Assembly (NCBI RefSeq): GCF_037975245.1
Contig: NC_092561.1
Location: 6,954,501-7,018,500, forward strand
DNA: 64,000 nucleotides
DNA from: Apostichopus japonicus
Taxonomy: Eukaryota; Echinodermata; Holothuroidea; Aspidochirotida; Stichopodidae
Direction: 5' to 3'
The position numbers and the translations under genes are program-made. Every line of letters starts with the position of its first letter. The first letter of the stretch is position 1. The notes under the pieces are model-generated. The model did not search any database. It was not told where the DNA came from and saw nothing but the letters and a program-made list of their open reading frames with translations. Of the stretch, positions 1 through 64,000 are shown piece after piece.

Positions 1-240
1 CTGTCTGTCTATATATTTATATTTGCAATCAGTCTATCCAGTTTCACTGAGTTGTTTCATTACTCCAAGTGAATTCTTGCCCACGAGTAAAGTTTCCAAA
101 TGAGAACTCTCTTCCCAGCAGATATAGTGTAATCCCCTAAAACTTTCTCTCAGCACAAAGTCATGCTGGTAATCTTCTCTGAGTTGACTATTATGTCCAA
201 ATTCATATAAAATCATATATACTAGTAATTTTCTGATAAA
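1..240. other. Left-edge non-coding stretch
   Basis: AT-rich DNA without a supported exon or recognisable repeat. If the zinc-finger array to the right belongs to one gene, this would be intron of that gene; that is inference. Confidence 0.3.
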
Positions 241-439
241 ATGGCGATGACACCTATTTATTCTTCGTTTATCTACAAATTAGCAAGCCCGGAAAGGGTC
301 ATATGGAAGAGTATATGTACTCAAAATATGTCTGTACACTCCGCGCCAACCTGTGGTGGCGCTCCGCTTAGATAGTGTCGAAAGCGCCCCTACAGACCAT
401 TCTCGCCCCGCCTGACCAATACCCCTCGCTCCGCCACTG
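241..439 (+). mobile_element. Truncated hAT-type MITE (copy of the element at 52739-53115)
   Basis: This stretch matches 52904-53115 over its whole length, including shared blocks such as ACACCTATTTATTCTTCG and TTAGATAGTGTCGAAAGC. It ends in GCTCCGCCACTG, the same terminus as the complete copy. The first 165 bases of the complete element are missing here, so it is a 5'-truncated relic. It has no coding capacity. Confidence 0.8.
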
Positions 440-699
440 CTCATAACGCCTATTAATATTCCATTACATTAGTTAACACACAACCTTGGAGTGTCTCTAG
501 ATTTCAATCAAAGCCAGCTCGGAACACTCGTTGTGTCGCTGTCAAACTAGCATGTACAATGTGTACTACTTCTTTCAAATTTCTTATATATATAGGCATT
601 TGTATAGTGTTGTAGTAAAACGATATTCTATGGCGCTTTACAAGGAAAAAATAAAACATACAGATGAACAAAAACAGCAACAAGACAGAAAAAAGAGGA

Positions 700-830
700 T
701 TACTTAAAGGCCTTATTAAAGAGAACTATCTTCAGAGCTTTTTTGAAAGAGAGAAATGTGGATTGATTAGCAACCGAAGACGGCAAGTCGTTCCACAGCC
801 TGGCCAGGTAGAATACAGCAAGTAACTCAA
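700..830 (-). pseudogene. LINE reverse-transcriptase C-terminal relic
   Basis: The minus strand reads ARLWNDLPSSV, then QSTFLSFKKALKIVLF, and a stop. This resembles the extreme C-terminus of CR1/L2-like non-LTR reverse transcriptases, which typically end with an LWN-LP-S stretch followed by SFK-LK-LF. Only this tail remains. On the minus strand the reading ends at about 700, and an A/G-rich stretch (complement of 640-700) follows. Family assignment rests on a short motif, so confidence is moderate. The fragment lies just upstream of the first zinc-finger exon. Confidence 0.4.
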
Positions 831-936
831 GTTTTGCAATTTTGTTATATTTAACAAAACCACTCTCCAACAAAGAAAAAATACCATCCATATCCATCCC
901 ATGAATTGACACACATTTTTCTGTTTCCTTGCCTAG

Positions 937-1409
937 GGTCCGTTCCAATCGGGGCTCCACATCCTTCTAGAAGTGGGGTCCATCTTTCCACGAAACACAG
1001 TTTGCCACGTAGGAAAGTCAGTCCAAACGACATGCCACAGTTAATCACAACAGGCCACCAACGTAGCAGTGCAGCTATCCCACAATCCCTCCCCTCGCAA
1101 GAGAATCGCTCCTTCGTCTGTAACATTTGCGGGATAATCTTCTTCAATCCTTTCAAATACAAAGAACATCAAAGGGAGCACAGAAATCTAGACAAGTTGC
1201 GGCCAGGCCAGCTGCCCGGAGAGCGATTCCAGTGTCGTTTCTGTCCCCGACGGTTCTCCTACCGCGTCTACCTCGTCCGTCACGAACGGTCTCACACTGG
1301 CGAGAAGCCGTTCACTTGCTCGATCTGCGGGAAACGATTCGGCCTCTCTTCCAACCTGTACCAACACGAACGTCGCTCTCATGGAACGATACCTTCCAGT
1401 ACAGTGTAG
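937..1409 (+). CDS. C2H2 zinc-finger terminal exon 1 (three fingers)
   Basis: Probable nuclear DNA-binding module; target unknown. The acceptor TTTCCTTGCCTAG ends at 936. The exon adds two bases (GG) to a split codon and then encodes 156 residues to a TAG at 1407-1409. Residues 1-60 are a Pro/Ser/Arg-rich linker. Finger 1 begins at Cys61 (CNIC, final H-x3-H), finger 2 at Cys99 (CRFC, HERSH) and finger 3 at Cys127 (CSICGKRF, H-x4-H). A canonical TGEKP linker joins fingers 2 and 3, typical of DNA-contacting arrays; a 16-residue spacer separates fingers 1 and 2. The exon is richer in GC and CpG than its surroundings, as expected for old coding sequence. An ATG at 1033 could start an unspliced reading, but the acceptor and the phase shared with four sister exons argue for a terminal exon. 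Confidence 0.9.
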
Positions 1410-1561
1410 CACCTACAGTAGCTGCTTTCTTATCGATAGCTAGGATACGATATGTGCGAGACTTTTTTCTATCCTATCCGCCATTCTGTTGAAAGATGAG
1501 TTGCCTTTCTTTAAACTCTTGTACAGTATATATAATTGAGAAAAGCCTCTAAAGGGACAGT

Positions 1562-1567
1562 AATAAA
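1562..1567 (+). terminator. Poly(A) signal of zinc-finger exon 1
   Basis: AATAAA lies 153 nt after the exon 1 stop and about 108 nt before the acceptor of exon 2. This fits a transcript that terminates between the two exons, as expected if exon 1 is a terminal exon. Confidence 0.6.
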
Positions 1568-1675
1568 AGTTAAAACGATGTGGAATCCTGCAGCTGATAA
1601 GATGATGTTTATTTTTCGTGATCAAGTTTTATCGTCCATGTTCATATATATATACATATCTCGTTCTTTGTTCAG

Positions 1676-2103
1676 GCATGAGAACTGTCGCTCCTTCAAT
1701 CCAAACCTTACACCTTCCCAAGCAACAAGTGGTTGATCCTGTCACCCACTTTGACCCACCACCGTCTCCTCCTCTTCGGTCACATGTTTCACATCGTAAA
1801 GACCCGCCGCGTCCAGCACCACAGAACAAGACTCCCGGAGGTGTATCCGTCGGCGAGGTTTGCAAAAATTGCGGCAAACACTTCGAGGATGTCGTTCGTC
1901 TCCGCGCTCAGAAGAAATGCCACAAGAGGTCGGGACAATACCAGTGTCGATTCTGCAGGAAGCAATTCGGTTCCATCGGTAAACTGAAACGCCACGAAAG
2001 GAGTCACGCGGGACAGAAGCGGTACCAGTGCAAAACCTGTGATCGTTCCTTTACACGTCGCGAAAATTTGACGTCACATGAGATTAGAATTCACGATATG
2101 TAG
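1676..2103 (+). CDS. C2H2 zinc-finger terminal exon 2 (two intact fingers, one degenerate)
   Basis: The acceptor TCGTTCTTTGTTCAG ends at 1675. The exon contributes GC to a split codon, then 141 residues to the TAG at 2101-2103. Residues 1-61 form a Pro/His/Lys-rich linker. A first finger starts at Cys62 (CKNC) but has Gln78 where the first zinc-binding His belongs (codon CAG at 1909), so it is probably not a normal C2H2 site. Finger 2 starts at Cys90 (CRFC, HERSH) and finger 3 at Cys118 (CKTC, H-x4-H). It aligns closely with exon 3: FEDVVRLR against FQDVTRLR, HKRSGQYQCRFC against HERSGRYPCRFC, NLTSHE against NLKSHE. These two are therefore recent paralogues. An ATG directly after the acceptor is read in frame but need not be a start. 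Confidence 0.9.
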
Positions 2104-2774
2104 GAACTTGTCAGCAACTAGGTAGGGAGCTTTGGTGTTGCTTGGGGAGGGCAAGGGGAGGGAGGGAGGTGTTTAAGCTGTTGAAAATGATTCAGCAGTG
2201 CACTCTCCCTCCGAGTTATTCCCGAAGGATGACGAGTGTTCAGTAAATATACAGTCACGACGTAGCAAAAGTGCTGCTGTCAATTGGCGGTAAAATGTTA
2301 ATTGAACTGTTGGACTTATGTAAGCAGTTATTTGACGATCTCACATATTTGGTGATTATGCTGAGGACCTTAACGTTGTATATTCCTTTTTTGGGCGCAA
2401 ATTTTGTAAGCCGTGTTATTAATTAATGGATCAATCAGAAAACATGTATGTATAGCGCCAATATTGACTAACGCAAAATAGGATACCCCTCAACAGGGGC
2501 AGATGCAGGATTTTAAATAACAAGAGCAGTGTGGCCCTGGAATCCAACTTAGGGGGAGTCCTTACTCAGGAGAAAGTAAACTTAAATCTATGTGAAATTG
2601 TTCATTCTGGGGTATATTTTGGCTATAAATTAGGTCTGTTATTAGTACTACACTCAAGGATATGCTATTACTTTTGATTTGTTGAGTGGGGTTGAAAAGG
2701 GAGGGAGGAGGAGGTGTACAACTCCTTCCCTGTGGATCTGTGCGTGTTCAATACCCTTCATTGAAACTAAAGGA
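2104..2774 (+). other. 3' flank of zinc-finger exon 2
   Basis: Probable 3' UTR followed by non-coding DNA. No canonical AATAAA was found close to the stop; AGTAAATATA near 2241 is a weak alternative. No other feature is supported. Confidence 0.3.
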
Positions 2775-2900
2775 TATATATATAGGGTGTCCGCATATAA
2801 AGCGGGATGCCCGAGTTGGAATCCCGGTGGAGGCCGGAAGTTTTTTCACTGTTCTGGATTTTCCAACTCATTACGTATTCAATTATATATTCGTTTGCCT
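2775..2900 (+). mobile_element. Possible SINE relic with B-box-like motif
   Basis: The sequence GAGTTGGAATCCCGG near 2813-2827 is close to a pol III B box (GGTTCGANTCC) and is followed by a T-rich tract, as in tRNA-derived SINEs. No clear A box is seen, so it is a relic at best. Confidence 0.3.
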
Positions 2901-3067
2901 TTGTTGTTTACCTCCATTTCATTAACAAAAATCTGTTTAAAGTATCTCTTTCGAGATCAGGCTTTAGGAATCACAAATGACTTCGAGTTGGTTAGAATCA
3001 TGTTTGATCTCTAGAGTAAGGCAAATAAGTCTATTTTCCTTCTCATTATGTTTTCAATTATATGTAG

Positions 3068-3335
3068 ATAATTTTATATATATAGATATATATATATTTA
3101 TATAGATATATAAATATCTATATAGATAAATATAGATATATGGTGAAACTGTGTTTGGTATCACTCAGTATGGCACCAGTCAGTTTTGGTACCACACTCT
3201 ATATGATGCACTCATAGTGGTACCATTCTTTATGGTAAAACTCTGTCTGGTACAACTCTTATGGCACCAGTCAGTTTGGTACCATTCTCGACACTACCAC
3301 CCTCTATGACAAAACAACATTGTGACAAGTCCCAA
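3068..3335. repeat. AT microsatellite followed by an ~82-bp minisatellite
   Basis: Positions 3068-3140 are TATA/GATA-type simple sequence with internal palindromes. From 3141 the sequence is built of degenerate repeats; the block TATGGCACCAGTCAGTTT occurs at about 3169 and again at 3251, each followed by GGTACCA. Period is about 82 bp. Confidence 0.7.
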
Positions 3336-4587
3336 GACAAACCATAGCATTTAACACTGTACAGAAGCATAAAAGCAAGATTGCATCTATACTCGGGCTG
3401 TTTTCGTTAGACTCCCCAGTGGCTTGGAGGGAGGGGGGTCGGGTGTGGGGTAGGGATGGTTAATTAATATAGGTGACGTTCCAATGATTACCTGGTCTAC
3501 AAATTCCTATTCATGCTTGTTTCTTATATTGTTTACTCCTAGTTTTCTCTGTTTTGTTTACTCCTAGTTCACTTAGTTTTCTCTGCAATCAGCACACATA
3601 TTTTAAAAGTTTATCAGTGTAAATGATCTATGAATCAGTATAATGTAATTTTTAATGACTTTGTACCCTCCATGAATATTCATGAATAATCTTCTTGCCA
3701 TGATGTCATCATAGTTTGTATTAATTTTTTAGCATCTTTTACCGTTTAAAGTTTCTTTATCTTCCTTACAAACCAGTTACTTTGATACATGTATACTCTG
3801 CAGATTTTGTGGTTGAGAAGAAAAAAATTGGGGCCGAACTTTCAACAAACTTGAGTTATTTCATAATTTATTAGAGCCCTAAGCTCGACAGTGACGTGGC
3901 AACAGAGGTCCTCATTTGGCAGATTATGTCCATCCACCCCTCCCCCCCCCCCCTAAGCCCTGCCACAGTCACAAATAGTTATAAATAACACCAATTAGTA
4001 CATTGGTTCATGCAATACTCCACTTGCCCAAGAGAAAAACAAGTAACCAACCAAACCCCTACCCTCTCCAAACTAAGGTCCCCATTTAAAGTTGTTAAAT
4101 CATTAATCTCATATTTGCACACTTCCTTTCCAGTGATTATAGTAAGGATACAAGTGACGTAGCTATTTACAGAAAGAAAAACATATCCTTTCCATTGAAC
4201 TTTCAATATGTCCATAGGCTTCTGGCAGTTCGTCTTTTCCCCAACTTTAGTTCAATGACTGAATGAAATATAAATGTTGGAAGCCCAGGGCCCCATAAAC
4301 CACCGGAGAGGTGGATTAGGCAGTGGCTTGTAAGAATGTCACAGCCATTATCTTTACTTGTGTGTGGTAGCACCAATTTCAGCAATTCAGGTGGCAATTC
4401 CAGCACCACTGAAAAATTGTCTCACCCTTCTCCCTCCCTCCCCCCCCCCCCAACCCGATTGCTTTCTTTACCTCTTTAAAATGTGTCTGTCTCTCATTGA
4501 AAATGGCTAGAATTTTATTACCCCATTTGCTGCCTCAACACAACCTTAATTTTATTTATACATGTGTATAATGTAGAGGGCTCGTTT
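3336..4587. other. Non-coding DNA with two poly-C tracts
   Basis: No exon supported. Homopolymer C runs occur near 3943 and 4440. The minus-strand readings here show no family motif. Confidence 0.3.
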
Positions 4588-4617
4588 TTTCTATCCTAGC
4601 AGGATCTTCTTCAAAGG
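4588..4617 (-). mobile_element. Penelope-like terminal tail fragment
   Basis: The reverse complement carries TTGAAGAAGATCCTGCTAGG, the same short module as in the longer copies at 31800-32080 and 50601-51022. Only about 30 bp match. Confidence 0.5.
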
Positions 4618-4839
4618 CAAACTATGACGAATACAGATTATTGAAACAAGAGAAACTTTGATAACTGAAGCAAAAATCATTCATTGTTCATTGGTCCAAT
4701 TTAGTTGTCCATCTGTTTAGTTTACAGAAGCTCAATTGACACCCCATTCATGTGATAATTGTGAGATAAACACTGAGGATTAAAAACAAATCTGTCCCCT
4801 GAAAACCAACAACAGAATTCTGTATGGGGCATCTATCTA

Positions 4840-5040
4840 CCAAGTATATAGGATTCATGAAAGCTTGAACACCTGTAAAATCATGCTTAAAAGTTTTCAG
4901 ACTGACCATTGCTTTTCTTCATATGACCTTTGATCTCCACTAAAACAATAGCAGTCAAGAACTCATTATGAGGTATCTATATACCAAGTACGAGATTCAC
5001 CTAAAAGTGAAGGTTTACAAAGCTTTCAGGATATCAAGCC
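4840..5040. repeat. Degenerate tandem repeat, ~130 bp period
   Basis: The phrase TACCAAGTA followed by AGATTCA/AGGATTCA and AAGCTT or GGTTTACAAAGCTT recurs at about 4850 and 4980, with GACCTTTGA between. The style is like the echinoderm and mollusc intergenic repeats at 15.9 and 21.3 kb. Confidence 0.45.
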
Positions 5041-5047
5041 GCCTCCC

Positions 5048-5690
5048 TTTTTAGCTCATACCAGCATGCTGGTGTGAGCTATTGTTACAGTGCGGCGTCT
5101 ATCATTCTATCACTCTATCCGTCAACAATTGGTAAAACCGCTCCCACTCGTACAATGTTTGATGGAATTTCATGAAACTTGGACACAAGGACCATTGGGT
5201 ATAGGGCCATCAGAGATGGTCCCAAATTTGGGGTCAAAGGTCACCTGTGGGCCGTAATGGGCCATTTTGTGGAAATACGCAAAATGCTTCTTCTACAGAT
5301 TCCATGGTACAATGTTGAGGGTTTGTCACTATAGTACTATGGAAGTTTTACATTCAGGGTGTTCATGAATTTGAGATCAAAGATCAACTAGGGGTCTTTT
5401 GTGGCCCGGGCCGCGGCCCTATATTTTCAAATTGCTCCTGTTCGTACAGTGTATGGCCAGTTATAATGAAACTTGGTCACAACATTCCTTGGGATGAGAG
5501 TTACGAGGGGTGTTCGGAAAATTGAGGTCAAATGTCATTTAGAGGGTCATCGGGGGTCATTCTTTGTAATATTTTCAAATATCTCAATCTCCTCAAGATT
5601 TTGATGAATCATATTCAAAGTTGAACTGATGATAGTTCGATTGTGTATGAATAAGGTGATGCCTAATAATTTTTGGTCAAAAGTTAATTA
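5048..5690 (+). repeat. Dispersed AGCTCA-type repeat, 5' portion
   Basis: It begins with TTTTTAGCTCATACCAGCAT and GCTGGTGTGAGCTATTGTTA, a hairpin-forming start. It then runs through phrases typical of this class of marine invertebrate repeat: AACTTGG followed by CACAA, and GGTCAAAGGTCA. A matching end (AAGCTCGAAAAGGTATGAGC) is at 6190-6247. No protein is encoded. The class is named from recollection of similar sequences, so treat the assignment as tentative. Confidence 0.5.
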
Positions 5691-6189
5691 CAATTAATCC
5701 CCATTGTTTAAAAAAATCTGAGCCTTCACCTTTTGCCAAAGCTCCTTTAATTTGTCTCCCAGTCTCTGCAGTGTTTGTTTACATTTGTGGTTAAGCTCTG
5801 CAGAGGCTGTTAGTGGAATTAAAGCAGGACTGGGAGTTGTTATTAACTGTTGAACCGTAAGCAGGAGAGCCCTATAGCCAATCAGCACTTGCCGATTCTT
5901 AGAAGTCTTTGAGCCTGAGGTATGTCGGCAGCCAGCCAAAATTTTGGCAAGGAGTGCTTCAGGTCTGCTCAGGTAGAGGGGAGAAAGTTTAATAGGGTAG
6001 GTCAGTGGTATTGTTTGAGAGAGTGGGTAAAATAGGATTTAAAGGGGGAAAATAGGAATTATAGCCAGTAGTGTGGCCAGGAGTCTGCTAACGGAGGGGG
6101 GGGGGGGTTATCCCTCATGGGCCCAAAATTGGTGGAATCTGAAAAATGGCCTGAAATTTGGTGGGCCATAAAGTTTTGTGGGCCCTACA

Positions 6190-6247
6190 TTTTTAAGCTC
6201 GAAAAGGTATGAGCTTCTGCACCATTGGTGCTCTAGTTATATTAAAG
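6190..6247 (+). repeat. Dispersed AGCTCA-type repeat, 3' end
   Basis: TTTTTAAGCTCG to GAGCTTCTGCACCATTGGTG and a TAGTTAT tail mirrors the start at 5048. About 500 bp of unrelated DNA, including a G-run at 6097, lies between the two parts. Confidence 0.45.
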
Positions 6248-6438
6248 TAAACGAACTGTTGAGTATTAAACACGTGTGACCATATCTTGATTTTCTAGCA
6301 TATTGGAGGCAATATTTACCTATTAAGGGAAAATGGTTTCAATATGATTTCAGGTTTCCATAGCAACTGCATCATAATTTTGTATCATACGAACAAGACT
6401 TTTTGATATCCCTCTGATGTATCTCCTTCTTTGTTCAG

Positions 6439-6974
6439 GGCAATTCCTCTCCTCCACGGTACCTCATCAACCCTATCCTCTCTCGGGAATGATTCAGATG
6501 ATCGACCAAAGCGGCAAACAACCGGCCAAGAAATCTCAGAAAACGTCCCGTTCCTCCTCCGCTGCTAGAAGTATGCCTCAAGTTCAATCGACGACGACAG
6601 AAGATACGGAAGGCGGTTTCTGTCGAAAGTGCGGCAAATTCTTCCAGGACGTCACGCGACTGAGGTCCCACGAACGATATCACGAGAGGTCCGGCCGATA
6701 CCCCTGTCGGTTCTGCGGAAAGACGTTCGCTTCCACGTCGGACATACGGCGGCACGAGCGTATACATACCGGAGAGAAGCCGTACAAATGCTCGACCTGC
6801 GGCCGATGTTTCGCTATTTTGGCAAATTTGAAGTCGCACGAGGTACACGTGCACTTTACGGAGGGTAAAAATAAGTTCAGATGTTCCATCTGTCTGTCGT
6901 TCTTCACCACGAACGACGACAGACTGGAACACGAGATGAGTCACCATGGCAACACACCAGGAGATCCTCAATGA
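6439..6974 (+). CDS. C2H2 zinc-finger terminal exon 3 (four fingers)
   Basis: Probable sequence-specific DNA-binding module. The acceptor TCTCCTTCTTTGTTCAG ends at 6438 and nearly equals that of exon 2. Two bases (GG) complete a split codon, then 177 residues run to the TGA at 6972-6974. Residues 1-60 are a Ser/Thr/Gln/Lys-rich linker. Fingers start at Cys61 (CRKC, HERYH), Cys89 (CRFC, HERIH), Cys117 (CSTC, H-x4-H) and Cys148 (CSIC, H-x3-H). A perfect TGEKP linker joins fingers 2 and 3. All zinc ligands are intact, unlike in exon 2. It is the largest and best-preserved member of the array; AATAAA follows at 7077. Confidence 0.92.
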
Positions 6975-7076
6975 CCACAGTTCTGGTAAATGTGAGAAAC
7001 TGAAAAATCATCAACGTTGCCTCTAATTATGCTAGAGAGTCAAAATATGGTCACTTAAGCTCAAGTTCTATAAAAT

Positions 7077-7082
7077 AATAAA
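7077..7082 (+). terminator. Poly(A) signal of zinc-finger exon 3
   Basis: AATAAA about 100 nt downstream of the exon 3 stop, within an A-rich context. Confidence 0.6.
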
Positions 7083-7179
7083 AAATTACTGACATGAACA
7101 CTGAAAACATTTCAGTAGACTGTTTAAGTTTCTTTTTCATCAAATTGGTTTGGAATATTTTAGAGCCCTGGTATTCAAA

Positions 7180-7230
7180 CAGGGGGTCGCAACCTTTTTT
7201 AGGGTCAACAAACGATTTTGAAGGGTCCCA
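7180..7230 (+). mobile_element. Possible hAT terminal relic
   Basis: CAGGGGGTCGCAACCTTTTT resembles termini of Charlie-like hAT elements. No matching inverted end or target duplication was found, so it is uncertain. Confidence 0.3.
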
Positions 7231-7404
7231 AGATAAAAATTTGCCATATATAACTCCAGTTTATAACTAAACACCCATAATCATATAAAACTTTTGCAAG
7301 GGGTAAACGGAGACTGGAATACCTCCTCCCATAGACCCCCTCTCCCTGGCCACAACATCCGACACTGTAGGGTCGCCAAGGTTAAAATTGGGGTAAACAA
7401 ACAT

Positions 7405-7566
7405 CAGACATGACTTTTTCCGCGAATTCGCGGAATATCCGTAATATATTTTCTACCTCGGTGACAAAAACTATTATCCTAACACACTGTAGCATACGCA
7501 AACTGGAGCCTATACCGCAATTTTTGCAAAGTTCCTTGATTTTTTTTTACCCCAGGCTCATCCCTG
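7405..7566 (+). mobile_element. Short MITE, copy 1
   Basis: About 162 bp and nearly collinear with 8493-8658; shared blocks include CACACTGTAGCATACGCAAA and ATACCGCAATTTTTGCAAAG. The ends are CAGACATGAC and GGCTCATCCCTG, imperfect inverted repeats. Flanking ACAAACAT and ATTAACAT may be a decayed 8-bp target duplication. Confidence 0.7.
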
Positions 7567-8492
7567 ATTAACATATAATTTGAATTCCTACTTTTAAGGT
7601 GGACCCTTGAAACCTTCTAGCATGCTTGAAACTTTAAGAATGCTTGAAACTAAGAATGCTTAAAAAGTTTGAGGACAATGCTGATAATATTTTACATCTC
7701 CATGAGCCATATGCTAATAGTATTATTATCCATATGCCAGTAGTATTATTAAACTTTGCCAAATTAGGACTTCCTTGATAAGTTCTCAAATCACTCCATT
7801 TCACACATGTGAAACAAGTTCAAGTATTTCCACATAAAAAAAAAAAAATTCAGTGACTCGAGTCCATGACCAGGTCGACTCGAGGTCAGGCAAATCACCC
7901 GGTGATGTATCGACTTGACCCTTATGGCACCTTGGTGAGTTTGGTCAGAATTTTTTTCCCAAACAATTTCAGCATTTCTTACTAACTACGAAATCCCTCT
8001 AGATTTTTTTATACCAAATAGATTGTAAATTGCTGATTCCAGCACATGAACGGATCACATCTTCAATGAGGCTAATGTAGGTTTACCATATTTTTATCTG
8101 GAGAACGAATTACAAGTTGTCATGGCCTGTGGGATTGGTCAAAGTTCAGTTGTCCCCTCCCTCCCACCCCCCCCCCTCCAACACCTTTGTAGGGAAATAT
8201 ATTTTGAGAGATAACTGAGTGAAAATGCTGCCCGATTTGAAGTTACAGGTTTTATCTTAACGTAAGATCAGCTACGTCGATTGAAAGACTGTTACTATTG
8301 ACAATTTCACTTCATTGCTCAGCTTGGAGTAGTAGGATGGCCCAAGTGCCATCAAGCAAGTTTTCATTAGTATTTGTCACAACTTTCTGAGAACTACCTA
8401 ACAATCCAGTCCTCTTTCCCAACTATGTAGATCTACTCAGAGGCTCACGTAAGAGAGTTGAATGGTTGACTACATCTCTCTCGTGAAATTTG

Positions 8493-8658
8493 CAGGCATG
8501 AGCTTGAGTCCCGCGAATTCGCGCAATATCCATGAATTCTTTCTACCTCGGGGACAAAACTTTTATCCTAACACACTGTAGCATACGCAAACTGGTGCCT
8601 ATACCGCAATTTTTGCAAAGTTCCGTGATTTTTTTTTTTTACCCCAGGCTCATCCCTG
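8493..8658 (+). mobile_element. Short MITE, copy 2
   Basis: This is the second copy of the element at 7405-7566, in the same orientation. It starts CAGGCATGAGC and ends GCTCATCCCTG, an 11-bp near-perfect terminal inverted repeat. A palindromic CGCGAATTCGCG sits near the 5' end. No coding capacity. Confidence 0.75.
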
Positions 8659-9433
8659 AGTTTGGGAGTACGTCATTTGAGCATCCCTTTGCTGTTTCTT
8701 TAACGTTGTAATGTAGTATTTAATGCCAAGCAAACATGTAAGAAGAAGACATTCGTCCTTTTAACAGCCTGTAAAGAAAAACAATGAGAGACCGAGATGG
8801 CGTGAGGTTTGTAAAAGTAAATAAAACGTATTCATAAGGTCACACAGTCTGAATCGTATTAAGGATCTCCGCTCTTTCAAAATGTTTGAGAACAGAACAA
8901 TGATCGATAATGGAATAACGTTTTTTGTTGTATGTATTGTTTGTAAATATAAACATTTTAGTGTTGCTATTGTTGTTTGTAAAGATAAACTTTTTTTTGT
9001 AAATAAAGAATGCAAACGAGTACTATGTTATACATTGTCACTCCGGTTTTGAGCTTAATTTCCGAGCATAACTATTAACTGTATCGCTGTTATCGTTGGC
9101 GTGCTGATGGTGGCAGCAGTCAGTGGTGGTGTTAGTTAGTTGCAGCAGTGGGAAAGGTAGTTGCGCTGGTTGCAGCGGTGGTAAAAGTTTGTGACGTTTG
9201 GAATGGAGCCTTTCGTTTTCTACACAAACGGTTGACACATCAGATGTGCTTCCCACATCGTTATTATGTAAGATTAATGAAGTCATGTGCTGTGTCGAAA
9301 GTAATGATAGCTGACCAAGCATGTAAGGGGGGCGGGGGGACTGACAAAATTAAGATGATTTAGTAACAAAGTACTAATGGGTACGGTATAGTGGTCAATG
9401 ATAATGTCCTCAATAGATTGGCTTAGGAATTCC

Positions 9434-9725
9434 CAGGGCATCGCGAGGAATTTTGCCAAGGGAGGGGCGAAAGCTGTAACAGCTGTAGCAAACCATCTAA
9501 GCGTAGCGCCACCATGTGTTGGTGCGAAGCGTACAAGAAAATTTTGGCCGACAATGCCTCCCAGATTGCTGGAAATGACTCTTTCCAGGCCTTGTTAAAA
9601 GTGGAATCTAAGCATTTCTTATTTTGAAATTACTAGCGATATCATAAAACAAATACAAAAAATATGCTCAAGGGGGGGGGGACGGTTTCCCCCTTCGCCC
9701 CCCCCCCCCACTGGCTACGCGCCTG
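9434..9725. mobile_element. hAT-type MITE with 8-bp target duplication GGAATTCC
   Basis: The element begins CAGGGCATCGCGAG and ends CTGGCTACGCGCCTG, an imperfect terminal inverted repeat. GGAATTCC flanks it exactly on both sides (9426-9433 and 9726-9733). Eight-base duplications and CA...TG ends are typical of hAT transposons. The interior has G-run and C-run blocks and no open frame for a transposase. Confidence 0.8.
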
Positions 9726-9985
9726 GGAATTCCCAACAACTGACGCTGTAATTATTGGAGAGGATCTGTACTATTCCGATTAACATATCGTAAGCATTAC
9801 GTAGTCAAATGATCTCTATGGAAAACAAAAAGTTTCTTTTCTTGGAAGAGAGTAACTTTGCTACAAGAGTATAGGGACTATATATCATACGATATGCCTA
9901 ACTGATGGATTGCATTTAAACCATGCAGTTATTCACAATGGCGTGTGCAGCGAGTTTGTATTCTGTTTTACATATTCCTAAGCAT

Positions 9986-10735
9986 GATAAGTCACAAGGT
10001 ATGATTACAAATACTCTCCAATATTTCGTTTGTTGTAACTTTTTTGTAAGTTTTGTTCTTCTTGAGGCTTTCTGTTAACGTGCTCGTAATTTTGAGAATC
10101 TTGTAAAATAAATATGTAAAGAGAAGTAATTAGTCCAGTGAATGTTGTTATGTTGTCATAGTAACAAGTTTAACCAAAGCAGTTTCATACTGTATAAATG
10201 ATTATTTCCATACAGTATTTCTGGTGTATCAAATTGGTGCTTTTAATTACACATAAAGAGTATATTCAGGCCACGAATAGCCTTTACATTTTCTTTATGA
10301 AACATAAGAAATCAGATTTTTGATCAATTTTAGAATAGGAAGATCCGTTCCCCCTTCATGATAAAAGAGTCACATCGTATGATTACAAATACTGTCAAAT
10401 ATTTGTTTGTATAACTTTTGTAAGTTTTGTTCTTCCTGAGGCTTTTTGTTAATGTGCTCATAATTTTGAGAATCTTGTAAAATAAATATGTAAAGAGAAA
10501 TAATTACTCCAGTTAATTTTGTTCTGTTGTCATAGTAACAAGTTTAATGAAAGCGGCTTCATACTCTTTTGATGATTATTTCCGTACATTATTTCTAGTG
10601 TATCAAATTGGTGCATTTAATTACACATAAAGAGTATATTCAGGCCACGAATAACCGATACATTTTTTTATGAAACAACATTAGAAATCAGACTTTCAGT
10701 CAACTTTAAATTTAAGAAAGATCCTTCCCCCTCCC
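9986..10735 (+). repeat. Tandem duplication of a ~378-bp unit
   Basis: Two adjacent copies at offset 378 share long near-identical blocks, such as GAGAATCTTGTAAAATAAAT (about 10095 and 10470) and TACACATAAAGAGTATATTC (about 10249 and 10621). No coding sequence is supported. It lies in the gap between zinc-finger exons 3 and 4. Confidence 0.85.
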
Positions 10736-11084
10736 CCCCCCCCCTCCCTCTGTCACCCCAAACGTTTGTCATGGTTTGCCACTTTTTACAAAATGAATAA
10801 AGATTGTACTAAAATGAAACTTTACTTACCAGTTGTAGTTTTTGTATCTTATCGACCTTAATGTAAATTTTCTTGTAGGGTTGGGCTGTCCTCTTCCCCA
10901 GGAGGGAGATCAGTTAATATTTGCCCACCCCCTCCCACTCCCTTCCCACCCCAAAACCCATATTTTACTATTTACTGACTGCCTTATTCTAGTTTCCTAC
11001 AGTATAAACCGTAGTTCAGTTTGCAACTGCACGAACACCCCGAACATATACCTTACCATACCGCCATAATATAACTTAAGTATA

Positions 11085-11280
11085 CGTTTCATGATGATGA
11101 TGGTGATCGTGATGATCATGATGATGGTGATGATGATGATGGTGGTGATGATGATAATGATGGTGGTGGTGGTACTTGGTGGTGGTACATGGTGGTGGTG
11201 ATGATGATGTTGATGATGGTGGTGGTGGTGGTGATGATGATGGTGGGAGTGGTGATGATGATGATCATCATCATCATCAT
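11085..11280. repeat. Compound GAT/GGT trinucleotide microsatellite
   Basis: About 190 bp of interrupted GATGAT and GGTGGT repeats ending in an ATCATCATC inversion. The open frame on the minus strand through it (Thr, Ile and Met runs) is a by-product of the repeat. Confidence 0.95.
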
Positions 11281-11718
11281 GAGCATTTCATGTAAATTAC
11301 GAACCCTGCTCTCTCTCCCTTCTAAGTAGAGAATAATTTTTTCCTTCATGAATTTTTCAGTCCTTCCATAAAAGGGTTAGTAATAATTCCCACGTAGTGA
11401 GCAAGTTTGGTTGGGTTTGGGGTAACGTTAACTAAAAATCGAGGTGTGGGGATGTGCTCATCAGAGGTTTACTGCCCCTCACTCAAAAAGAAGTACTTGA
11501 ATATAGATGGTGAAGATGGTGCCGATAAAACTTGACGCACGAATCTCTCAAATCTGGGAGGATTTGGACAAATCCCATATCAAACGAAAGTTTGTAACAG
11601 AAACAGTATATTCTTGTCCTCATATTTCTGTTTATTCTCTCTATTCAATTTTAATCTGTACTTATTTTAGTAGTCGTCGCATTAATTATCCTCCGTATTC
11701 ATTTTTATTTTCGTGTAG

Positions 11719-12032
11719 CCTTATCCATTGGAGGTGCAGTGATACACCAAATATCTACCAATTCTCGATTCGAACCAGTAGGATACTCCATGTCTGCTCA
11801 ACGAGATTGGCCCGCCGAGGAACCAGAAATAGACCAGCTCTCCTCCTCACAGGGTCGTAGGTTTCAGTGCAAGCGTTGTCTTAAACTATTTACCAAAAAG
11901 AGCAATTTGACAGTACACGAGCGTAGGCATCAAGAGTTGGTTATTTACAAGTGTCGTTACTGCGAAAAATCGCTCACCTCCAAATGGAATCGTACACGCC
12001 ATGAGCGATCTCATCAAGGGAATTTGTCGTAA
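11719..12032 (+). CDS. C2H2 zinc-finger terminal exon 4 (two fingers)
   Basis: The acceptor TTTTATTTTCGTGTAG ends at 11718. Two bases (CC) complete a split codon, then 103 residues run to the TAA at 12030-12032. Residues 1-49 form a short acidic/polar linker. Finger 1 starts at Cys50 (CKRC, HERRH) and finger 2 at Cys78 (CRYC, HERSH). Finger 2 keeps its zinc ligands but has Leu and Arg where the hydrophobic-core Phe and Leu normally sit, so it may fold less stably. It is the shortest member of the array. Its last codons and stop form the first unit of a degenerate tandem repeat that continues to about 12660. Two-finger output is the usual number in lola-type exons. Confidence 0.88.
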
Positions 12033-12660
12033 GTGTGTAAACTATTGGAAAGTAGTAAAACAGTTAAAAGTGGTGTGGTGGAAAGGTTGTCTCATCACGT
12101 GACTTCTGATCTCTGTGCTACGGTACAGGTTAAGTACCATATGCACGATTGCTTCGTTGCATTTTGCACAGTTTGTACACTCCAAGAGCGATATCATCGC
12201 AGCAAGGTATCCTTAATTGTGTAACTTATTGGATGATATACTCAACAGTCATTGGTGGAGGGTTCGTCGCGTCCCTCTCTGCTACGGTGCATGTTAAGTA
12301 CCGTAAGTATTTTGTCCATGTACACGCCATGAGCAAAATGTCGTCACAGGGAATATATCTTAAGTGTGTAAAACTATTGGAAGCTAGAAGCAACATTTTA
12401 AGGTGTCTGCTTGGCTCATCAGGTGAATTCAGATCTCTGTGCTACTTTGCAGAGTAAGTGCCACAACTTATTCGTGCCACATTGACTTATGCACTAAGCC
12501 ATCACGCCATGAGCGATCTGACCAAGGGAATGTATCATGAATGTGTAAGCTATTAGAAGCTATATATGTAATACTTAAAGGTGATGTGTCTTTATCGTCC
12601 CCTGATTTCAGTTCCATGTGCTACGGTGCAAGTCAAGTACCATGATTGTTGATGTAATAT
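11999..12660 (+). repeat. Four degenerate tandem units seeded by the end of zinc-finger exon 4
   Basis: Units start near 12000, 12184, 12326 and 12506. Each opens with a version of CATGAGCGATCTCATCAAGG, continues with AAGTGTGTAA-CTATTGGAA, and ends with GTGCTACGGT-CA-GTTAAGTACC. Only the first unit is coding (finger 2 end plus stop). The later ones are non-coding copies of the exon tail and 3' flank with period about 140-185 bp. Confidence 0.8.
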
Positions 12661-13410
12661 TGTATTATGCATTATACTTGTGACTTTCCAAAACTTCCAG
12701 CAAAATGGCAAATGTATAGTAAAGGGTATTGAATGACAAAGTGTATGTACGTCGACATTTCTGGTCTCGAAAGGATCCATTAAATTCTTGCATAATTCCG
12801 TAAAAATATTTAATTTGACATTTTGAGTAAAAAACTGTTTGATCAACATGCAACCCTCGGTATACTCATGCCCTTCCTTCATGCTAAGACATGTGAAGGG
12901 GTTACTTGGACCGTGACTGTGCGTGAAGAGACTTCTCCTCCCCCCCCCCCCCCCCACCCCTTGCCTCACCCCACAAACACGCACACAATCTGCTTGTCTG
13001 TAACGCAAGCTTTCCACACTAAATCGAGCCTCGACGCCTTCAGATTATCAGCAGGTTTGGCAATTCACTGCAGTATGACAATATATACATTTCAACATTA
13101 TATATATGTTGTATCTTTTTCTTTCTTTTTTCTACCTTATTACTTTACATTATTCTTTTGGGGCAGTTTGCCTATAATATTGATCAAGAGCTGTCCGGAC
13201 CAAAACAAGAATGGAAGATGATATATACCACACCTGCATGCATGTGGGCACTTCACTTTGATAAGAAAGAAATGGATTTATTCCCGCCCTCTCACTATGT
13301 CACTTTTTCGGAAGAACTTGACAAGATTAAGGCAATTACTAATTTAACCCAATTGGCTTATTTGTGATTCTAGCTTCACTCAACCGTGTTATTTTCTCAT
13401 CTCTTCACAG

Positions 13411-13823
13411 GGATTCTCCGACATGGTGAAGCATCCGCTACTTATCCGAACAGATATACCGTCGGGATGATGGGAATAACTACAACATCGACTATTCGGA
13501 CTAGACCATGTCCGGTGATGGTAACGGGAACATTGCCAACGAGTGAACCGACGAAGTCCGGTGAAAATCAATGTCGCTACTGCGGCAGAGTCCTGACTCA
13601 GAAAAGCTCTTTAAAACTACACGAACGGCTGCACACCGGAGAAAGGCCCTTCCAGTGCCGGTTCTGCGAGAGAAAGTTCATACGCGACTTCAGTAGGAAA
13701 GCACACGAAAGGACCCATTATGCACACAAGCCATTTATATGCACAATATGTGGGAAAGGGTTTTACAGACAGTTTAGCTTGAAGAAGCACACAGACAATT
13801 ACCATGCGAATAAAAATACATGA
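13411..13823 (+). CDS. C2H2 zinc-finger terminal exon 5 (three fingers)
   Basis: The acceptor TTTTCTCATCTCTTCACAG ends at 13410. Two bases (GG) complete a split codon, then 136 residues run to the TGA at 13821-13823. Residues 1-53 are a Thr/Pro/Arg-rich linker with TTTST and RTRP. Fingers start at Cys54 (CRYC, HERLH), Cys82 (CRFC, HERTH) and Cys110 (CTIC, final HTDNYH with H-x4-H). TGERP joins fingers 1 and 2. Ligands are complete and hydrophobic-core positions mostly normal. An AATAAA lies inside the last codons (13809-13814). It is the last member of the array in the window. Confidence 0.92.
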
Positions 13824-15869
13824 TATGCGCGGTGAAGGCATTTGTTGGAAAGCGCCCCCAAAGTTTTCTCCTCTGCTTGCCTACTTCTCTAGTTGCTCTC
13901 TTGTTACTATGGCGATCAAACACGACATCATTGAAATGTATTTACTAAAATGCCTTGAACTGAGCAATTTTCACTGCTAACCTGGTTAGGAATAGGGAAC
14001 CAACATCACAGCGGGGTAAAAAAGAACATTAATCGCGCGACAGAAATAAGGTGCTAACTAAATACTATTCGCGCTTTATTATCAAGTAATCAACAGGCAC
14101 TGATAATAACATTCGTTGATAGCATATATGTCATTGCTGTCTTTGACACAAAATAATGATATTATAAGTTCCAGATTTAGAAGATTTTCCACCTGCGATT
14201 ATGATAAACAAGGAAGGTGAGAATATGCAAGATTGCATATTATTATTACTATAGGGCGCAATTTAACCTCAACATACTTTGTAAACGTTTAGGATTGTGT
14301 GGCGCGCTTTATAAATAGAGAGCCAAGTTGTATTTAAAAACGTATAGTGGAGCTTAGCAGGAATTTGAAACCGTCTTAATCCAGTGCGGGCTACATATCC
14401 AGTACTATGCTTGACACCTATCAACCATCTGCATGCTAAACTTTACAATGCCAGATCCCCCAACACCACGGGGGAGGGGGTGTGGTAGGGGGGGGGGGCA
14501 AATTTTGATGTTTTTAAAATTTATTTCGGACTCTCAGTTATTACACTTCTTTATATACTAGCACGGTTTATACATTTGTTATGGCTTTGGAACAGTCAGT
14601 ATTGTGTTTAATGCAACGTTCCTGAAAATGTCTTGATCTTTGCAAAACAGACAAGCAACCTCCCCGTCCCCCGCCCGCCCCTCTCCTCACCCACCCCATC
14701 TAAGAGTAGACACATCGATGTTTCGATATTTCATCATTTTACCATCTAATTTTTGTCAGTGACACCCTGAGGATTCTTAGTCGAGCATCTTGTTCGAAGA
14801 TGATGGTGGGAGGGGATTTTCTAGAGGTTTTCTCAAAATCAGATTCAAATTGGTGTAACAATTTGTTCCTCTTTATAAGTTTAAGATCAAAATTCACTTT
14901 GCTGAAGCACAGCCAGGAGCATATTTTTATTTCTGTGTAAGTCGTACGGTGCAAATTCAAATTTTCTCACAAAAGATGGCAACATTTCCAAGTAGGCTTT
15001 ACCTTTATTTAAGAACACAAATTTCTACACAATGGCAAATAGTTCAGTTGAAAGACATTCTAAATTACTCATATGACAAGTCCTGTAACATTCTTAACTT
15101 GTAACATTAATATATTATCCGTGGTACATGAGCTTTCTTACTTTACATACCCTGGAGTGTTATAGTTGAGGGACTATTAAATGCATTCAAAGTGCTTCAA
15201 AAAGGAAGATTCTTGAAGATCACAGAGTTTTAGCATTTTACAAACGAGGAAAAATCCTATGCTCTTTTTAGCGTCACGCTTTTACCCCACATATTAATAA
15301 TATATTTATTTCTTAATTTCAGGGAAGCAGGAAATTATTTTTCATTCTAGATGAATGTTTATATGTAGAGGTGAACTGTAATGAGAGTTTTCTCTGGAAC
15401 ATTACACTGTCTCTACATTTGAACTTGAAATGCAAAAATTCCTTCCAAAGCGTCAGGATTTTACAGTGGAATTGCCGATATGTACAATTTTAGTAATCAA
15501 ACACAACAACTTATTCAGTTGCATTGATCATTGCATGTTATATATATTATACTCTTGTTATCCTGCTTGGGTGGCTGTACAGGTCATGCAGCTTACCGGA
15601 GCATGTACGAGCATGCGCACTTCCCCTTTATCCAGTAGCATATATATAACCTACTCGCAGCTGAACGGAATGTATACAGTATGCTATAGTAGTCATGCGA
15701 TCTTCAAATACTAAAAAGGACATCAATATTGCCTCCAAATGTCATTGTATCAAAATACATCAAAGCCGTCTGGAATGGTCTGGCAATTGCTGCATAAACA
15801 ACCCTTTATGGCCCAACTTGAGCACTAAATCCCCACACCCTTTTATTCCTTGCCGAAGGCAAAAGGAAG
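13824..15869. other. Non-coding interval after the zinc-finger array
   Basis: No exon or named repeat is supported. Visible items are a G-run and inverted GGGG/CCCC block near 14460-14500, a TATA-box-like TTTATAAATAG at 14308-14318, and an unmatched minus-strand reading at 14739-14960 with no family resemblance. Confidence 0.3.
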
Positions 15870-16330
15870 TTATGCAATGGTGATGGCGTGTGCGTGTGTG
15901 TGCGTGTGTATGGGAACATGATATCTCAAGAAGTGTAACCTTGTTGGATCTCATACTTGGCATGAAGATGCCCAATATTTGAGCACAAGAACCCTATTGT
16001 TTTTGGTGGATTTCAAATAGGTCATTTGGGCTCACCAGATGTCTAATTCTGATAACTCAAGAGGGTAAAAATTTGATGAAGCTCATACTTGGTGTGTGAG
16101 TGCCCCATATTGAGTAGAAGAAGCCTATTGGTTTTGGTGGATGTCAAAGGTCACCAGTGGTCAAATTGTAAAAACCATGTTAAAACGATATATCAAGCAG
16201 GACAACATGTCTATATGTAATATCTGGCATGCAATGCCAAACCTTGAATGCAAGAAGCTGATTTATGATCAAGTTAACATGACATCAATCCGTTTGATCT
16301 GCACAATATTATTAAACTATTAATAAAGAT
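15870..16330. repeat. Degenerate intergenic repeat, ~130-bp period
   Basis: Two or more units contain a CTCATACTTGG phrase, a CCCAATATTTGAG- or CCCCATATTGAG-type phrase, and CCTATTG-TTTTGGTGGAT (about 15950 and 16083). The final unit has GTCAAAGGTCACCAG. The style matches the repeats near 5.0 and 21.3 kb. Confidence 0.6.
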
Positions 16331-16537
16331 AACCTGTGGTTAGAGTACAATAGCCCTATTAAAACTGGTAGAGATCAGAGGTCAAGCTGTGAACCATTGA
16401 TATCTCAGAGATAAAACTTAGATGACTGATACTGTGGTTCTTGTTTCATAAAAATTTTAGTTAATGCCCATGGATCTTAAACATCCTATACCTAAGTGTA
16501 AACATGGTAACTGATCATGATGAAAACGGTGACATCC

Positions 16538-16581
16538 CTATGTTCCGACGTCTCTATGTTCCGACGTCTCTATGTTCCGAC
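16538..16581 (+). repeat. 16-bp tandem repeat, 2.75 copies
   Basis: CTATGTTCCGACGTCT is repeated head to tail and followed by an A-run. It is a short minisatellite of unknown role. Confidence 0.85.
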
Positions 16582-17024
16582 AAAAAAAAAAAAATTCGGA
16601 GCAATTTTTTTTATCCAAAAATTTGTTTGTACCAAGAAAACTAGTTTTGTGACCCCAATACTTTTGTGGACCAAAGTTTTTGGGGGTTTTGGGACTCAAA
16701 TTTGTTCGGAGCAACATTGGACCAACAAGAGTTCTTTTTTGGCTGGCTTTCTTGGCTGACAGTTGTAATCCGTTGGCTCACGATGTCGGAATCAACACGT
16801 GGGGAACCGGGGCGGGGGTGGGCGGGGCTAGGGAAATGAATCGCCTACTGCTCTGCCTCTGTTACTAGTGGGAGCAAGACTTTTAATCTACTTTCCTTCT
16901 TGATATTTGTAAAAAATCTTTTATTCTGTTTTTGTACTATTGTTGTTTTCCTCTTTTAGTTTATAAGTTACACCGACGTGAACAATATTTAACTATATTT
17001 AACTATTTTACGGTAAATAAAGTT

Positions 17025-17165
17025 ATGAAACACCTTATTCTAATTGTTAGTATTATATTTTTGTTTGTTTCAAAACAGGGTTTAGCCCTTCATGTTGTTT
17101 CTCTTGATATTAGATACAATCTGGGTAGCTCAGTCCGGCGGTGCATACAAACAACGAAGAGGTAA
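17025..17165 (+). CDS. Small ORF with signal-peptide-like start (tentative)
   Basis: A 46-residue reading begins MKHLILIVSIIFLFV, a basic residue plus a long hydrophobic stretch, then KQGLALH and an arginine/lysine-rich C-terminus with a single Cys. This would suit a small secreted peptide precursor. An AATAAA at 17198-17203, shortly after the stop, is consistent with a transcript end. There is no recognised family, the region is AT-rich, and a chance ORF of this size is common. The TTTCAAAACAG inside it could instead be a splice acceptor. Confidence 0.2.
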   Translation: MKHLILIVSIIFLFVSKQGLALHVVSLDIRYNLGSSVRRCIQTTKR

Positions 17166-18095
17166 AATAAACGTACTGGGAAAGCGTGTTGTATGCCAAT
17201 AAAGTTCTATTGAATATAATTACAACGAATATTCATTACATAATAACGCATACAGTAGTTCCGCGAAAACCTTATCATACTACTTCAAACTGATTTTTTT
17301 TGTTTTCTTTCTCCATTTTGATTTCAATGTATATGAGAATAATTAACATAATTAAAATAATTTAACGATATTGATGGATGTAAAACGGAATAATTTACTA
17401 CTCATACAACTTAAAGGGTGTGAAGACTCGCGCAAAAAGAAACGTCTAATGCCGGTAATCTGACCTAGTTTCGAATGAGGTGTAACAGAAGTGTTAGACA
17501 CCACCATCGATCCCAGAAAATACACACACAGCTTGCTACCGTCGGTAATTAGACACTAGTGTACAGTCAGTACATACAGCTGCGGTCAATAGCCACAGCA
17601 CAGTGTATAGACGATACAGCGATGGAAATCTCAGGTCCAGCTCAAGATAACAAGGTATCATGTTTATACTGTCTGCATTCTGTAGCGACACGAACAAAAC
17701 GTCACTTGCAAGCAACAGAAAGTTAATTTTTTCAGATGGCCGCACGCGCTTTGGGCGAGTCTTCAATGCCTTTAACCTCAAGTTGCAATTTAAATTTTTC
17801 ATGTTTGGTTTTATTTTGCAAAATTCCTTCGACGACCGTAACGGTTTATCCCTACATTTCTGCGACGGCAACATTAGTTTCCGCGAGTGAGACTAATAAA
17901 GAGGGAGTGAGAGATCCCGAAAGGACAGTTGCAATTTCTTTCCTGTTTAGAGAAGGTCACCACCGTCGTAAAAGAAACCTTACACAAGTTTTTGCAAGCG
18001 CAATCAGCAGACGATATTCGCTCTGCAGATGTGCATGACCATTACGTTAGTCTGACGTCACTTCCTAGCAACGTAATAAACGTAGCACAAAGTCT

Positions 18096-19122
18096 CTAGC
18101 AGTCATAATCACTTTGCCTCTCCCTTATTTCTGGGAACAACGTTTCCTTTGCTAGCAGACGACAGAATTCTCCTGAATGATCTTTTAATTTGTAATGAAA
18201 TGTTCCAAATGATGTTCTTTCCAATGTCTTCTCAGTGCATTCTTTTTGGTATTGTTCTCGCATTTTTCTGAACTTACTTAAGTCGTTCTCAAAATTCGGA
18301 CCATACTTTCTCATCCTGTCGAAAAAGACTTCCTCGAAAAAATGATACAACACCATATCTGCAGAATTAAAATCACGTATTTTCTTCTCCATCGTCTTTG
18401 AAATATTAAGACCGGGTGCCACTTGAATATTTTTAGAAAGGTATAAAATATCTTCAAAAGACCAACAGAGTTCCTTTTTCAATAAAATCAAAGATTCGTC
18501 AAAGTATTCCATAATTAAGATCAAATCTAATTCATTTTCCAGTATTAAAAGTCGTTGTTCGATAGAAGCCATATCCTCGAATTGGTTGACTCTTAGACCT
18601 AAATCTAGACTCTGTAAATTACGTGAATACAAATTACTTCTCCAATAATCATTTTTCTTGTCCAGCAACGTCTCCATGCTGTGATCCCTTGTCAATTTAT
18701 CTAACTTGAAGAATTGATAAGCGGATAGCCATTGCGAAACAGGTTCTCTCAAAAGCGATATATATTTGGTACCTTCTGTCATGTACGAGTTGGCAATTTG
18801 ACGGTTATAGGCGATATGGACCGTCGATATATTATAACCGCGGAATGTACACGTGATGCGGTCATGTATAGGCGGGAAAAACATCTCACGGGGGCTCGCT
18901 TTAGAGAAATCTTTGAAGGTCACGTGACCCCGAGGATCTTGTCTCCGAAATGCGAACGACAGATTCCGAATGAATCCGAACCTATTTACTATTGACTGAA
19001 GCGTTGTACTGCCAGTCTTATGCGTCTTGACGAAGAATACGTTTGTAGTCGGGGTGCATGGTGTGTCCGCATCAAAAGGGGCTGGGAAGGGGTCACGTCT
19101 TAGTTCTTTGTTTCGTCTGGTC
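18096..19122 (-). CDS. Galactose-3-O-sulfotransferase-like enzyme, exon 3 (catalytic domain)
   Basis: Golgi enzymes of this family transfer sulfate from PAPS to the 3-OH of galactose on glycolipids or glycoproteins. This exon encodes residues 41-381 plus the last base of codon 40. KTHKTGSTTL at about residues 72-81 is the 5'-phosphosulfate-binding loop, and SLLREPVSQW at about 162-171 matches the 3'-phosphate-binding motif. NxS glycosylation sites occur in NLS (Asn93) and in later NIS motifs. The whole protein is 381 residues, slightly shorter than the vertebrate enzymes (about 400-490). The acceptor TTGTCCTATCCAG precedes 19122 and the TAG stop is at 18098-18096. Frame is open throughout. 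Exact acceptor (ceramide, O-glycan or other) cannot be told from sequence alone. Confidence 0.93.
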
Positions 19123-19759
19123 CTGGATAGGACAAGAATAGCATATTAAAGAAGATCAATAATTCATTCGATCGATCGATCAATCCGCATATAGGTTAGA
19201 ATAAAGACATGTAGCATGGACATATACTCGTTTTAAATTACACCTATATAGATTAAGAAAATCAATCTAGCCAGCATTAATTCGTTCACGTATAAGTTAT
19301 GACGTCACAAGACAGATATGAAAGCAACCTTAGATATTATATTTTACTACGTCACGATTTATTAAATATGATTTATTTTATGTGTGAATCGTGTTTTTTT
19401 TTTCAAGCTAGTTGTATTGGATACGATAGTTTCAAAACGGTTTCAATACAACATTTTGCTTTTGTTTAAAGATTTACGAGAAACCAAGTGAATATATCAT
19501 GCATACTATGGTACAGCGTTATTTCACCCGACGGGTTATTCCGGTGGTTTAAGTTTAACAAAATTGCTGGAACTTTTCTTTGTGCCAAAATCACATCATA
19601 TGAGCAATTCATATCTTAGAGATACACATTCTTAAAATTTGGTGACTTTACGACAATCAACACTCTCGACCCCCCCCCCCCCCTTCCCCTTCCCATGCCA
19701 AAGAATGGCCTGTCTTTTTTTAGTTAGAAGGTATATGTGTGGGATGTTAATAGGCTTAC

Positions 19760-19866
19760 TGTATAAGTTGTGAGGAAAGTAGCTCATAGTTTGGTAATCG
19801 GTTGTGTGTTATGGCGAACACTGCGTATATTAATACAACGGCTAGAAAGGCCATTGCAACCCGATT
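19760..19866 (-). CDS. Galactose-3-O-sulfotransferase-like enzyme, exon 2 (signal anchor)
   Basis: This exon encodes residues 5-39 plus two bases of codon 40. Acceptor TTGTTTCTTCCAG ends just before 19866 and donor GTAAGC follows 19760. It reads NRVAMAFLAVVLIYAVFAIT, an uncharged transmembrane stretch after a basic residue, the type II signal anchor that holds such enzymes in the Golgi. A stem region rich in polar residues follows. The two leftover bases CA join the G of exon 3 to make Gln40, so the phases agree. If exon 1 were wrong, translation could start at the ATG at 19854. Confidence 0.88.
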
Positions 19867-20566
19867 CTGGAAGAAACAAGAATAGAATATTAGACAATAA
19901 AGCAAGCAATGGTCGTGGGGGGTCCGGGAATGGGGAGGGGCGATATAACACTGTGGGCGCGGTGCCGCCTTATGCGTCATTTTTGACGCAACTGAACATA
20001 TCTTCAAACCTGTGCCTGGGGGTCCCGTAGGCTGGCTGATATCACACAGTGGGGATTGTTAGTATACTGTAGGCCTACTGTCATGTCCCGGTTGTCCAAA
20101 GCAATGATACTGAATAACTGATAGTATCAACAGTATAAATATCATGTTTCTATTAGATAAACTATGGGAACTATTCATACTGTCAGTACGACCGCTTTAT
20201 ATCATGTCACGAGAGCACAGTACCGAGTGGTATTAGCATTAATTGAAAACTTGCTAGCTGGCTGGCGGATATATATCAGTGTGAATGCAAACTCACACGA
20301 GATATGCGACGGTCTTTTGCTTGCTAATTAAACTAACAAATTTATAATTGACAACTTGTTGTTTAGGGTAAGGATGAGGGTGGGAACGTTGCCGCCCCCC
20401 CCCCCGTGCCTCCATCTCACCCTTCGCATTGCCGTCATCAGATCTCTTTGCAGCGTCAGTTCTCCAAACCCAAACATATTTCACAATATTATTAGACCTG
20501 TCTGCTAACTATAGTCATTAACGATATACACAACTTAAAGTAAGTAACAGGTAGTACGTAACTCAC

Positions 20567-20578
20567 CCAATGCTTCAT
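20567..20578 (-). CDS. Galactose-3-O-sulfotransferase-like enzyme, exon 1 coding part (MKHW)
   Basis: ATG AAG CAT TGG is followed directly by a strong donor GTGAGT (20566-20561). The 12-nt coding part is phase 0, matching the phase-0 entry of exon 2 (AAT CGG). An in-frame TAA lies 6 nt upstream of the ATG, so this start is clean. The result is a short cytoplasmic tail MKHWNR before the membrane anchor, the normal layout for a Golgi type II enzyme. The transcribed 5' UTR must extend to higher coordinates. The donor and frame are seen; the join to 19866 is inference. Confidence 0.7.
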
Positions 20579-20880
20579 AATTTAACACAATCCGTTCGAT
20601 GAATTTCAATGAATTGTTCCTCTGTCTATTATATCTTCAGACGATCAAAGGAAACAAATGTTTCTTATTCTTTAGGCGCCAACTTTTCATGTCGTCGTGG
20701 ACACACTGTAACACGGAAACGCACGAGTTGCATGGTTAGTGTGATGTTGTAGTCTATGTGCTGAGCAGCGGTTTTAGAAGTGGACCGGTGTGCTGTTTAC
20801 TCACTGATCAAGTATTTTCGACTTTAGTGAGCAGACTTTGAACCCCGTGTACTGGCAAATCAGGGGATAAACAAATACTC
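20579..20880 (-). promoter_or_regulatory. Likely 5' UTR and promoter side of the sulfotransferase gene
   Basis: Immediately upstream (minus strand) of the MKHW start, with somewhat raised CpG content around 20690-20790. No TATA box stands out. Placement rests only on its position next to the first coding exon. Confidence 0.35.
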
Positions 20881-21289
20881 CGGAGAAGGTATTCAATTAT
20901 ACATTATACTGTTTTAAATAATTAACGTGCTTCTGAAAAACCTGAAAAACTAAGAAACTAATTAAGAAAATTATAATGGCAAACGATCAGGCGCATTCTT
21001 AGTGGTGCTTTCCTCGTTCCTTTTTGCAATTTACACTGGTAGTCAGTTTTTGAGCACTTAACAAATTCCATGAAATGAAGCGTTAATGTTTCCAAAACTA
21101 CTCCAAAAGGAAAACAAGAGGGCAATTCGTGGAGTTGCAGATCTCATCTCCTTCATCGCGTTACTCTTGGCATCCCAATTTTGCTAAAGAAAGATGCAAT
21201 TTGTTCACACAATTAGTTTGAATTTGAACGGACTTAAAGTGTAGGAGGCGTTCACGACACACTTTTTTTGGGCAAAATTGACATTTAAT
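20881..21289. other. Non-coding interval
   Basis: AT-rich DNA; nothing recognisable as a gene or a repeat family. Confidence 0.3.
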
Positions 21290-21805
21290 TGACCTCGATT
21301 GACCTTCGTCCTCGACCCTAAACACCAAAATCTGCACAATTGTAAAATTCACCTCATCATTCTCTACATATCGTGTGATTTAATGACTTTTTCCTACATG
21401 ACAAGTATAAGATGGCTAAAATGTTTTTTAGGTGTTTTGACCTCTGACATTAGACCTATGACGTCATCAATCAGGCAAGCAAAACGTCACATGATCAGGC
21501 ACCTTCCAATACAAGTCTAAACTTGATCCGACTTACGGTTTAGGTGGACTTAGGTGGACAAACTGACCTTTCACCTTGACCCTTAACAACCACATGAGTA
21601 TTATTTTCAAATTTGTCCCATCAGTCTCTACATATCTTACGGTTCAATTACTTTTTCCTACATGCTGATAAGCAGAAAATGGCAAAAAAACAATGTTTAT
21701 TGGCCTCTGTGACCTGTAACCTATGACGTCATCTGTCACGCAAGCCCATGCTTCCATGATCAGGCCACCTACCCACTAAGTTTCAATTTTGATGTAACTT
21801 AGGAA
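21290..21805. repeat. Tandem repeat, two ~264-bp units
   Basis: Both units contain TCTCTACATATC, then ACTTTTTCCTACATG, CCTATGACGTCATC, CACGCAAG or CAGGCAAGC, and CATGATCAGGC, at an offset of about 264 bp. Each unit holds a perfect CRE-type TGACGTCA. The shared TGACCTT phrases link it to the repeats near 5.0 and 15.9 kb. Confidence 0.75.
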
Positions 21806-24800
21806 GGAGTTTGCGACACACGTTTTTACCTATACGCTATATGCCATTGACATTACCTTAGGGCTTTTCATTTTAGTGTAATGGAAACGAAATCTTAACA
21901 GCACCTTTTTGTTCTTATTTCAACATTGCGGGATTAACTTTTCATTCCTACAACTCGGAAGACTGGAACGAAATTATACCTGGGATGATCATTCGTGAAC
22001 TTTCTCACTATTATGCATTTTCTTGCTGTATTCGTGACGGAATCATTTGATAGGTAAACAGGTGACACACTGAAATGTTGAAAGCCTAACAAACCGTTGG
22101 GCCGTCTGCCCTTGAGCGTAGAGTTTGGTTGAAATAAATGAACATACAAGATTGAAGACGAGCGGGGGAGGAAGGTATTTGCGGTGTCGTTGATTCTGGG
22201 TTTGCAAACAAATTGCTTTAATTACTTTTTGCTTAAAACAAGATAAGCAATCCTTGTACAATATTAAGGAACATCTTGGCTTATGATGGTCAGGTACGGC
22301 TAATGGAAAAGTAAAATCGTTAATCAGAGAGAGGCCTTCAAGTGCATGGCAACTGAGCCTTATGATCAGGGGCGTATGATTCACCCTGTTTACAAGGGGC
22401 GGGGGGGGGGGGGGGTAAGAGAACAAGGTACGAGAACAAGAAAGAAAATTTTGAAGTTTATTTGAACACTTTATTTGGATGACTCTATTGTGTAATAATT
22501 TGAAATGTTTTATGGACTACACCAACAACTGTTTTCATTAGAACTGAAATTATCATATTACCTTCGAATACACAAATGAAAGTGGGCAGAATTAAAATTG
22601 ATTTTTTTTTTGTAAGGTCGAAATATACTCTACCGTTATAGTACAAGTAAAAGCTCGTGAGGACGAATACAACTGCATGAGTATGAGTAAAACCCCATGA
22701 GTAATAGCACAGTATGCACAGAGTATATGCGTACAAGTCAAGTTATTACTGTACACACTCACTGCAGTGATTTAATCTAGAAACGTAGAATGCTATATCG
22801 TCTTCTTTTAATTCCCAATTTACTTATTAAAGCAATAATCCCAACCGAGTTCTCCCTGTATCGCCACTGAGTACTGCTGTTAATTGAGAAGATTAAATAT
22901 GGCAGCCTTAATTTAGGAATCAGCCTCAATGGTTAGAAATTAAAACAAGTCGATCAATTCATTTTTCTTTAGGACCAAATGGATTTTGTGTGGTTCGATT
23001 GAAATTTGCTCTGGCAACTGGCATAGCTGTATATATGGCTCAACTGGCAAAGGAACTACAATATCTCATCCTCATTGTGGGAGCGATGAGATAATTATAA
23101 ATAGACCAATCTACTACATCGTCAATTTCAAGAGTCAGATAAAGTTTAATGTATAATCTAGTGCAAACATTGGGTCAATTGAGGCAAAATTGTTTACCAT
23201 ACTAAGTAACTATAAAGAGGTTTGTTCACAACGATCGAGAACTTCAGGCTCTCATAGCAAAAGCTTTCATGGCCACGATGCAGACAATTGATGGTGCCAA
23301 GAATGGCTATTAAGTGATGGATAGGGTTTAGCTGGTGAGAACTTCTACAAGGACTTAGAGATCACATTACTTTGTCTATTTAGTGTGTACAAGTCAATGG
23401 ACAATTATGTGGAGTATGCTTTCTCAAATGGAGCACGTAAGTTTTACATAGCACAATGATCTCACTCACTACACTGGACGAAGGCCTGGAATAATGTGTT
23501 TATGTTATTTATCTGTCTCTCTACCCTCCCCCCCCCCCCCAAGACAGGAAAAAACATAAACCGACCTGCATACACACACATATATTTACCCGAAACCATA
23601 AAAGAAAAATGTTTTAAAAAATTGCTTCGTCCGGGCATCGAACTTAGGCAGACGTGAGAGTAAATTTAATCTGAAGTAAAATTGATTGCTTATCGAAAAA
23701 TGAAATGAATCAGATTGGAAAAAGAAAAGTGGGAATCGGACCTAGGCAGAAATTGAAGATGAAGAAGGCAGTGCAAATAACAACTTGAAAACAAAACCAA
23801 AGTTAACAAGAGAATAATGACGCCTCATTGAGACCATGGTTTCACTGAACATCAACCCAGTCTACCCAGTCCATTGCAAGACAGCTATCCCACTTCTGAC
23901 CCGGAGGCCGGAGTCTCAACGTACTCTCCTGGATGCTTTTGCGGACTAAGGGAGGATATGGAATTGGGATCATAAGCCCGTATACAAATTCTACCTTGGC
24001 AATGCCATTACGATTAACATTGGGTGTCTTGCATCCGATCGGAAAAAAATATATATATCATAAAAAAAAAAATTGGATACATGGCAAATGGTGGCGGTAT
24101 AGGAAGAAAAAGAAATGTGGACGGATTTGGCCCTCATCCCGCTTATTTACCCCATAATATCATATAAAAATACTATGTGTTTTCTTAAAGTAACATGTCT
24201 CCCTCTATTTAACATGGCATCATCGTACGCTGTACGATCATTGCTCATCGACGCAGTTCCGTACAGTTCCGCCATAGTTTAGAAAAAGGGATGGTGGAGT
24301 GGGGTGGAGTGGGGAGGTTCGATCCCGTTTCACTCTTGTTTAAATGAGTAAGCCTGTGCAAAAAATGAAATAACTTAAATATCATACAGGGAAAATGATC
24401 GGGACCAGTAATCATCAGTGTATTGTAGTATAACTATCAGGAATACGAATAGCGTTACAAATCCCCCTATACATCCCTATCCCACTTAACCCCTCACCTC
24501 GGAAAAACTCTGAGACCCACGCGGACCTCCCTAGAATTTCTCTGCATCTTGTTCTTTGAGTTACACGGCACCATTTTGCAAATGAAGCGCTATTGTATTG
24601 ATAAACTTTAAAAAAAAAAGGATCAATAGGAGACTGGGAAACCACATATTTTGACAGTCTTTCCTCTATGGAGACTTAATAATACACTACCACACTGTCA
24701 TTTGAAAGTTGTCATTCCTTCCCCCTTCCTCTCCCGCCCCTTGTCTGCCCTTTACTTCCTCCTTCCCTCACCCTCACACCCCCACCCAAAAAATTATCAT

Positions 24801-25200
24801 TGCTTAAAATACTTTTCGGACGTCTCTGGATTGTTTATAATCTTACCACTGTTTACAAAAATACATTTTTACGTCATTGTGCCAATAATATTAACACATG
24901 TTTATGACAAAGTATTGATCCGTTGCTTTCCACGTAGTCCTTCCAAAATGCCTGGATATACAATGATAGTTGACACGTTTAACACATAAGATCATCGATA
25001 TAACTGTGATAGAGGTATAAATATAACCCCCCCCCCCTCCACTCCACCTCCCAATAGCTCCGCCTCACCCATAGTAGACACTTTTCAATGCACAACCACA
25101 CTTGTTGAGGGTTCCTCTGGAAAGCAGTGCTTCTGCACTGAGCAGGACTATACCCCCATTAAAGATGAAAATAATATAAAAAAAAAACACTGTCTCAGGT
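21806..25200. other. Long non-coding interval
   Basis: No exon with a recognisable product. Contains G- or C-runs (22400, 23528, 25027). Two similar B-box-like stretches in inverse orientation are seen: GGCATCGAACTTAGGCAG near 23634 and AATCGGACCTAGGCAG near 23735. They may be decayed tRNA-derived SINE pieces. Confidence 0.3.
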
Positions 25201-25238
25201 ATATTGTCATCCCCTCCCATGGGAGGGGATGACAATAT
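25201..25238. repeat. Perfect 38-bp palindrome without spacer
   Basis: Two 19-bp arms, ATATTGTCATCCCCTCCCA and its exact reverse complement, meet at CCATGG. The first bases outside the arms no longer pair. It could form a cruciform in DNA or a long hairpin in RNA. Confidence 0.95.
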
Positions 25239-26870
25239 TCCTGGTGCACCCCTTTCTCTTTCAACTTTCCCCTCGCTCTCCCTCTCTTTAGCCCTTTCCA
25301 TCACCTTCTCCCTCTGCCATCCCGGACTTATACCTATAGTAAAGACCCACCCCTCTTGCATCTTGACATGATTATTCGTAATGCTTCCACCGTGTACAGA
25401 AAAAATACAGTTTTATTAACATGTATATATATATATCTATGACGAAGTAAGGATTCATCGCCTCCTCGTAATCCTTCCTAAAATTCACGGATTTGTAAGG
25501 ACATTTAACACGTTTAACACATCAGAGGATCGATCTGTAATAGAGAAATTATTCGTCATCGTCATCATCATCGTCATCGTCATCAATATCATAATAATAA
25601 AATTGGTGTTGAGTTTGAAATTTTGGTGTTGACGTTATTGTATTCGATGTCCATGTATCTCCTATATCCAGATGATGCCAATTGTTTGATCCCCCAAGAC
25701 GGTAAATGCAAGCACGAATCCACGGGGTGGGGGGTAGGGGGGAGGAATACGTACCCCTTTGTAACCCTACACAAACATTTAAACAAATTACAATTGATCA
25801 TTTGCATTTTCTTTAATGGTAATCGGTTCGTTATAACTTTGCACCAAAACTCAAAATCGAGAAAGTTATAAGCTGTCTGTCTTCGAGGGATATTCCAGCG
25901 ATGGCTGACAATGCCAGATTAATGATGGTCCACAGTGTTAAGAATATAATCCGCTTCTGTTGACTAGTAAGCCTTCATTTTCAAACGAATTTTTCTGTAC
26001 TCTCAATTGTCGCGATGGGGTGATTTTCCTTTGTAACCAGATAAATTTATGAACTTTTCAACAAACATTGTTTTTGTTTAAATGCAGAGAGATTAATAGA
26101 AATTGTTATGACATTGGTACGTTTAATCAAACGCCTGCCAACGAAAAACCTGTTTAATATGTCTTTATACATACCAATCGATAAAACAGTATGTAAACGA
26201 TGTAAACGATAATACTGATTTGGGGAAGCGGGAAGCGGGAAGCGGGGAGGGGGGGGGGGCTGGGGAGTGGTGGAGGATAAACATTTTGCCACCACTTTCA
26301 ATTCTGGTGAGATCAAATGGTGACTGTAATAACTAGTACTATATATACTGATGGTCAAAAGTCAACTCTAGTTTTTTCACTCGACAGAGAGGAAACGGTC
26401 GTAAGTCATACTCATGATACTGTATATTCGTGTTCATGAAACCCACAATCATCGGGTGGGTAGTAGGGTGTGAATGATAATTAATTCTGAAACGGAAAAT
26501 ATTACAAATGACCAACAACAAAAAGAAAACCGTGGTTGCAATGGGGTAGTTGGGTATTTCTTTAGAAGATAACAGATTTTTCCGTAGGAAGTTTTCAAGC
26601 AACCTTTTATTTAAGTCCCTTGTTTCTCTTCAGTTTTCAAATGTAATGAGCTGAACATAAACCTTGAAATACCTGCACTAAAGCTTCGCTTTCTTCGCTT
26701 GTAAATATTAACGCATCACCCCTACACTTCCTCCTCACCCCCCCCTTTTTCCCCAATTGTTATTTATTCAGTGTTATTTTCAAGAAATTTGACAAATACG
26801 AATGAAGAATTTTAGATCTTTTTCCAAGTGTGCACAAAAGTTTCGTTGAAATATCAAGATATTTTGCTCT
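25239..26870. other. Non-coding interval
   Basis: No supported exon. A short ATC/GTC trinucleotide microsatellite is at 25556-25600, and GGGAAGC repeats plus a G-run are at 26222-26260. Confidence 0.3.
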
Positions 26871-27184
26871 AGGCGCCATTGTCAGAATGCCAGCGTTTCA
26901 CAGCTCGTGTGAAGGATTCACGCCACCCAATTAGCCAGCCATTGGTGAAAAGTGAGGTATGACGTAATCGGTTGCCAAAGTATTCTTTGCAATCGCTGTG
27001 AATGCCCCATTGTACTTCGTTGCGGTATATTCGTGCGGGTTAGCTTAGTACAGTATTGTGCTGTAAACAGTGAAACCTACGTATGAGTGACTTAAGGATG
27101 TTATCCGAGGTCCAGAATCCTGAACAATAAAAGTATTCACATAATTACAAAGGAAATAATAACTTTCATCGTAGGACGAGGAAG
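26871..27184 (+). promoter_or_regulatory. Candidate promoter and non-coding first exon
   Basis: A locally CpG-richer patch carries CCAAT at 26927, an inverted CCAAT (ATTGG) at 26941 and a CRE-like TGACGTAA at 26960-26967. About 220 bp further on, GAGGAAG followed by GTAAGA (27185-27190) makes a good splice donor. This is the most promoter-like spot upstream of the synaptotagmin coding exons on that strand, about 24.5 kb away. The link to that gene is inference; it could serve an unseen transcript or nothing. Confidence 0.3.
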
Positions 27185-30100
27185 GTAAGAAAATTATATT
27201 ATTATCACTTAGTATCTTATTTTCTTTGTCGCTTTCGTTTTACCTCGATTTCCTCATGTTAAACGTTAACTACTTAGCGTTGTCAATATAACTTAACGTC
27301 GTTAGGCTAGCCTACAATTGTTTTGGTTACTTTCGTTAGTGCAAAAGTTCTTAAGTTAAGCCTATTTCATATTATACTAGGCTCTGAAGTAACACTCCTA
27401 CCGCAGTAGGGAACACCAAGAAGGTAAAGGAACATTTTACTCCTTGGAGAAATTTTAATTATGTCTGCATTCAAAATTATGTGAGAAAATGTAGTTCGGA
27501 CAAGCCTAACAAGTACCAAGAGATAGGCACCAAACCTTAGATTAAGTTGGCGTAAGCTTTTTCTTGGAATACTACGATGAGGCCTTACTCATATTAGCCT
27601 AAAAGTGAAACTTGATTGTGCCATTTTTAGTAACAAAAGTGGTTTTGTCATTCCTGTACATAGACTAAAATAAGTTGTCTCACCCTACATTCCCTGTAGG
27701 GCCTATTGAATGTGACGTGTGAAAATGTAATTTATGATATGTTACATAATTGATACAAGCGACAGAACATCTTGAACTTTGTGTGTTCTTTTCGTTGGAC
27801 AAACAACCATGCTTTTCTGACAAGCTCAGAAGAATTTCATGTTGTCCAAAGTCTATGTGTTCCTTGACTAAGTATAATTTTCAATAAAGTTGCAAACATC
27901 TTTCCTTTCAGCTTTGAGTTGAGTTGAGCTGGTTGTATGAAGACAAATTTACAGTGTGAAACATGTTGTCATAGTGCAACCACTATGTAAACTTGTTAGA
28001 TATTTAGATATTTATCATACTTTCTTGCTTTCAGTAGATATGAGCAAATTGTTTTGCAAGAATTCCAATAATTTCTTTGCTTTTAAAATTATTTATGTAA
28101 TTTTCCAGTTTCTGACACTGATCCACTTTAAGTTGTACATATAGTTAGAGTGGCTGAGAATGTTGTTCTGAAATTAATACTGAAACCATGTACTATAGTC
28201 AATTCCTGTACTAGCATTGTATTATAGAAATAATTTACTTTGCAATGACAATTTAATGGAACCATAAGTTCTGTAGAATATACAAGGTAACAAATTTTAA
28301 AGAAATATTTAAGAAGTAGGGCTCTACGATGTCATCTTAAAAGCTTTGTTCGGTCTTGCGTTGCTATGAGAATAGGTGCCATTAATAAGTGAGATGATGA
28401 GAAGATCATTGTCTCTCATTTTCCCCCCAAAACTTTGATCCAGATTGTATCAAAAATGAAAACTTGTACTACACAAATGTTTTTAATTTGACTGACTTTA
28501 AATAGCACCAGTTTGCATCTAAGACCCTTTCCCTTAAATAGCAACCAGAACTTTCTAGAAGGAGAGGAACTGTTCTCCATCCAGTAAGGGTATCAAACAA
28601 CCTCTTTATCGCCCTCCAAAATTCTAAGATGATGTGAACAACATTATCCTGATTATTGGTACAGGATTCCCAAAAAGAAATTATAAGATTGGTAAGCTCT
28701 CTGCATAGCCACCTGTACAGAAAACTTAACAAACAAGATTGTTTTGTATGGCAAATGCAAAATTTAAACGTCAGTATCTTGACTTTTGGTACAGGATCTT
28801 CCAAAAGAAATTAAAAGATTGGTAAGCTTGGAAATATTGGGAAGTTGCATAGACACCTTTATATGCAGTAATGAACAAGATTATTTTGAATGGCAGAAAC
28901 TGAAGTTGTTAAGGCAGAAATTGAAGTTGTAACACAAGTTTGGAAATTTGTGATGAAAGCTTCTACACTCAAATAATTAACCAAATTCCTTGTAGAATTT
29001 TGCATACAAACTACTATTGTACACAACATGTCATGAAGGTTGCAGTAATTTATATGTGAAACCTACCTGTTCTTGGTTGGTTGAACACATACAAATGAAT
29101 AATGCAAGTTCTGTTGAAAAGTTAAGGGTACAAGTATCACTCTTGACTGAAAAGAGTTAATAGTCTATGCACGTACATGTGCATGGAAGCATACACATTA
29201 TCATGTCAGGATAATACAGAGTGTGTGCATGTGTACTGTATGTATGCTTCATCATTGCAAGCTTGTTTCAATTCCTGATGGTATAGTTTCTGATATATTT
29301 GAGCATAGTTTTATTTGCTATATTTGTCCTTGTCGTAAATTCTAGTTCACTGATAACGATACCCTCATAAAGTCTTTCAAAAAGAGGTTTCTGATGCTTG
29401 GATAATTCCAATTGATGTTATAGGCCTAGCTATTCTTCAGTTTATGACATATATATCAATTTGCATGAATGATCATCTTCCCTACCCCTATATGCTTAAA
29501 GAGAAGATCTTTTTAGATCTCCTAGGGTTTCACTTTAGCCATGGAACACAGAATCCAACTTGAAAGTAGAATATTGCAGTATGTACAACGTACTCAAGTG
29601 CATGCACATAATATGTCTTTGTGTTACATAATTCGTTTGAGAGAAACACCCAGCATATATTCCGTGTTACTAAGCAGGGAACATTTATAATATCCACACA
29701 GAATCAGGTTGTGTGGACATAGCAGAGATTTAAGTCCACACAATATCTTTGTTCTGGTAGGCTGCCATTGAACAGCTTTTCATTCTCACAGCAATATACA
29801 TTTGTAAAAGTCTGTCAGCCAATATACTGTGCATATGTACTGTACTCATACAGTATCTATAGATAGATAAAATAGAATGCATACAGTGGACTTTGTTAGT
29901 ACTATGAAGGGAAATTTGTACATTCATCATGTTTAATATAAGTTCAATTACAATACACACTGTTATATTTCCAGGTGTAGCTTCCAATTAAAACTACTGC
30001 TACGTTATCTTTGCCGTCACACAAATACAGTAAATTTAAACCATAAACTTGGTTAAGTTAAAATGCAGCATTGCTTTCGATATAAAGTTTGATGAACTTT

Positions 30101-31555
30101 GGAACCAATAAAATACAAAATATATGCAAATACTAAGTCTGTAGGATCCGGTCATTATAATCTGTAACTTTGTTGACAATGACTATATAGTATTGTCTGG
30201 GAGTAAATTTATCAATTTTTCTTGTCTGTGTGCCTCAAAATTCAACCCCACCTCTCCTCCCCCTCATTCTCAATCCTCCCAAAGTATTTTCATATTTTTG
30301 TTATGTTTGAGAATCAGTGGCCACTAATTTACTATCTATAATGCTGCTGCGTGGGTTGGGGGGGGGGGGGAAGATGATACCGATCAGCTTGTTGTTAGCA
30401 AACTATACCGTAGAGCTTCTGTGTAGAACGATAGTGCAAAGGTAACCTCTTTAGAGCCTTGCAATTCCTAACTATATTTTAGGGTACGAAGACCGTATTA
30501 TAGGGAAGGTCATATATAGTGTATACCCATGCGTGCAAACTGAAAGCACAGAAGCACAATAGAATACTGTAGTAGATATATATATACCAACCTTTTGTCG
30601 ATGCGCTTCAGTGACTTGACCATCTAGTAAAGTAAGATAATCCACACGGAAGCTACTACAAGCCGATCTGCCCTGTCAATTAGTCAGGAAAAATTCAACC
30701 GTTATATATACCTGTAGGTGTATATTAAACTAGATGCATGATAGCCTTAAATTGCAAAAAAACTTAAAAATAAGCCTTAATGGCAGACCTATCTAGACTT
30801 CTGATTATAACTTATAATGGTAACTGATAAAACAAGAAATTTATGGATAAAATTTAAATTTAGTATTCTAAAAAGTTATTAAAGCAGCTGATGAAGAATG
30901 AATGAGTCTGCTCTTCATAGTTTTAAGGGAATAAAGGGAAATTTAGTGTAGTACTGCATCCAGCCTACATGTTCCAAAGACTAAGAATTGGCAGCTTTTT
31001 TTTCATGCTTTTACTGTACATACATGTGTACCTGCCTTAACTGTTGATCATTATGATTACCTCCTGAAGACTTCTTAATTGCCTTTTAATTTTGCAATAA
31101 CACTCAAAAATAGTTTTGGGATCTTTTGGGAATAATTATAAAACGATGGGGCATAAATTGGAATCAAACAATTTTCAGTTTGAGTTTGAGGGTGTTAACG
31201 AATAAAGTTGGATTTTAAAACTGAATCATTTAAATTTGTAGAAAATTGTCGAAAAAGATGTATGTATTTGAAAAGAAAAACTTTAAACTCAATTTCCTAA
31301 ATATTTCATATGCTCCACTGCGAATGGGCCAAAATTGTTGCAAGAAAGTACATTGTTATGATTGCGTGATTATTTTATAGTACGCAATAGTACCAAAAAG
31401 GATGCTAGAATTAGCCCTTGACAAGGTAGGTTGTGTTTATAACGAAATGCTTTAATGAGGCCTTAAAGCTCCATGGCACAGTTGTTTGTGTTTACGGGCA
31501 GGTTTAACATCGCGTTTAAGCATTGGGCCATTTCCTTGATATATGCATAACTTTA
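27185..31555 (+). other. Long AT-rich non-coding interval (possible synaptotagmin first intron)
   Basis: No coding exon supported. It includes the repeat at 28673-28910 and a G-run near 30358. If 27184 is a first-exon donor, this and everything to 51724 would be intron. Confidence 0.3.
28673..28910. repeat. Two-copy direct repeat, ~130 bp
   Basis: AAAAGAAATTA-AAGATTGGTAAGCT at 28673 and 28803 is followed in each copy by GCATAG-CACCT and AACAAGATT-TTTTG-ATGGCA. It is degenerate and non-coding. Confidence 0.7.
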
Positions 31556-31775
31556 AGAGAGTGTTGTGGTCAAGTGGTTCAGGCAGTGGATGATCTAAAG
31601 TTTGCAGGTTTGAGTCCTGGACAGATCATTACATGGTGTCATTGGGCAAGGCACTTTATCTCCATTGCCTCTCTTCACCCAGGCATATAAATGGGGACCT
31701 GTGAGTTAAACTGTCAATTGGGCGCTGTTTAGCTGCTGCCATGAATAAGTTTGACAGGCTTTGAGCACTGTTATT
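31556..31775 (+). mobile_element. tRNA-derived SINE
   Basis: A-box-like TGGTCAAGTGGTTCAGG and B-box-like GGTTTGAGTCCTGG are spaced as in a pol III promoter. A body with GGGCAAGGCACTTTATCTCC and CTTCACCCAGG follows, then a GGCTTTGAGCACTG tail. Such bodies are common in animal tRNA SINEs. Confidence 0.75.
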
Positions 31776-31799
31776 GTTGGATATGTCTGCACTTAATAA

Positions 31800-32080
31800 A
31801 TCCTATTATCTCCTACCTCTTCCCTGTTGGTTTCTTTCTTTCTTCTCTCCATCCCTTGTCTACTAATCCTCTTACATCTATCTCTTTGTGTTCACCATGC
31901 TCATTAACCTGTCTGTATTCTGTGCGTGTTTTTGTCCCTTCTGTTATTGTTACTTGTCTTAATTAGCCTTTGCAGAAGATCCTGCTAGGATCGAAACTTA
32001 CTTTTACACCAACTTACTTTTACACATTCTCCTACACAGGCTCTCTAGTGGATAAGCAGTTTGCTAACAGTTTTATTTTA
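31800..32080 (+). mobile_element. Penelope-like terminal repeat, copy A
   Basis: It matches 50795-51000 in the same orientation over TATCTCCTACCTCT, TTTCTTCTCTCCATCCCTTG, CATTAACCTGTCTGTATT and GATCCTGCTAGGATCGAAAC. Its last 75 bp match the reverse complement of 50601-50670. The hammerhead-like core is mutated here (TTGCAGA instead of CTGAAGA). No reverse transcriptase is present. Confidence 0.65.
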
Positions 32081-32369
32081 ACTTAATAAATCCTAAATAT
32101 TATTACTATTATTATTATGCATGATCCATGCATGATCATCACCAGGATCTAAGAGAGCTCTCTTATTGGGTTCATGACCCTTGCGAATCAAATACCCAAC
32201 TAATCTAGTATTTCTCTCGTCACTTAATTCAGTCAGTATCCGGGATTTCGGATGGCTTATGTATATTAGATCTTCCTGCAAGCAGGAATTTGCAAAGAAG
32301 CCTCATTGGCTTATCAAAGCCGCAAGCTGACCGAAGTCAGTCTCTTGCATTCATATTTAACGTCCATAA

Positions 32370-32570
32370 TTATGAATTGTTAATTGTCAACAACTCTGTA
32401 ACTGGACGACATACATTAATCTTGGAGTGACTCGAACCTGGGACCTTATGATTGAAAGGCACCGGCGTTAACCACTGAGCTAACACTCCACTAATCAGCA
32501 CTGCAATCTCAGTTGAAGTTACCTCGTAAATGTCTCCCTCATTTGCCCGTGGTAGGGGATCTACCACTGC
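32370..32570 (-). mobile_element. tRNA-derived SINE with tRNA-like head
   Basis: The minus strand of 32423-32490 reads like a tRNA: acceptor arms TGGAGTG and CACTCCA pair perfectly, with A box TTAGCTCAGTGGTTAA and B box GGTTCGAGTC. The T stem does not pair and the loop sizes are wrong, so it is a SINE head and not a working tRNA gene. Confidence 0.65.
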
Positions 32571-35500
32571 ACATACATGACGTATGTGACATTTAGTGAT
32601 ATTTACTCTACCCCAGCTTATTTAGTGTGTACAATCCTTTCAGAGAGTTTTGTTTACTTAATTGCTGGAAATTTGTACTGTGTATTGCCTTGACAATAAT
32701 TGAACTCTGACTATACTGCAGGAGTTGGGTCTGCTTGGATGATTCTGCTGAGTAAATCATCGGTTAAAACTGATATATATTAACACTGTACTAAATGTAT
32801 TGTAGAAATGCATACATACACTGTAATGTATGTACACCACAGTTGAGATTACTAGCACAGGTTGTACACATAGACTGGTCAGCTAGCAGTTTATAATTGT
32901 GCAATTTTCAATGCATGAAAATCAAGTCCAGTGCTGGATGTGGAAAATGTTCGATTAACATCTGAAGTGCAGGAAAGAACTTAGTCACACAAGTTTGCAG
33001 TATTCTTCTCAAGCTGGGCCTATTGAAAATTATACAATGATGAAATGTTATCTGTAAACAGATATGTATTTTATACATGTATAGGTTCAAAATTCAAAAC
33101 TGATTTTTTTTGTGTGTTAATTCTGTTAATTTAGAGACAAAGTTATCTTTTCATTTCCTTTTATTTAAAAAAAAAATTGTGTTAATGGTTTTCTGGTAAT
33201 CTGAAAAAAATTGTTAAATTTATCTTTGGACATACAGTACTGTACTACAAACCGACAGTTTACATGTTTTTAGAGGTTGTCACAGGTATAACTGATTTAT
33301 TTAAATAAAGAAAATACTTATAGCAGGTAGTATACACTTTTGATTAGATAATTTATTACAACAAGCACCATGAGCTATGTATGTGTGTACAGTAATCCAG
33401 TGATACAATAGTTTCCATATTTCAGTCGATCAACACCAAGATACAGTCCTTTCTGATATTTTCACCAAATATATGCCTTAGTTACAGAAAATGGGCAAAT
33501 ATGTGTTGTCCCAACTACTGTATATTTTGGTCTGGTAGATTCTTTAGTATCCCCTCCCCCCCCCCCCTTAACCCTTCACCCCTCACCTAACATCCCAGCC
33601 TTCAGTGACTGGAGACCTAAGCAAAGAGGCAAATATAATATCTTATACTAAGTCTTTTATTCAGATTTACAATACTGTAGTACATATTTGTAACTAAGCA
33701 CTATACACTTAATATAGTAGCTTGCTTATGCTGAAGGTACGTATGTACAGTAGTCCTACTGTATATAACATTTTCACACAAAATTTCAGTGAGACAGATG
33801 GTGTTGTTTCAAAATCATAGTTCCATGGCAGAAATAACTCCTTCTTTTTTTCTTCTTTTTTGTCAGTATCACTCTAGCAAGTGAAAATAAATATATATAA
33901 ATAATATCTAAAGATTTGAGACCTGTTCAGTGGGGTAATGTCTTGCTGTTTTCATGACTCTGATGAAAGTGTTTAATACAGTGAACCTCTCTGTCTTTCA
34001 TATATACCCACTTACAACTGCCTCTTGACCTGTTTATGCTATATTGCAATAATACTCCTTTACCATTCAGAGGCAATATTTTTCATTAAAAGGTCCGTTT
34101 TAAGATACTAAACAGAACTGGCCTTCCCTTAACAAATCCAATTAGGTCACAGTTTGTGAAAATGGTACGTCGTTAAAACCAGCGAGTAAAACCTGCCATC
34201 AATAAAAAACCAGGGAATTAATAAGGAAAAGAAAAAAGAAACAACCTCCTCTATTTTGTCGATTTAATTACATGTTCATTATAATACGGAGAACTCGTCA
34301 GCATGAACTTTTATCCCGACACGTCAGTTTCGCCCTAACGTCCAGAGAGGAATCCTACCTGCTGGATAAATGGAATGTTCCAACCTTCCAATTAGAATCT
34401 CCATCGTCAGAAATGTGTGTTTATCAGCTTTGACTCCGATACTGTGGTCTACCTCATTCTCCCCATATACATGGGAATGGAATGAAAAAAAAAAATTTAA
34501 TGAGACTTCTGTAGACGACGTATTAGATGCTTGCAATAGGAAAAAATACTGTGGGATTCGTGCATGTTTTGTAACGAGAGGTTCTCTCTGTATCGGGTAA
34601 CTGCCACGAAACGATGGGAGTGTAAAGAGATTAACGGGCAAAAAATATCATCTTTCTCTCCAATAACTTCTAGTGTTTGGAGACATTTATATCCGAGAGG
34701 AATCTTTGAGGAACGATTAAATTCTTATGGGTCTTTAACAAAATTAAACAGCTTCTGCAGGACTTCAAGATTGTCGTAATTTCCAAGAGTAAAGGTGAGA
34801 AAATGAAGCCTTCCTTTTTGACTGTGTTTTCTTTTTCTTTTTTTTCTAACCTATGACTAACAAGCATAAGGTCTTCTCGTTACAGTGAGAGGCAGGCTGT
34901 TAAATATGTGGCTTTCTGCTAGCTCGGCTGCTCTTGCATGGCGACCGGGGAGTGATAATCATTGAGCATGGCTGTTTGAGTTTTGTAAAAGATCACCATG
35001 TTTTCCTTTTAGAAATCTTTTGGTTCAAAAACAACGTCTTGGCAATCGATGGGAGAGGAACATCTGTGGCGAGGTTGAAATTAAATTTACGACAAGTCGG
35101 ATCGTAATCACGTCACAGTACATGAAGGCATGGCATTGTGGAGTAGACGATGTGTATAAATTGTTTATATATATTGACTCTTTGTTTCATATAAAAACAA
35201 GCGATTTTTTGTCAGTTTAAACGAGAGGTTAGAACAATCGTACGGAACGAAAACATATTTTGTAATTTCATTTAATACCTAAGAACAATCAGTTGCTAGG
35301 TACTTTCAACTAATGAAGGGCAGTTGTACAGTACACAGGCGTCAAAATAAAGTTCCATTGTAAATTTTGTTGACCAGCAGTATATATGTTTATGTATTCA
35401 TGCCCATGATGTGTCTCATACAATGACCTAAAACACATTGAATGTAAATGTACACACCCAACAGTGGTTCATATAGGCGAATGTGATAGTACCGGACGAG

Positions 35501-36050
35501 TCTAATATCAGTCACCGTGTCAAAAGTGTGGTGTTGAGGGGGGGGGTTGGTGGGGGGTGGCAGCATAACACAGCCAGGCTGTGTAAGACAAATTCCTTTG
35601 TGCTCTGCATTTACCTACAATATAGGCACTACTTGTCTGCCGAGATAATCTATATTCTTTGGTATTGGTTCAGCCTTGCTGCAGGGCATTTGCAGCTGCT
35701 GCAGCTTTTCTTTTGACACGTTCCCTCACCATTGGTAGACATCTGAACTGATTTTCAGGGGTGCATCAGGCTATCAGAAACCTCAATATCGACCCTAGAT
35801 ATTATGTATATTGTATACATCACAGTACCCATGGTTTGCTCTTTGAACTACAGTACCAGAAGTACAGTACCATCGGCAAGAACTGAATTGTCTTAACTTT
35901 GGCATATATTGAAATTGTACGGTGTCCTGGAAGCAGGATATGCAAGTAGCGGAGGCAACACTAACATGTTACCAATTTTATCATTATCAATATAGATCGC
36001 TGGTACAGTTGGTATTGTTGATCCTAAATAACCAAACCGGTGAATTTTTT
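32571..36050. other. Non-coding interval
   Basis: No recognised exon. The block 34270-35230 has a more balanced base composition and several short overlapping readings in both strands, but none shows a family motif. C-run near 33550, G-runs near 35540. Confidence 0.3.
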
Positions 36051-36054
36051 GGAC

Positions 36055-36205
36055 TTTAAGTTTCCCTTTTTTCCAAGTTCCAAAATTTTCTGACATTCTT
36101 GTAGAGCTGAGATTTTCCCTTGTTCCAAGTTCCAACTCTCGCATTCTTATAGAGCTGAGAGTTTCCCTTTTTCTAAGTTCCAATTCTCACATTCTTGTAG
36201 AGCTC
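36055..36205. repeat. Three-unit tandem repeat, ~52 bp
   Basis: Units share TTTCCCTT-TTCCAAGTTCCAA, a short variable stretch, then CATTCTTGTAGAGCTGAGA. The minus strand is open across it and gives a repetitive peptide, but there is no other coding evidence. Confidence 0.8.
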
Positions 36206-38105
36206 GTCTTGATGGCTATCGTATCAATTGACAGTGTAAACACTTAGAAGGCAAGGTTCCCTAACACTAGCCTATCCAAAATGATATCCTTTGGGGATCA
36301 TGTGGAAGGATTTTGGAAGCTTTCACATTTCTTTTGTCTCTAGCTATACTGAGTAAAGATTCTAGTGTATTGAACACTGCACAACTATGTACTGTGATAT
36401 CTAAAGAAGATTGCTTGGTTACTTGGTAAAAAAGGGAAAAAGTGAAGACTGGATTTAACTTTAATCCATCCAAACTAGCTGAACAGTGCCTTTGTTGCAG
36501 TTACTTGGGCTCCTCTGTTTCCAGGTTTGGACATTGTGGGTGAGTAGTGAAATTTCTTACAGGCAAAATGAAAAGTACTCTTCAGAAAGTTTGAAGAACG
36601 ATGGAAACTCCAATATGATTTTGAAATTAACAATATACTGTCCCTTTTCCTGCATCCCCAACAATTTCATAGCAATCATTTTCATGTATTCTTGCATGGT
36701 GTATACCCCAGTAGGATGTCAACACCACATTAATTTGTTAAAATGTTAACTTTAATACATCAATTAATGTTGCTTCCTCCATGTTGTCTGTCTCCTAGCT
36801 CATTAGCTCAGCAATTTCTCTGTCTCTCGACCATTGTCCATATTGAACTGGTCGGTGACCTTCTTCACACCCCTGTACGACCCCTCAGCGACCAGTCACC
36901 ACCAGTCAAACACCCACTCCTTAATGGCTTCATATATAAATGTCCAAATTTGACTTTCAACCGTGACTATATATATTCACATACGTTATGCTATGTGTAT
37001 GGGTGTGAGTGTGTGTTATTTTGCCAATTGTGCATGCACGGTGTGCTATCCTAGTCAATGTCATTTGTGTGGACAATTTGACAATACTGTTTTGTCAATG
37101 ACACATACAGTTAAAGGTTTTTTCTCATGAGCTGTAATTGTACGAGTTAGATGTATTGTGACGTTACAGCTCGATAATGATGGTGGTTAATTATGCAAGG
37201 ACCAACCACTTCCATCCTAATTTCATGCGCTGTACTATACTGTAGCTTCTCAATATGATTTGTAACCATGACAACATATCCTATCAGTGCAACTTTTCAA
37301 ATGATTTTGTTTGACCAGCAGTTTCATACACATATCTTATGAATCTTGATATGTGATAATTATAGTAAAAAATTTAAAGAGTTTTTGTCTGGTTTTCCCT
37401 CTAATATTTAAACCAGGCCTTACATCTTGCTAGTCTGAACAGAAATTTGGTTGTCTTGGACAACTGGATATAAACTTAGCCTTGACATTATTACTGCAGC
37501 CAAATATTTAATTTTGAGACTGGCGTTACTTAATCCATGTGTGCAAACAGTGAACATGTATGCCTTATCAGTACGCAGCTCATTAAGCTAATAATGGAAG
37601 GTCCAAATTGGTCTGCAGTTAATCCATCAATCCCTCCTTGAGTATGGTAAGATCAAGAGATTGTAACATTCCTTGTAGCTAGCACTCAGTCATTGAATAG
37701 AACAGCCCAAAAATTTTTATCAGTGGGATCAAGAGATGACTTAATTGTAAATCCAGTTAATCACTAATTCTGCAGACTTCCTAATTTAAAGGATCAAGTG
37801 TGTCATAATGTACTGTACACTATGATGACTATGATGCACTTCATGCGAGAGATTGAAAAATTCATATCCTAAGTATTAAAGATATGCTGTATTGGCCCCA
37901 ATATGCTAGATATTCAAATATGGTCACCTTTGGTCAAAATTCTTAAACTGTTTTTATTACAACCTTCAAGGAAATTTTCCTCACTAGGGTGTGCCTTAAT
38001 GTCTGAGAACAATTTCGAGAGTAAAGACCTCCAGGAAAGTACTTTTTCAAAACATCTAGCATTTAAAGCGTGCTATAATTTAGGGCCTATACTGACTACC
38101 TTTAA
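36206..38105. other. Non-coding interval
   Basis: No exon or named repeat supported. A partial unit of the next tandem repeat (GCACTTCATGCGAGAGATTG, TCATATCCTAAGTATTA) occurs near 37835-37878. Confidence 0.3.
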
Positions 38106-38565
38106 TTCATAAATTGACAACATTGTGTTCGTTAATGACTATTGTGTGCATGGATGTTTCAATGTAAGTTGTACGTAACGGCCATATTGGAAGTTGCATA
38201 TACAGTAATTTAATACTGACAATGACTACATGCACTTCATGCTCGTGATTGAAATTCATATCTTAAGTATTAATTCGTAACTTGATACCATTGTGTTCGT
38301 TAATGACTATCGTGTGCATGAATGTTTCAATGTAAGTTGTACATATAGCTGCCTTATTGGAATTTGAATATATAAATTAATACTGACAGTGACTATTATG
38401 CACTTCATTCTCGAGATTAAAATTCATATCCTAAGTATTATTTCATAAATTGACAACATTGTGTTCATTAATGACTATTGTGTGCATGAATGTTTCAATG
38501 TAAGTTGTATGTAGCGGCCATATTGGAAGTTGCATACAGTATATAAGTTAATACTGACAGTGTAC
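38106..38565. repeat. 168-bp tandem repeat, nearly three copies
   Basis: CATTGTGTTCGTTAATGACT recurs at 38121, 38289 and 38457, exactly 168 bp apart. Each is followed by GTGTGCATG-ATGTTTCAATG and later by CACTTCAT-CTCG-GATT. It is non-coding satellite-like DNA. Confidence 0.9.
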
Positions 38566-39088
38566 ACAAACACTCATTTCCATTGTTGTCCATTCATCAG
38601 CTTCTCTCAAAACCATGTTACCCCAATTATTTCACACCCTCGCAAGGAAATATCCGTAAGAATTGCTCTGGTTTATGAAGGATATATATGTGCGTAGGAA
38701 GTATGGTCTTTGTCCATGGAGATGTACTTATTATTGGATACATCCAATATTCCAATGCAATTTTCAAAATAACTGTGGTAATTGAATGCTCAAAACTGAT
38801 CAGCTACAGGTAATGGAAGCTTAGAGCCAACTTTTCTTATCAAATTACTGTCTGTAGCTTCTGGGTTATAGTGGGATTAAGTGGGATTAAGATTAAACTT
38901 GTACTGGTATTCCTGGTATGTCATGGCACTTGAGTTAATCCAGATTTCACAGATGCTGGTACAAAACACTTGTCACATGTGGTAAATTTCAATGTTATTA
39001 ATGTGTCCCTTTTTATCAGTTTGTATTTTGGTGAAAGGGATGTGTTGTGCTATCCAAGGAAGAAGATAGGCATAGTGTAGGGGTATAG
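38566..39088. other. Non-coding interval
   Basis: No supported feature between the 168-bp repeat and the MITE. Confidence 0.3.
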
Positions 39089-39096
39089 AGTTAAAG

Positions 39097-39499
39097 CAGG
39101 GTTGTCCAACCTTTTGCAGAGGAGGGCCACATGGAATGATTATGATGAAGGAGGGGGCCACATGAACCCTACGCTCGATTTTTCGATTTTTTGCCCGAAG
39201 CCCAAGGCAACAAAATGTGAGCACTGCGCTCGGAGCGCACTGATTTATTTTCCTTCCTGATAAAACAGTTGAATGAAGTCCAGCCGCCCCCCTCCCCTCT
39301 GCTTAGAGAGTGTCACACAAACTGACCTGTATGCAGTTTTGTGGACCCACAAGGTTCGAATGATTGATTGTATAGCTTCAAATTGTTATCAATAAATCTG
39401 CTCACTAAAATTTCGCACCGTAGAGCATCTCTGGCGGGCCGGACGCAACCCTGCGGCGGGCCGGACTGTGGCCCGTGGGCCGTAGGTTGGACAACCCTG
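39097..39499. mobile_element. hAT-type MITE with 8-bp target duplication AGTTAAAG
   Basis: Terminal inverted repeats CAGGGTTGTCCAACCTT and AGGTTGGACAACCCTG are almost perfect. AGTTAAAG flanks both ends (39089-39096 and 39500-39507). This terminus is shared by widespread hAT elements. Length is 403 bp, without transposase. Confidence 0.92.
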
Positions 39500-39507
39500 A
39501 GTTAAAG

Positions 39508-40800
39508 GATTATGGGGAACAACATTTCAAATTATACTTGTAGTTTTGTTTGTGTGTGTGTGACTTGTTTGTAGCTCAGTGTTGGAGAATAAGGATGAGG
39601 TTTCGATGAGAGGGGGGTTCTCCTATGAATGATGGAGAAGAAAATATTTTCAAGACTGACCTCTTTCTTTAATAGTCCATTACTATATATCATATCTTGA
39701 TTGTACTTATTGGAAAAGGCAAGAAACATCATTAAAACTGATCGTCCGTCCTCCCCCAACTCTTCCTGGAAGCTGAGAAATATTTCTCTGCATATTGTCA
39801 AATCTGATCGGGATATCAGATTACAGAAATGATTTTTACAGTTGCTCGAATTCTCCATGTTAGCAATGTCAACAAAATCAGCCATTAGATGTAATTTATT
39901 TCTCATAGTGTTAAAATGAAGGTTGAAAGTTTGTGATTCAAAAAAGGAACTTGCTTGCCTGTTTTATTTATTTCCTAGTGGGTTCTCCAAGGTTAAAAGT
40001 TTATGCATTCGAAATACAAGGCACTGGGGTTCTTTTGTTTTAAGGCCTATAATTGCAGGCTCGGGTTTTCAAAGTCACTCATCGCAATCCGTGCATGCCG
40101 CAGTAAAATATGTAAAATATTTCGTTACTATGGCTCTCTGTTGATCTGCATGTTCATTGAATGGTAACCAATTATCTGGCGTATCCTTGGGTGAAACTAT
40201 CAGAGCGGAATGCCCGTAAATATACAAACAGGCTGTATTTTATTTTTGTACAGTATATAACCAGCTTTCCTACATTAGTAAAACCCAATGCTGTTGGTTA
40301 CATCTGTCTGCAAAGCTTAGAATATATTTACTTCAAATGTCAAATTGTCAGTTTACTTCACCGATCTCTTACCTGTCTCCGGTCTAGATGCACTCTGCCT
40401 ATCTACTGTATCAATGGTAACATACTAAATTGGTGACATGTTAGCAACGTTTACCTCCAATCTCACATCCCACATTCCTTCCAATTCTTCCATTCAGAAG
40501 TGACTTTCTTCAGGAAATTTCAGCAAAATATTCAGTACTGAAGTAACTATATAGCTATATTAGCATTGTTCAATCAAGCCTAAAAAGTCACAATTCTAGC
40601 CACTTTTTAAAAACAAATGCCATTGCTTCAAAAATATACTGGCTATAAACTCAAGTTTCTCTGAGTCATTTTTCGTGATGGAATTACAACACACATAAGT
40701 TATTCCACTTTAAGCTTTTGAAGGCAGCTCAATAATATTTGCAGATAAAATGAATAGTAATACCTGGGGTTAATTAGCTTAATTATTTTAGGTACAAGAA
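39508..40800. other. Non-coding interval
   Basis: A 124-residue minus-strand reading at 39532-39906 has no family motif and ends in repeat-like sequence. No exon supported. Confidence 0.3.
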
Positions 40801-40975
40801 TCATACCCATTTTATTTACTGACGATTGTTGACCGAATTACCATCTGTTAAAGTTATTTTTGACTATGGACAGAAAATTGCCAGTGCTCTTTTTTTTTCC
40901 CCTTCAAAATTCTGTCAAACAGGCAAAATCTGCTTACAATTAACCAGTAAATAGCCTGAATTTTGAGGTTAGCAA
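40800..40975 (+). repeat. Dispersed repeat, copy 1 (partner at 57215-57380)
   Basis: GAAAATTGCCAGTGCT, a T/C-rich tract, then CCAGTA-ATAGCC-GAATTTTG occur here and at 57280-57358 in the same order. The element is uncharacterised and degenerate. Confidence 0.55.
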
Positions 40976-41569
40976 ATAATGTAACCTACCTAGCTATAAA
41001 ACATTAATGATTATGTCTAAAAGAAATTGATAACGCACGAACAATCAATAAATGGATAAAACATTTTGCTGATCAGTATGGAAAATTCTGGTGTTTATCC
41101 TCTTGTAGTATTAATTATTTAATACGATTTGTTTGACAAGTGAAAATGTGAAACTCAGTTGGGGTAAAGGCCGTTTGAATGGCTGGAAATCCAAGAAATC
41201 GCCCCAAAAGTGTCAAATCCTTCTGCTGCCTAGCAACGGCTCCACCGACACCCTCCCACACGTTTACTTCATTGCTTTATTTTGCCACCGAACCTTTCAA
41301 TACTCACTCAACCTTATCCTGTGTTTTAAGAGGCTGTGTTGTTAATTATTGTACTTTACAAGGGACATGAAGGGAATATTGTTGCATACAAACTTTTGTA
41401 ATATTTCATTAACCCTGGGATAATTTTTGAATGGGAATTTAATATCTCACTCACAGTACGAGATTTTTTTATCAAATCGAGTCTTTTGCTGCCTGGGACA
41501 CCGTTCTTTGTTTCACTGCTAATTAGCCCTCAATATAGCGAACTGTACCCTCAGTTGCCTATGTACAGT

Positions 41570-41880
41570 ATTTGTAACCGGTGCTATGGCGAAGTGGATA
41601 AAGGCGGTGGCATTTGAAGCAATGAGGCTTAGCAACCGGGTGGTACCAGGTTCGATACCCGGCTGAGTCAGTAAATTTGGGTTTTTCATCCAAGGGCAAT
41701 CTACGTTTTTCCCATCTGAAAAGATTTTTTTAAATTGAAAAGATGCCCAAATTGAGTTAAAATGTTGAATTGGAAGTCGGCCACCCAATGTGTCAGTTGT
41801 AATCCATAAGCCCTTGCGGCTTATTCTCACATTTGTGGTCGCTTACGCGTCGTAAAAAAATAACTACTGATTATTATTTT
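41570..41880 (+). mobile_element. tRNA-derived SINE
   Basis: A perfect A-box-type TGGCGAAGTGG and a B-box GGTTCGATACCC lie in a Leu/Ser-like head with a long variable arm. A non-tRNA body containing CATCCAAGGGCAATCTACG and a tail GTCGCTTACGCGTCGT plus an A-run follow. Best-preserved SINE in the window. Confidence 0.85.
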
Positions 41881-42536
41881 TATTTAATTTACTACAAATT
41901 ATGCCGTATATGTCATCTGCTATAGCCTAACAGTACTGTTGGTGTAGACGCCAACAAAATTTGGCTCTAGGCTACGTTAATTTACTGTTCCTTAAAACTT
42001 CTAACAATCAAATTTACAACTTTCGACATGAATCGATGTGATAATAGTAACGTTGCGGAGCTGATTTTAGATGACAAAAAATAGGTTGATCGTTATTCGC
42101 AATTGGGGATATGACATATTACAGGGAACGTAAGAAATTTGAAAGATTTTGGATTTAAGAGGTCAATTTTTTGAACTCTTGGTTTGTGTTCTAGGTGTAC
42201 AGAAATATTGCATATTACGCTTGACAGCGTTTACTAATAAATTTGAACAGCCGTTTTCTCACTTTCATGTGAGATAAACATATGTATGTATCAGGCTATC
42301 ATCTTCTATTGTTCGTAGTTACATAAATGAGCCCATGATAGAGAATAAATAAAAAACAAACAATATTAACCAACTGAGTTTCAAAACCTGTCAATCAGCA
42401 GTTTGAAATATCAAAAAGGATCATCCATTTCTTAAATTTGATGATCAGTCTAAACAGGTCGTACATGAAATTGTGATTTCTTTCTCACTTAATGTACAGT
42501 GCAAGTTTTATGTGTTAAACATTATACATATGTTCC

Positions 42537-43930
42537 TATTAAAATATGAGAAACATCTTACCAGAGGTTGCCAAAAAACTTGACCGATAAATCATCTTTT
42601 TGTTAATAGAAATCTTGGTTAAGGTGCAATAAAGTTGTATTCACTCGTAACACAGTAAATACTGTAAATATTATAAGAGATTCTTGATCCATACTCAAAT
42701 CTGCAATCAAGATTTCTGCCTGTATACTGTGCATATATTACTAATTTGATTTTGAGAAAACACCTGTCTGGGCGTTGCTCAAGCTCGATCGATAACTTTC
42801 TTGTCACAATGCAAAATCCTGATAGGTGCAATTACAGTTTATATTTCTTGTACGTAGTCACTCGTAATTCAGCACTACTGTACGGAGCAAATTTTAAATG
42901 GTTGTTAGGGATCAAGTTTCTGTTCAGATAACCAAAGTCAACTTTGGAGGTTGTCTTGTGGATGACAACTATGTGCAATAGTTGTTTACATCAAATTAAA
43001 ATTGCATTGTAACTAAATATCCTCCAAAATAGGTAAAAATGATACATTGCTACCACACTATATTTAGCCTATCATTGTTACTTTCACCAACCTACACATC
43101 TCTCCTGTGGAGTAAACATCCGTGTAATTTTTCCGATCCTTTCTGTTTCTTAAAGTTTTGTTCTTATTTGCTGTATTTGTATTCTCATTTTGTTTCTTGT
43201 AAAGCGCATTGAGACCGCCGGTATAATGCCCTATATAAAATAATAATTATTATCATTATAAATTATCATCCTACAGTGACATACCAGTTGGTCATTCTTA
43301 TTTTGCTACATTTTTTCGGACAACCAGAATGTAAGGCCTAGTAAATTGTCTTAGGGACAACCCGAGAAAATCTTTAAAAAAAATTGCCCCGCTGTACATT
43401 GAAAGACATTTCTCCACATTTCTAGCAGGTTGAAATCAGCTGCTAAGTTTATCTGCAAATGTATAAACTGCTATTTAATTCTGAGAAACACCTTACCAGA
43501 GATTGCCTGAGAGGCAGGATCGATCAATAACAATTTGATTTTAATACAAATCTCAGTTAAGGTATATATCCAGTCACATTGTAAGGCATTCTATAAACTC
43601 AAAGCAGTTTACCAAATGTTCAGACAACCAAAAATGTGAGGCCTGGTAATTGTCTGATGGATAACCAGAAAAAATCCTTTAACAATTTTACCCTGCTGTA
43701 CATTGTTAGACATTCTTCACACTAGAGCAAATTAAACTCAGCTGCTTTACCATTATTTACATCTATATATACTGGGTATGAATAAATTGCTATTTAATTC
43801 TGAGAACCACCTCACCAGAGATTGTCTTAGAGGCGGCGAGATCGATCAATAGCAATTTGGTCGTAATACAAATCTCAGTCTAAGTACAGAATATAGTCAC
43901 GTCGCAAGACTTTCTATCAAAATCTCACAC
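42537..43930. repeat. Degenerate ~319-bp tandem repeat, interrupted
   Basis: Two adjacent units (about 43317-43620 and 43621-43930) share AATGTAAGGCCTAG or AATGTGAGGCCTGG, GCTGTACATTG, CTATTTAATTCTGAGAA-CACCT-ACCAGAG and GATCGATCAATA. A third, older piece (GAGAAACATCTTACCAGAGG) is at 42547. Between them lies a LINE tail. Confidence 0.7.
43140..43262 (+). mobile_element. L2/CR1-like LINE 3' tail
   Basis: TTGTAAAGCGCATTGAGACC followed by CCCTATATAAAATAATAATT and an ATT microsatellite is the classic 3' end of many L2/CR1-type retrotransposons and SINEs that borrow it. No reverse transcriptase upstream. Confidence 0.65.
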
Positions 43931-45570
43931 AAAGCAGTACAGTATATTGCCAACCTCTATTCTGTAGTCTACAACATAAGTGCATCTGTATACATACAAC
44001 ATACAGTATATACTGTTAGCTGTGGGAGTGAGCTGCTATGTGTAAGTTGATCAAACTTATGCCAAAAGTCTTCCATTTTTTTTGTTTCTCCTGTTTTTTC
44101 CCCTCTTCTGACATTCATTATCCAGCCTAATGCTGCTGCTATTGCAGAAGGTATACTATATAACCAGCTGCCAGATGTTCATCTTCAAACAAATATTGAT
44201 TGCTCTCACATGAAAGAGATTGGAAGACGAGAGACAGTTATAATGTACTCTCTACGGTAGTCCCGATGTGACGAATTGGGGAGGATGGTGTTGTGTTCAC
44301 GTTTTGTATGGGAGGTCGGAAGTTTATATAAATGTTGATTCTTCTTGAGTTATTCAAAATGCTTCATGGTTCTATGAACAAAAATTGTATATTAAATTTA
44401 TCATTGCATCTCTTTTCCCTTCAAATTTGACCATTTTGTACTGGTAGATGCATTTTGCTTATGAGATGTACCAGGTAAATTATTCCCATCGAAAAAAAAA
44501 AAACGTTTGGAAAAGGATAATTAGACTTGTAAATCAGTACTGTATATTTAATTATAAACAAAGCCTCAACAGAATGTGCCCATTTCTTTCTGCATTATAC
44601 ACTAGTAGTTACACTTTGATATTTTTACAACAGAAGGAAGAGAAGAAGGAAATATTACAGTATTTCATATCGTTTTATTGGACCCAGTCAATTTAACGTT
44701 AATTATTACAGATATAAGCTTGATGCTGTGTTACGTTATTGATGTTACGTTTATCAGGACAACGTCATTAATTAATAATAACGTCATCAAATCTTTCGTT
44801 TGCTGCATTTAATTTAATATTCAAACGCAAAGAAAAAAAAAATGGTTACGACTTTTCTCAAGATACCAGGATATGGTATTTAAAGTGCCTAACTAGTAAA
44901 AGGACACAAATAGAGGACTCTTATCTTGTTGCTAATTTCAAAGTTGCTACAACTTGGGAGAGATAAAAACTTTTTCCCTGTGTTCTATAAATCTAGTAGA
45001 TGCAATATCATGCATGGCCCTTCAAGGCAACAGTAGTTATGTTCACTGCCACAAAGAGAAGAACTACATAAAAGGGATTTGACTGCTACCAGGAATCTGT
45101 TACTCGAATAATAATTTTCGATCAAAGGGGATACAGAAGCCTAAAAATGTCTTTTCCTGAAACATTTCACCTACTAAAAGTGTTATTGCTTCTTGTAAAT
45201 CCCATTACACAGTAGTAAATTCTTTTTACATCAACACCTCTAATTTCTGGGCTTTGACTTTTGAACTCGGTGACAACAAAAATGCATTGATTGTGTCTGT
45301 TTTATGTCACACTGTGAATGGTAACTGTCGAAAATAAGGCACAAGAGGAGCTGTAAGTGACTCTTTTCCCAATACAGTATTCATACATAATTAATTAAAA
45401 TAGAGCTTTGCGCAAGCTTACCAAAATCAAATTAAGGCTTGCAAAAGCTTTCCAAAATACACTTGCCAAAGTTGCATGATCCATAAGCCTCTGAAGCTTG
45501 TGAGCTTGATGTTTGCTTGCAGTAGAAAATTGAGCATGCGTGCATTGCTTTATGTGACTGTGCAAGCTGC
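43931..45570. other. Non-coding interval
   Basis: AT-rich, no exon supported. Confidence 0.3.
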
Positions 45571-45574
45571 TAAA

Positions 45575-46105
45575 GAATTAACAACTCTGTAACGAATCAT
45601 GCAGGTAGCATACTCCATATAATATCCCTATGATTGACATACAAACTAAATCTTCCAAATTAATGTGGTCTCAATGTCCTTTTGAAGACGATTTCACAAG
45701 CTTGCCCATGGAAATGCAAGCTCGTTACTTCTGTTAACAGTGCAAGCATGTTCCTTGCATTAACAGTGCAAGCTCCTTCAAGCAGTTTCGACCTTGTGAG
45801 CTACATGCCATTCCCTTTAAACTATAGTTGATTATGGTCTACCATTCTGTGCGGATTATTGTTACCACTAGTATAGTCCTCTTAAGTTAAGGTCAACAAT
45901 ATTGACATGGTGATGGTTATGATCGTGTTTCAAATACTGGATTCAAATCTACTCTGAACAGGATTTCATTAACGAATTAACAACTCTATCACAAATTATG
46001 CAGGTAGCATACGCCATATAATATCCCTATTGACTTACTGTACAATCTGAATCTTCAAATTAATATGGTCTCAATATCCTATTACAGACGATTTCACGAG
46101 GTGTC
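45575..46105. repeat. Direct repeat pair, ~110 bp at 395-bp spacing
   Basis: GAATTAACAACTCT-T--C, CATGCAGGTAGCATACTCCA, TATAATATCCCTAT and GACGATTTCAC occur at 45575-45698 and 45972-46096. The DNA between is rich in CAAGCT words. Probably one and a half units of a longer tandem repeat. Confidence 0.8.
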
Positions 46106-46488
46106 AAGACTGGGAATCAAATTTAACACCTGATATATTGTTTTAAGTGATATATATATACTGCATATCCGAATTTTTGATGGGAAATAAGATTTTCATC
46201 ATTACAATTTCAAAATAATGAATCATCAAAACTTACCAAAATATGGGTGAATACTTGTCACAGAAGTAGCACAGAAGTAGCGCCAGAATAGGACAAAGCT
46301 AACACCATTTGCAATCTAAGCATACTTCATTTGCAAAAATTGCAAAGGGGAGGGGGCACCCCACCCCTGAGATCCCTCCCCCAGGACTTGGATCACACTA
46401 CTGCACATATCTGCCCGGCTCTAAAATATCCCTGAGTACATCCCTGTTACTGTATACATCTACAAAACTCTGCTACGGATTGCACTTC

Positions 46489-46852
46489 CATAGGCGTAGG
46501 AGCTCAATTTGATTGGGGGGGAGGTGGGCTGAAGCGACTTGCCCGAAAAATATAACCAAAATTTTTCAACTTGTTAATGTACATATCGCATAGGCATGCA
46601 TCAGTTATTACATCGCATGCCAGTTACATCATTTGCAGTGTTATTACCCTTCCATATTGGTTATCATTTTTGGGGAAGTCGTTACAATAATAATGATGAC
46701 ATTAATGTCAGTTTATCCATTGAAAAACACATTGCAATTTATTTTTCTTTCAGTAGGTGCCCGAAAAATTCTCAGCATAGTTCCCCAATTATCAAAAAAA
46801 TATTTGGTTTGGGGGGCCGCAGCCCCCCCCCCCCCCGCCTCCTACGCCTATG
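46489..46852. mobile_element. hAT-type MITE with 8-bp target duplication TGCACTTC
   Basis: Ends CATAGGCGTAGGAG and CTCCTACGCCTATG are inverted repeats. TGCACTTC flanks both sides (46481-46488 and 46853-46860). 364 bp with a long internal C-run and no transposase. Confidence 0.92.
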
Positions 46853-46860
46853 TGCACTTC

Positions 46861-48585
46861 ATATGGAAAACTTGTAACTAGCCTCCCTCTCTCTCCACCT
46901 CTCTCTCTCTGAGAGTGTGTTGGGTGTGGCTTGATGATAAATTTTTATCAAAACGCATGAAGTATTAGTTTGCCAGTGATGGCATGTAATTGTTCATCTT
47001 TACCTAGGTCTTTACGTATTAACACCTACAGTACATCATTGAGTATATATGTTGTTATTCGACTTTTCCTTTCATACAGTTGATCATCTAAATATCAAAC
47101 ATCTTGGAAGAAAGGAACACTTATTATATATATCTATAACCTTCAAATCCCGTTATAATCTACCAACTCGTTGGAGCTTGTGAACCTGCATGCAACCTTA
47201 TGCCTATATATACCTATATGCCAGTATATGCATCAGTGTATACCGTTTGTATTCATACACAAACACAATTATACTGGTGTGTCCTCCATTAACATATTAA
47301 GCAAACTCTCATCTGCCAGGCCTTGCGATAAGGGAGTTGATCGGATCTCTGTATAGCTTTACCCGGGAAAAAATATGTGGCATCTTGGGATTGCAACCCG
47401 CAATGAAAACGAATATTGCTTAAACAGCAAACCAAAGTGTATTGATTTTTTTTTTCTTTCTAGTTAGTCAACTCTTTGCTGCAACCTTGTGCACTCTGTA
47501 TAGTAGGGGAATGCATACAGAAATAGATATCTAATATATAGGAACAATGTATGCGCGGTAACGATCTGCAGGCACTCGGTGTTGGAGGAGAGAAAGAAAG
47601 AGAGAGGGGGTGAAAAAATCAATAACGGTTAATGACAAAAGAGAAATGGGATGTAAGGAAAAGATGCATGCACCATCATCATCATTGATGGAGTTTGTTA
47701 GGAGTTTAGATGTATACAATATCACTATGGCCTCAGGTAAATTTGTCTAGTATCTTAGAAGCTTTTCATATAAGGGGGGGGGGGTGGGGAGGGGTGGGGA
47801 GGAAAGAGAAGGTATGGAGGAGGGGCACAAAATATGTTGAAGTGTGAAAATAATTAAGTGACCATAAATTGCTTTTCTAGCATTTTTGAGTACATACTGG
47901 CTGGTGACCATTGCTATAATCCTCCCCCTTTTTTTTTTAATATGCAGTACTGTATTTGCTTGTTACGTCAGTTAATGTTCAACTTCCTAATCGCCTGATG
48001 TCACATTTTTCAGTGTCTATAGCAGCGAGTCATCCTCCTTTGGCTGTTTGTGCTATTTCTATAGTTACTTGCAACCTATGGTAAATGCCTTTCGATTTGA
48101 GTATTTTTTTCCTGAGTCTTAAGTTTCCCTTTATAGTTTCTATCGTACACATTTTCAGTGCTTGACATGTGATTCACCCGGACTGGAGCAGACAAACCCC
48201 CCTCCCCTCCCCCATCCCTGACTATTCTATCTATCTATCAATCTATCCATGTATCTATCTATCTATCAATCTAGCAATCTATCGATCTATCGTTCTATCT
48301 ATTGTTCTATCGTTTGTGTCAAAAAATAACATTTTAACCCACATATACACAGTATCTACCTTGTTTTCATTAACTAATAACTTTAGATTACAATTTGCTT
48401 TTCTTCCTCTATACTGAAACAATTTCTAATGTCAATAATTAAACTTGTACGTTGACAGGAGAGTATGCATTATAAACAATAAAAATACCCCCAGCCCCAC
48501 CCACCCCCACCCCCAACAATACAAACCCAGCAAAAACACAAAGACAGAACAAATCCACGCAAATATAAACAAATTGAAAACCTGT
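46861..48585. other. Non-coding interval with CTAT microsatellite
   Basis: Includes CT dinucleotides at 46885-46910, a G-rich tract at 47775-47805 and an interrupted (CTAT)n array at 48224-48312. No exon supported. Confidence 0.5.
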
Positions 48586-48589
48586 TAAT

Positions 48590-49080
48590 CTTTAGTATAG
48601 TTCCAAAAGGTTTCAAGTCTTGTCATAACAGCCCATAAATTAACATTTGTCGCAAACAATTTCGGTATTCCTACTCCAGTGTGTGTGTGTTTACTACTCA
48701 GTGCATATCCCTTATCACGCTACTTTTGGAAGAAAACGTTGGCCAACCGCAGCTAATCTTACAGCTCTCAAGGAAATAATTCAGCCAATTTATCGGCCCC
48801 CTATTAACAAAATCCAATTTGATTAAAAGCCTAGGTGTGTAATATGTTGGAGTTTACTGCATATGGGCGGATTAATAAACCGCTGGGCATTATCAATGGT
48901 TAATGCTGTTAGTCTATAAATAGCTTTTTCGCTCAGTGGCTCGAGAATTTAAGGTTATAGTTCTCGGAATTAAAATTCTCCTCGAATGGACCAAGGAACC
49001 TCAGATTAATTATTTAAAAAGGATAATGTTACTAAGTAAGAGTTCAGTGACAAATTAAGAGAGTCATTGGACCATATTAT
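48590..49080. promoter_or_regulatory. Possible enhancer-like non-coding block
   Basis: Repeat-poor DNA with a dense set of homeodomain-type TTAAT/ATTAA sites, inverted CCAAT motifs and a perfect MEF2 consensus CTATAAATAG at 48914-48923. It lies about 2.8 kb upstream of the first synaptotagmin coding exon. Conservation cannot be judged from one sequence. Confidence 0.2.
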
Positions 49081-50600
49081 GTAAAGAAGTTTTAAATGAT
49101 ACAAAAAATAGTCTGAAAGTATAGATTTTGATCAAGTTAAATACAGGTTGCAAAAACTACATTTATACACTGATGATGTTTACTAGTTTGATCCTCATGT
49201 TGATTAGATTTTGATGATTGAAGCCTTTTAATAGTCATTCGATTTGTGAGGGAAGCCTGTTACAGTCAGTCATGCTGTGACTGCAATGATACTAAAAAGC
49301 TTGCATCATTACACCCTGTCAGAATTAAGAAAGGGTGTCGTGTTGGAGCCCTGTAAAGCCTCATGGATTTTATGTATTTGAAGCTGTTTCAGTATGTAAA
49401 GCTCTGACAATTTTAGCAATAAAATTGTGGGGAAAAAAAATTCTGAAAATGTCATGGAAGAGGTTTAAAGCTCTCCAAATTATTTGCAGCTACAGTATGC
49501 AAATTTAGATAAAAAAAATGACAGTCAAGTAAAAATGTTTGATTGATAGTGCCAGCAAAACATGTCAATATAGTTGATCTTTGTTTGAATGATAATTCGC
49601 CTTTACCACAACTTCAATTACCGTACATGGCAACCCATTGCCAATATTAATTCCTTGTTTTTTATTAAAATTCTCTGGAATCAATTTAAAAAAAAGAAGA
49701 AAAAAAGTCATCCAAATTTATGCCTAAATATGCTAGCCTGGTCACCTATTTCAAAGTTTCATGGCCCCTTTATCGCCATCCTCACAACATATTCCTCTTT
49801 GAACAATGTACAGTGATTGTTTAATTTGACAGTTCCTACCCCCTTCCCACCATCATTCCCACCCCATGTCTTTGAATAAAGGACTTTTTGGATATCAGCC
49901 CTTAGAAAAGTAATATAAACAAACTATTAGCATATTTTTGCATGCAAAAATGGCTACCAATTTTTATTATTTTTAAAAAATCTTTTCATGAGAGAAAGTT
50001 ACATGTTTGCGTGAATAAATTCTCACAATCAAGGTGATAATGTTGTATGCTTGAATGGGTTGACTAATTACAATTATGCCACCAATCATTAATTCCCCAG
50101 CACCAATATCTTTTGTCTTTCCTCTTTATCAGTTCTCACAAGCTCTCCTAACTTCATCAAATCTAGTTATTATTGGTTACACACATTTACAGCCATGAAG
50201 GTCTACATTAGGTTAATCTTGAAGTAAATACAACCTTGGACCAGTATTTTCTTTGAAGTACACCCATTGACTTTTTGAATGCTATGAATAAACGATCTCG
50301 TGACCACCTTTCTCAAGAGAATTAATTAACTCACAGTGCTTCCCATCTGAAATCGTTAATACAAAACTCATATTGCTTTATTCGAAATTGTTTGACGTCG
50401 ATGTTAGTGAACGACAATTAAATCTTCGTTAACGAGTTGTTTCCACGACACGAAGAATCGCAAAGATTTGTCACATTGTTTTTTTTCTTTGTGCTTCATT
50501 CAGCCTGGTATGAGAAAGAGATCCCAAGGTTATTTGTTAAATGATTCATTAAGGCTCGAAACAAAGTAAATGTATTATATACAAGGAAATTTCCTGATAA
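49081..50600. other. Non-coding interval
   Basis: No exon supported; AT-rich, with a somewhat CpG-richer patch at 50370-50460. Confidence 0.3.
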
Positions 50601-51022
50601 AAATCAAAATAAAACATAAACTGTTAGCAAACTGCCAAATCCACTAAACAGTCTGTGTCAGAGAATGTGTAAAAGTAAAAGAGGGCCTGACGTTCGATCC
50701 AAGCAGGACCCTAGATTTTCTCCACACTTTTCTGTCTTTGTCCTTCTCTAGTTTACTCCCTACCCTCTCTTTCTTTAATCCTCTCTTTGTCCCTCTACAG
50801 ATTATCTCCTACCTCTCCTCTTTCTGTTGTTGATTTCTTTCTTCTCTCCATCCCTTGTCTACTAATCCTCTTACTGTACATTGTTCTCTTTTGTGTTCAC
50901 CCTGCTCATTAACCTGTCTGTATTTTGTGCGTGTATTTGTCCCTTCTGTAACTTGTCATTCAGCCTCTGAAGAAGATCCTGCTAGGATCGAAACGTCAGG
51001 CCCTCTTCTTTTATTTATTCTT
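50601..51022 (+). mobile_element. Penelope-like terminal repeat, copy B, with inverted end
   Basis: The right part (50795-51022) is a direct copy of 31800-32010. The left part (50601-50670) is the reverse complement of the end of copy A. About 40 bp at 50671-50710 is inverted relative to 50978-51013. Inverted partial terminal repeats of this kind are known from Penelope-like retroelements. CTGAAGA (50967), a GATCC/GGATC helix and GAAAC (50990) form a hammerhead-like core. Confidence 0.6.
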
Positions 51023-51724
51023 CAATGCTTGCACTTGGACCCGACAGCCAACCAAATGAAAATCTTGTTGTAAGGAAAATATCAGATTTGTCATCTTAGG
51101 CATTCTGTGTAAGTTTGTCCATTTGGAGACTATTTCTTTGCATTTGAACTAAAATGATTTTGGTCATCATATGTTACATTTTGAGTAAAAGAGTCACATT
51201 TTTCTTGTGAATCATACACAAAATAGACTTGTTCAGAAAGTTTTCTTGGGCCATAGCTCTCTGATTTCAGCTAAAGTTTCTTTAAGTACAATGACAGTAC
51301 GTTATACTATAAAGTAATAGCGAGTGCGTATAAAGTCTGTGCAAAGCTAAGCAGTATTATTAGTGTCTTAAATCCTTACACTCTTTTTTTTTATTTTTTA
51401 TTACTTGTCTATTTCAGTTTAATTCAAGAATAAAATGTAATGTTTCATGCATTGTAGTTTGGATACCTACTCCAAAATGGAACAGTCCAGCAAAACTGTC
51501 ACCACCGGGCTGCAGAGATAGTGGTTTAAGAGCTGTATGAGTCATTTACACGGCGATTCACATGGTTGGTGTATTTATCATGGAATTTCAATTTACTTTT
51601 TAAGTCCGAGCTTATTGACATGGAATTGATCATGTAGTAAATTTACTGTATCTTAATTACATAAAATTTTCTATAAAAAAAAAATATGTTAATTTCAATC
51701 TTGAAACTCTCTCTAAATATGCAG
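51023..51724 (+). other. Upstream flank of the synaptotagmin coding exon
   Basis: Non-coding. It ends in the acceptor CTCTCTAAATATGCAG at 51709-51724, so it is probably intron. Confidence 0.5.
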
Positions 51725-51763
51725 TTTCCTCGTGGTAAGATCACCAGGCCCAGGCGGTAGAGG
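51725..51763 (+). other. 5' UTR part of the synaptotagmin exon
   Basis: Exon sequence between the acceptor and the start codon. An in-frame TAG at 51758-51760, one codon before the preceding AGG, blocks any upstream extension and fixes the ATG at 51764. Confidence 0.7.
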
Positions 51764-51980
51764 ATGCCAGTCGTAATGCCTGAAGGCCACTCCATGCTGA
51801 GGAGACTCCTTGATGAAGAGACCGCTGGAGGGGACAATGAAGTCATCCCGAGGGAAGAAGGGGCAGTGGAGGCAGCAGCAGACGGGGTGTCTCCAGCCCC
51901 AGAGGGGAACGGTATAGCGGAGGACATGTCCAATGCCATGAATAATATGAAGGATAATGCAGTGGAACAGCTCAGCAATT
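51764..51980 (+). CDS. SYT1: Synaptotagmin-1, first coding exon (vesicle-lumen N-terminus)
   Basis: Synaptotagmin-1 is the calcium sensor of synaptic vesicle fusion. This exon encodes the first 72 residues plus one base of codon 73 and ends at donor GTAAGT (51981). It reads MPVVMPEGHSML and then an acidic Glu/Ala/Asp-rich stretch with DNAVEQLSN just before the membrane segment, as expected for the intravesicular tail. No NxS/T glycosylation site is present, unlike in the vertebrate tail. The leftover T joins TA of the next exon to make Leu73, so the phases agree. The N-terminus is poorly conserved in the family; identification depends mainly on the exon at 59048. A second Met at residue 5 is an alternative start. 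Confidence 0.85.
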
Positions 51981-52014
51981 GTAAGTGACCATGTATGATA
52001 CAGGAAGCATCATG

Positions 52015-52310
52015 AGGTGAACGGGTGGGAGGGGTGGGTAGTGGGTTGGGAGGGTGGAGGTGGGAGAGTGGGTTGGGAGGGGTTGAGGAAGGGAGTGGGA
52101 GAGGTGGGGACTGGAGTGGGAGGGATTGGTGTAGGGGTGATGGGTAGGGGGTGTGGTGGGTAGTGGTGGTGGGTAGGGGTGGTGGCAGGGAGTGATGGGT
52201 TGGGGGTCATGGGTAGTGGGTCATGGGTAGGGGATCATTGGGTAATTGGTAGGGTGATAGGTAGGGGAAGATATGTAGGGGTGATGGGTAGGGGTGATGG
52301 GTAATCCAAT
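52015..52310 (+). repeat. G-triplet minisatellite with G-quadruplex potential
   Basis: About 300 bp of GGGTGGG, GGGTAGTGGG and GGGTGATGGGTA type repeats on the transcribed (sense) strand, starting about 35 nt after the splice donor. Many runs of three or more G at short spacing could form quadruplexes in the pre-mRNA. Confidence 0.9.
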
Positions 52311-52499
52311 TAATTACCAATTAAGTAACATAAAGCGATGCTGATCACCATCATAAACGCACAAAGGCAGTTCTGGAAATTTAAAATGACTCCTGACATG
52401 TCTCAGGTAGGTGTTGAAATTGGGAGAGTGAACTGTATATCAGAACTACATTTGTTAAGCTAACCGTTTTGCACCATACCCTCCTACTGACGGGATCTC

Positions 52500-52640
52500 A
52501 CGGAAATTGCTGTTTTGCTTATTTGGATCTAATTACTCGAATTCATCAAGCTCTCTCTGTCTCTCTCTTCTGTCCCTCAAATCTACTCTGAAAACTCATC
52601 TGTTGCTAGAACTCAACAACTTTAAATTAACTTTAACCTT
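52500..52640 (+). pseudogene. Possible LINE C-terminal relic
   Basis: A reading with SSSSLCLSLLSLKSTLKTHL resembles the end of CR1/L2-like reverse transcriptases. Only this short, low-complexity stretch is present, so it may be chance. Confidence 0.2.
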
Positions 52641-52738
52641 TGGTTATCTTATTCTTTTTAGATCTGTCTTCTCGCTTTGCACTTTCTCACTGTTGTTTTC
52701 AATATGCCATGAGCATCTGTTATGACAGATACTGGGGC

Positions 52739-53115
52739 CAGTGGCGGAGCGTCCATACAGTCAGGGGGGGGGGGCTGATGCCCCCCCTGACAGACTCAAA
52801 TGGACTGATGGCGCCCTTTTCAGCTTTTTACCACTTTTACTTATTTGCGATTATTGACATTTTTATTGCGCTCTCAAATACCTATTGACATTTGTCACAT
52901 TTTGATGGCTATGACACCTATTTATTCTTCGTTTATCTGCAAATTAGCAAGGCCCGGAAAGGGTAATTTCCGGCGAATCTAGGGAGTATATTTACTCAAA
53001 AAAATTTCGTACACTCTGTGCCAACCTGTCTAGGCGCCCCGCTTAGATAGTGTCGAAAGCACCCCTACAGACCAATCTCGACCCCCCCTGACCAATACCC
53101 CTAGCTCTGCCACTG
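52739..53115. mobile_element. Complete hAT-type MITE with 8-bp target duplication ACTGGGGC
   Basis: Ends CAGTGGCGGAGC and GCTCTGCCACTG are inverted repeats with one mismatch. ACTGGGGC flanks both sides (52731-52738 and 53116-53123). 377 bp, non-coding, with an internal G-run/C-run hairpin. A truncated copy is at 241-439. Confidence 0.93.
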
Positions 53116-53439
53116 ACTGGGGCGCAATTATATCATCTTGAGTATGATTATTTAAGGTTGAAAAGGTTGTGAGAATGAAGAGCTAGCGGGTTGGAGGGGA
53201 ATGTCTTTGCAAAAGTAAGGATATATGTGAAGGAGGTTGCCTGTATTGTTTGCCAGGCAAATATTTGATTCCTTGTAAGTTCCAACTAAAAGTCTGTGTG
53301 TATAATCAGATGTCACCGTGTACACTGGGTAAATAGTACCAGTTAAATACATTAAACTACTATTGATACGTTGTGATTTAAGTGCAGTGTTATTGATTAT
53401 AGCTGATTGGAAAAATGCAGGAAACACATGAAATATCAT

Positions 53440-54012
53440 AACAGCCATGACCTGCATCTGTCCCTTCATCATCTTCTCTCCTTCCATCTCCTCTCCCTAC
53501 CTTTTTCTTACCTTCCTTCTCTCTCCCTCTTCCCTCTCCCTCCCCCCTCTTTCTTCCAACATACCTCCCTCTTCCCTCACTCCTTCCACCACTCTTTCTC
53601 CCTCTTCTACCCTTCAGTCTCCCTCTTTCCACCCTCTTTCCACCCCTGTCCCCATCCTGTTGCCTTCCTCTTTCATACCACATTTCTCCCTCTTTCATAC
53701 CACATTTCTCCCTCTTTCCACCCTCTTATCTCCCTCTTCGTCCCTTACTTCTCCCTTCTTCCACCCCCATCCCCTTCCTGTTTCCTCCCTCTATCATACC
53801 ACATTTCTCCCTCTTTCAACCCTCTTTTCTCTCTCTTTGTCCAATTATTTCTCCCTTCTTCCACCCCCATCCCCTTCCTGTTACCCCCTTCTATCATACC
53901 ACATTTCTCCCTCTTTCCACCCTCTTCCCTTTCTTGTACCAAATTCCCTTGTCTCTCCCCTCCCTTTCCCCTGTCTCTCCCATCCCTTTCCCCTTCCTCG
54001 CCCCTCCCCTGC
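53440..54012 (+). repeat. Pyrimidine-rich minisatellite, ~116-bp units
   Basis: Almost pure C and T on the plus strand. Larger units contain ATACCACATTTCTCCCTCTT and CTTCCACCCCCATCCCCTTC, repeated at least three times. Long open frames in several phases (Ser/Pro/Leu-rich one way, Gly/Arg/Glu-rich the other) arise from the composition and are not genes. Confidence 0.92.
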
Positions 54013-57000
54013 CGCAAAACACTAAAGACTTGAACAAGCTTAAATCTGCCGTAGTTAAGCCACATGTGCTACAATGTTTAACAGGTTTCATTTTATTGAT
54101 TACATTTGCTTATGGAGCCCAGAGTGTCTTAATCCGGCACTTGGTATAAATATAGCATCAATTCTCGCTGACCAACTGACCACTTACTGGCCATAATACA
54201 CACCCACACAGCACATTTCATATTAGATTACGGTTTTTAGTCCACCTCTGTCATTATTTAGTAAATGTCAAAAGATATCAATGACTAGAAGCTAAACCGA
54301 CATCCTAGAAAAAACAGATCAAAAAAAGATAATGAGTCAACAATACTTTGTACCCTTTGAAGGTTAAATGTAAACACTACTCGAATGAATTTCAAAATAT
54401 ATATACTTATATATATACTTTTTTGAATTTGTTTTTATATAATTACAAAGGTCTACAGAAATCAGGCCTGTGATCAATAGCATGGGAAAGCTAAAAAACA
54501 CGAGGCCACAGAATTGAGAAAGTCAAAGAGAACGTTTGGACTACATTCTGCACACTGTGCTGTACGTATGCACATCGAACTGTCACTAGGCACATCCACA
54601 GCTGTTACAGAGTTAGCAGATGTTTTAAGCCAAACAGAATATAATTCTCGTCTTTTTTGCACAGTTGGTTGGTCGTCTGCTAAACTACAGACCGTGACTC
54701 AATAGGGCGGTCTCGCGGTATGATATATACCTAGGGAGAAATAATATCGCTGGGCTCGAATTTTAGTCACAGTTTCTTGGTCACGAAGGAGAAGCTGATA
54801 ATAGCTCATAATTATTAAAGCCTAGTATTGCAATATGGTATAGCGGTATTATAGTTTCTATGAGGCATTTAGTTGATTTAATGGACATAATTTACGCCAG
54901 TGTGGATATAATAACGCCAAAATAAAGATGTCGGTTGTTTTCGAAGTGGCCGGATTTTCAGGTGAATATTGAAATTTTTACGTCCGGGAATTATTTTTCT
55001 TTCAGTTTGGTTTTTTTTCATAGGCCTTATGTTCTAGTTTGATAGACAGTTTGTAGCTTTATTTTTCTTATCACATGATAGTTCTTGGCATTTTGGTGAA
55101 TCTGAATAAATTTAAATGAAATGGCCATTTCAAGTAATACAGGAAACATAAAACCTATAGGTGTAGGTTTTGTAGGTGTAGGTAGGTGAAGGTTTGTTGT
55201 AGGTGTAGTGGCAGAGTTGTATATGAACGAGTTATTTCATTTTCAGGATGAGTCAAGGCATTGCCAATATTAATCTTCTCTGACTTAGTTTTGATTGAGT
55301 CATTGACTCAAGTCTCTATTTGGGGGTTGGGGAGGGGGGGGGGACACTTGACAAGATAGTTGGATTCATTTGACTTTGGAAATTAAGTTGACTTTTGACA
55401 TGACTTGTAGGTATAGGTTTATTAGATTGAGGTCTTCTGTAAAGCAGCATTTCTGAGTTGGTTTTTTTGAGAATTTGTTTCTTTCTGTTTGACACTAATA
55501 TAATTAGCACACGCAGTTGGTCAGCTTGACTAGACAAATGAAATTTTCTAACTCGGAGAGCAATGAAAGGTGACTAAAATATTGGTGTAAATTTTGCTTT
55601 TTAGATACATGTGTTAAAATACCCTTTTGCAAAGCTGCCTAAGGATGCAACATTGGGGATCAAATTGAATACATTAACGTATTGTGAAAAAAGTGGCTTT
55701 AAACTTTTCGATTGCTAGATTTGTAGTGTTAAATTGTATAGTATCACAGGATACTATGTGGTTTTCTATAAGAGAGCGCTTTATTAATTTTTGTAATAAC
55801 ATATAATAATATATTTAACAGTATATTATACAGTATGTAGTTGTATGTTATCCTTAATTGACTCGATTCTGACTTACTTCTGACTAAATTCTGTGGCCTA
55901 GTCTACAGCTCTCATACTAGCATCGATCACACACATATGATTTCTTGTACACCTTTCAAATTATATATAATACTTGTATAATTTCCTAAAAGAGACTCTA
56001 AATTCTGAAAAATTTGGGAAATTTTCCAATTTTGCATTTGAATGTGATTTAGGCTAATTACAAGAAGAGCCTGGGCCATACATGTAATAAGGAGGATGGA
56101 ATTGAATTTATTAAATACTCATTAACCTTTGCTGAGAAAAAGAGGAGGGTATATTAGTGAGAAGAAATTGGGATCAAATTTTGAACAAAAAAAAAGGCTT
56201 TGTAGGTTTAGTAAAATTGTCAGTCAAATTTAATAGAAGAACTGATTTGATTTCAACATGATTTCCATCTAGGCTTAATTGCGTAAATACAGTGTGTAAG
56301 TTTTAATTTTAGGTTAAGAAATATTGAACCTTTTACTTCACTCCTGGCTTAAATACCAGTCTCCATTCAAAATCATTCACTTTCCCATCTATACCAATTA
56401 AGACTTGTCAAAAATTGGTAGCATTTCAACTCTTGGGTTGGGTCACTTCTGCGGGGTCATCGTCCATGCAGTTTCTCTTCCTTCAGAATTACCATTCTGA
56501 AGAACCACGTTCAGATTCAAAATTAGTAACAGGAAGTTAATGAATGCACCAAGAATTGGTATTTAAGGGACATTTCCCCCTCCCCCTCCCCCTCCCCCCT
56601 CCCCCCCTCCCCCCCAAAAAAAAAACAAATGAATAAATTAAGGCTTCTTGACTTTTTGCTGTTAATTCACAGAACTCATGGAGATTGCAATTTATGTACC
56701 AGTGCGAAACCAAGCATAAATGTTTGACATGTGCCTAATTTGTAATTAAGATTTAAAATATTTGACAACACAATGTTTGTGTGACCTGGCAAACCATGAT
56801 ACGATTACATTTTCATAATCAATTATATTAAACGCCATGTTTTGTTTTTGGTTTAAATAAATGAATAATTAAATTTGAAAGAAAAAAATTATGGATTCGT
56901 TAATAATTAGGTGACAGCTGCCAGCTTTGACAATAATATTTATCTATTCAAAATGCCATAACGACACGCTTCCTATATTGATGAGAAGAAGTATATGAGG

Positions 57001-57214
57001 AAAAGTTTTTCTTCATAAATATGTACACATCTGTTTTAATTACGTCGGTATTGCAAATTCGGGCGCTACCCGATATGTGTTATAAAGCAGAGCAATGCAT
57101 TGAAGGCAATTGGTTTTGTAATGTCATTTTATTCAGTTTGTTATTACTTATTTTGTGAGCAGCCCAATTATATATGATCATAATAAAAGCAATTATACAG
57201 GTATGTAAAATCAT

Positions 57215-57380
57215 CTCGATTCTCTGACTGACGGTTGTTAACCGATGGCATATTTGTTCTAATTCGTCTACTAGTAGAAAATTGCCAGTGCTTTTTTTCC
57301 AACTCGTAAACGCCAAAATATCCACTGGCATTTAGCCAGTAGATAGCCAGAATTTTGCGTCCAGCTGTATTACTACTGGC
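57215..57380 (+). repeat. Dispersed repeat, copy 2
   Basis: Partner of 40800-40975. Shares GAAAATTGCCAGTGCTTTTTT and CCAGTAGATAGCCAGAATTTTG-type blocks. Confidence 0.55.
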
Positions 57381-59047
57381 CGTCGATGACATATTTGTAT
57401 ATAAAGGTCAGTAGTATTGGCTCCAAATTTCAGCCCGCTAGAAATTGCTAGAAATATTTTCAAAAGGATGTTCCTGGTGGATTTTTAAGATTACTTTCGG
57501 ATATTGAAGAGCCCGATTAAATAAGACAGTTGAATGTTTCGGTGATGACATATACTTTGAGGATGCTTATAGTTAAAATGCCGGGTTGAAGAAGAGCATG
57601 ATCAAGGACCACTTTTGGACTTTCTAGCATATTTGGGGCCCAATACTGATATGAAACCTTCAAGAACGACCTTTTTGCCTTTACGTTTCTGGTCACCTTC
57701 TCCTTCAAAGGGGCAGGTAAAGCTGTTGAATTGTTTACGGCAAAAGCTTCCTCTTGCAATGGAAATTGCAGCATCATCTTGTCAAAACCATCCTCACACA
57801 CAGCAGGTGTGGACCAAGAGGGTGGGAGGGGGGTGAGGGGAGAGAGAGAAGGGAAGGGAAATGCCAACCCATCCCATCCCCTTTGAAATCGTTTTGGTAC
57901 TCAAAATTTGGGTACTAACATAGATTCGATCAAGCCATGGTTACAGCTTTTTAACCGATGCTTATTTTTAGACATTCACTGCATTTTTGGTAGTGATATT
58001 GGCATCTGATACTAGCCTTATCAGTACTGGGTCCCACTTCTGAGAAATCCTGTACGTTGTGATTTATATCATCGATATACAGCCCAAAGTGTTTTTGTTA
58101 TAAAACTGGGTGGTAGTGTTCTGTACACGTATAGAATATGCCCGTTGTATAGCTACCCTGCATAGACACTCATGCACATGTATATGTAGGCTACGGTTGC
58201 TATTATAACATGATACAGGCCACTAAACCAAATTTACATACCTGCATAAAACACAATTGATGGATGAAATTAGGCATGGTTACCGTTTGTCTAATTTGGA
58301 AATCTGTGAATCTGCGAGTGTAAACTAAAGCAAGAGCAATCAACGTTGCTAGAACTTAGATACCCACTCATGTGAAAACTTTTCATGGCAAACTGCAGTC
58401 TCATTTGGCATGTAGTTATGGAAATAAGTAAAGTCGTTATGGAGAGTGATAAATTGATGCATGTGCCATTGTTTGAACTGCATACATGCACTATATACAG
58501 TTTGTAAGTTTATGAAAAACTGACATTAATGAATTGTATGATAGTTATTGCCAGTGGTGTAGCCAGAGAGGAGGAGGGGGTGGGAGGTGGGGGGGGCTGG
58601 AACAAAACAGATGGCAACAAATTACATAGGTACGCTAAGTCATGAAGACTGGCTAATGAAGTTAAATTATGGAAATGATATCGTAGCATCATTTTGCATC
58701 TACTGATGAAAAAGTTTCTCAAAGGGGAAAGAAGATCCCTCCTCAAAATGTTTGTCAGCTAAAGTTCCCCCCCCCCCCCGATTCTTTCTTCCCCAATTAA
58801 AAGTCATGAAAATTTAGATTAATCTGTAAGCATTATTTAAATACTGGTTGGTTGCATATGTGTTTTTTAACTATTATTTTCGTAGTAAGCGTATTTGGTT
58901 TGCTCCAACCTGACACCCTTTGCTGTGTTTATTGAACATGTTTGTTATAATTTCAACTTTATAATTATGCAAGATTGACTCAAAAATCAGAGTTTTTGGG
59001 TATTTTTTAATTTGTTTTTTCTTTCCTCCCCCCCCTTCTATCCACAG

Positions 59048-59226
59048 TACCTTTGCCATACCTCGTTGGTGGTGCCTTCGTAGCCCTGCTCTTCCTGTTA
59101 TGCTGTTGCTGGTGCTTCTGTAAAAGATGCTGTCGAAAGAAGAAGAAGAAAGAGGGCAAGAAAGGTCTGAAGGGACAAGTCGATCTCAAGACAGTACAAA
59201 TGCTTGGGGAGGCATACAAAGAAAAG
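59048..59226 (+). CDS. SYT1: Synaptotagmin-1, second coding exon (membrane span and basic linker)
   Basis: Encodes residues 73-132. Acceptor CTATCCACAG ends at 59047 and donor GTAGGT follows 59226 (phase 0). PLPYLVGGAFVALLFLL is the single membrane span (about 76-90). CCCWCFCKRCC follows, the cysteine cluster that is palmitoylated in this family. RKKKKKEGKKG is the basic juxtamembrane region. VDLKTVQMLGEAYKEK closely matches the conserved linker of animal synaptotagmin-1, which makes the assignment firm. The C2A and C2B calcium-binding domains, about 290 residues, must be encoded beyond the right edge. Syt1 and Syt2 are not separable from this part; invertebrates usually have one such gene. 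Confidence 0.93.
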
Positions 59227-62200
59227 GTAGGTCAAAGGTCACAATCGCAAGACTCGAAAATTGAGCCAGAAAAAATTCTGCTTTAGCATTTACTGGTAGA
59301 ACTCTCTCTGTGCTTTTATTCCTTAACTGCTCATGCATGTGTCTGATGGACTTTATTATTAATTCTTCAACCTCTTTACCCATCAAGGAACTGGAGGGGG
59401 GAGTGGGGAGGGGCGCCGGCGGGCAGGGGTAAAATTGGTTAAGTAGATTCAGAATCATAAAGGCTTGATTGTCAACATTTCTTGAAGAACTAAAAAAAAA
59501 AATGTATTCTTGTGAAATATTAATTTCCACTATCTCTAAGATTAGAATGATGTCTAGGAATAAAATCTTTTCAAAAAAATTTCAAATATTAAACAATTTC
59601 ATATCTATATATGGTACTATTTTGAATTCATTTTGTAATTACTCAGATTATACCAGTCAATTCCTTCTGAAAATAAAATTTACCCAAAAACGGATTCCAT
59701 ATGCATTAGATTGTGGCACATTCATCCAATTGCTGTCCTGTTTTCTTTTCGACACAAAACCACAGCTGGCCACAACAATATACATATCGTTAACCATGAA
59801 GTGGTTAATGTGCACAGTGCCTTACTAAGAGCGGTGAAATTTCATTGAAACATAACGTCCAGTATGGCGCATGTATGCAAAGGAAAAATTGCAGAGGCCT
59901 AGTCAAAGGTCTGTTATTTATCAAAAGCTCTTTAAAAAAATAACATTTAAAGAGGGGTGGAGGAGGGGTGGGGGAGGGGAATCGGTAGCACCCACATAAT
60001 GCATCCCCCTAATTTGTAACAGGAAATGAAATTCTCCTGATACCCGAAAAATTAATTTTACAAATGGATTAAAAGTTATCCTGAGAAGCCTCCATTTAGT
60101 AGTAGACATTCAGTGATGGAGACAAAAGATATTTTGAGGTAATTTTATATAATAACTAGAAGGAAATTTAAGTCTTTCATTTCACATCAGATTTCATAAC
60201 TTTTTTCTTACCTTCTTGTCATATTACAGAATCAATTGTTTCTTTTCTTTTGACCACTTCATATTTTTCAAGGATAATTTCAGATGTTGTTTGTACTTTT
60301 CAGTTTCTCAAATAAGTTACATATTCATATGTTAGTTCAATGTAAACATTTATTGCGTTAATTAATTTCATTTTTTACTTGCTACCATTAAATTTATTAA
60401 TAAATATGCATGTATGCATTATACCACCATTCAATGATTGCTTGTCAGCTGCTCGCAGCCACAACACTTTGCGCTGGTTCTGTACTTAAATGGTAATAAG
60501 TGGTACACCCAGTGACTTAGTGAGGGCGGTATTTGAACGTCTTTCACAAAAATTGACGTCAGCGTCGCTGATCCAGTTTGAATCATTTCATTTTCAATTT
60601 TGACACGGATTACTTCAACGTCTTTCAACATGTGAGTCCGATGCAAGCAATGCACATTTTTTTTTTTCGTTTTGGTGTTCAATTCTTTCGATATCTCTTT
60701 CCATGTTTTTTTTAACTTCGATGTGGCTTATAATACTAACGTTTGTAGTGTGTATACACATATCTTCATTATTGGAATGCATGAGGTTTTTGTAGATTTT
60801 TGACTATTTAGGAATTTGGTTTTTTCAATTTGCAAATTTTACAAACTGAGATTATACAAACATTAAATTTAGAACATAAAGTACCTATATTTTTCAGAAT
60901 AAATTTCAATGACCAATTCTTCGAAATTGTAATTTAAGGCAGAATAGGTTATCTGGCCCGAGTACGACTTTGATCCAAGTTGTATCTAACCTTATTAATT
61001 AATTAATTAATTCTTTGATCATATGACAATGTATAAATCCCAATATATAAATCTGCCATATGTATCTCTGGGCCAGATAAAATCATTTATCCTTAAGTCA
61101 GAGTAGCTCACAAAGTTTGGCTATTTATAATGGATGTTCTGGGAGGAAGTATTTTTGTAGCTCTGTTTGAAACACCTACTGTGTATAAAACAGGTGATTG
61201 GGGTAGGAAACATAAGAGGGGTATTGGGTGGGAGGGAGGGGGGGGGATCGTGGGAATATGGCAATATTTTCCAACTATTTCTAACAAACTAATGTGCGTT
61301 TCTTGTAACATCCTCTTCAGTCTTGCCTCACTCTCATATTTTCAATATTTGTTATATTTGTCTGGCAGTCAAAGTTAATGGAACTGACCTGCAAAGCTGA
61401 TGTTGGTCGCAAAAAACTGAATTTTGGTGATCTTGCACTGTTGGTCCACCATTGACGTTTTGTCCTAACATCGAAGGTCAATTAATGTGATAGAATAGAA
61501 TATTTTTCAAGAATAACTAAATACTTTTCAGCTGAAAACCAGAATCCTTGCAGATTGATACAGTATAGCCTATACATACAACATCACTAGTTGCATTAAT
61601 ACTCTCTCTTCCAGTATTACGATAATTTGAGTACTTTTCTCTAGAATCTCTAAAATTAGTGGATCAGATGGCTCAACTTCCTGTATACATCTTAACTTTT
61701 GACACATGTAATGTTAAATTAATTATCAGCCCACAGTAACACTAATACACGTCTCTACGAAACCTTGTCATACGCACGTTTTCTATGGATGACATTGAAA
61801 AGCGCCCGTCGTTACATCTCCTGCTGAAATCTGTTTTACATGCAGAGTTTAAAATAAATTGCCGTGCGTTGGAGCAGTCGAAAATGTCACGTCTGGGAAA
61901 GGCATCTCTCCACTGACTCGAATAGCTACGGCAACAGAACTTGCGCAGCAACCTTGCAGGATCTGTGCATAATAGCAGCTGTGTTGTTTATGGCTTCAGT
62001 CGTTGCACGTCGTAGTCGCAGCAGTTTTCTGTTTTATAACGGAACGTACGCAACTCTGCGTTGCAAGGAGATGCATGTGAAAATTAGAGGCAGACGGGAT
62101 GAATGTTTCCATTGAGGGATGTAGCATCTAGTTCACTCCTTCTGTAATAGTGGAGATAAATGAAGGGAGGGTACTTAAAATGAAGGGAGAATAAAGTGAA

Positions 62201-64000
62201 ATTGACAACGATGAGCTTCATAAACCTAAAAAGTATAAAAGGTCAAAAAGAATATGTATGTAATGTTTTATTCTTGCTTGTGGACCTACATAGCTCTTAG
62301 TAGTAGTAGTTAAATAGTTCATGTGAAAATATGTATGTATTGCTTCTTTTATTTCTTGATAATTTCTAAATTATGATTGGAAAGTAGTAAAATATCTGGT
62401 TAAGCTCAATTTTAAATTTCTTTATTATTTGTGGTTTAACATGACTAGATTTGTTGAACTGGGTCTGGTTGGTGTCAATTAACTTTAATTCTCATAGGCA
62501 TATTCTGTGAACACACATTTAACAGTTAGGATGTTCACAATTAGATGCGACATTATGATTGGTCTCGTATGGGGAGGCTAGTTGTCGACCATCTGAGAGG
62601 GTCGTGAGAGAAATCTTAGCAGAGTGGATTTCGCATCAGGTTTTTGAGACTCTTGTTGACATTCCAAAAATTGAGGAGTAAACATTATAGGCTTACACTA
62701 ATTTATGATGACACTTATTTCAGTTGGGGAAGTGGAAGGGATGTTTGAATTCCTTTGTGAATAGTTGTTTTTGCCAAATTTTAAATGGTGTAGTTATGAA
62801 CATTTGAGAAGAACTAGATGTTACAAAATGTAATTATTGGTCGTATGAAGTAGATTAGTTTTTGGGTGATACTAGCTTTTTTAGAGTTCTAAATCTTTGT
62901 TGGTTATTGGGCACATCTACATGTTTGTTATCTGTGTGGGCATTGATAGTATTACTTTGATTGCCAAGTGGGAGAGGACTTTGGAGATCTGGAGGGCCTG
63001 TGCCAGAGGTATGGTTGCAAGTCCAGCCCTCTCGCCTCCCTTCCTCTCCCACTCGCAACACTGCCCCCCACCCCCGGCCAACTCTTTGCCCAACATCATG
63101 TGTGTGTTTTCATACAGGCGTGACGTACGTATCAGTGCTAATATTTGGAGGGTGTATGATTGGTGTATAGTCGGTGCATACATATAAATTACAACACAGT
63201 TTAGCTATATGTTTTATTCTGTTAGTGTGTTAGTAGCATGGTGAAGGGTTAGTGCAGTGCATGACATACATAGACTGCTACAGTATTACTGAAGTGATGA
63301 ATGCATTATTTAGACTATTAATGTCCCATATATTGTCAACAATATCACAGTTTTTCTTTGTTGTTTTTCGTATTATTTTTCATCATAAAATCTTTCTTCA
63401 TGGTAAAGTAATGAACAATATTGATGTACAGTGCTGCGATTCATACATCTCAAGGATATTCAGGAAAGATAACCCGAGCAGTTTCTATAAAGTTCTGTTT
63501 TTACGTACTATTACAGGAGTCAATGGAATTTGACATGGTTATGTTGGATATGTCTGTTTGTGATAGATTTGCTGCTTAATTTTCAAATTGAGTTCAATGC
63601 AGAGTTAGGGAAGAATGAATAAGTGGATGGGGGTGGGGGGGAGGGGAGATAGGAGTAACATATTCTTTTATTTCATCCAGCTTGTACATGCTATGCCACT
63701 AATTAATGGAAATAATGCACCCATTCCCCCCCTTCCCCCTCTCCCCTACCTGGTTTCTGGGAAACTCTATATAATTTTCGTCATTAAATTTCCCTCCTTA
63801 AATAATATATGACCTGTCTGCAAGTCAGTGGCATTCTTTAGAATAACTTGGGACAGGATGAAACATGTACATACAAACTTTAAGGAATTTATAACACGCA
63901 CTTTACTTCCCTCATACACATAGTATGCATTATCCTCTAATACAACACTCAGATTGGTCAAGTATTAAAACAGAGGGTGCGGTTGGGCCTGGATGGATGG
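59227..64000 (+). other. SYT1: Synaptotagmin-1 intron, continuing past the window
   Basis: No C2-domain exon was found up to the right edge. The stretch is AT-rich with G-runs (59397, 61232), a TTAA microsatellite near 60997 and a CpG-rich block at 61790-62105 described separately. Confidence 0.6.
61790..62105. other. CpG-rich block inside the synaptotagmin intron
   Basis: About 19 CpG in 315 bp, much denser than the flanks. Both strands are partly open (83 residues plus strand, 69 minus strand) but neither shows a known domain. It could be an alternative promoter, an enhancer or a small exon of another transcript. Confidence 0.3.

Follow-up and report, generated by a model that had tools for sequence, protein, structure and literature searches.

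Zinc-finger exons as predicted alternative endings of nucleoplasmin-like genes at three neighbouring loci in Apostichopus japonicus

Introduction

A 64,000-nucleotide stretch of the genome of the echinoderm Apostichopus japonicus (hereafter the window) contains five C2H2 zinc-finger (ZF) exons in a row, raising the question of whether these are short genes in their own right or interchangeable endings of a single gene. A sequence-only reading favoured the latter, proposing that one upstream exon, possibly encoding a BTB domain, could be spliced to any of the five, in the manner of the insect gene lola. Our analysis supports the core of that scheme, i.e. an array of interchangeable terminal ZF exons behind one common phase-1 donor in a deuterostome, but neither the BTB exon nor the argument from polyadenylation signals withstood scrutiny. 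The gene concerned (locus A) very probably has 21 alternative 3′ terminal exons, of which the five are the last, with their splicing inferred from exon anatomy.

The window contains the 3′ end of a larger array

Each of the five exons has an AG acceptor, a private stop and at least two C2H2 fingers (Table 1), and C2H2 families were matched in 5/5 (Pfam). The CR(F/Y)C finger core that the five had been said to share is invariant in their alignment, and the acceptors originally assigned are all phase 1, as claimed; for exon 20 an unguided scan ranked another AG, in phase 0, first and the assigned acceptor second. The decayed tandem copies that begin inside the end of exon 20 and continue downstream are probably the remnant of a tandem duplication.

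Table 1. Terminal exons of array A and decayed copies within the window (window coordinates)
Feature	Position	Strand	Description
Array A terminal exon 17/21	937..1409	+	Linker and 3 C2H2 fingers; phase-1 acceptor; stop 1407-1409
Array A terminal exon 18/21	1676..2103	+	Degenerate finger, then 2 canonical C2H2 fingers; phase-1 acceptor
Array A terminal exon 19/21	6439..6974	+	4 C2H2 fingers; phase-1 acceptor
Array A terminal exon 20/21	11719..12032	+	2 C2H2 fingers; phase-1 acceptor
Array A terminal exon 21/21 (array end)	13411..13823	+	3 C2H2 fingers; phase-1 acceptor
Decayed tandem copies	11995..12644	+	Begin inside the 3′ part of exon 20 and continue downstream

Extending the search leftward, as the sequence-only reading had suggested, revealed shared exons and 16 further ZF members. 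Locus A spans C1:6,900,906-6,968,323 on the plus strand and has 21 ZF terminal exons, the window's five forming its 3′ end. The same contig carries locus B (plus strand, 21 ZF exons) and locus C (minus strand, 30 ZF exons read); judged by their sequence, these neighbours of A are built like it. In total, 72 intact ZF terminal exons lie downstream of three nucleoplasmin-like (NPL) modules, those of each array being on the same strand as their own module; the opposite strand gave no ZF match at any of the three loci. The anatomy of the exons is constant: a phase-1 acceptor, a variable linker, two to four C2H2 fingers and, after the last finger in every catalogued exon, a stop. All three loci have the lola-type layout of many one-phase ZF terminal exons (21, 21 and 30) behind one donor. 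Their recognition signatures are almost all different, with 71 distinct among the 72 exons.

The array A list comprised 23 ORFs before two short ones with chance C2H2-like spacing (C1:6,907,483 and 6,940,217) were removed. Four plus-strand ORFs with similar chance spacing were left out of the locus C count, and one minus-strand ORF in the window and another in the array B region were also not counted. Degraded ZF fragments number four, in three places, versus 72 intact ORFs; the intactness of the latter is partly built in, since the catalogue itself selected intact ORFs.

The shared 5′ exons encode a nucleoplasmin-like domain

Located 48-54 kb upstream of the window, the shared 5′ exons of locus A encode an NPL domain followed by an acidic, Gln/Pro-rich linker. 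The match to the Pfam NPL family (PF17800; 67.1 bits, cut-off 23.4; E=2.4e-18) is N-terminal, covering residues 1-93 of 126 and positions 3-93 of the 94 in the model. Among solved structures the module is related to the NPL domain of FKBP43 (7wim, E=0.0014) and, weakly, to that of Drosophila FKBP39 (4ca9, E=0.074). In locus A the domain is followed by the acidic stretch ..PEDEELELDLQAEEDLEEGED.. and one further acidic exon; an acidic stretch is likewise present after the NPL domain in loci B and C.

All defined introns of the shared part of locus A, and its last donor (after C1:6,906,749), are phase 1, and the lengths of its six internal exons are all multiples of 3. The shared exons are conserved upstream of array B, the start exon ending MIW|G in both A and B, and the last shared exon has a phase-1 donor at its end in all three loci (in B after C1:7,126,999 and in C, on the minus strand, at about C1:7,254,215). 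Significant matches to the shared exons are confined to the 5′ ends of the arrays, giving three NPL modules for three arrays.

In place of the BTB domain that had been expected, the shared N-terminus has a nucleoplasmin-like one. None of the 59 genome-wide matches to PF00651 lies on contig C1, although a very short exon might fail to score in such a search; with the shared exons matching NPL, we rejected membership of the BTB/lola family.

Splice phase and the choice between explanations

Of the 72 ZF ORFs, 68 have their best-scoring acceptor in phase 1 (A, 17/21; B, 21/21; C, 30/30), compared with 47/150 non-ZF ORFs scored identically. The agreement exceeds chance, although the 72 phases are not independent trials because array members are related by duplication. 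In the four array A exceptions the assigned acceptor is not the top-scoring AG. The predicted junction residue is Gly in 37/42 exons of A and B.

As the donor is phase 1 and every ZF exon brings a phase-1 acceptor, linker, fingers and its own stop, any choice of exon would give an in-frame NPL-ZF protein. We propose that each transcript would carry the shared NPL exons, ending in this donor, spliced to the acceptor of just one ZF exon, that all the acceptors would be used in this way, and that each resulting NPL-ZF protein would have a DNA-binding specificity of its own. The products would be chromatin-associated transcription factors.

A uniform acceptor phase would also be needed if the ZF exons were internal and joined serially into one very long polydactyl protein. 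Every catalogued exon, however, has a stop after its last finger, and in A and B a GTRAG donor separates the two in 0/42 exons; this leaves the reading with almost no probability, and we consider it ruled out.

Alternatively, the ZF exons could be separate short genes that arose by tandem duplication and each possess a private promoter and 5′ exon, their position downstream of an NPL gene being incidental. C2H2 clusters do occur elsewhere in the genome (e.g. C17:1.38-1.76 Mb), and 27/42 exons of A and B have an in-frame ATG between the acceptor and the first Cys-Cys motif; the other 15, however, have no such ATG inside the exon. Separate genes would also leave unexplained the uniform phase-1 acceptors, the phase-1 donor closing the last shared exon in A, B and C, and the repetition of the design at three loci, each on the strand of its NPL exons. 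Of the 29 NPL matches in the genome, six other loci were examined (9.5-10 kb each); four of these (L017, L021, L023 and L024) have a downstream ZF exon for which the top-scoring acceptor is in phase 1, whilst no clear ZF exon was found within the 9.5-10 kb at L022 and L025. Taken with the arrays themselves, this makes separate genes improbable.

A variant of the proposed mechanism, compatible with the same anatomy, is that the isoforms arise by trans-splicing of separate pre-mRNAs rather than in cis. The distance from the shared donor to the last exon, approximately 61 kb in A, could be seen in its favour, but is within the reach of cis-splicing. Trans-splicing has a precedent in both Drosophila loci of such layout, lola and mod(mdg4), as described in PMC11426971. 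Nonetheless, members on the opposite strand were not found in the three arrays, so that nothing requires trans-splicing, and we regard it as unlikely, albeit somewhat less so than separate genes.

Polyadenylation signals were discarded as support for terminal exons. The two AATAAA signals cited in the sequence-only reading are present, at 153 nt past the stop of exon 17 and 103 nt past that of exon 19 (the first signal in each case), but carry no weight because the arrays are not enriched: AATAAA/ATTAAA occurs ≤400 nt after the stop in 6/21 exons of array A and 10/21 of array B, the rates for random places in the respective arrays being 43% and 47%.

Relation to known systems

The Drosophila genes lola, mod(mdg4), fruitless and broad are BTB-TTK genes with alternative terminal exons. 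PMC11426971 gives C2H2 fingers in 17/20 lola isoforms and at least 30 isoforms for mod(mdg4). The loci described here resemble this group in their common 5′ exons, an N-terminal oligomerisation domain (putative here) and many alternative C-termini, the numbers of which are similar to those of lola and mod(mdg4). They differ from all four genes in having NPL rather than BTB, in belonging to an echinoderm rather than an insect, and in forming three paralogous loci side by side; they differ from Drosophila BTB-TTK loci also in that opposite-strand exons were not found and splicing is predicted. As the genome is that of Apostichopus japonicus, the scheme is lola-like, with one donor and many interchangeable terminal exons, but has another N-terminal domain and a deuterostome host.

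To our knowledge, plant HD-tuins (HD2/HDT) have no terminal-exon array. They share with our loci the domain order of NPL, acidic stretch and C2H2, the zinc finger being C-terminal in the description of PMC4414354. Membership of this family was rejected, as the genes here belong to an animal and have 21-30 terminal exons each, with two to four fingers per exon. An N-terminal NPL domain and then a long acidic region also occur in nucleoplasmins and in the NPL-FKBPs (Drosophila FKBP39, yeast Fpr4), but these proteins end, according to PMC4414354, in a proline isomerase domain or no domain, unlike the choice of ZF exons here.

FKBP39 is reported to assemble as a pentamer or tetramer (PMC4414354, PMC5225439). 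By analogy, the NPL domain here may oligomerise and could hold several different ZF isoforms together. More tentatively, the lola scheme may have been built independently on a histone-chaperone fold in an echinoderm, with the choice of terminal exon giving three clustered NPL genes at least 72 isoforms that differ in DNA binding. Since NPL domains form pentamers/tetramers, such isoforms, whether from a single locus or from more than one, could on this reading form mixed rings with different finger sets and so provide a combinatorial DNA-recognition code far exceeding the number of exons; we consider all this conceivable, though somewhat short of an even chance.

Our literature searches found no published NPL-ZF combination or lola-like array in deuterostomes. 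If the proposed splicing is correct, insect BTB genes are not alone in exchanging their DNA-binding ends through the choice of a terminal exon: a deuterostome would have arrived at this gene design on another oligomerisation domain, with at least as many endings as lola. Each gene could then yield many transcription factors differing only in the DNA recognised, and an animal NPL-zinc-finger class would join the three architectures that PMC4414354 lists for NPL proteins. The 72 exons provide a defined set for testing exon birth, exchange and splicing choice.

Divergence within and between arrays

Synonymous divergence exceeds amino-acid divergence in all ten A and B exon pairs compared; whole-exon dN/dS is 0.16-0.44 in four, dS being saturated in the other six. 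This favours the proposed explanation, but two comparisons count against it: the pair C1:6,921,806 / 6,923,564 shows only mild constraint (dN/dS 0.44, and 0.49 in the last 75 codons), and over the final 75 codons of the last shared exon dN (0.081) exceeds dS (0.053) between A and B.

Exon 19 of array A and an array B exon (C1:7,176,877) are reciprocal best matches (66% over 80 aa). Array order is correlated between A and B for reciprocal best matches (Spearman 0.96, n=7) and for all best matches from A to B (0.71, n=21), and is uncorrelated for those from B to A (0.20, n=21). The finger regions of the 72 exons gave a tree with poor resolution (52 columns; 7/69 inner branches starred).

One ORF situated among the exons of array A (C1:6,917,760-6,918,200) matches the Pfam BEN domain just below threshold (E=1.2e-4; 22.7 bits versus a cut-off of 23.2). 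Its likely acceptor is phase 1 with a poor score (-3.4), and it may be a non-ZF member of array A, outside the 72.

Three arrays of zinc-finger exons

The five C2H2 exons that a sequence-only reading had placed in the window (937, 1676, 6439, 11719 and 13411) are borne out: in each, an AG acceptor leads into an open frame that carries C2H2 fingers and ends in a stop; all five were assigned to C2H2 families by Pfam, all five are entered with two bases of a split codon (phase 1), as had been claimed, and the CR-C core of the proposed CR(F/Y)C finger is invariant in their alignment. A six-frame pattern scan of the remaining window gave no additional finger exons (one chance minus-strand match). 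The genome of Apostichopus japonicus, by taxonomy a holothurian, an echinoderm and a deuterostome, comprises 671,581,487 bases in 35 contigs; one of its ferritin exons is identical at 89 of 89 residues to the ferritin chain 7vhr_A, the A. japonicus protein. The window occupies 6,954,501-7,018,500 of contig C1. A protein search of the genome with the third window exon, in which the top 150 of 1039 candidates were scored, located related exons on the upstream side of the window and within a second block of C1 (7.15-7.18 Mb). Array limits were read from 80 kb of DNA upstream of the window and from the second and third blocks. Extension leftward, which had been advised, yielded more array members, the window exons proving to be the last five of array A.

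After removal of two chance ORFs from A, loci A, B and C hold 72 zinc-finger (ZF) terminal exons, and array C may continue below C1:7,186,001, the point to which the DNA was read. All 72 lie on the same strand as the shared 5′ exons of their own locus; tblastn with all 72 finger regions found, among the best-scoring candidates, no opposite-strand copies in A, B or C. The BEN-domain-like ORF between ZF exons of array A (L004) may be an array member that lacks zinc fingers. Downstream of array A, the closest other clear gene is a galactose-3-O-sulfotransferase ORF (Pfam E=3.6e-41), on the strand opposite to the array.

Positions of features at loci A, B and C (contig C1 unless window is stated)
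Feature	Position	Strand	Remark
Array A	6,913,550-6,968,323	+	21 ZF terminal exons
Array B	7,134,553-7,177,328	+	21 ZF terminal exons
Array C	7,246,220 down to 7,187,106	-	30 ZF terminal exons; open frames
BEN-domain-like ORF (L004)	6,917,760-6,918,200	+	possible phase-1 acceptor
Locus A start exon	6,900,906 or 6,900,912 to 6,900,921	+	ends MIW|G
Locus A shared exon	6,901,491-583	+	
Locus A shared exon	6,902,127-285	+	
Locus A shared exon	6,902,563-688	+	
Locus A shared exon	6,904,389-628	+	
Locus A shared exon	6,905,733-915	+	
Locus A last shared exon	6,906,378-749	+	start may be 6,906,363
First near-identical patch	A 6,901,412-6,901,589; B 7,121,960-7,122,138		
Second near-identical patch	A about 6,906,557-6,906,759; B 7,126,810-7,127,009		
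Degraded ZF fragment, array B	7,152,974-7,153,351		
Two degraded ZF fragments, array C	near 7,230,675-7,231,039		
Degraded ZF fragment, array C	7,211,492-7,211,575		
Galactose-3-O-sulfotransferase ORF	window 18096-19145	-	

A common acceptor phase

Every AG from the frame start to the first finger was scored with one generic acceptor matrix of rough, self-set values, the expected answer not being used. The top acceptor was phase 1 in 17/21, 21/21 and 30/30 exons of A, B and C, respectively (68/72 in total); in the four exceptions, among them the 11719 exon, a phase-1 AG ranks second or third, and these sites are used in our catalogue. For a few C exons the top site is possibly not the true acceptor, but another phase-1 site is nearby. 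The same procedure applied to 150 non-ZF ORFs of the same DNA gave phases 0, 1 and 2 in 52, 47 and 51 cases. The binomial value for the phase-1 excess (7.5e-28) overstates the case, because the ZF exons are related to one another.

Shared exons encode a nucleoplasmin-like domain

Comparison of the DNA upstream of arrays A and B revealed a conserved exon set 5′ of both. In locus A every intron so defined is phase 1, and each of the six internal exons has a length divisible by three; the alternative start of the last one would match the acceptor site of B in the same phase. The corresponding splice sites of locus B agree. Locus C carries a diverged version, in which the sixth exon could not be placed; judged by eye, its five visible donors appear to be phase 1, and ..QGPSTS once more closes the last shared exon, ahead of a GTAAGT donor. 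The encoded protein has an N-terminal nucleoplasmin-like (NPL) domain (PF17800, E=2.4e-18), after which come an acidic stretch and a linker rich in Gln and Pro; all three loci share the short motif E(M/I)IFS(V/I)A.

The BTB domain considered for the shared exon did not materialise, the NPL domain being there instead: among the best-scoring candidates, 0/59 genome BTB matches are on C1. On paper, loci A–C would work like lola; the BTB domain that defines the lola family was looked for and not found among the best-scoring candidates, so that membership of that family is rejected. According to PMC11426971, 17/20 lola isoforms are C2H2, mod(mdg4) has at least 30 isoforms, both loci are trans-spliced, and TTK-type BTB domains form hexamers. 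PMC4414354 describes three NPL arrangements: NPL-FKBP; plant HD-tuins, whose C-terminus carries a zinc finger; and nucleoplasmins, which have none. A literature search, with most subscription papers outside its coverage, found neither a published NPL-ZF array nor a published lola-like array in a deuterostome. By analogy with its relatives, the shared domain may form NPL oligomers.

Within the A and B exons, no GTRAG donor occurs between the last finger and the stop (0/42). An in-frame ATG between the acceptor and the first Cys-Cys motif is present in 27 and absent in 15/42, so that the latter, as exons, need a start from elsewhere. With the donor base G, the junction codon would be Gly in 37/42, Glu in 4 and Ala in 1. 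The AATAAA signals once offered as support carry no weight, polyadenylation signals showing no enrichment after the stops of A and B exons. For loci A–C, the joining of donor to acceptors, its exclusivity, splicing in cis or in trans, and expression are inferences.

History of the arrays

At synonymous sites, loci A and B are near-identical in two patches of their shared region (dS 0.057 and 0.053), of which the first extends ~80 nt into the upstream intron, whereas shared exons 4-6 are saturated or have dS 2.1, and exon 3 has dS 0.53. This suggests gene conversion, or constraint beside the shared donor.

Seven reciprocal best A/B pairs are almost collinear (Spearman 0.96); best matches from A to B correlate in order (0.71, n=21) and those from B to A do not (0.20, n=21). 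This pattern is consistent with an array that was duplicated once it had been assembled, each copy then expanding in tandem on its own. In a poorly resolved finger-region tree A and B exons intermix, and 21/30 C exons cluster together with weak support. One C exon (L016, frame 7,239,180-7,238,599) is sister to a B exon (L010, 7,154,770-7,155,329), with linker and fingers closely alike, an indication that an exon was copied from one array to another on the opposite strand.

NPL domains are plentiful in the genome (29 PF17800 matches on 9 contigs, 11 on C1, among the best-scoring candidates), and a ZF exon whose best acceptor is phase 1 lies downstream at 4/6 other NPL loci examined outside A–C. 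This suggests an animal NPL-ZF gene family, and an NPL gene that had a single ZF terminal exon may have been the origin of the arrays.

Constraint and finger diversity

Synonymous exceeds amino-acid divergence in 10/10 A and B exon pairs compared; whole-exon dN/dS is 0.16, 0.19, 0.29 and 0.44 for four of them; the remaining six have saturated synonymous sites, and there the ratio adds little. Among canonical fingers, 175/202 have distinct residues at what we take to be helix positions -1, 2, 3 and 6, and 71/72 exons have distinct recognition-residue signatures; such variability is usual in C2H2 families. The ZF exons appear to have kept function while varying in specificity. Degraded ZF fragments occur in three places, apart from decayed tandem copies at window 11995-12644, which start at the 3′ end of the 11719 exon and are likely the footprint of a failed tandem exon duplication.
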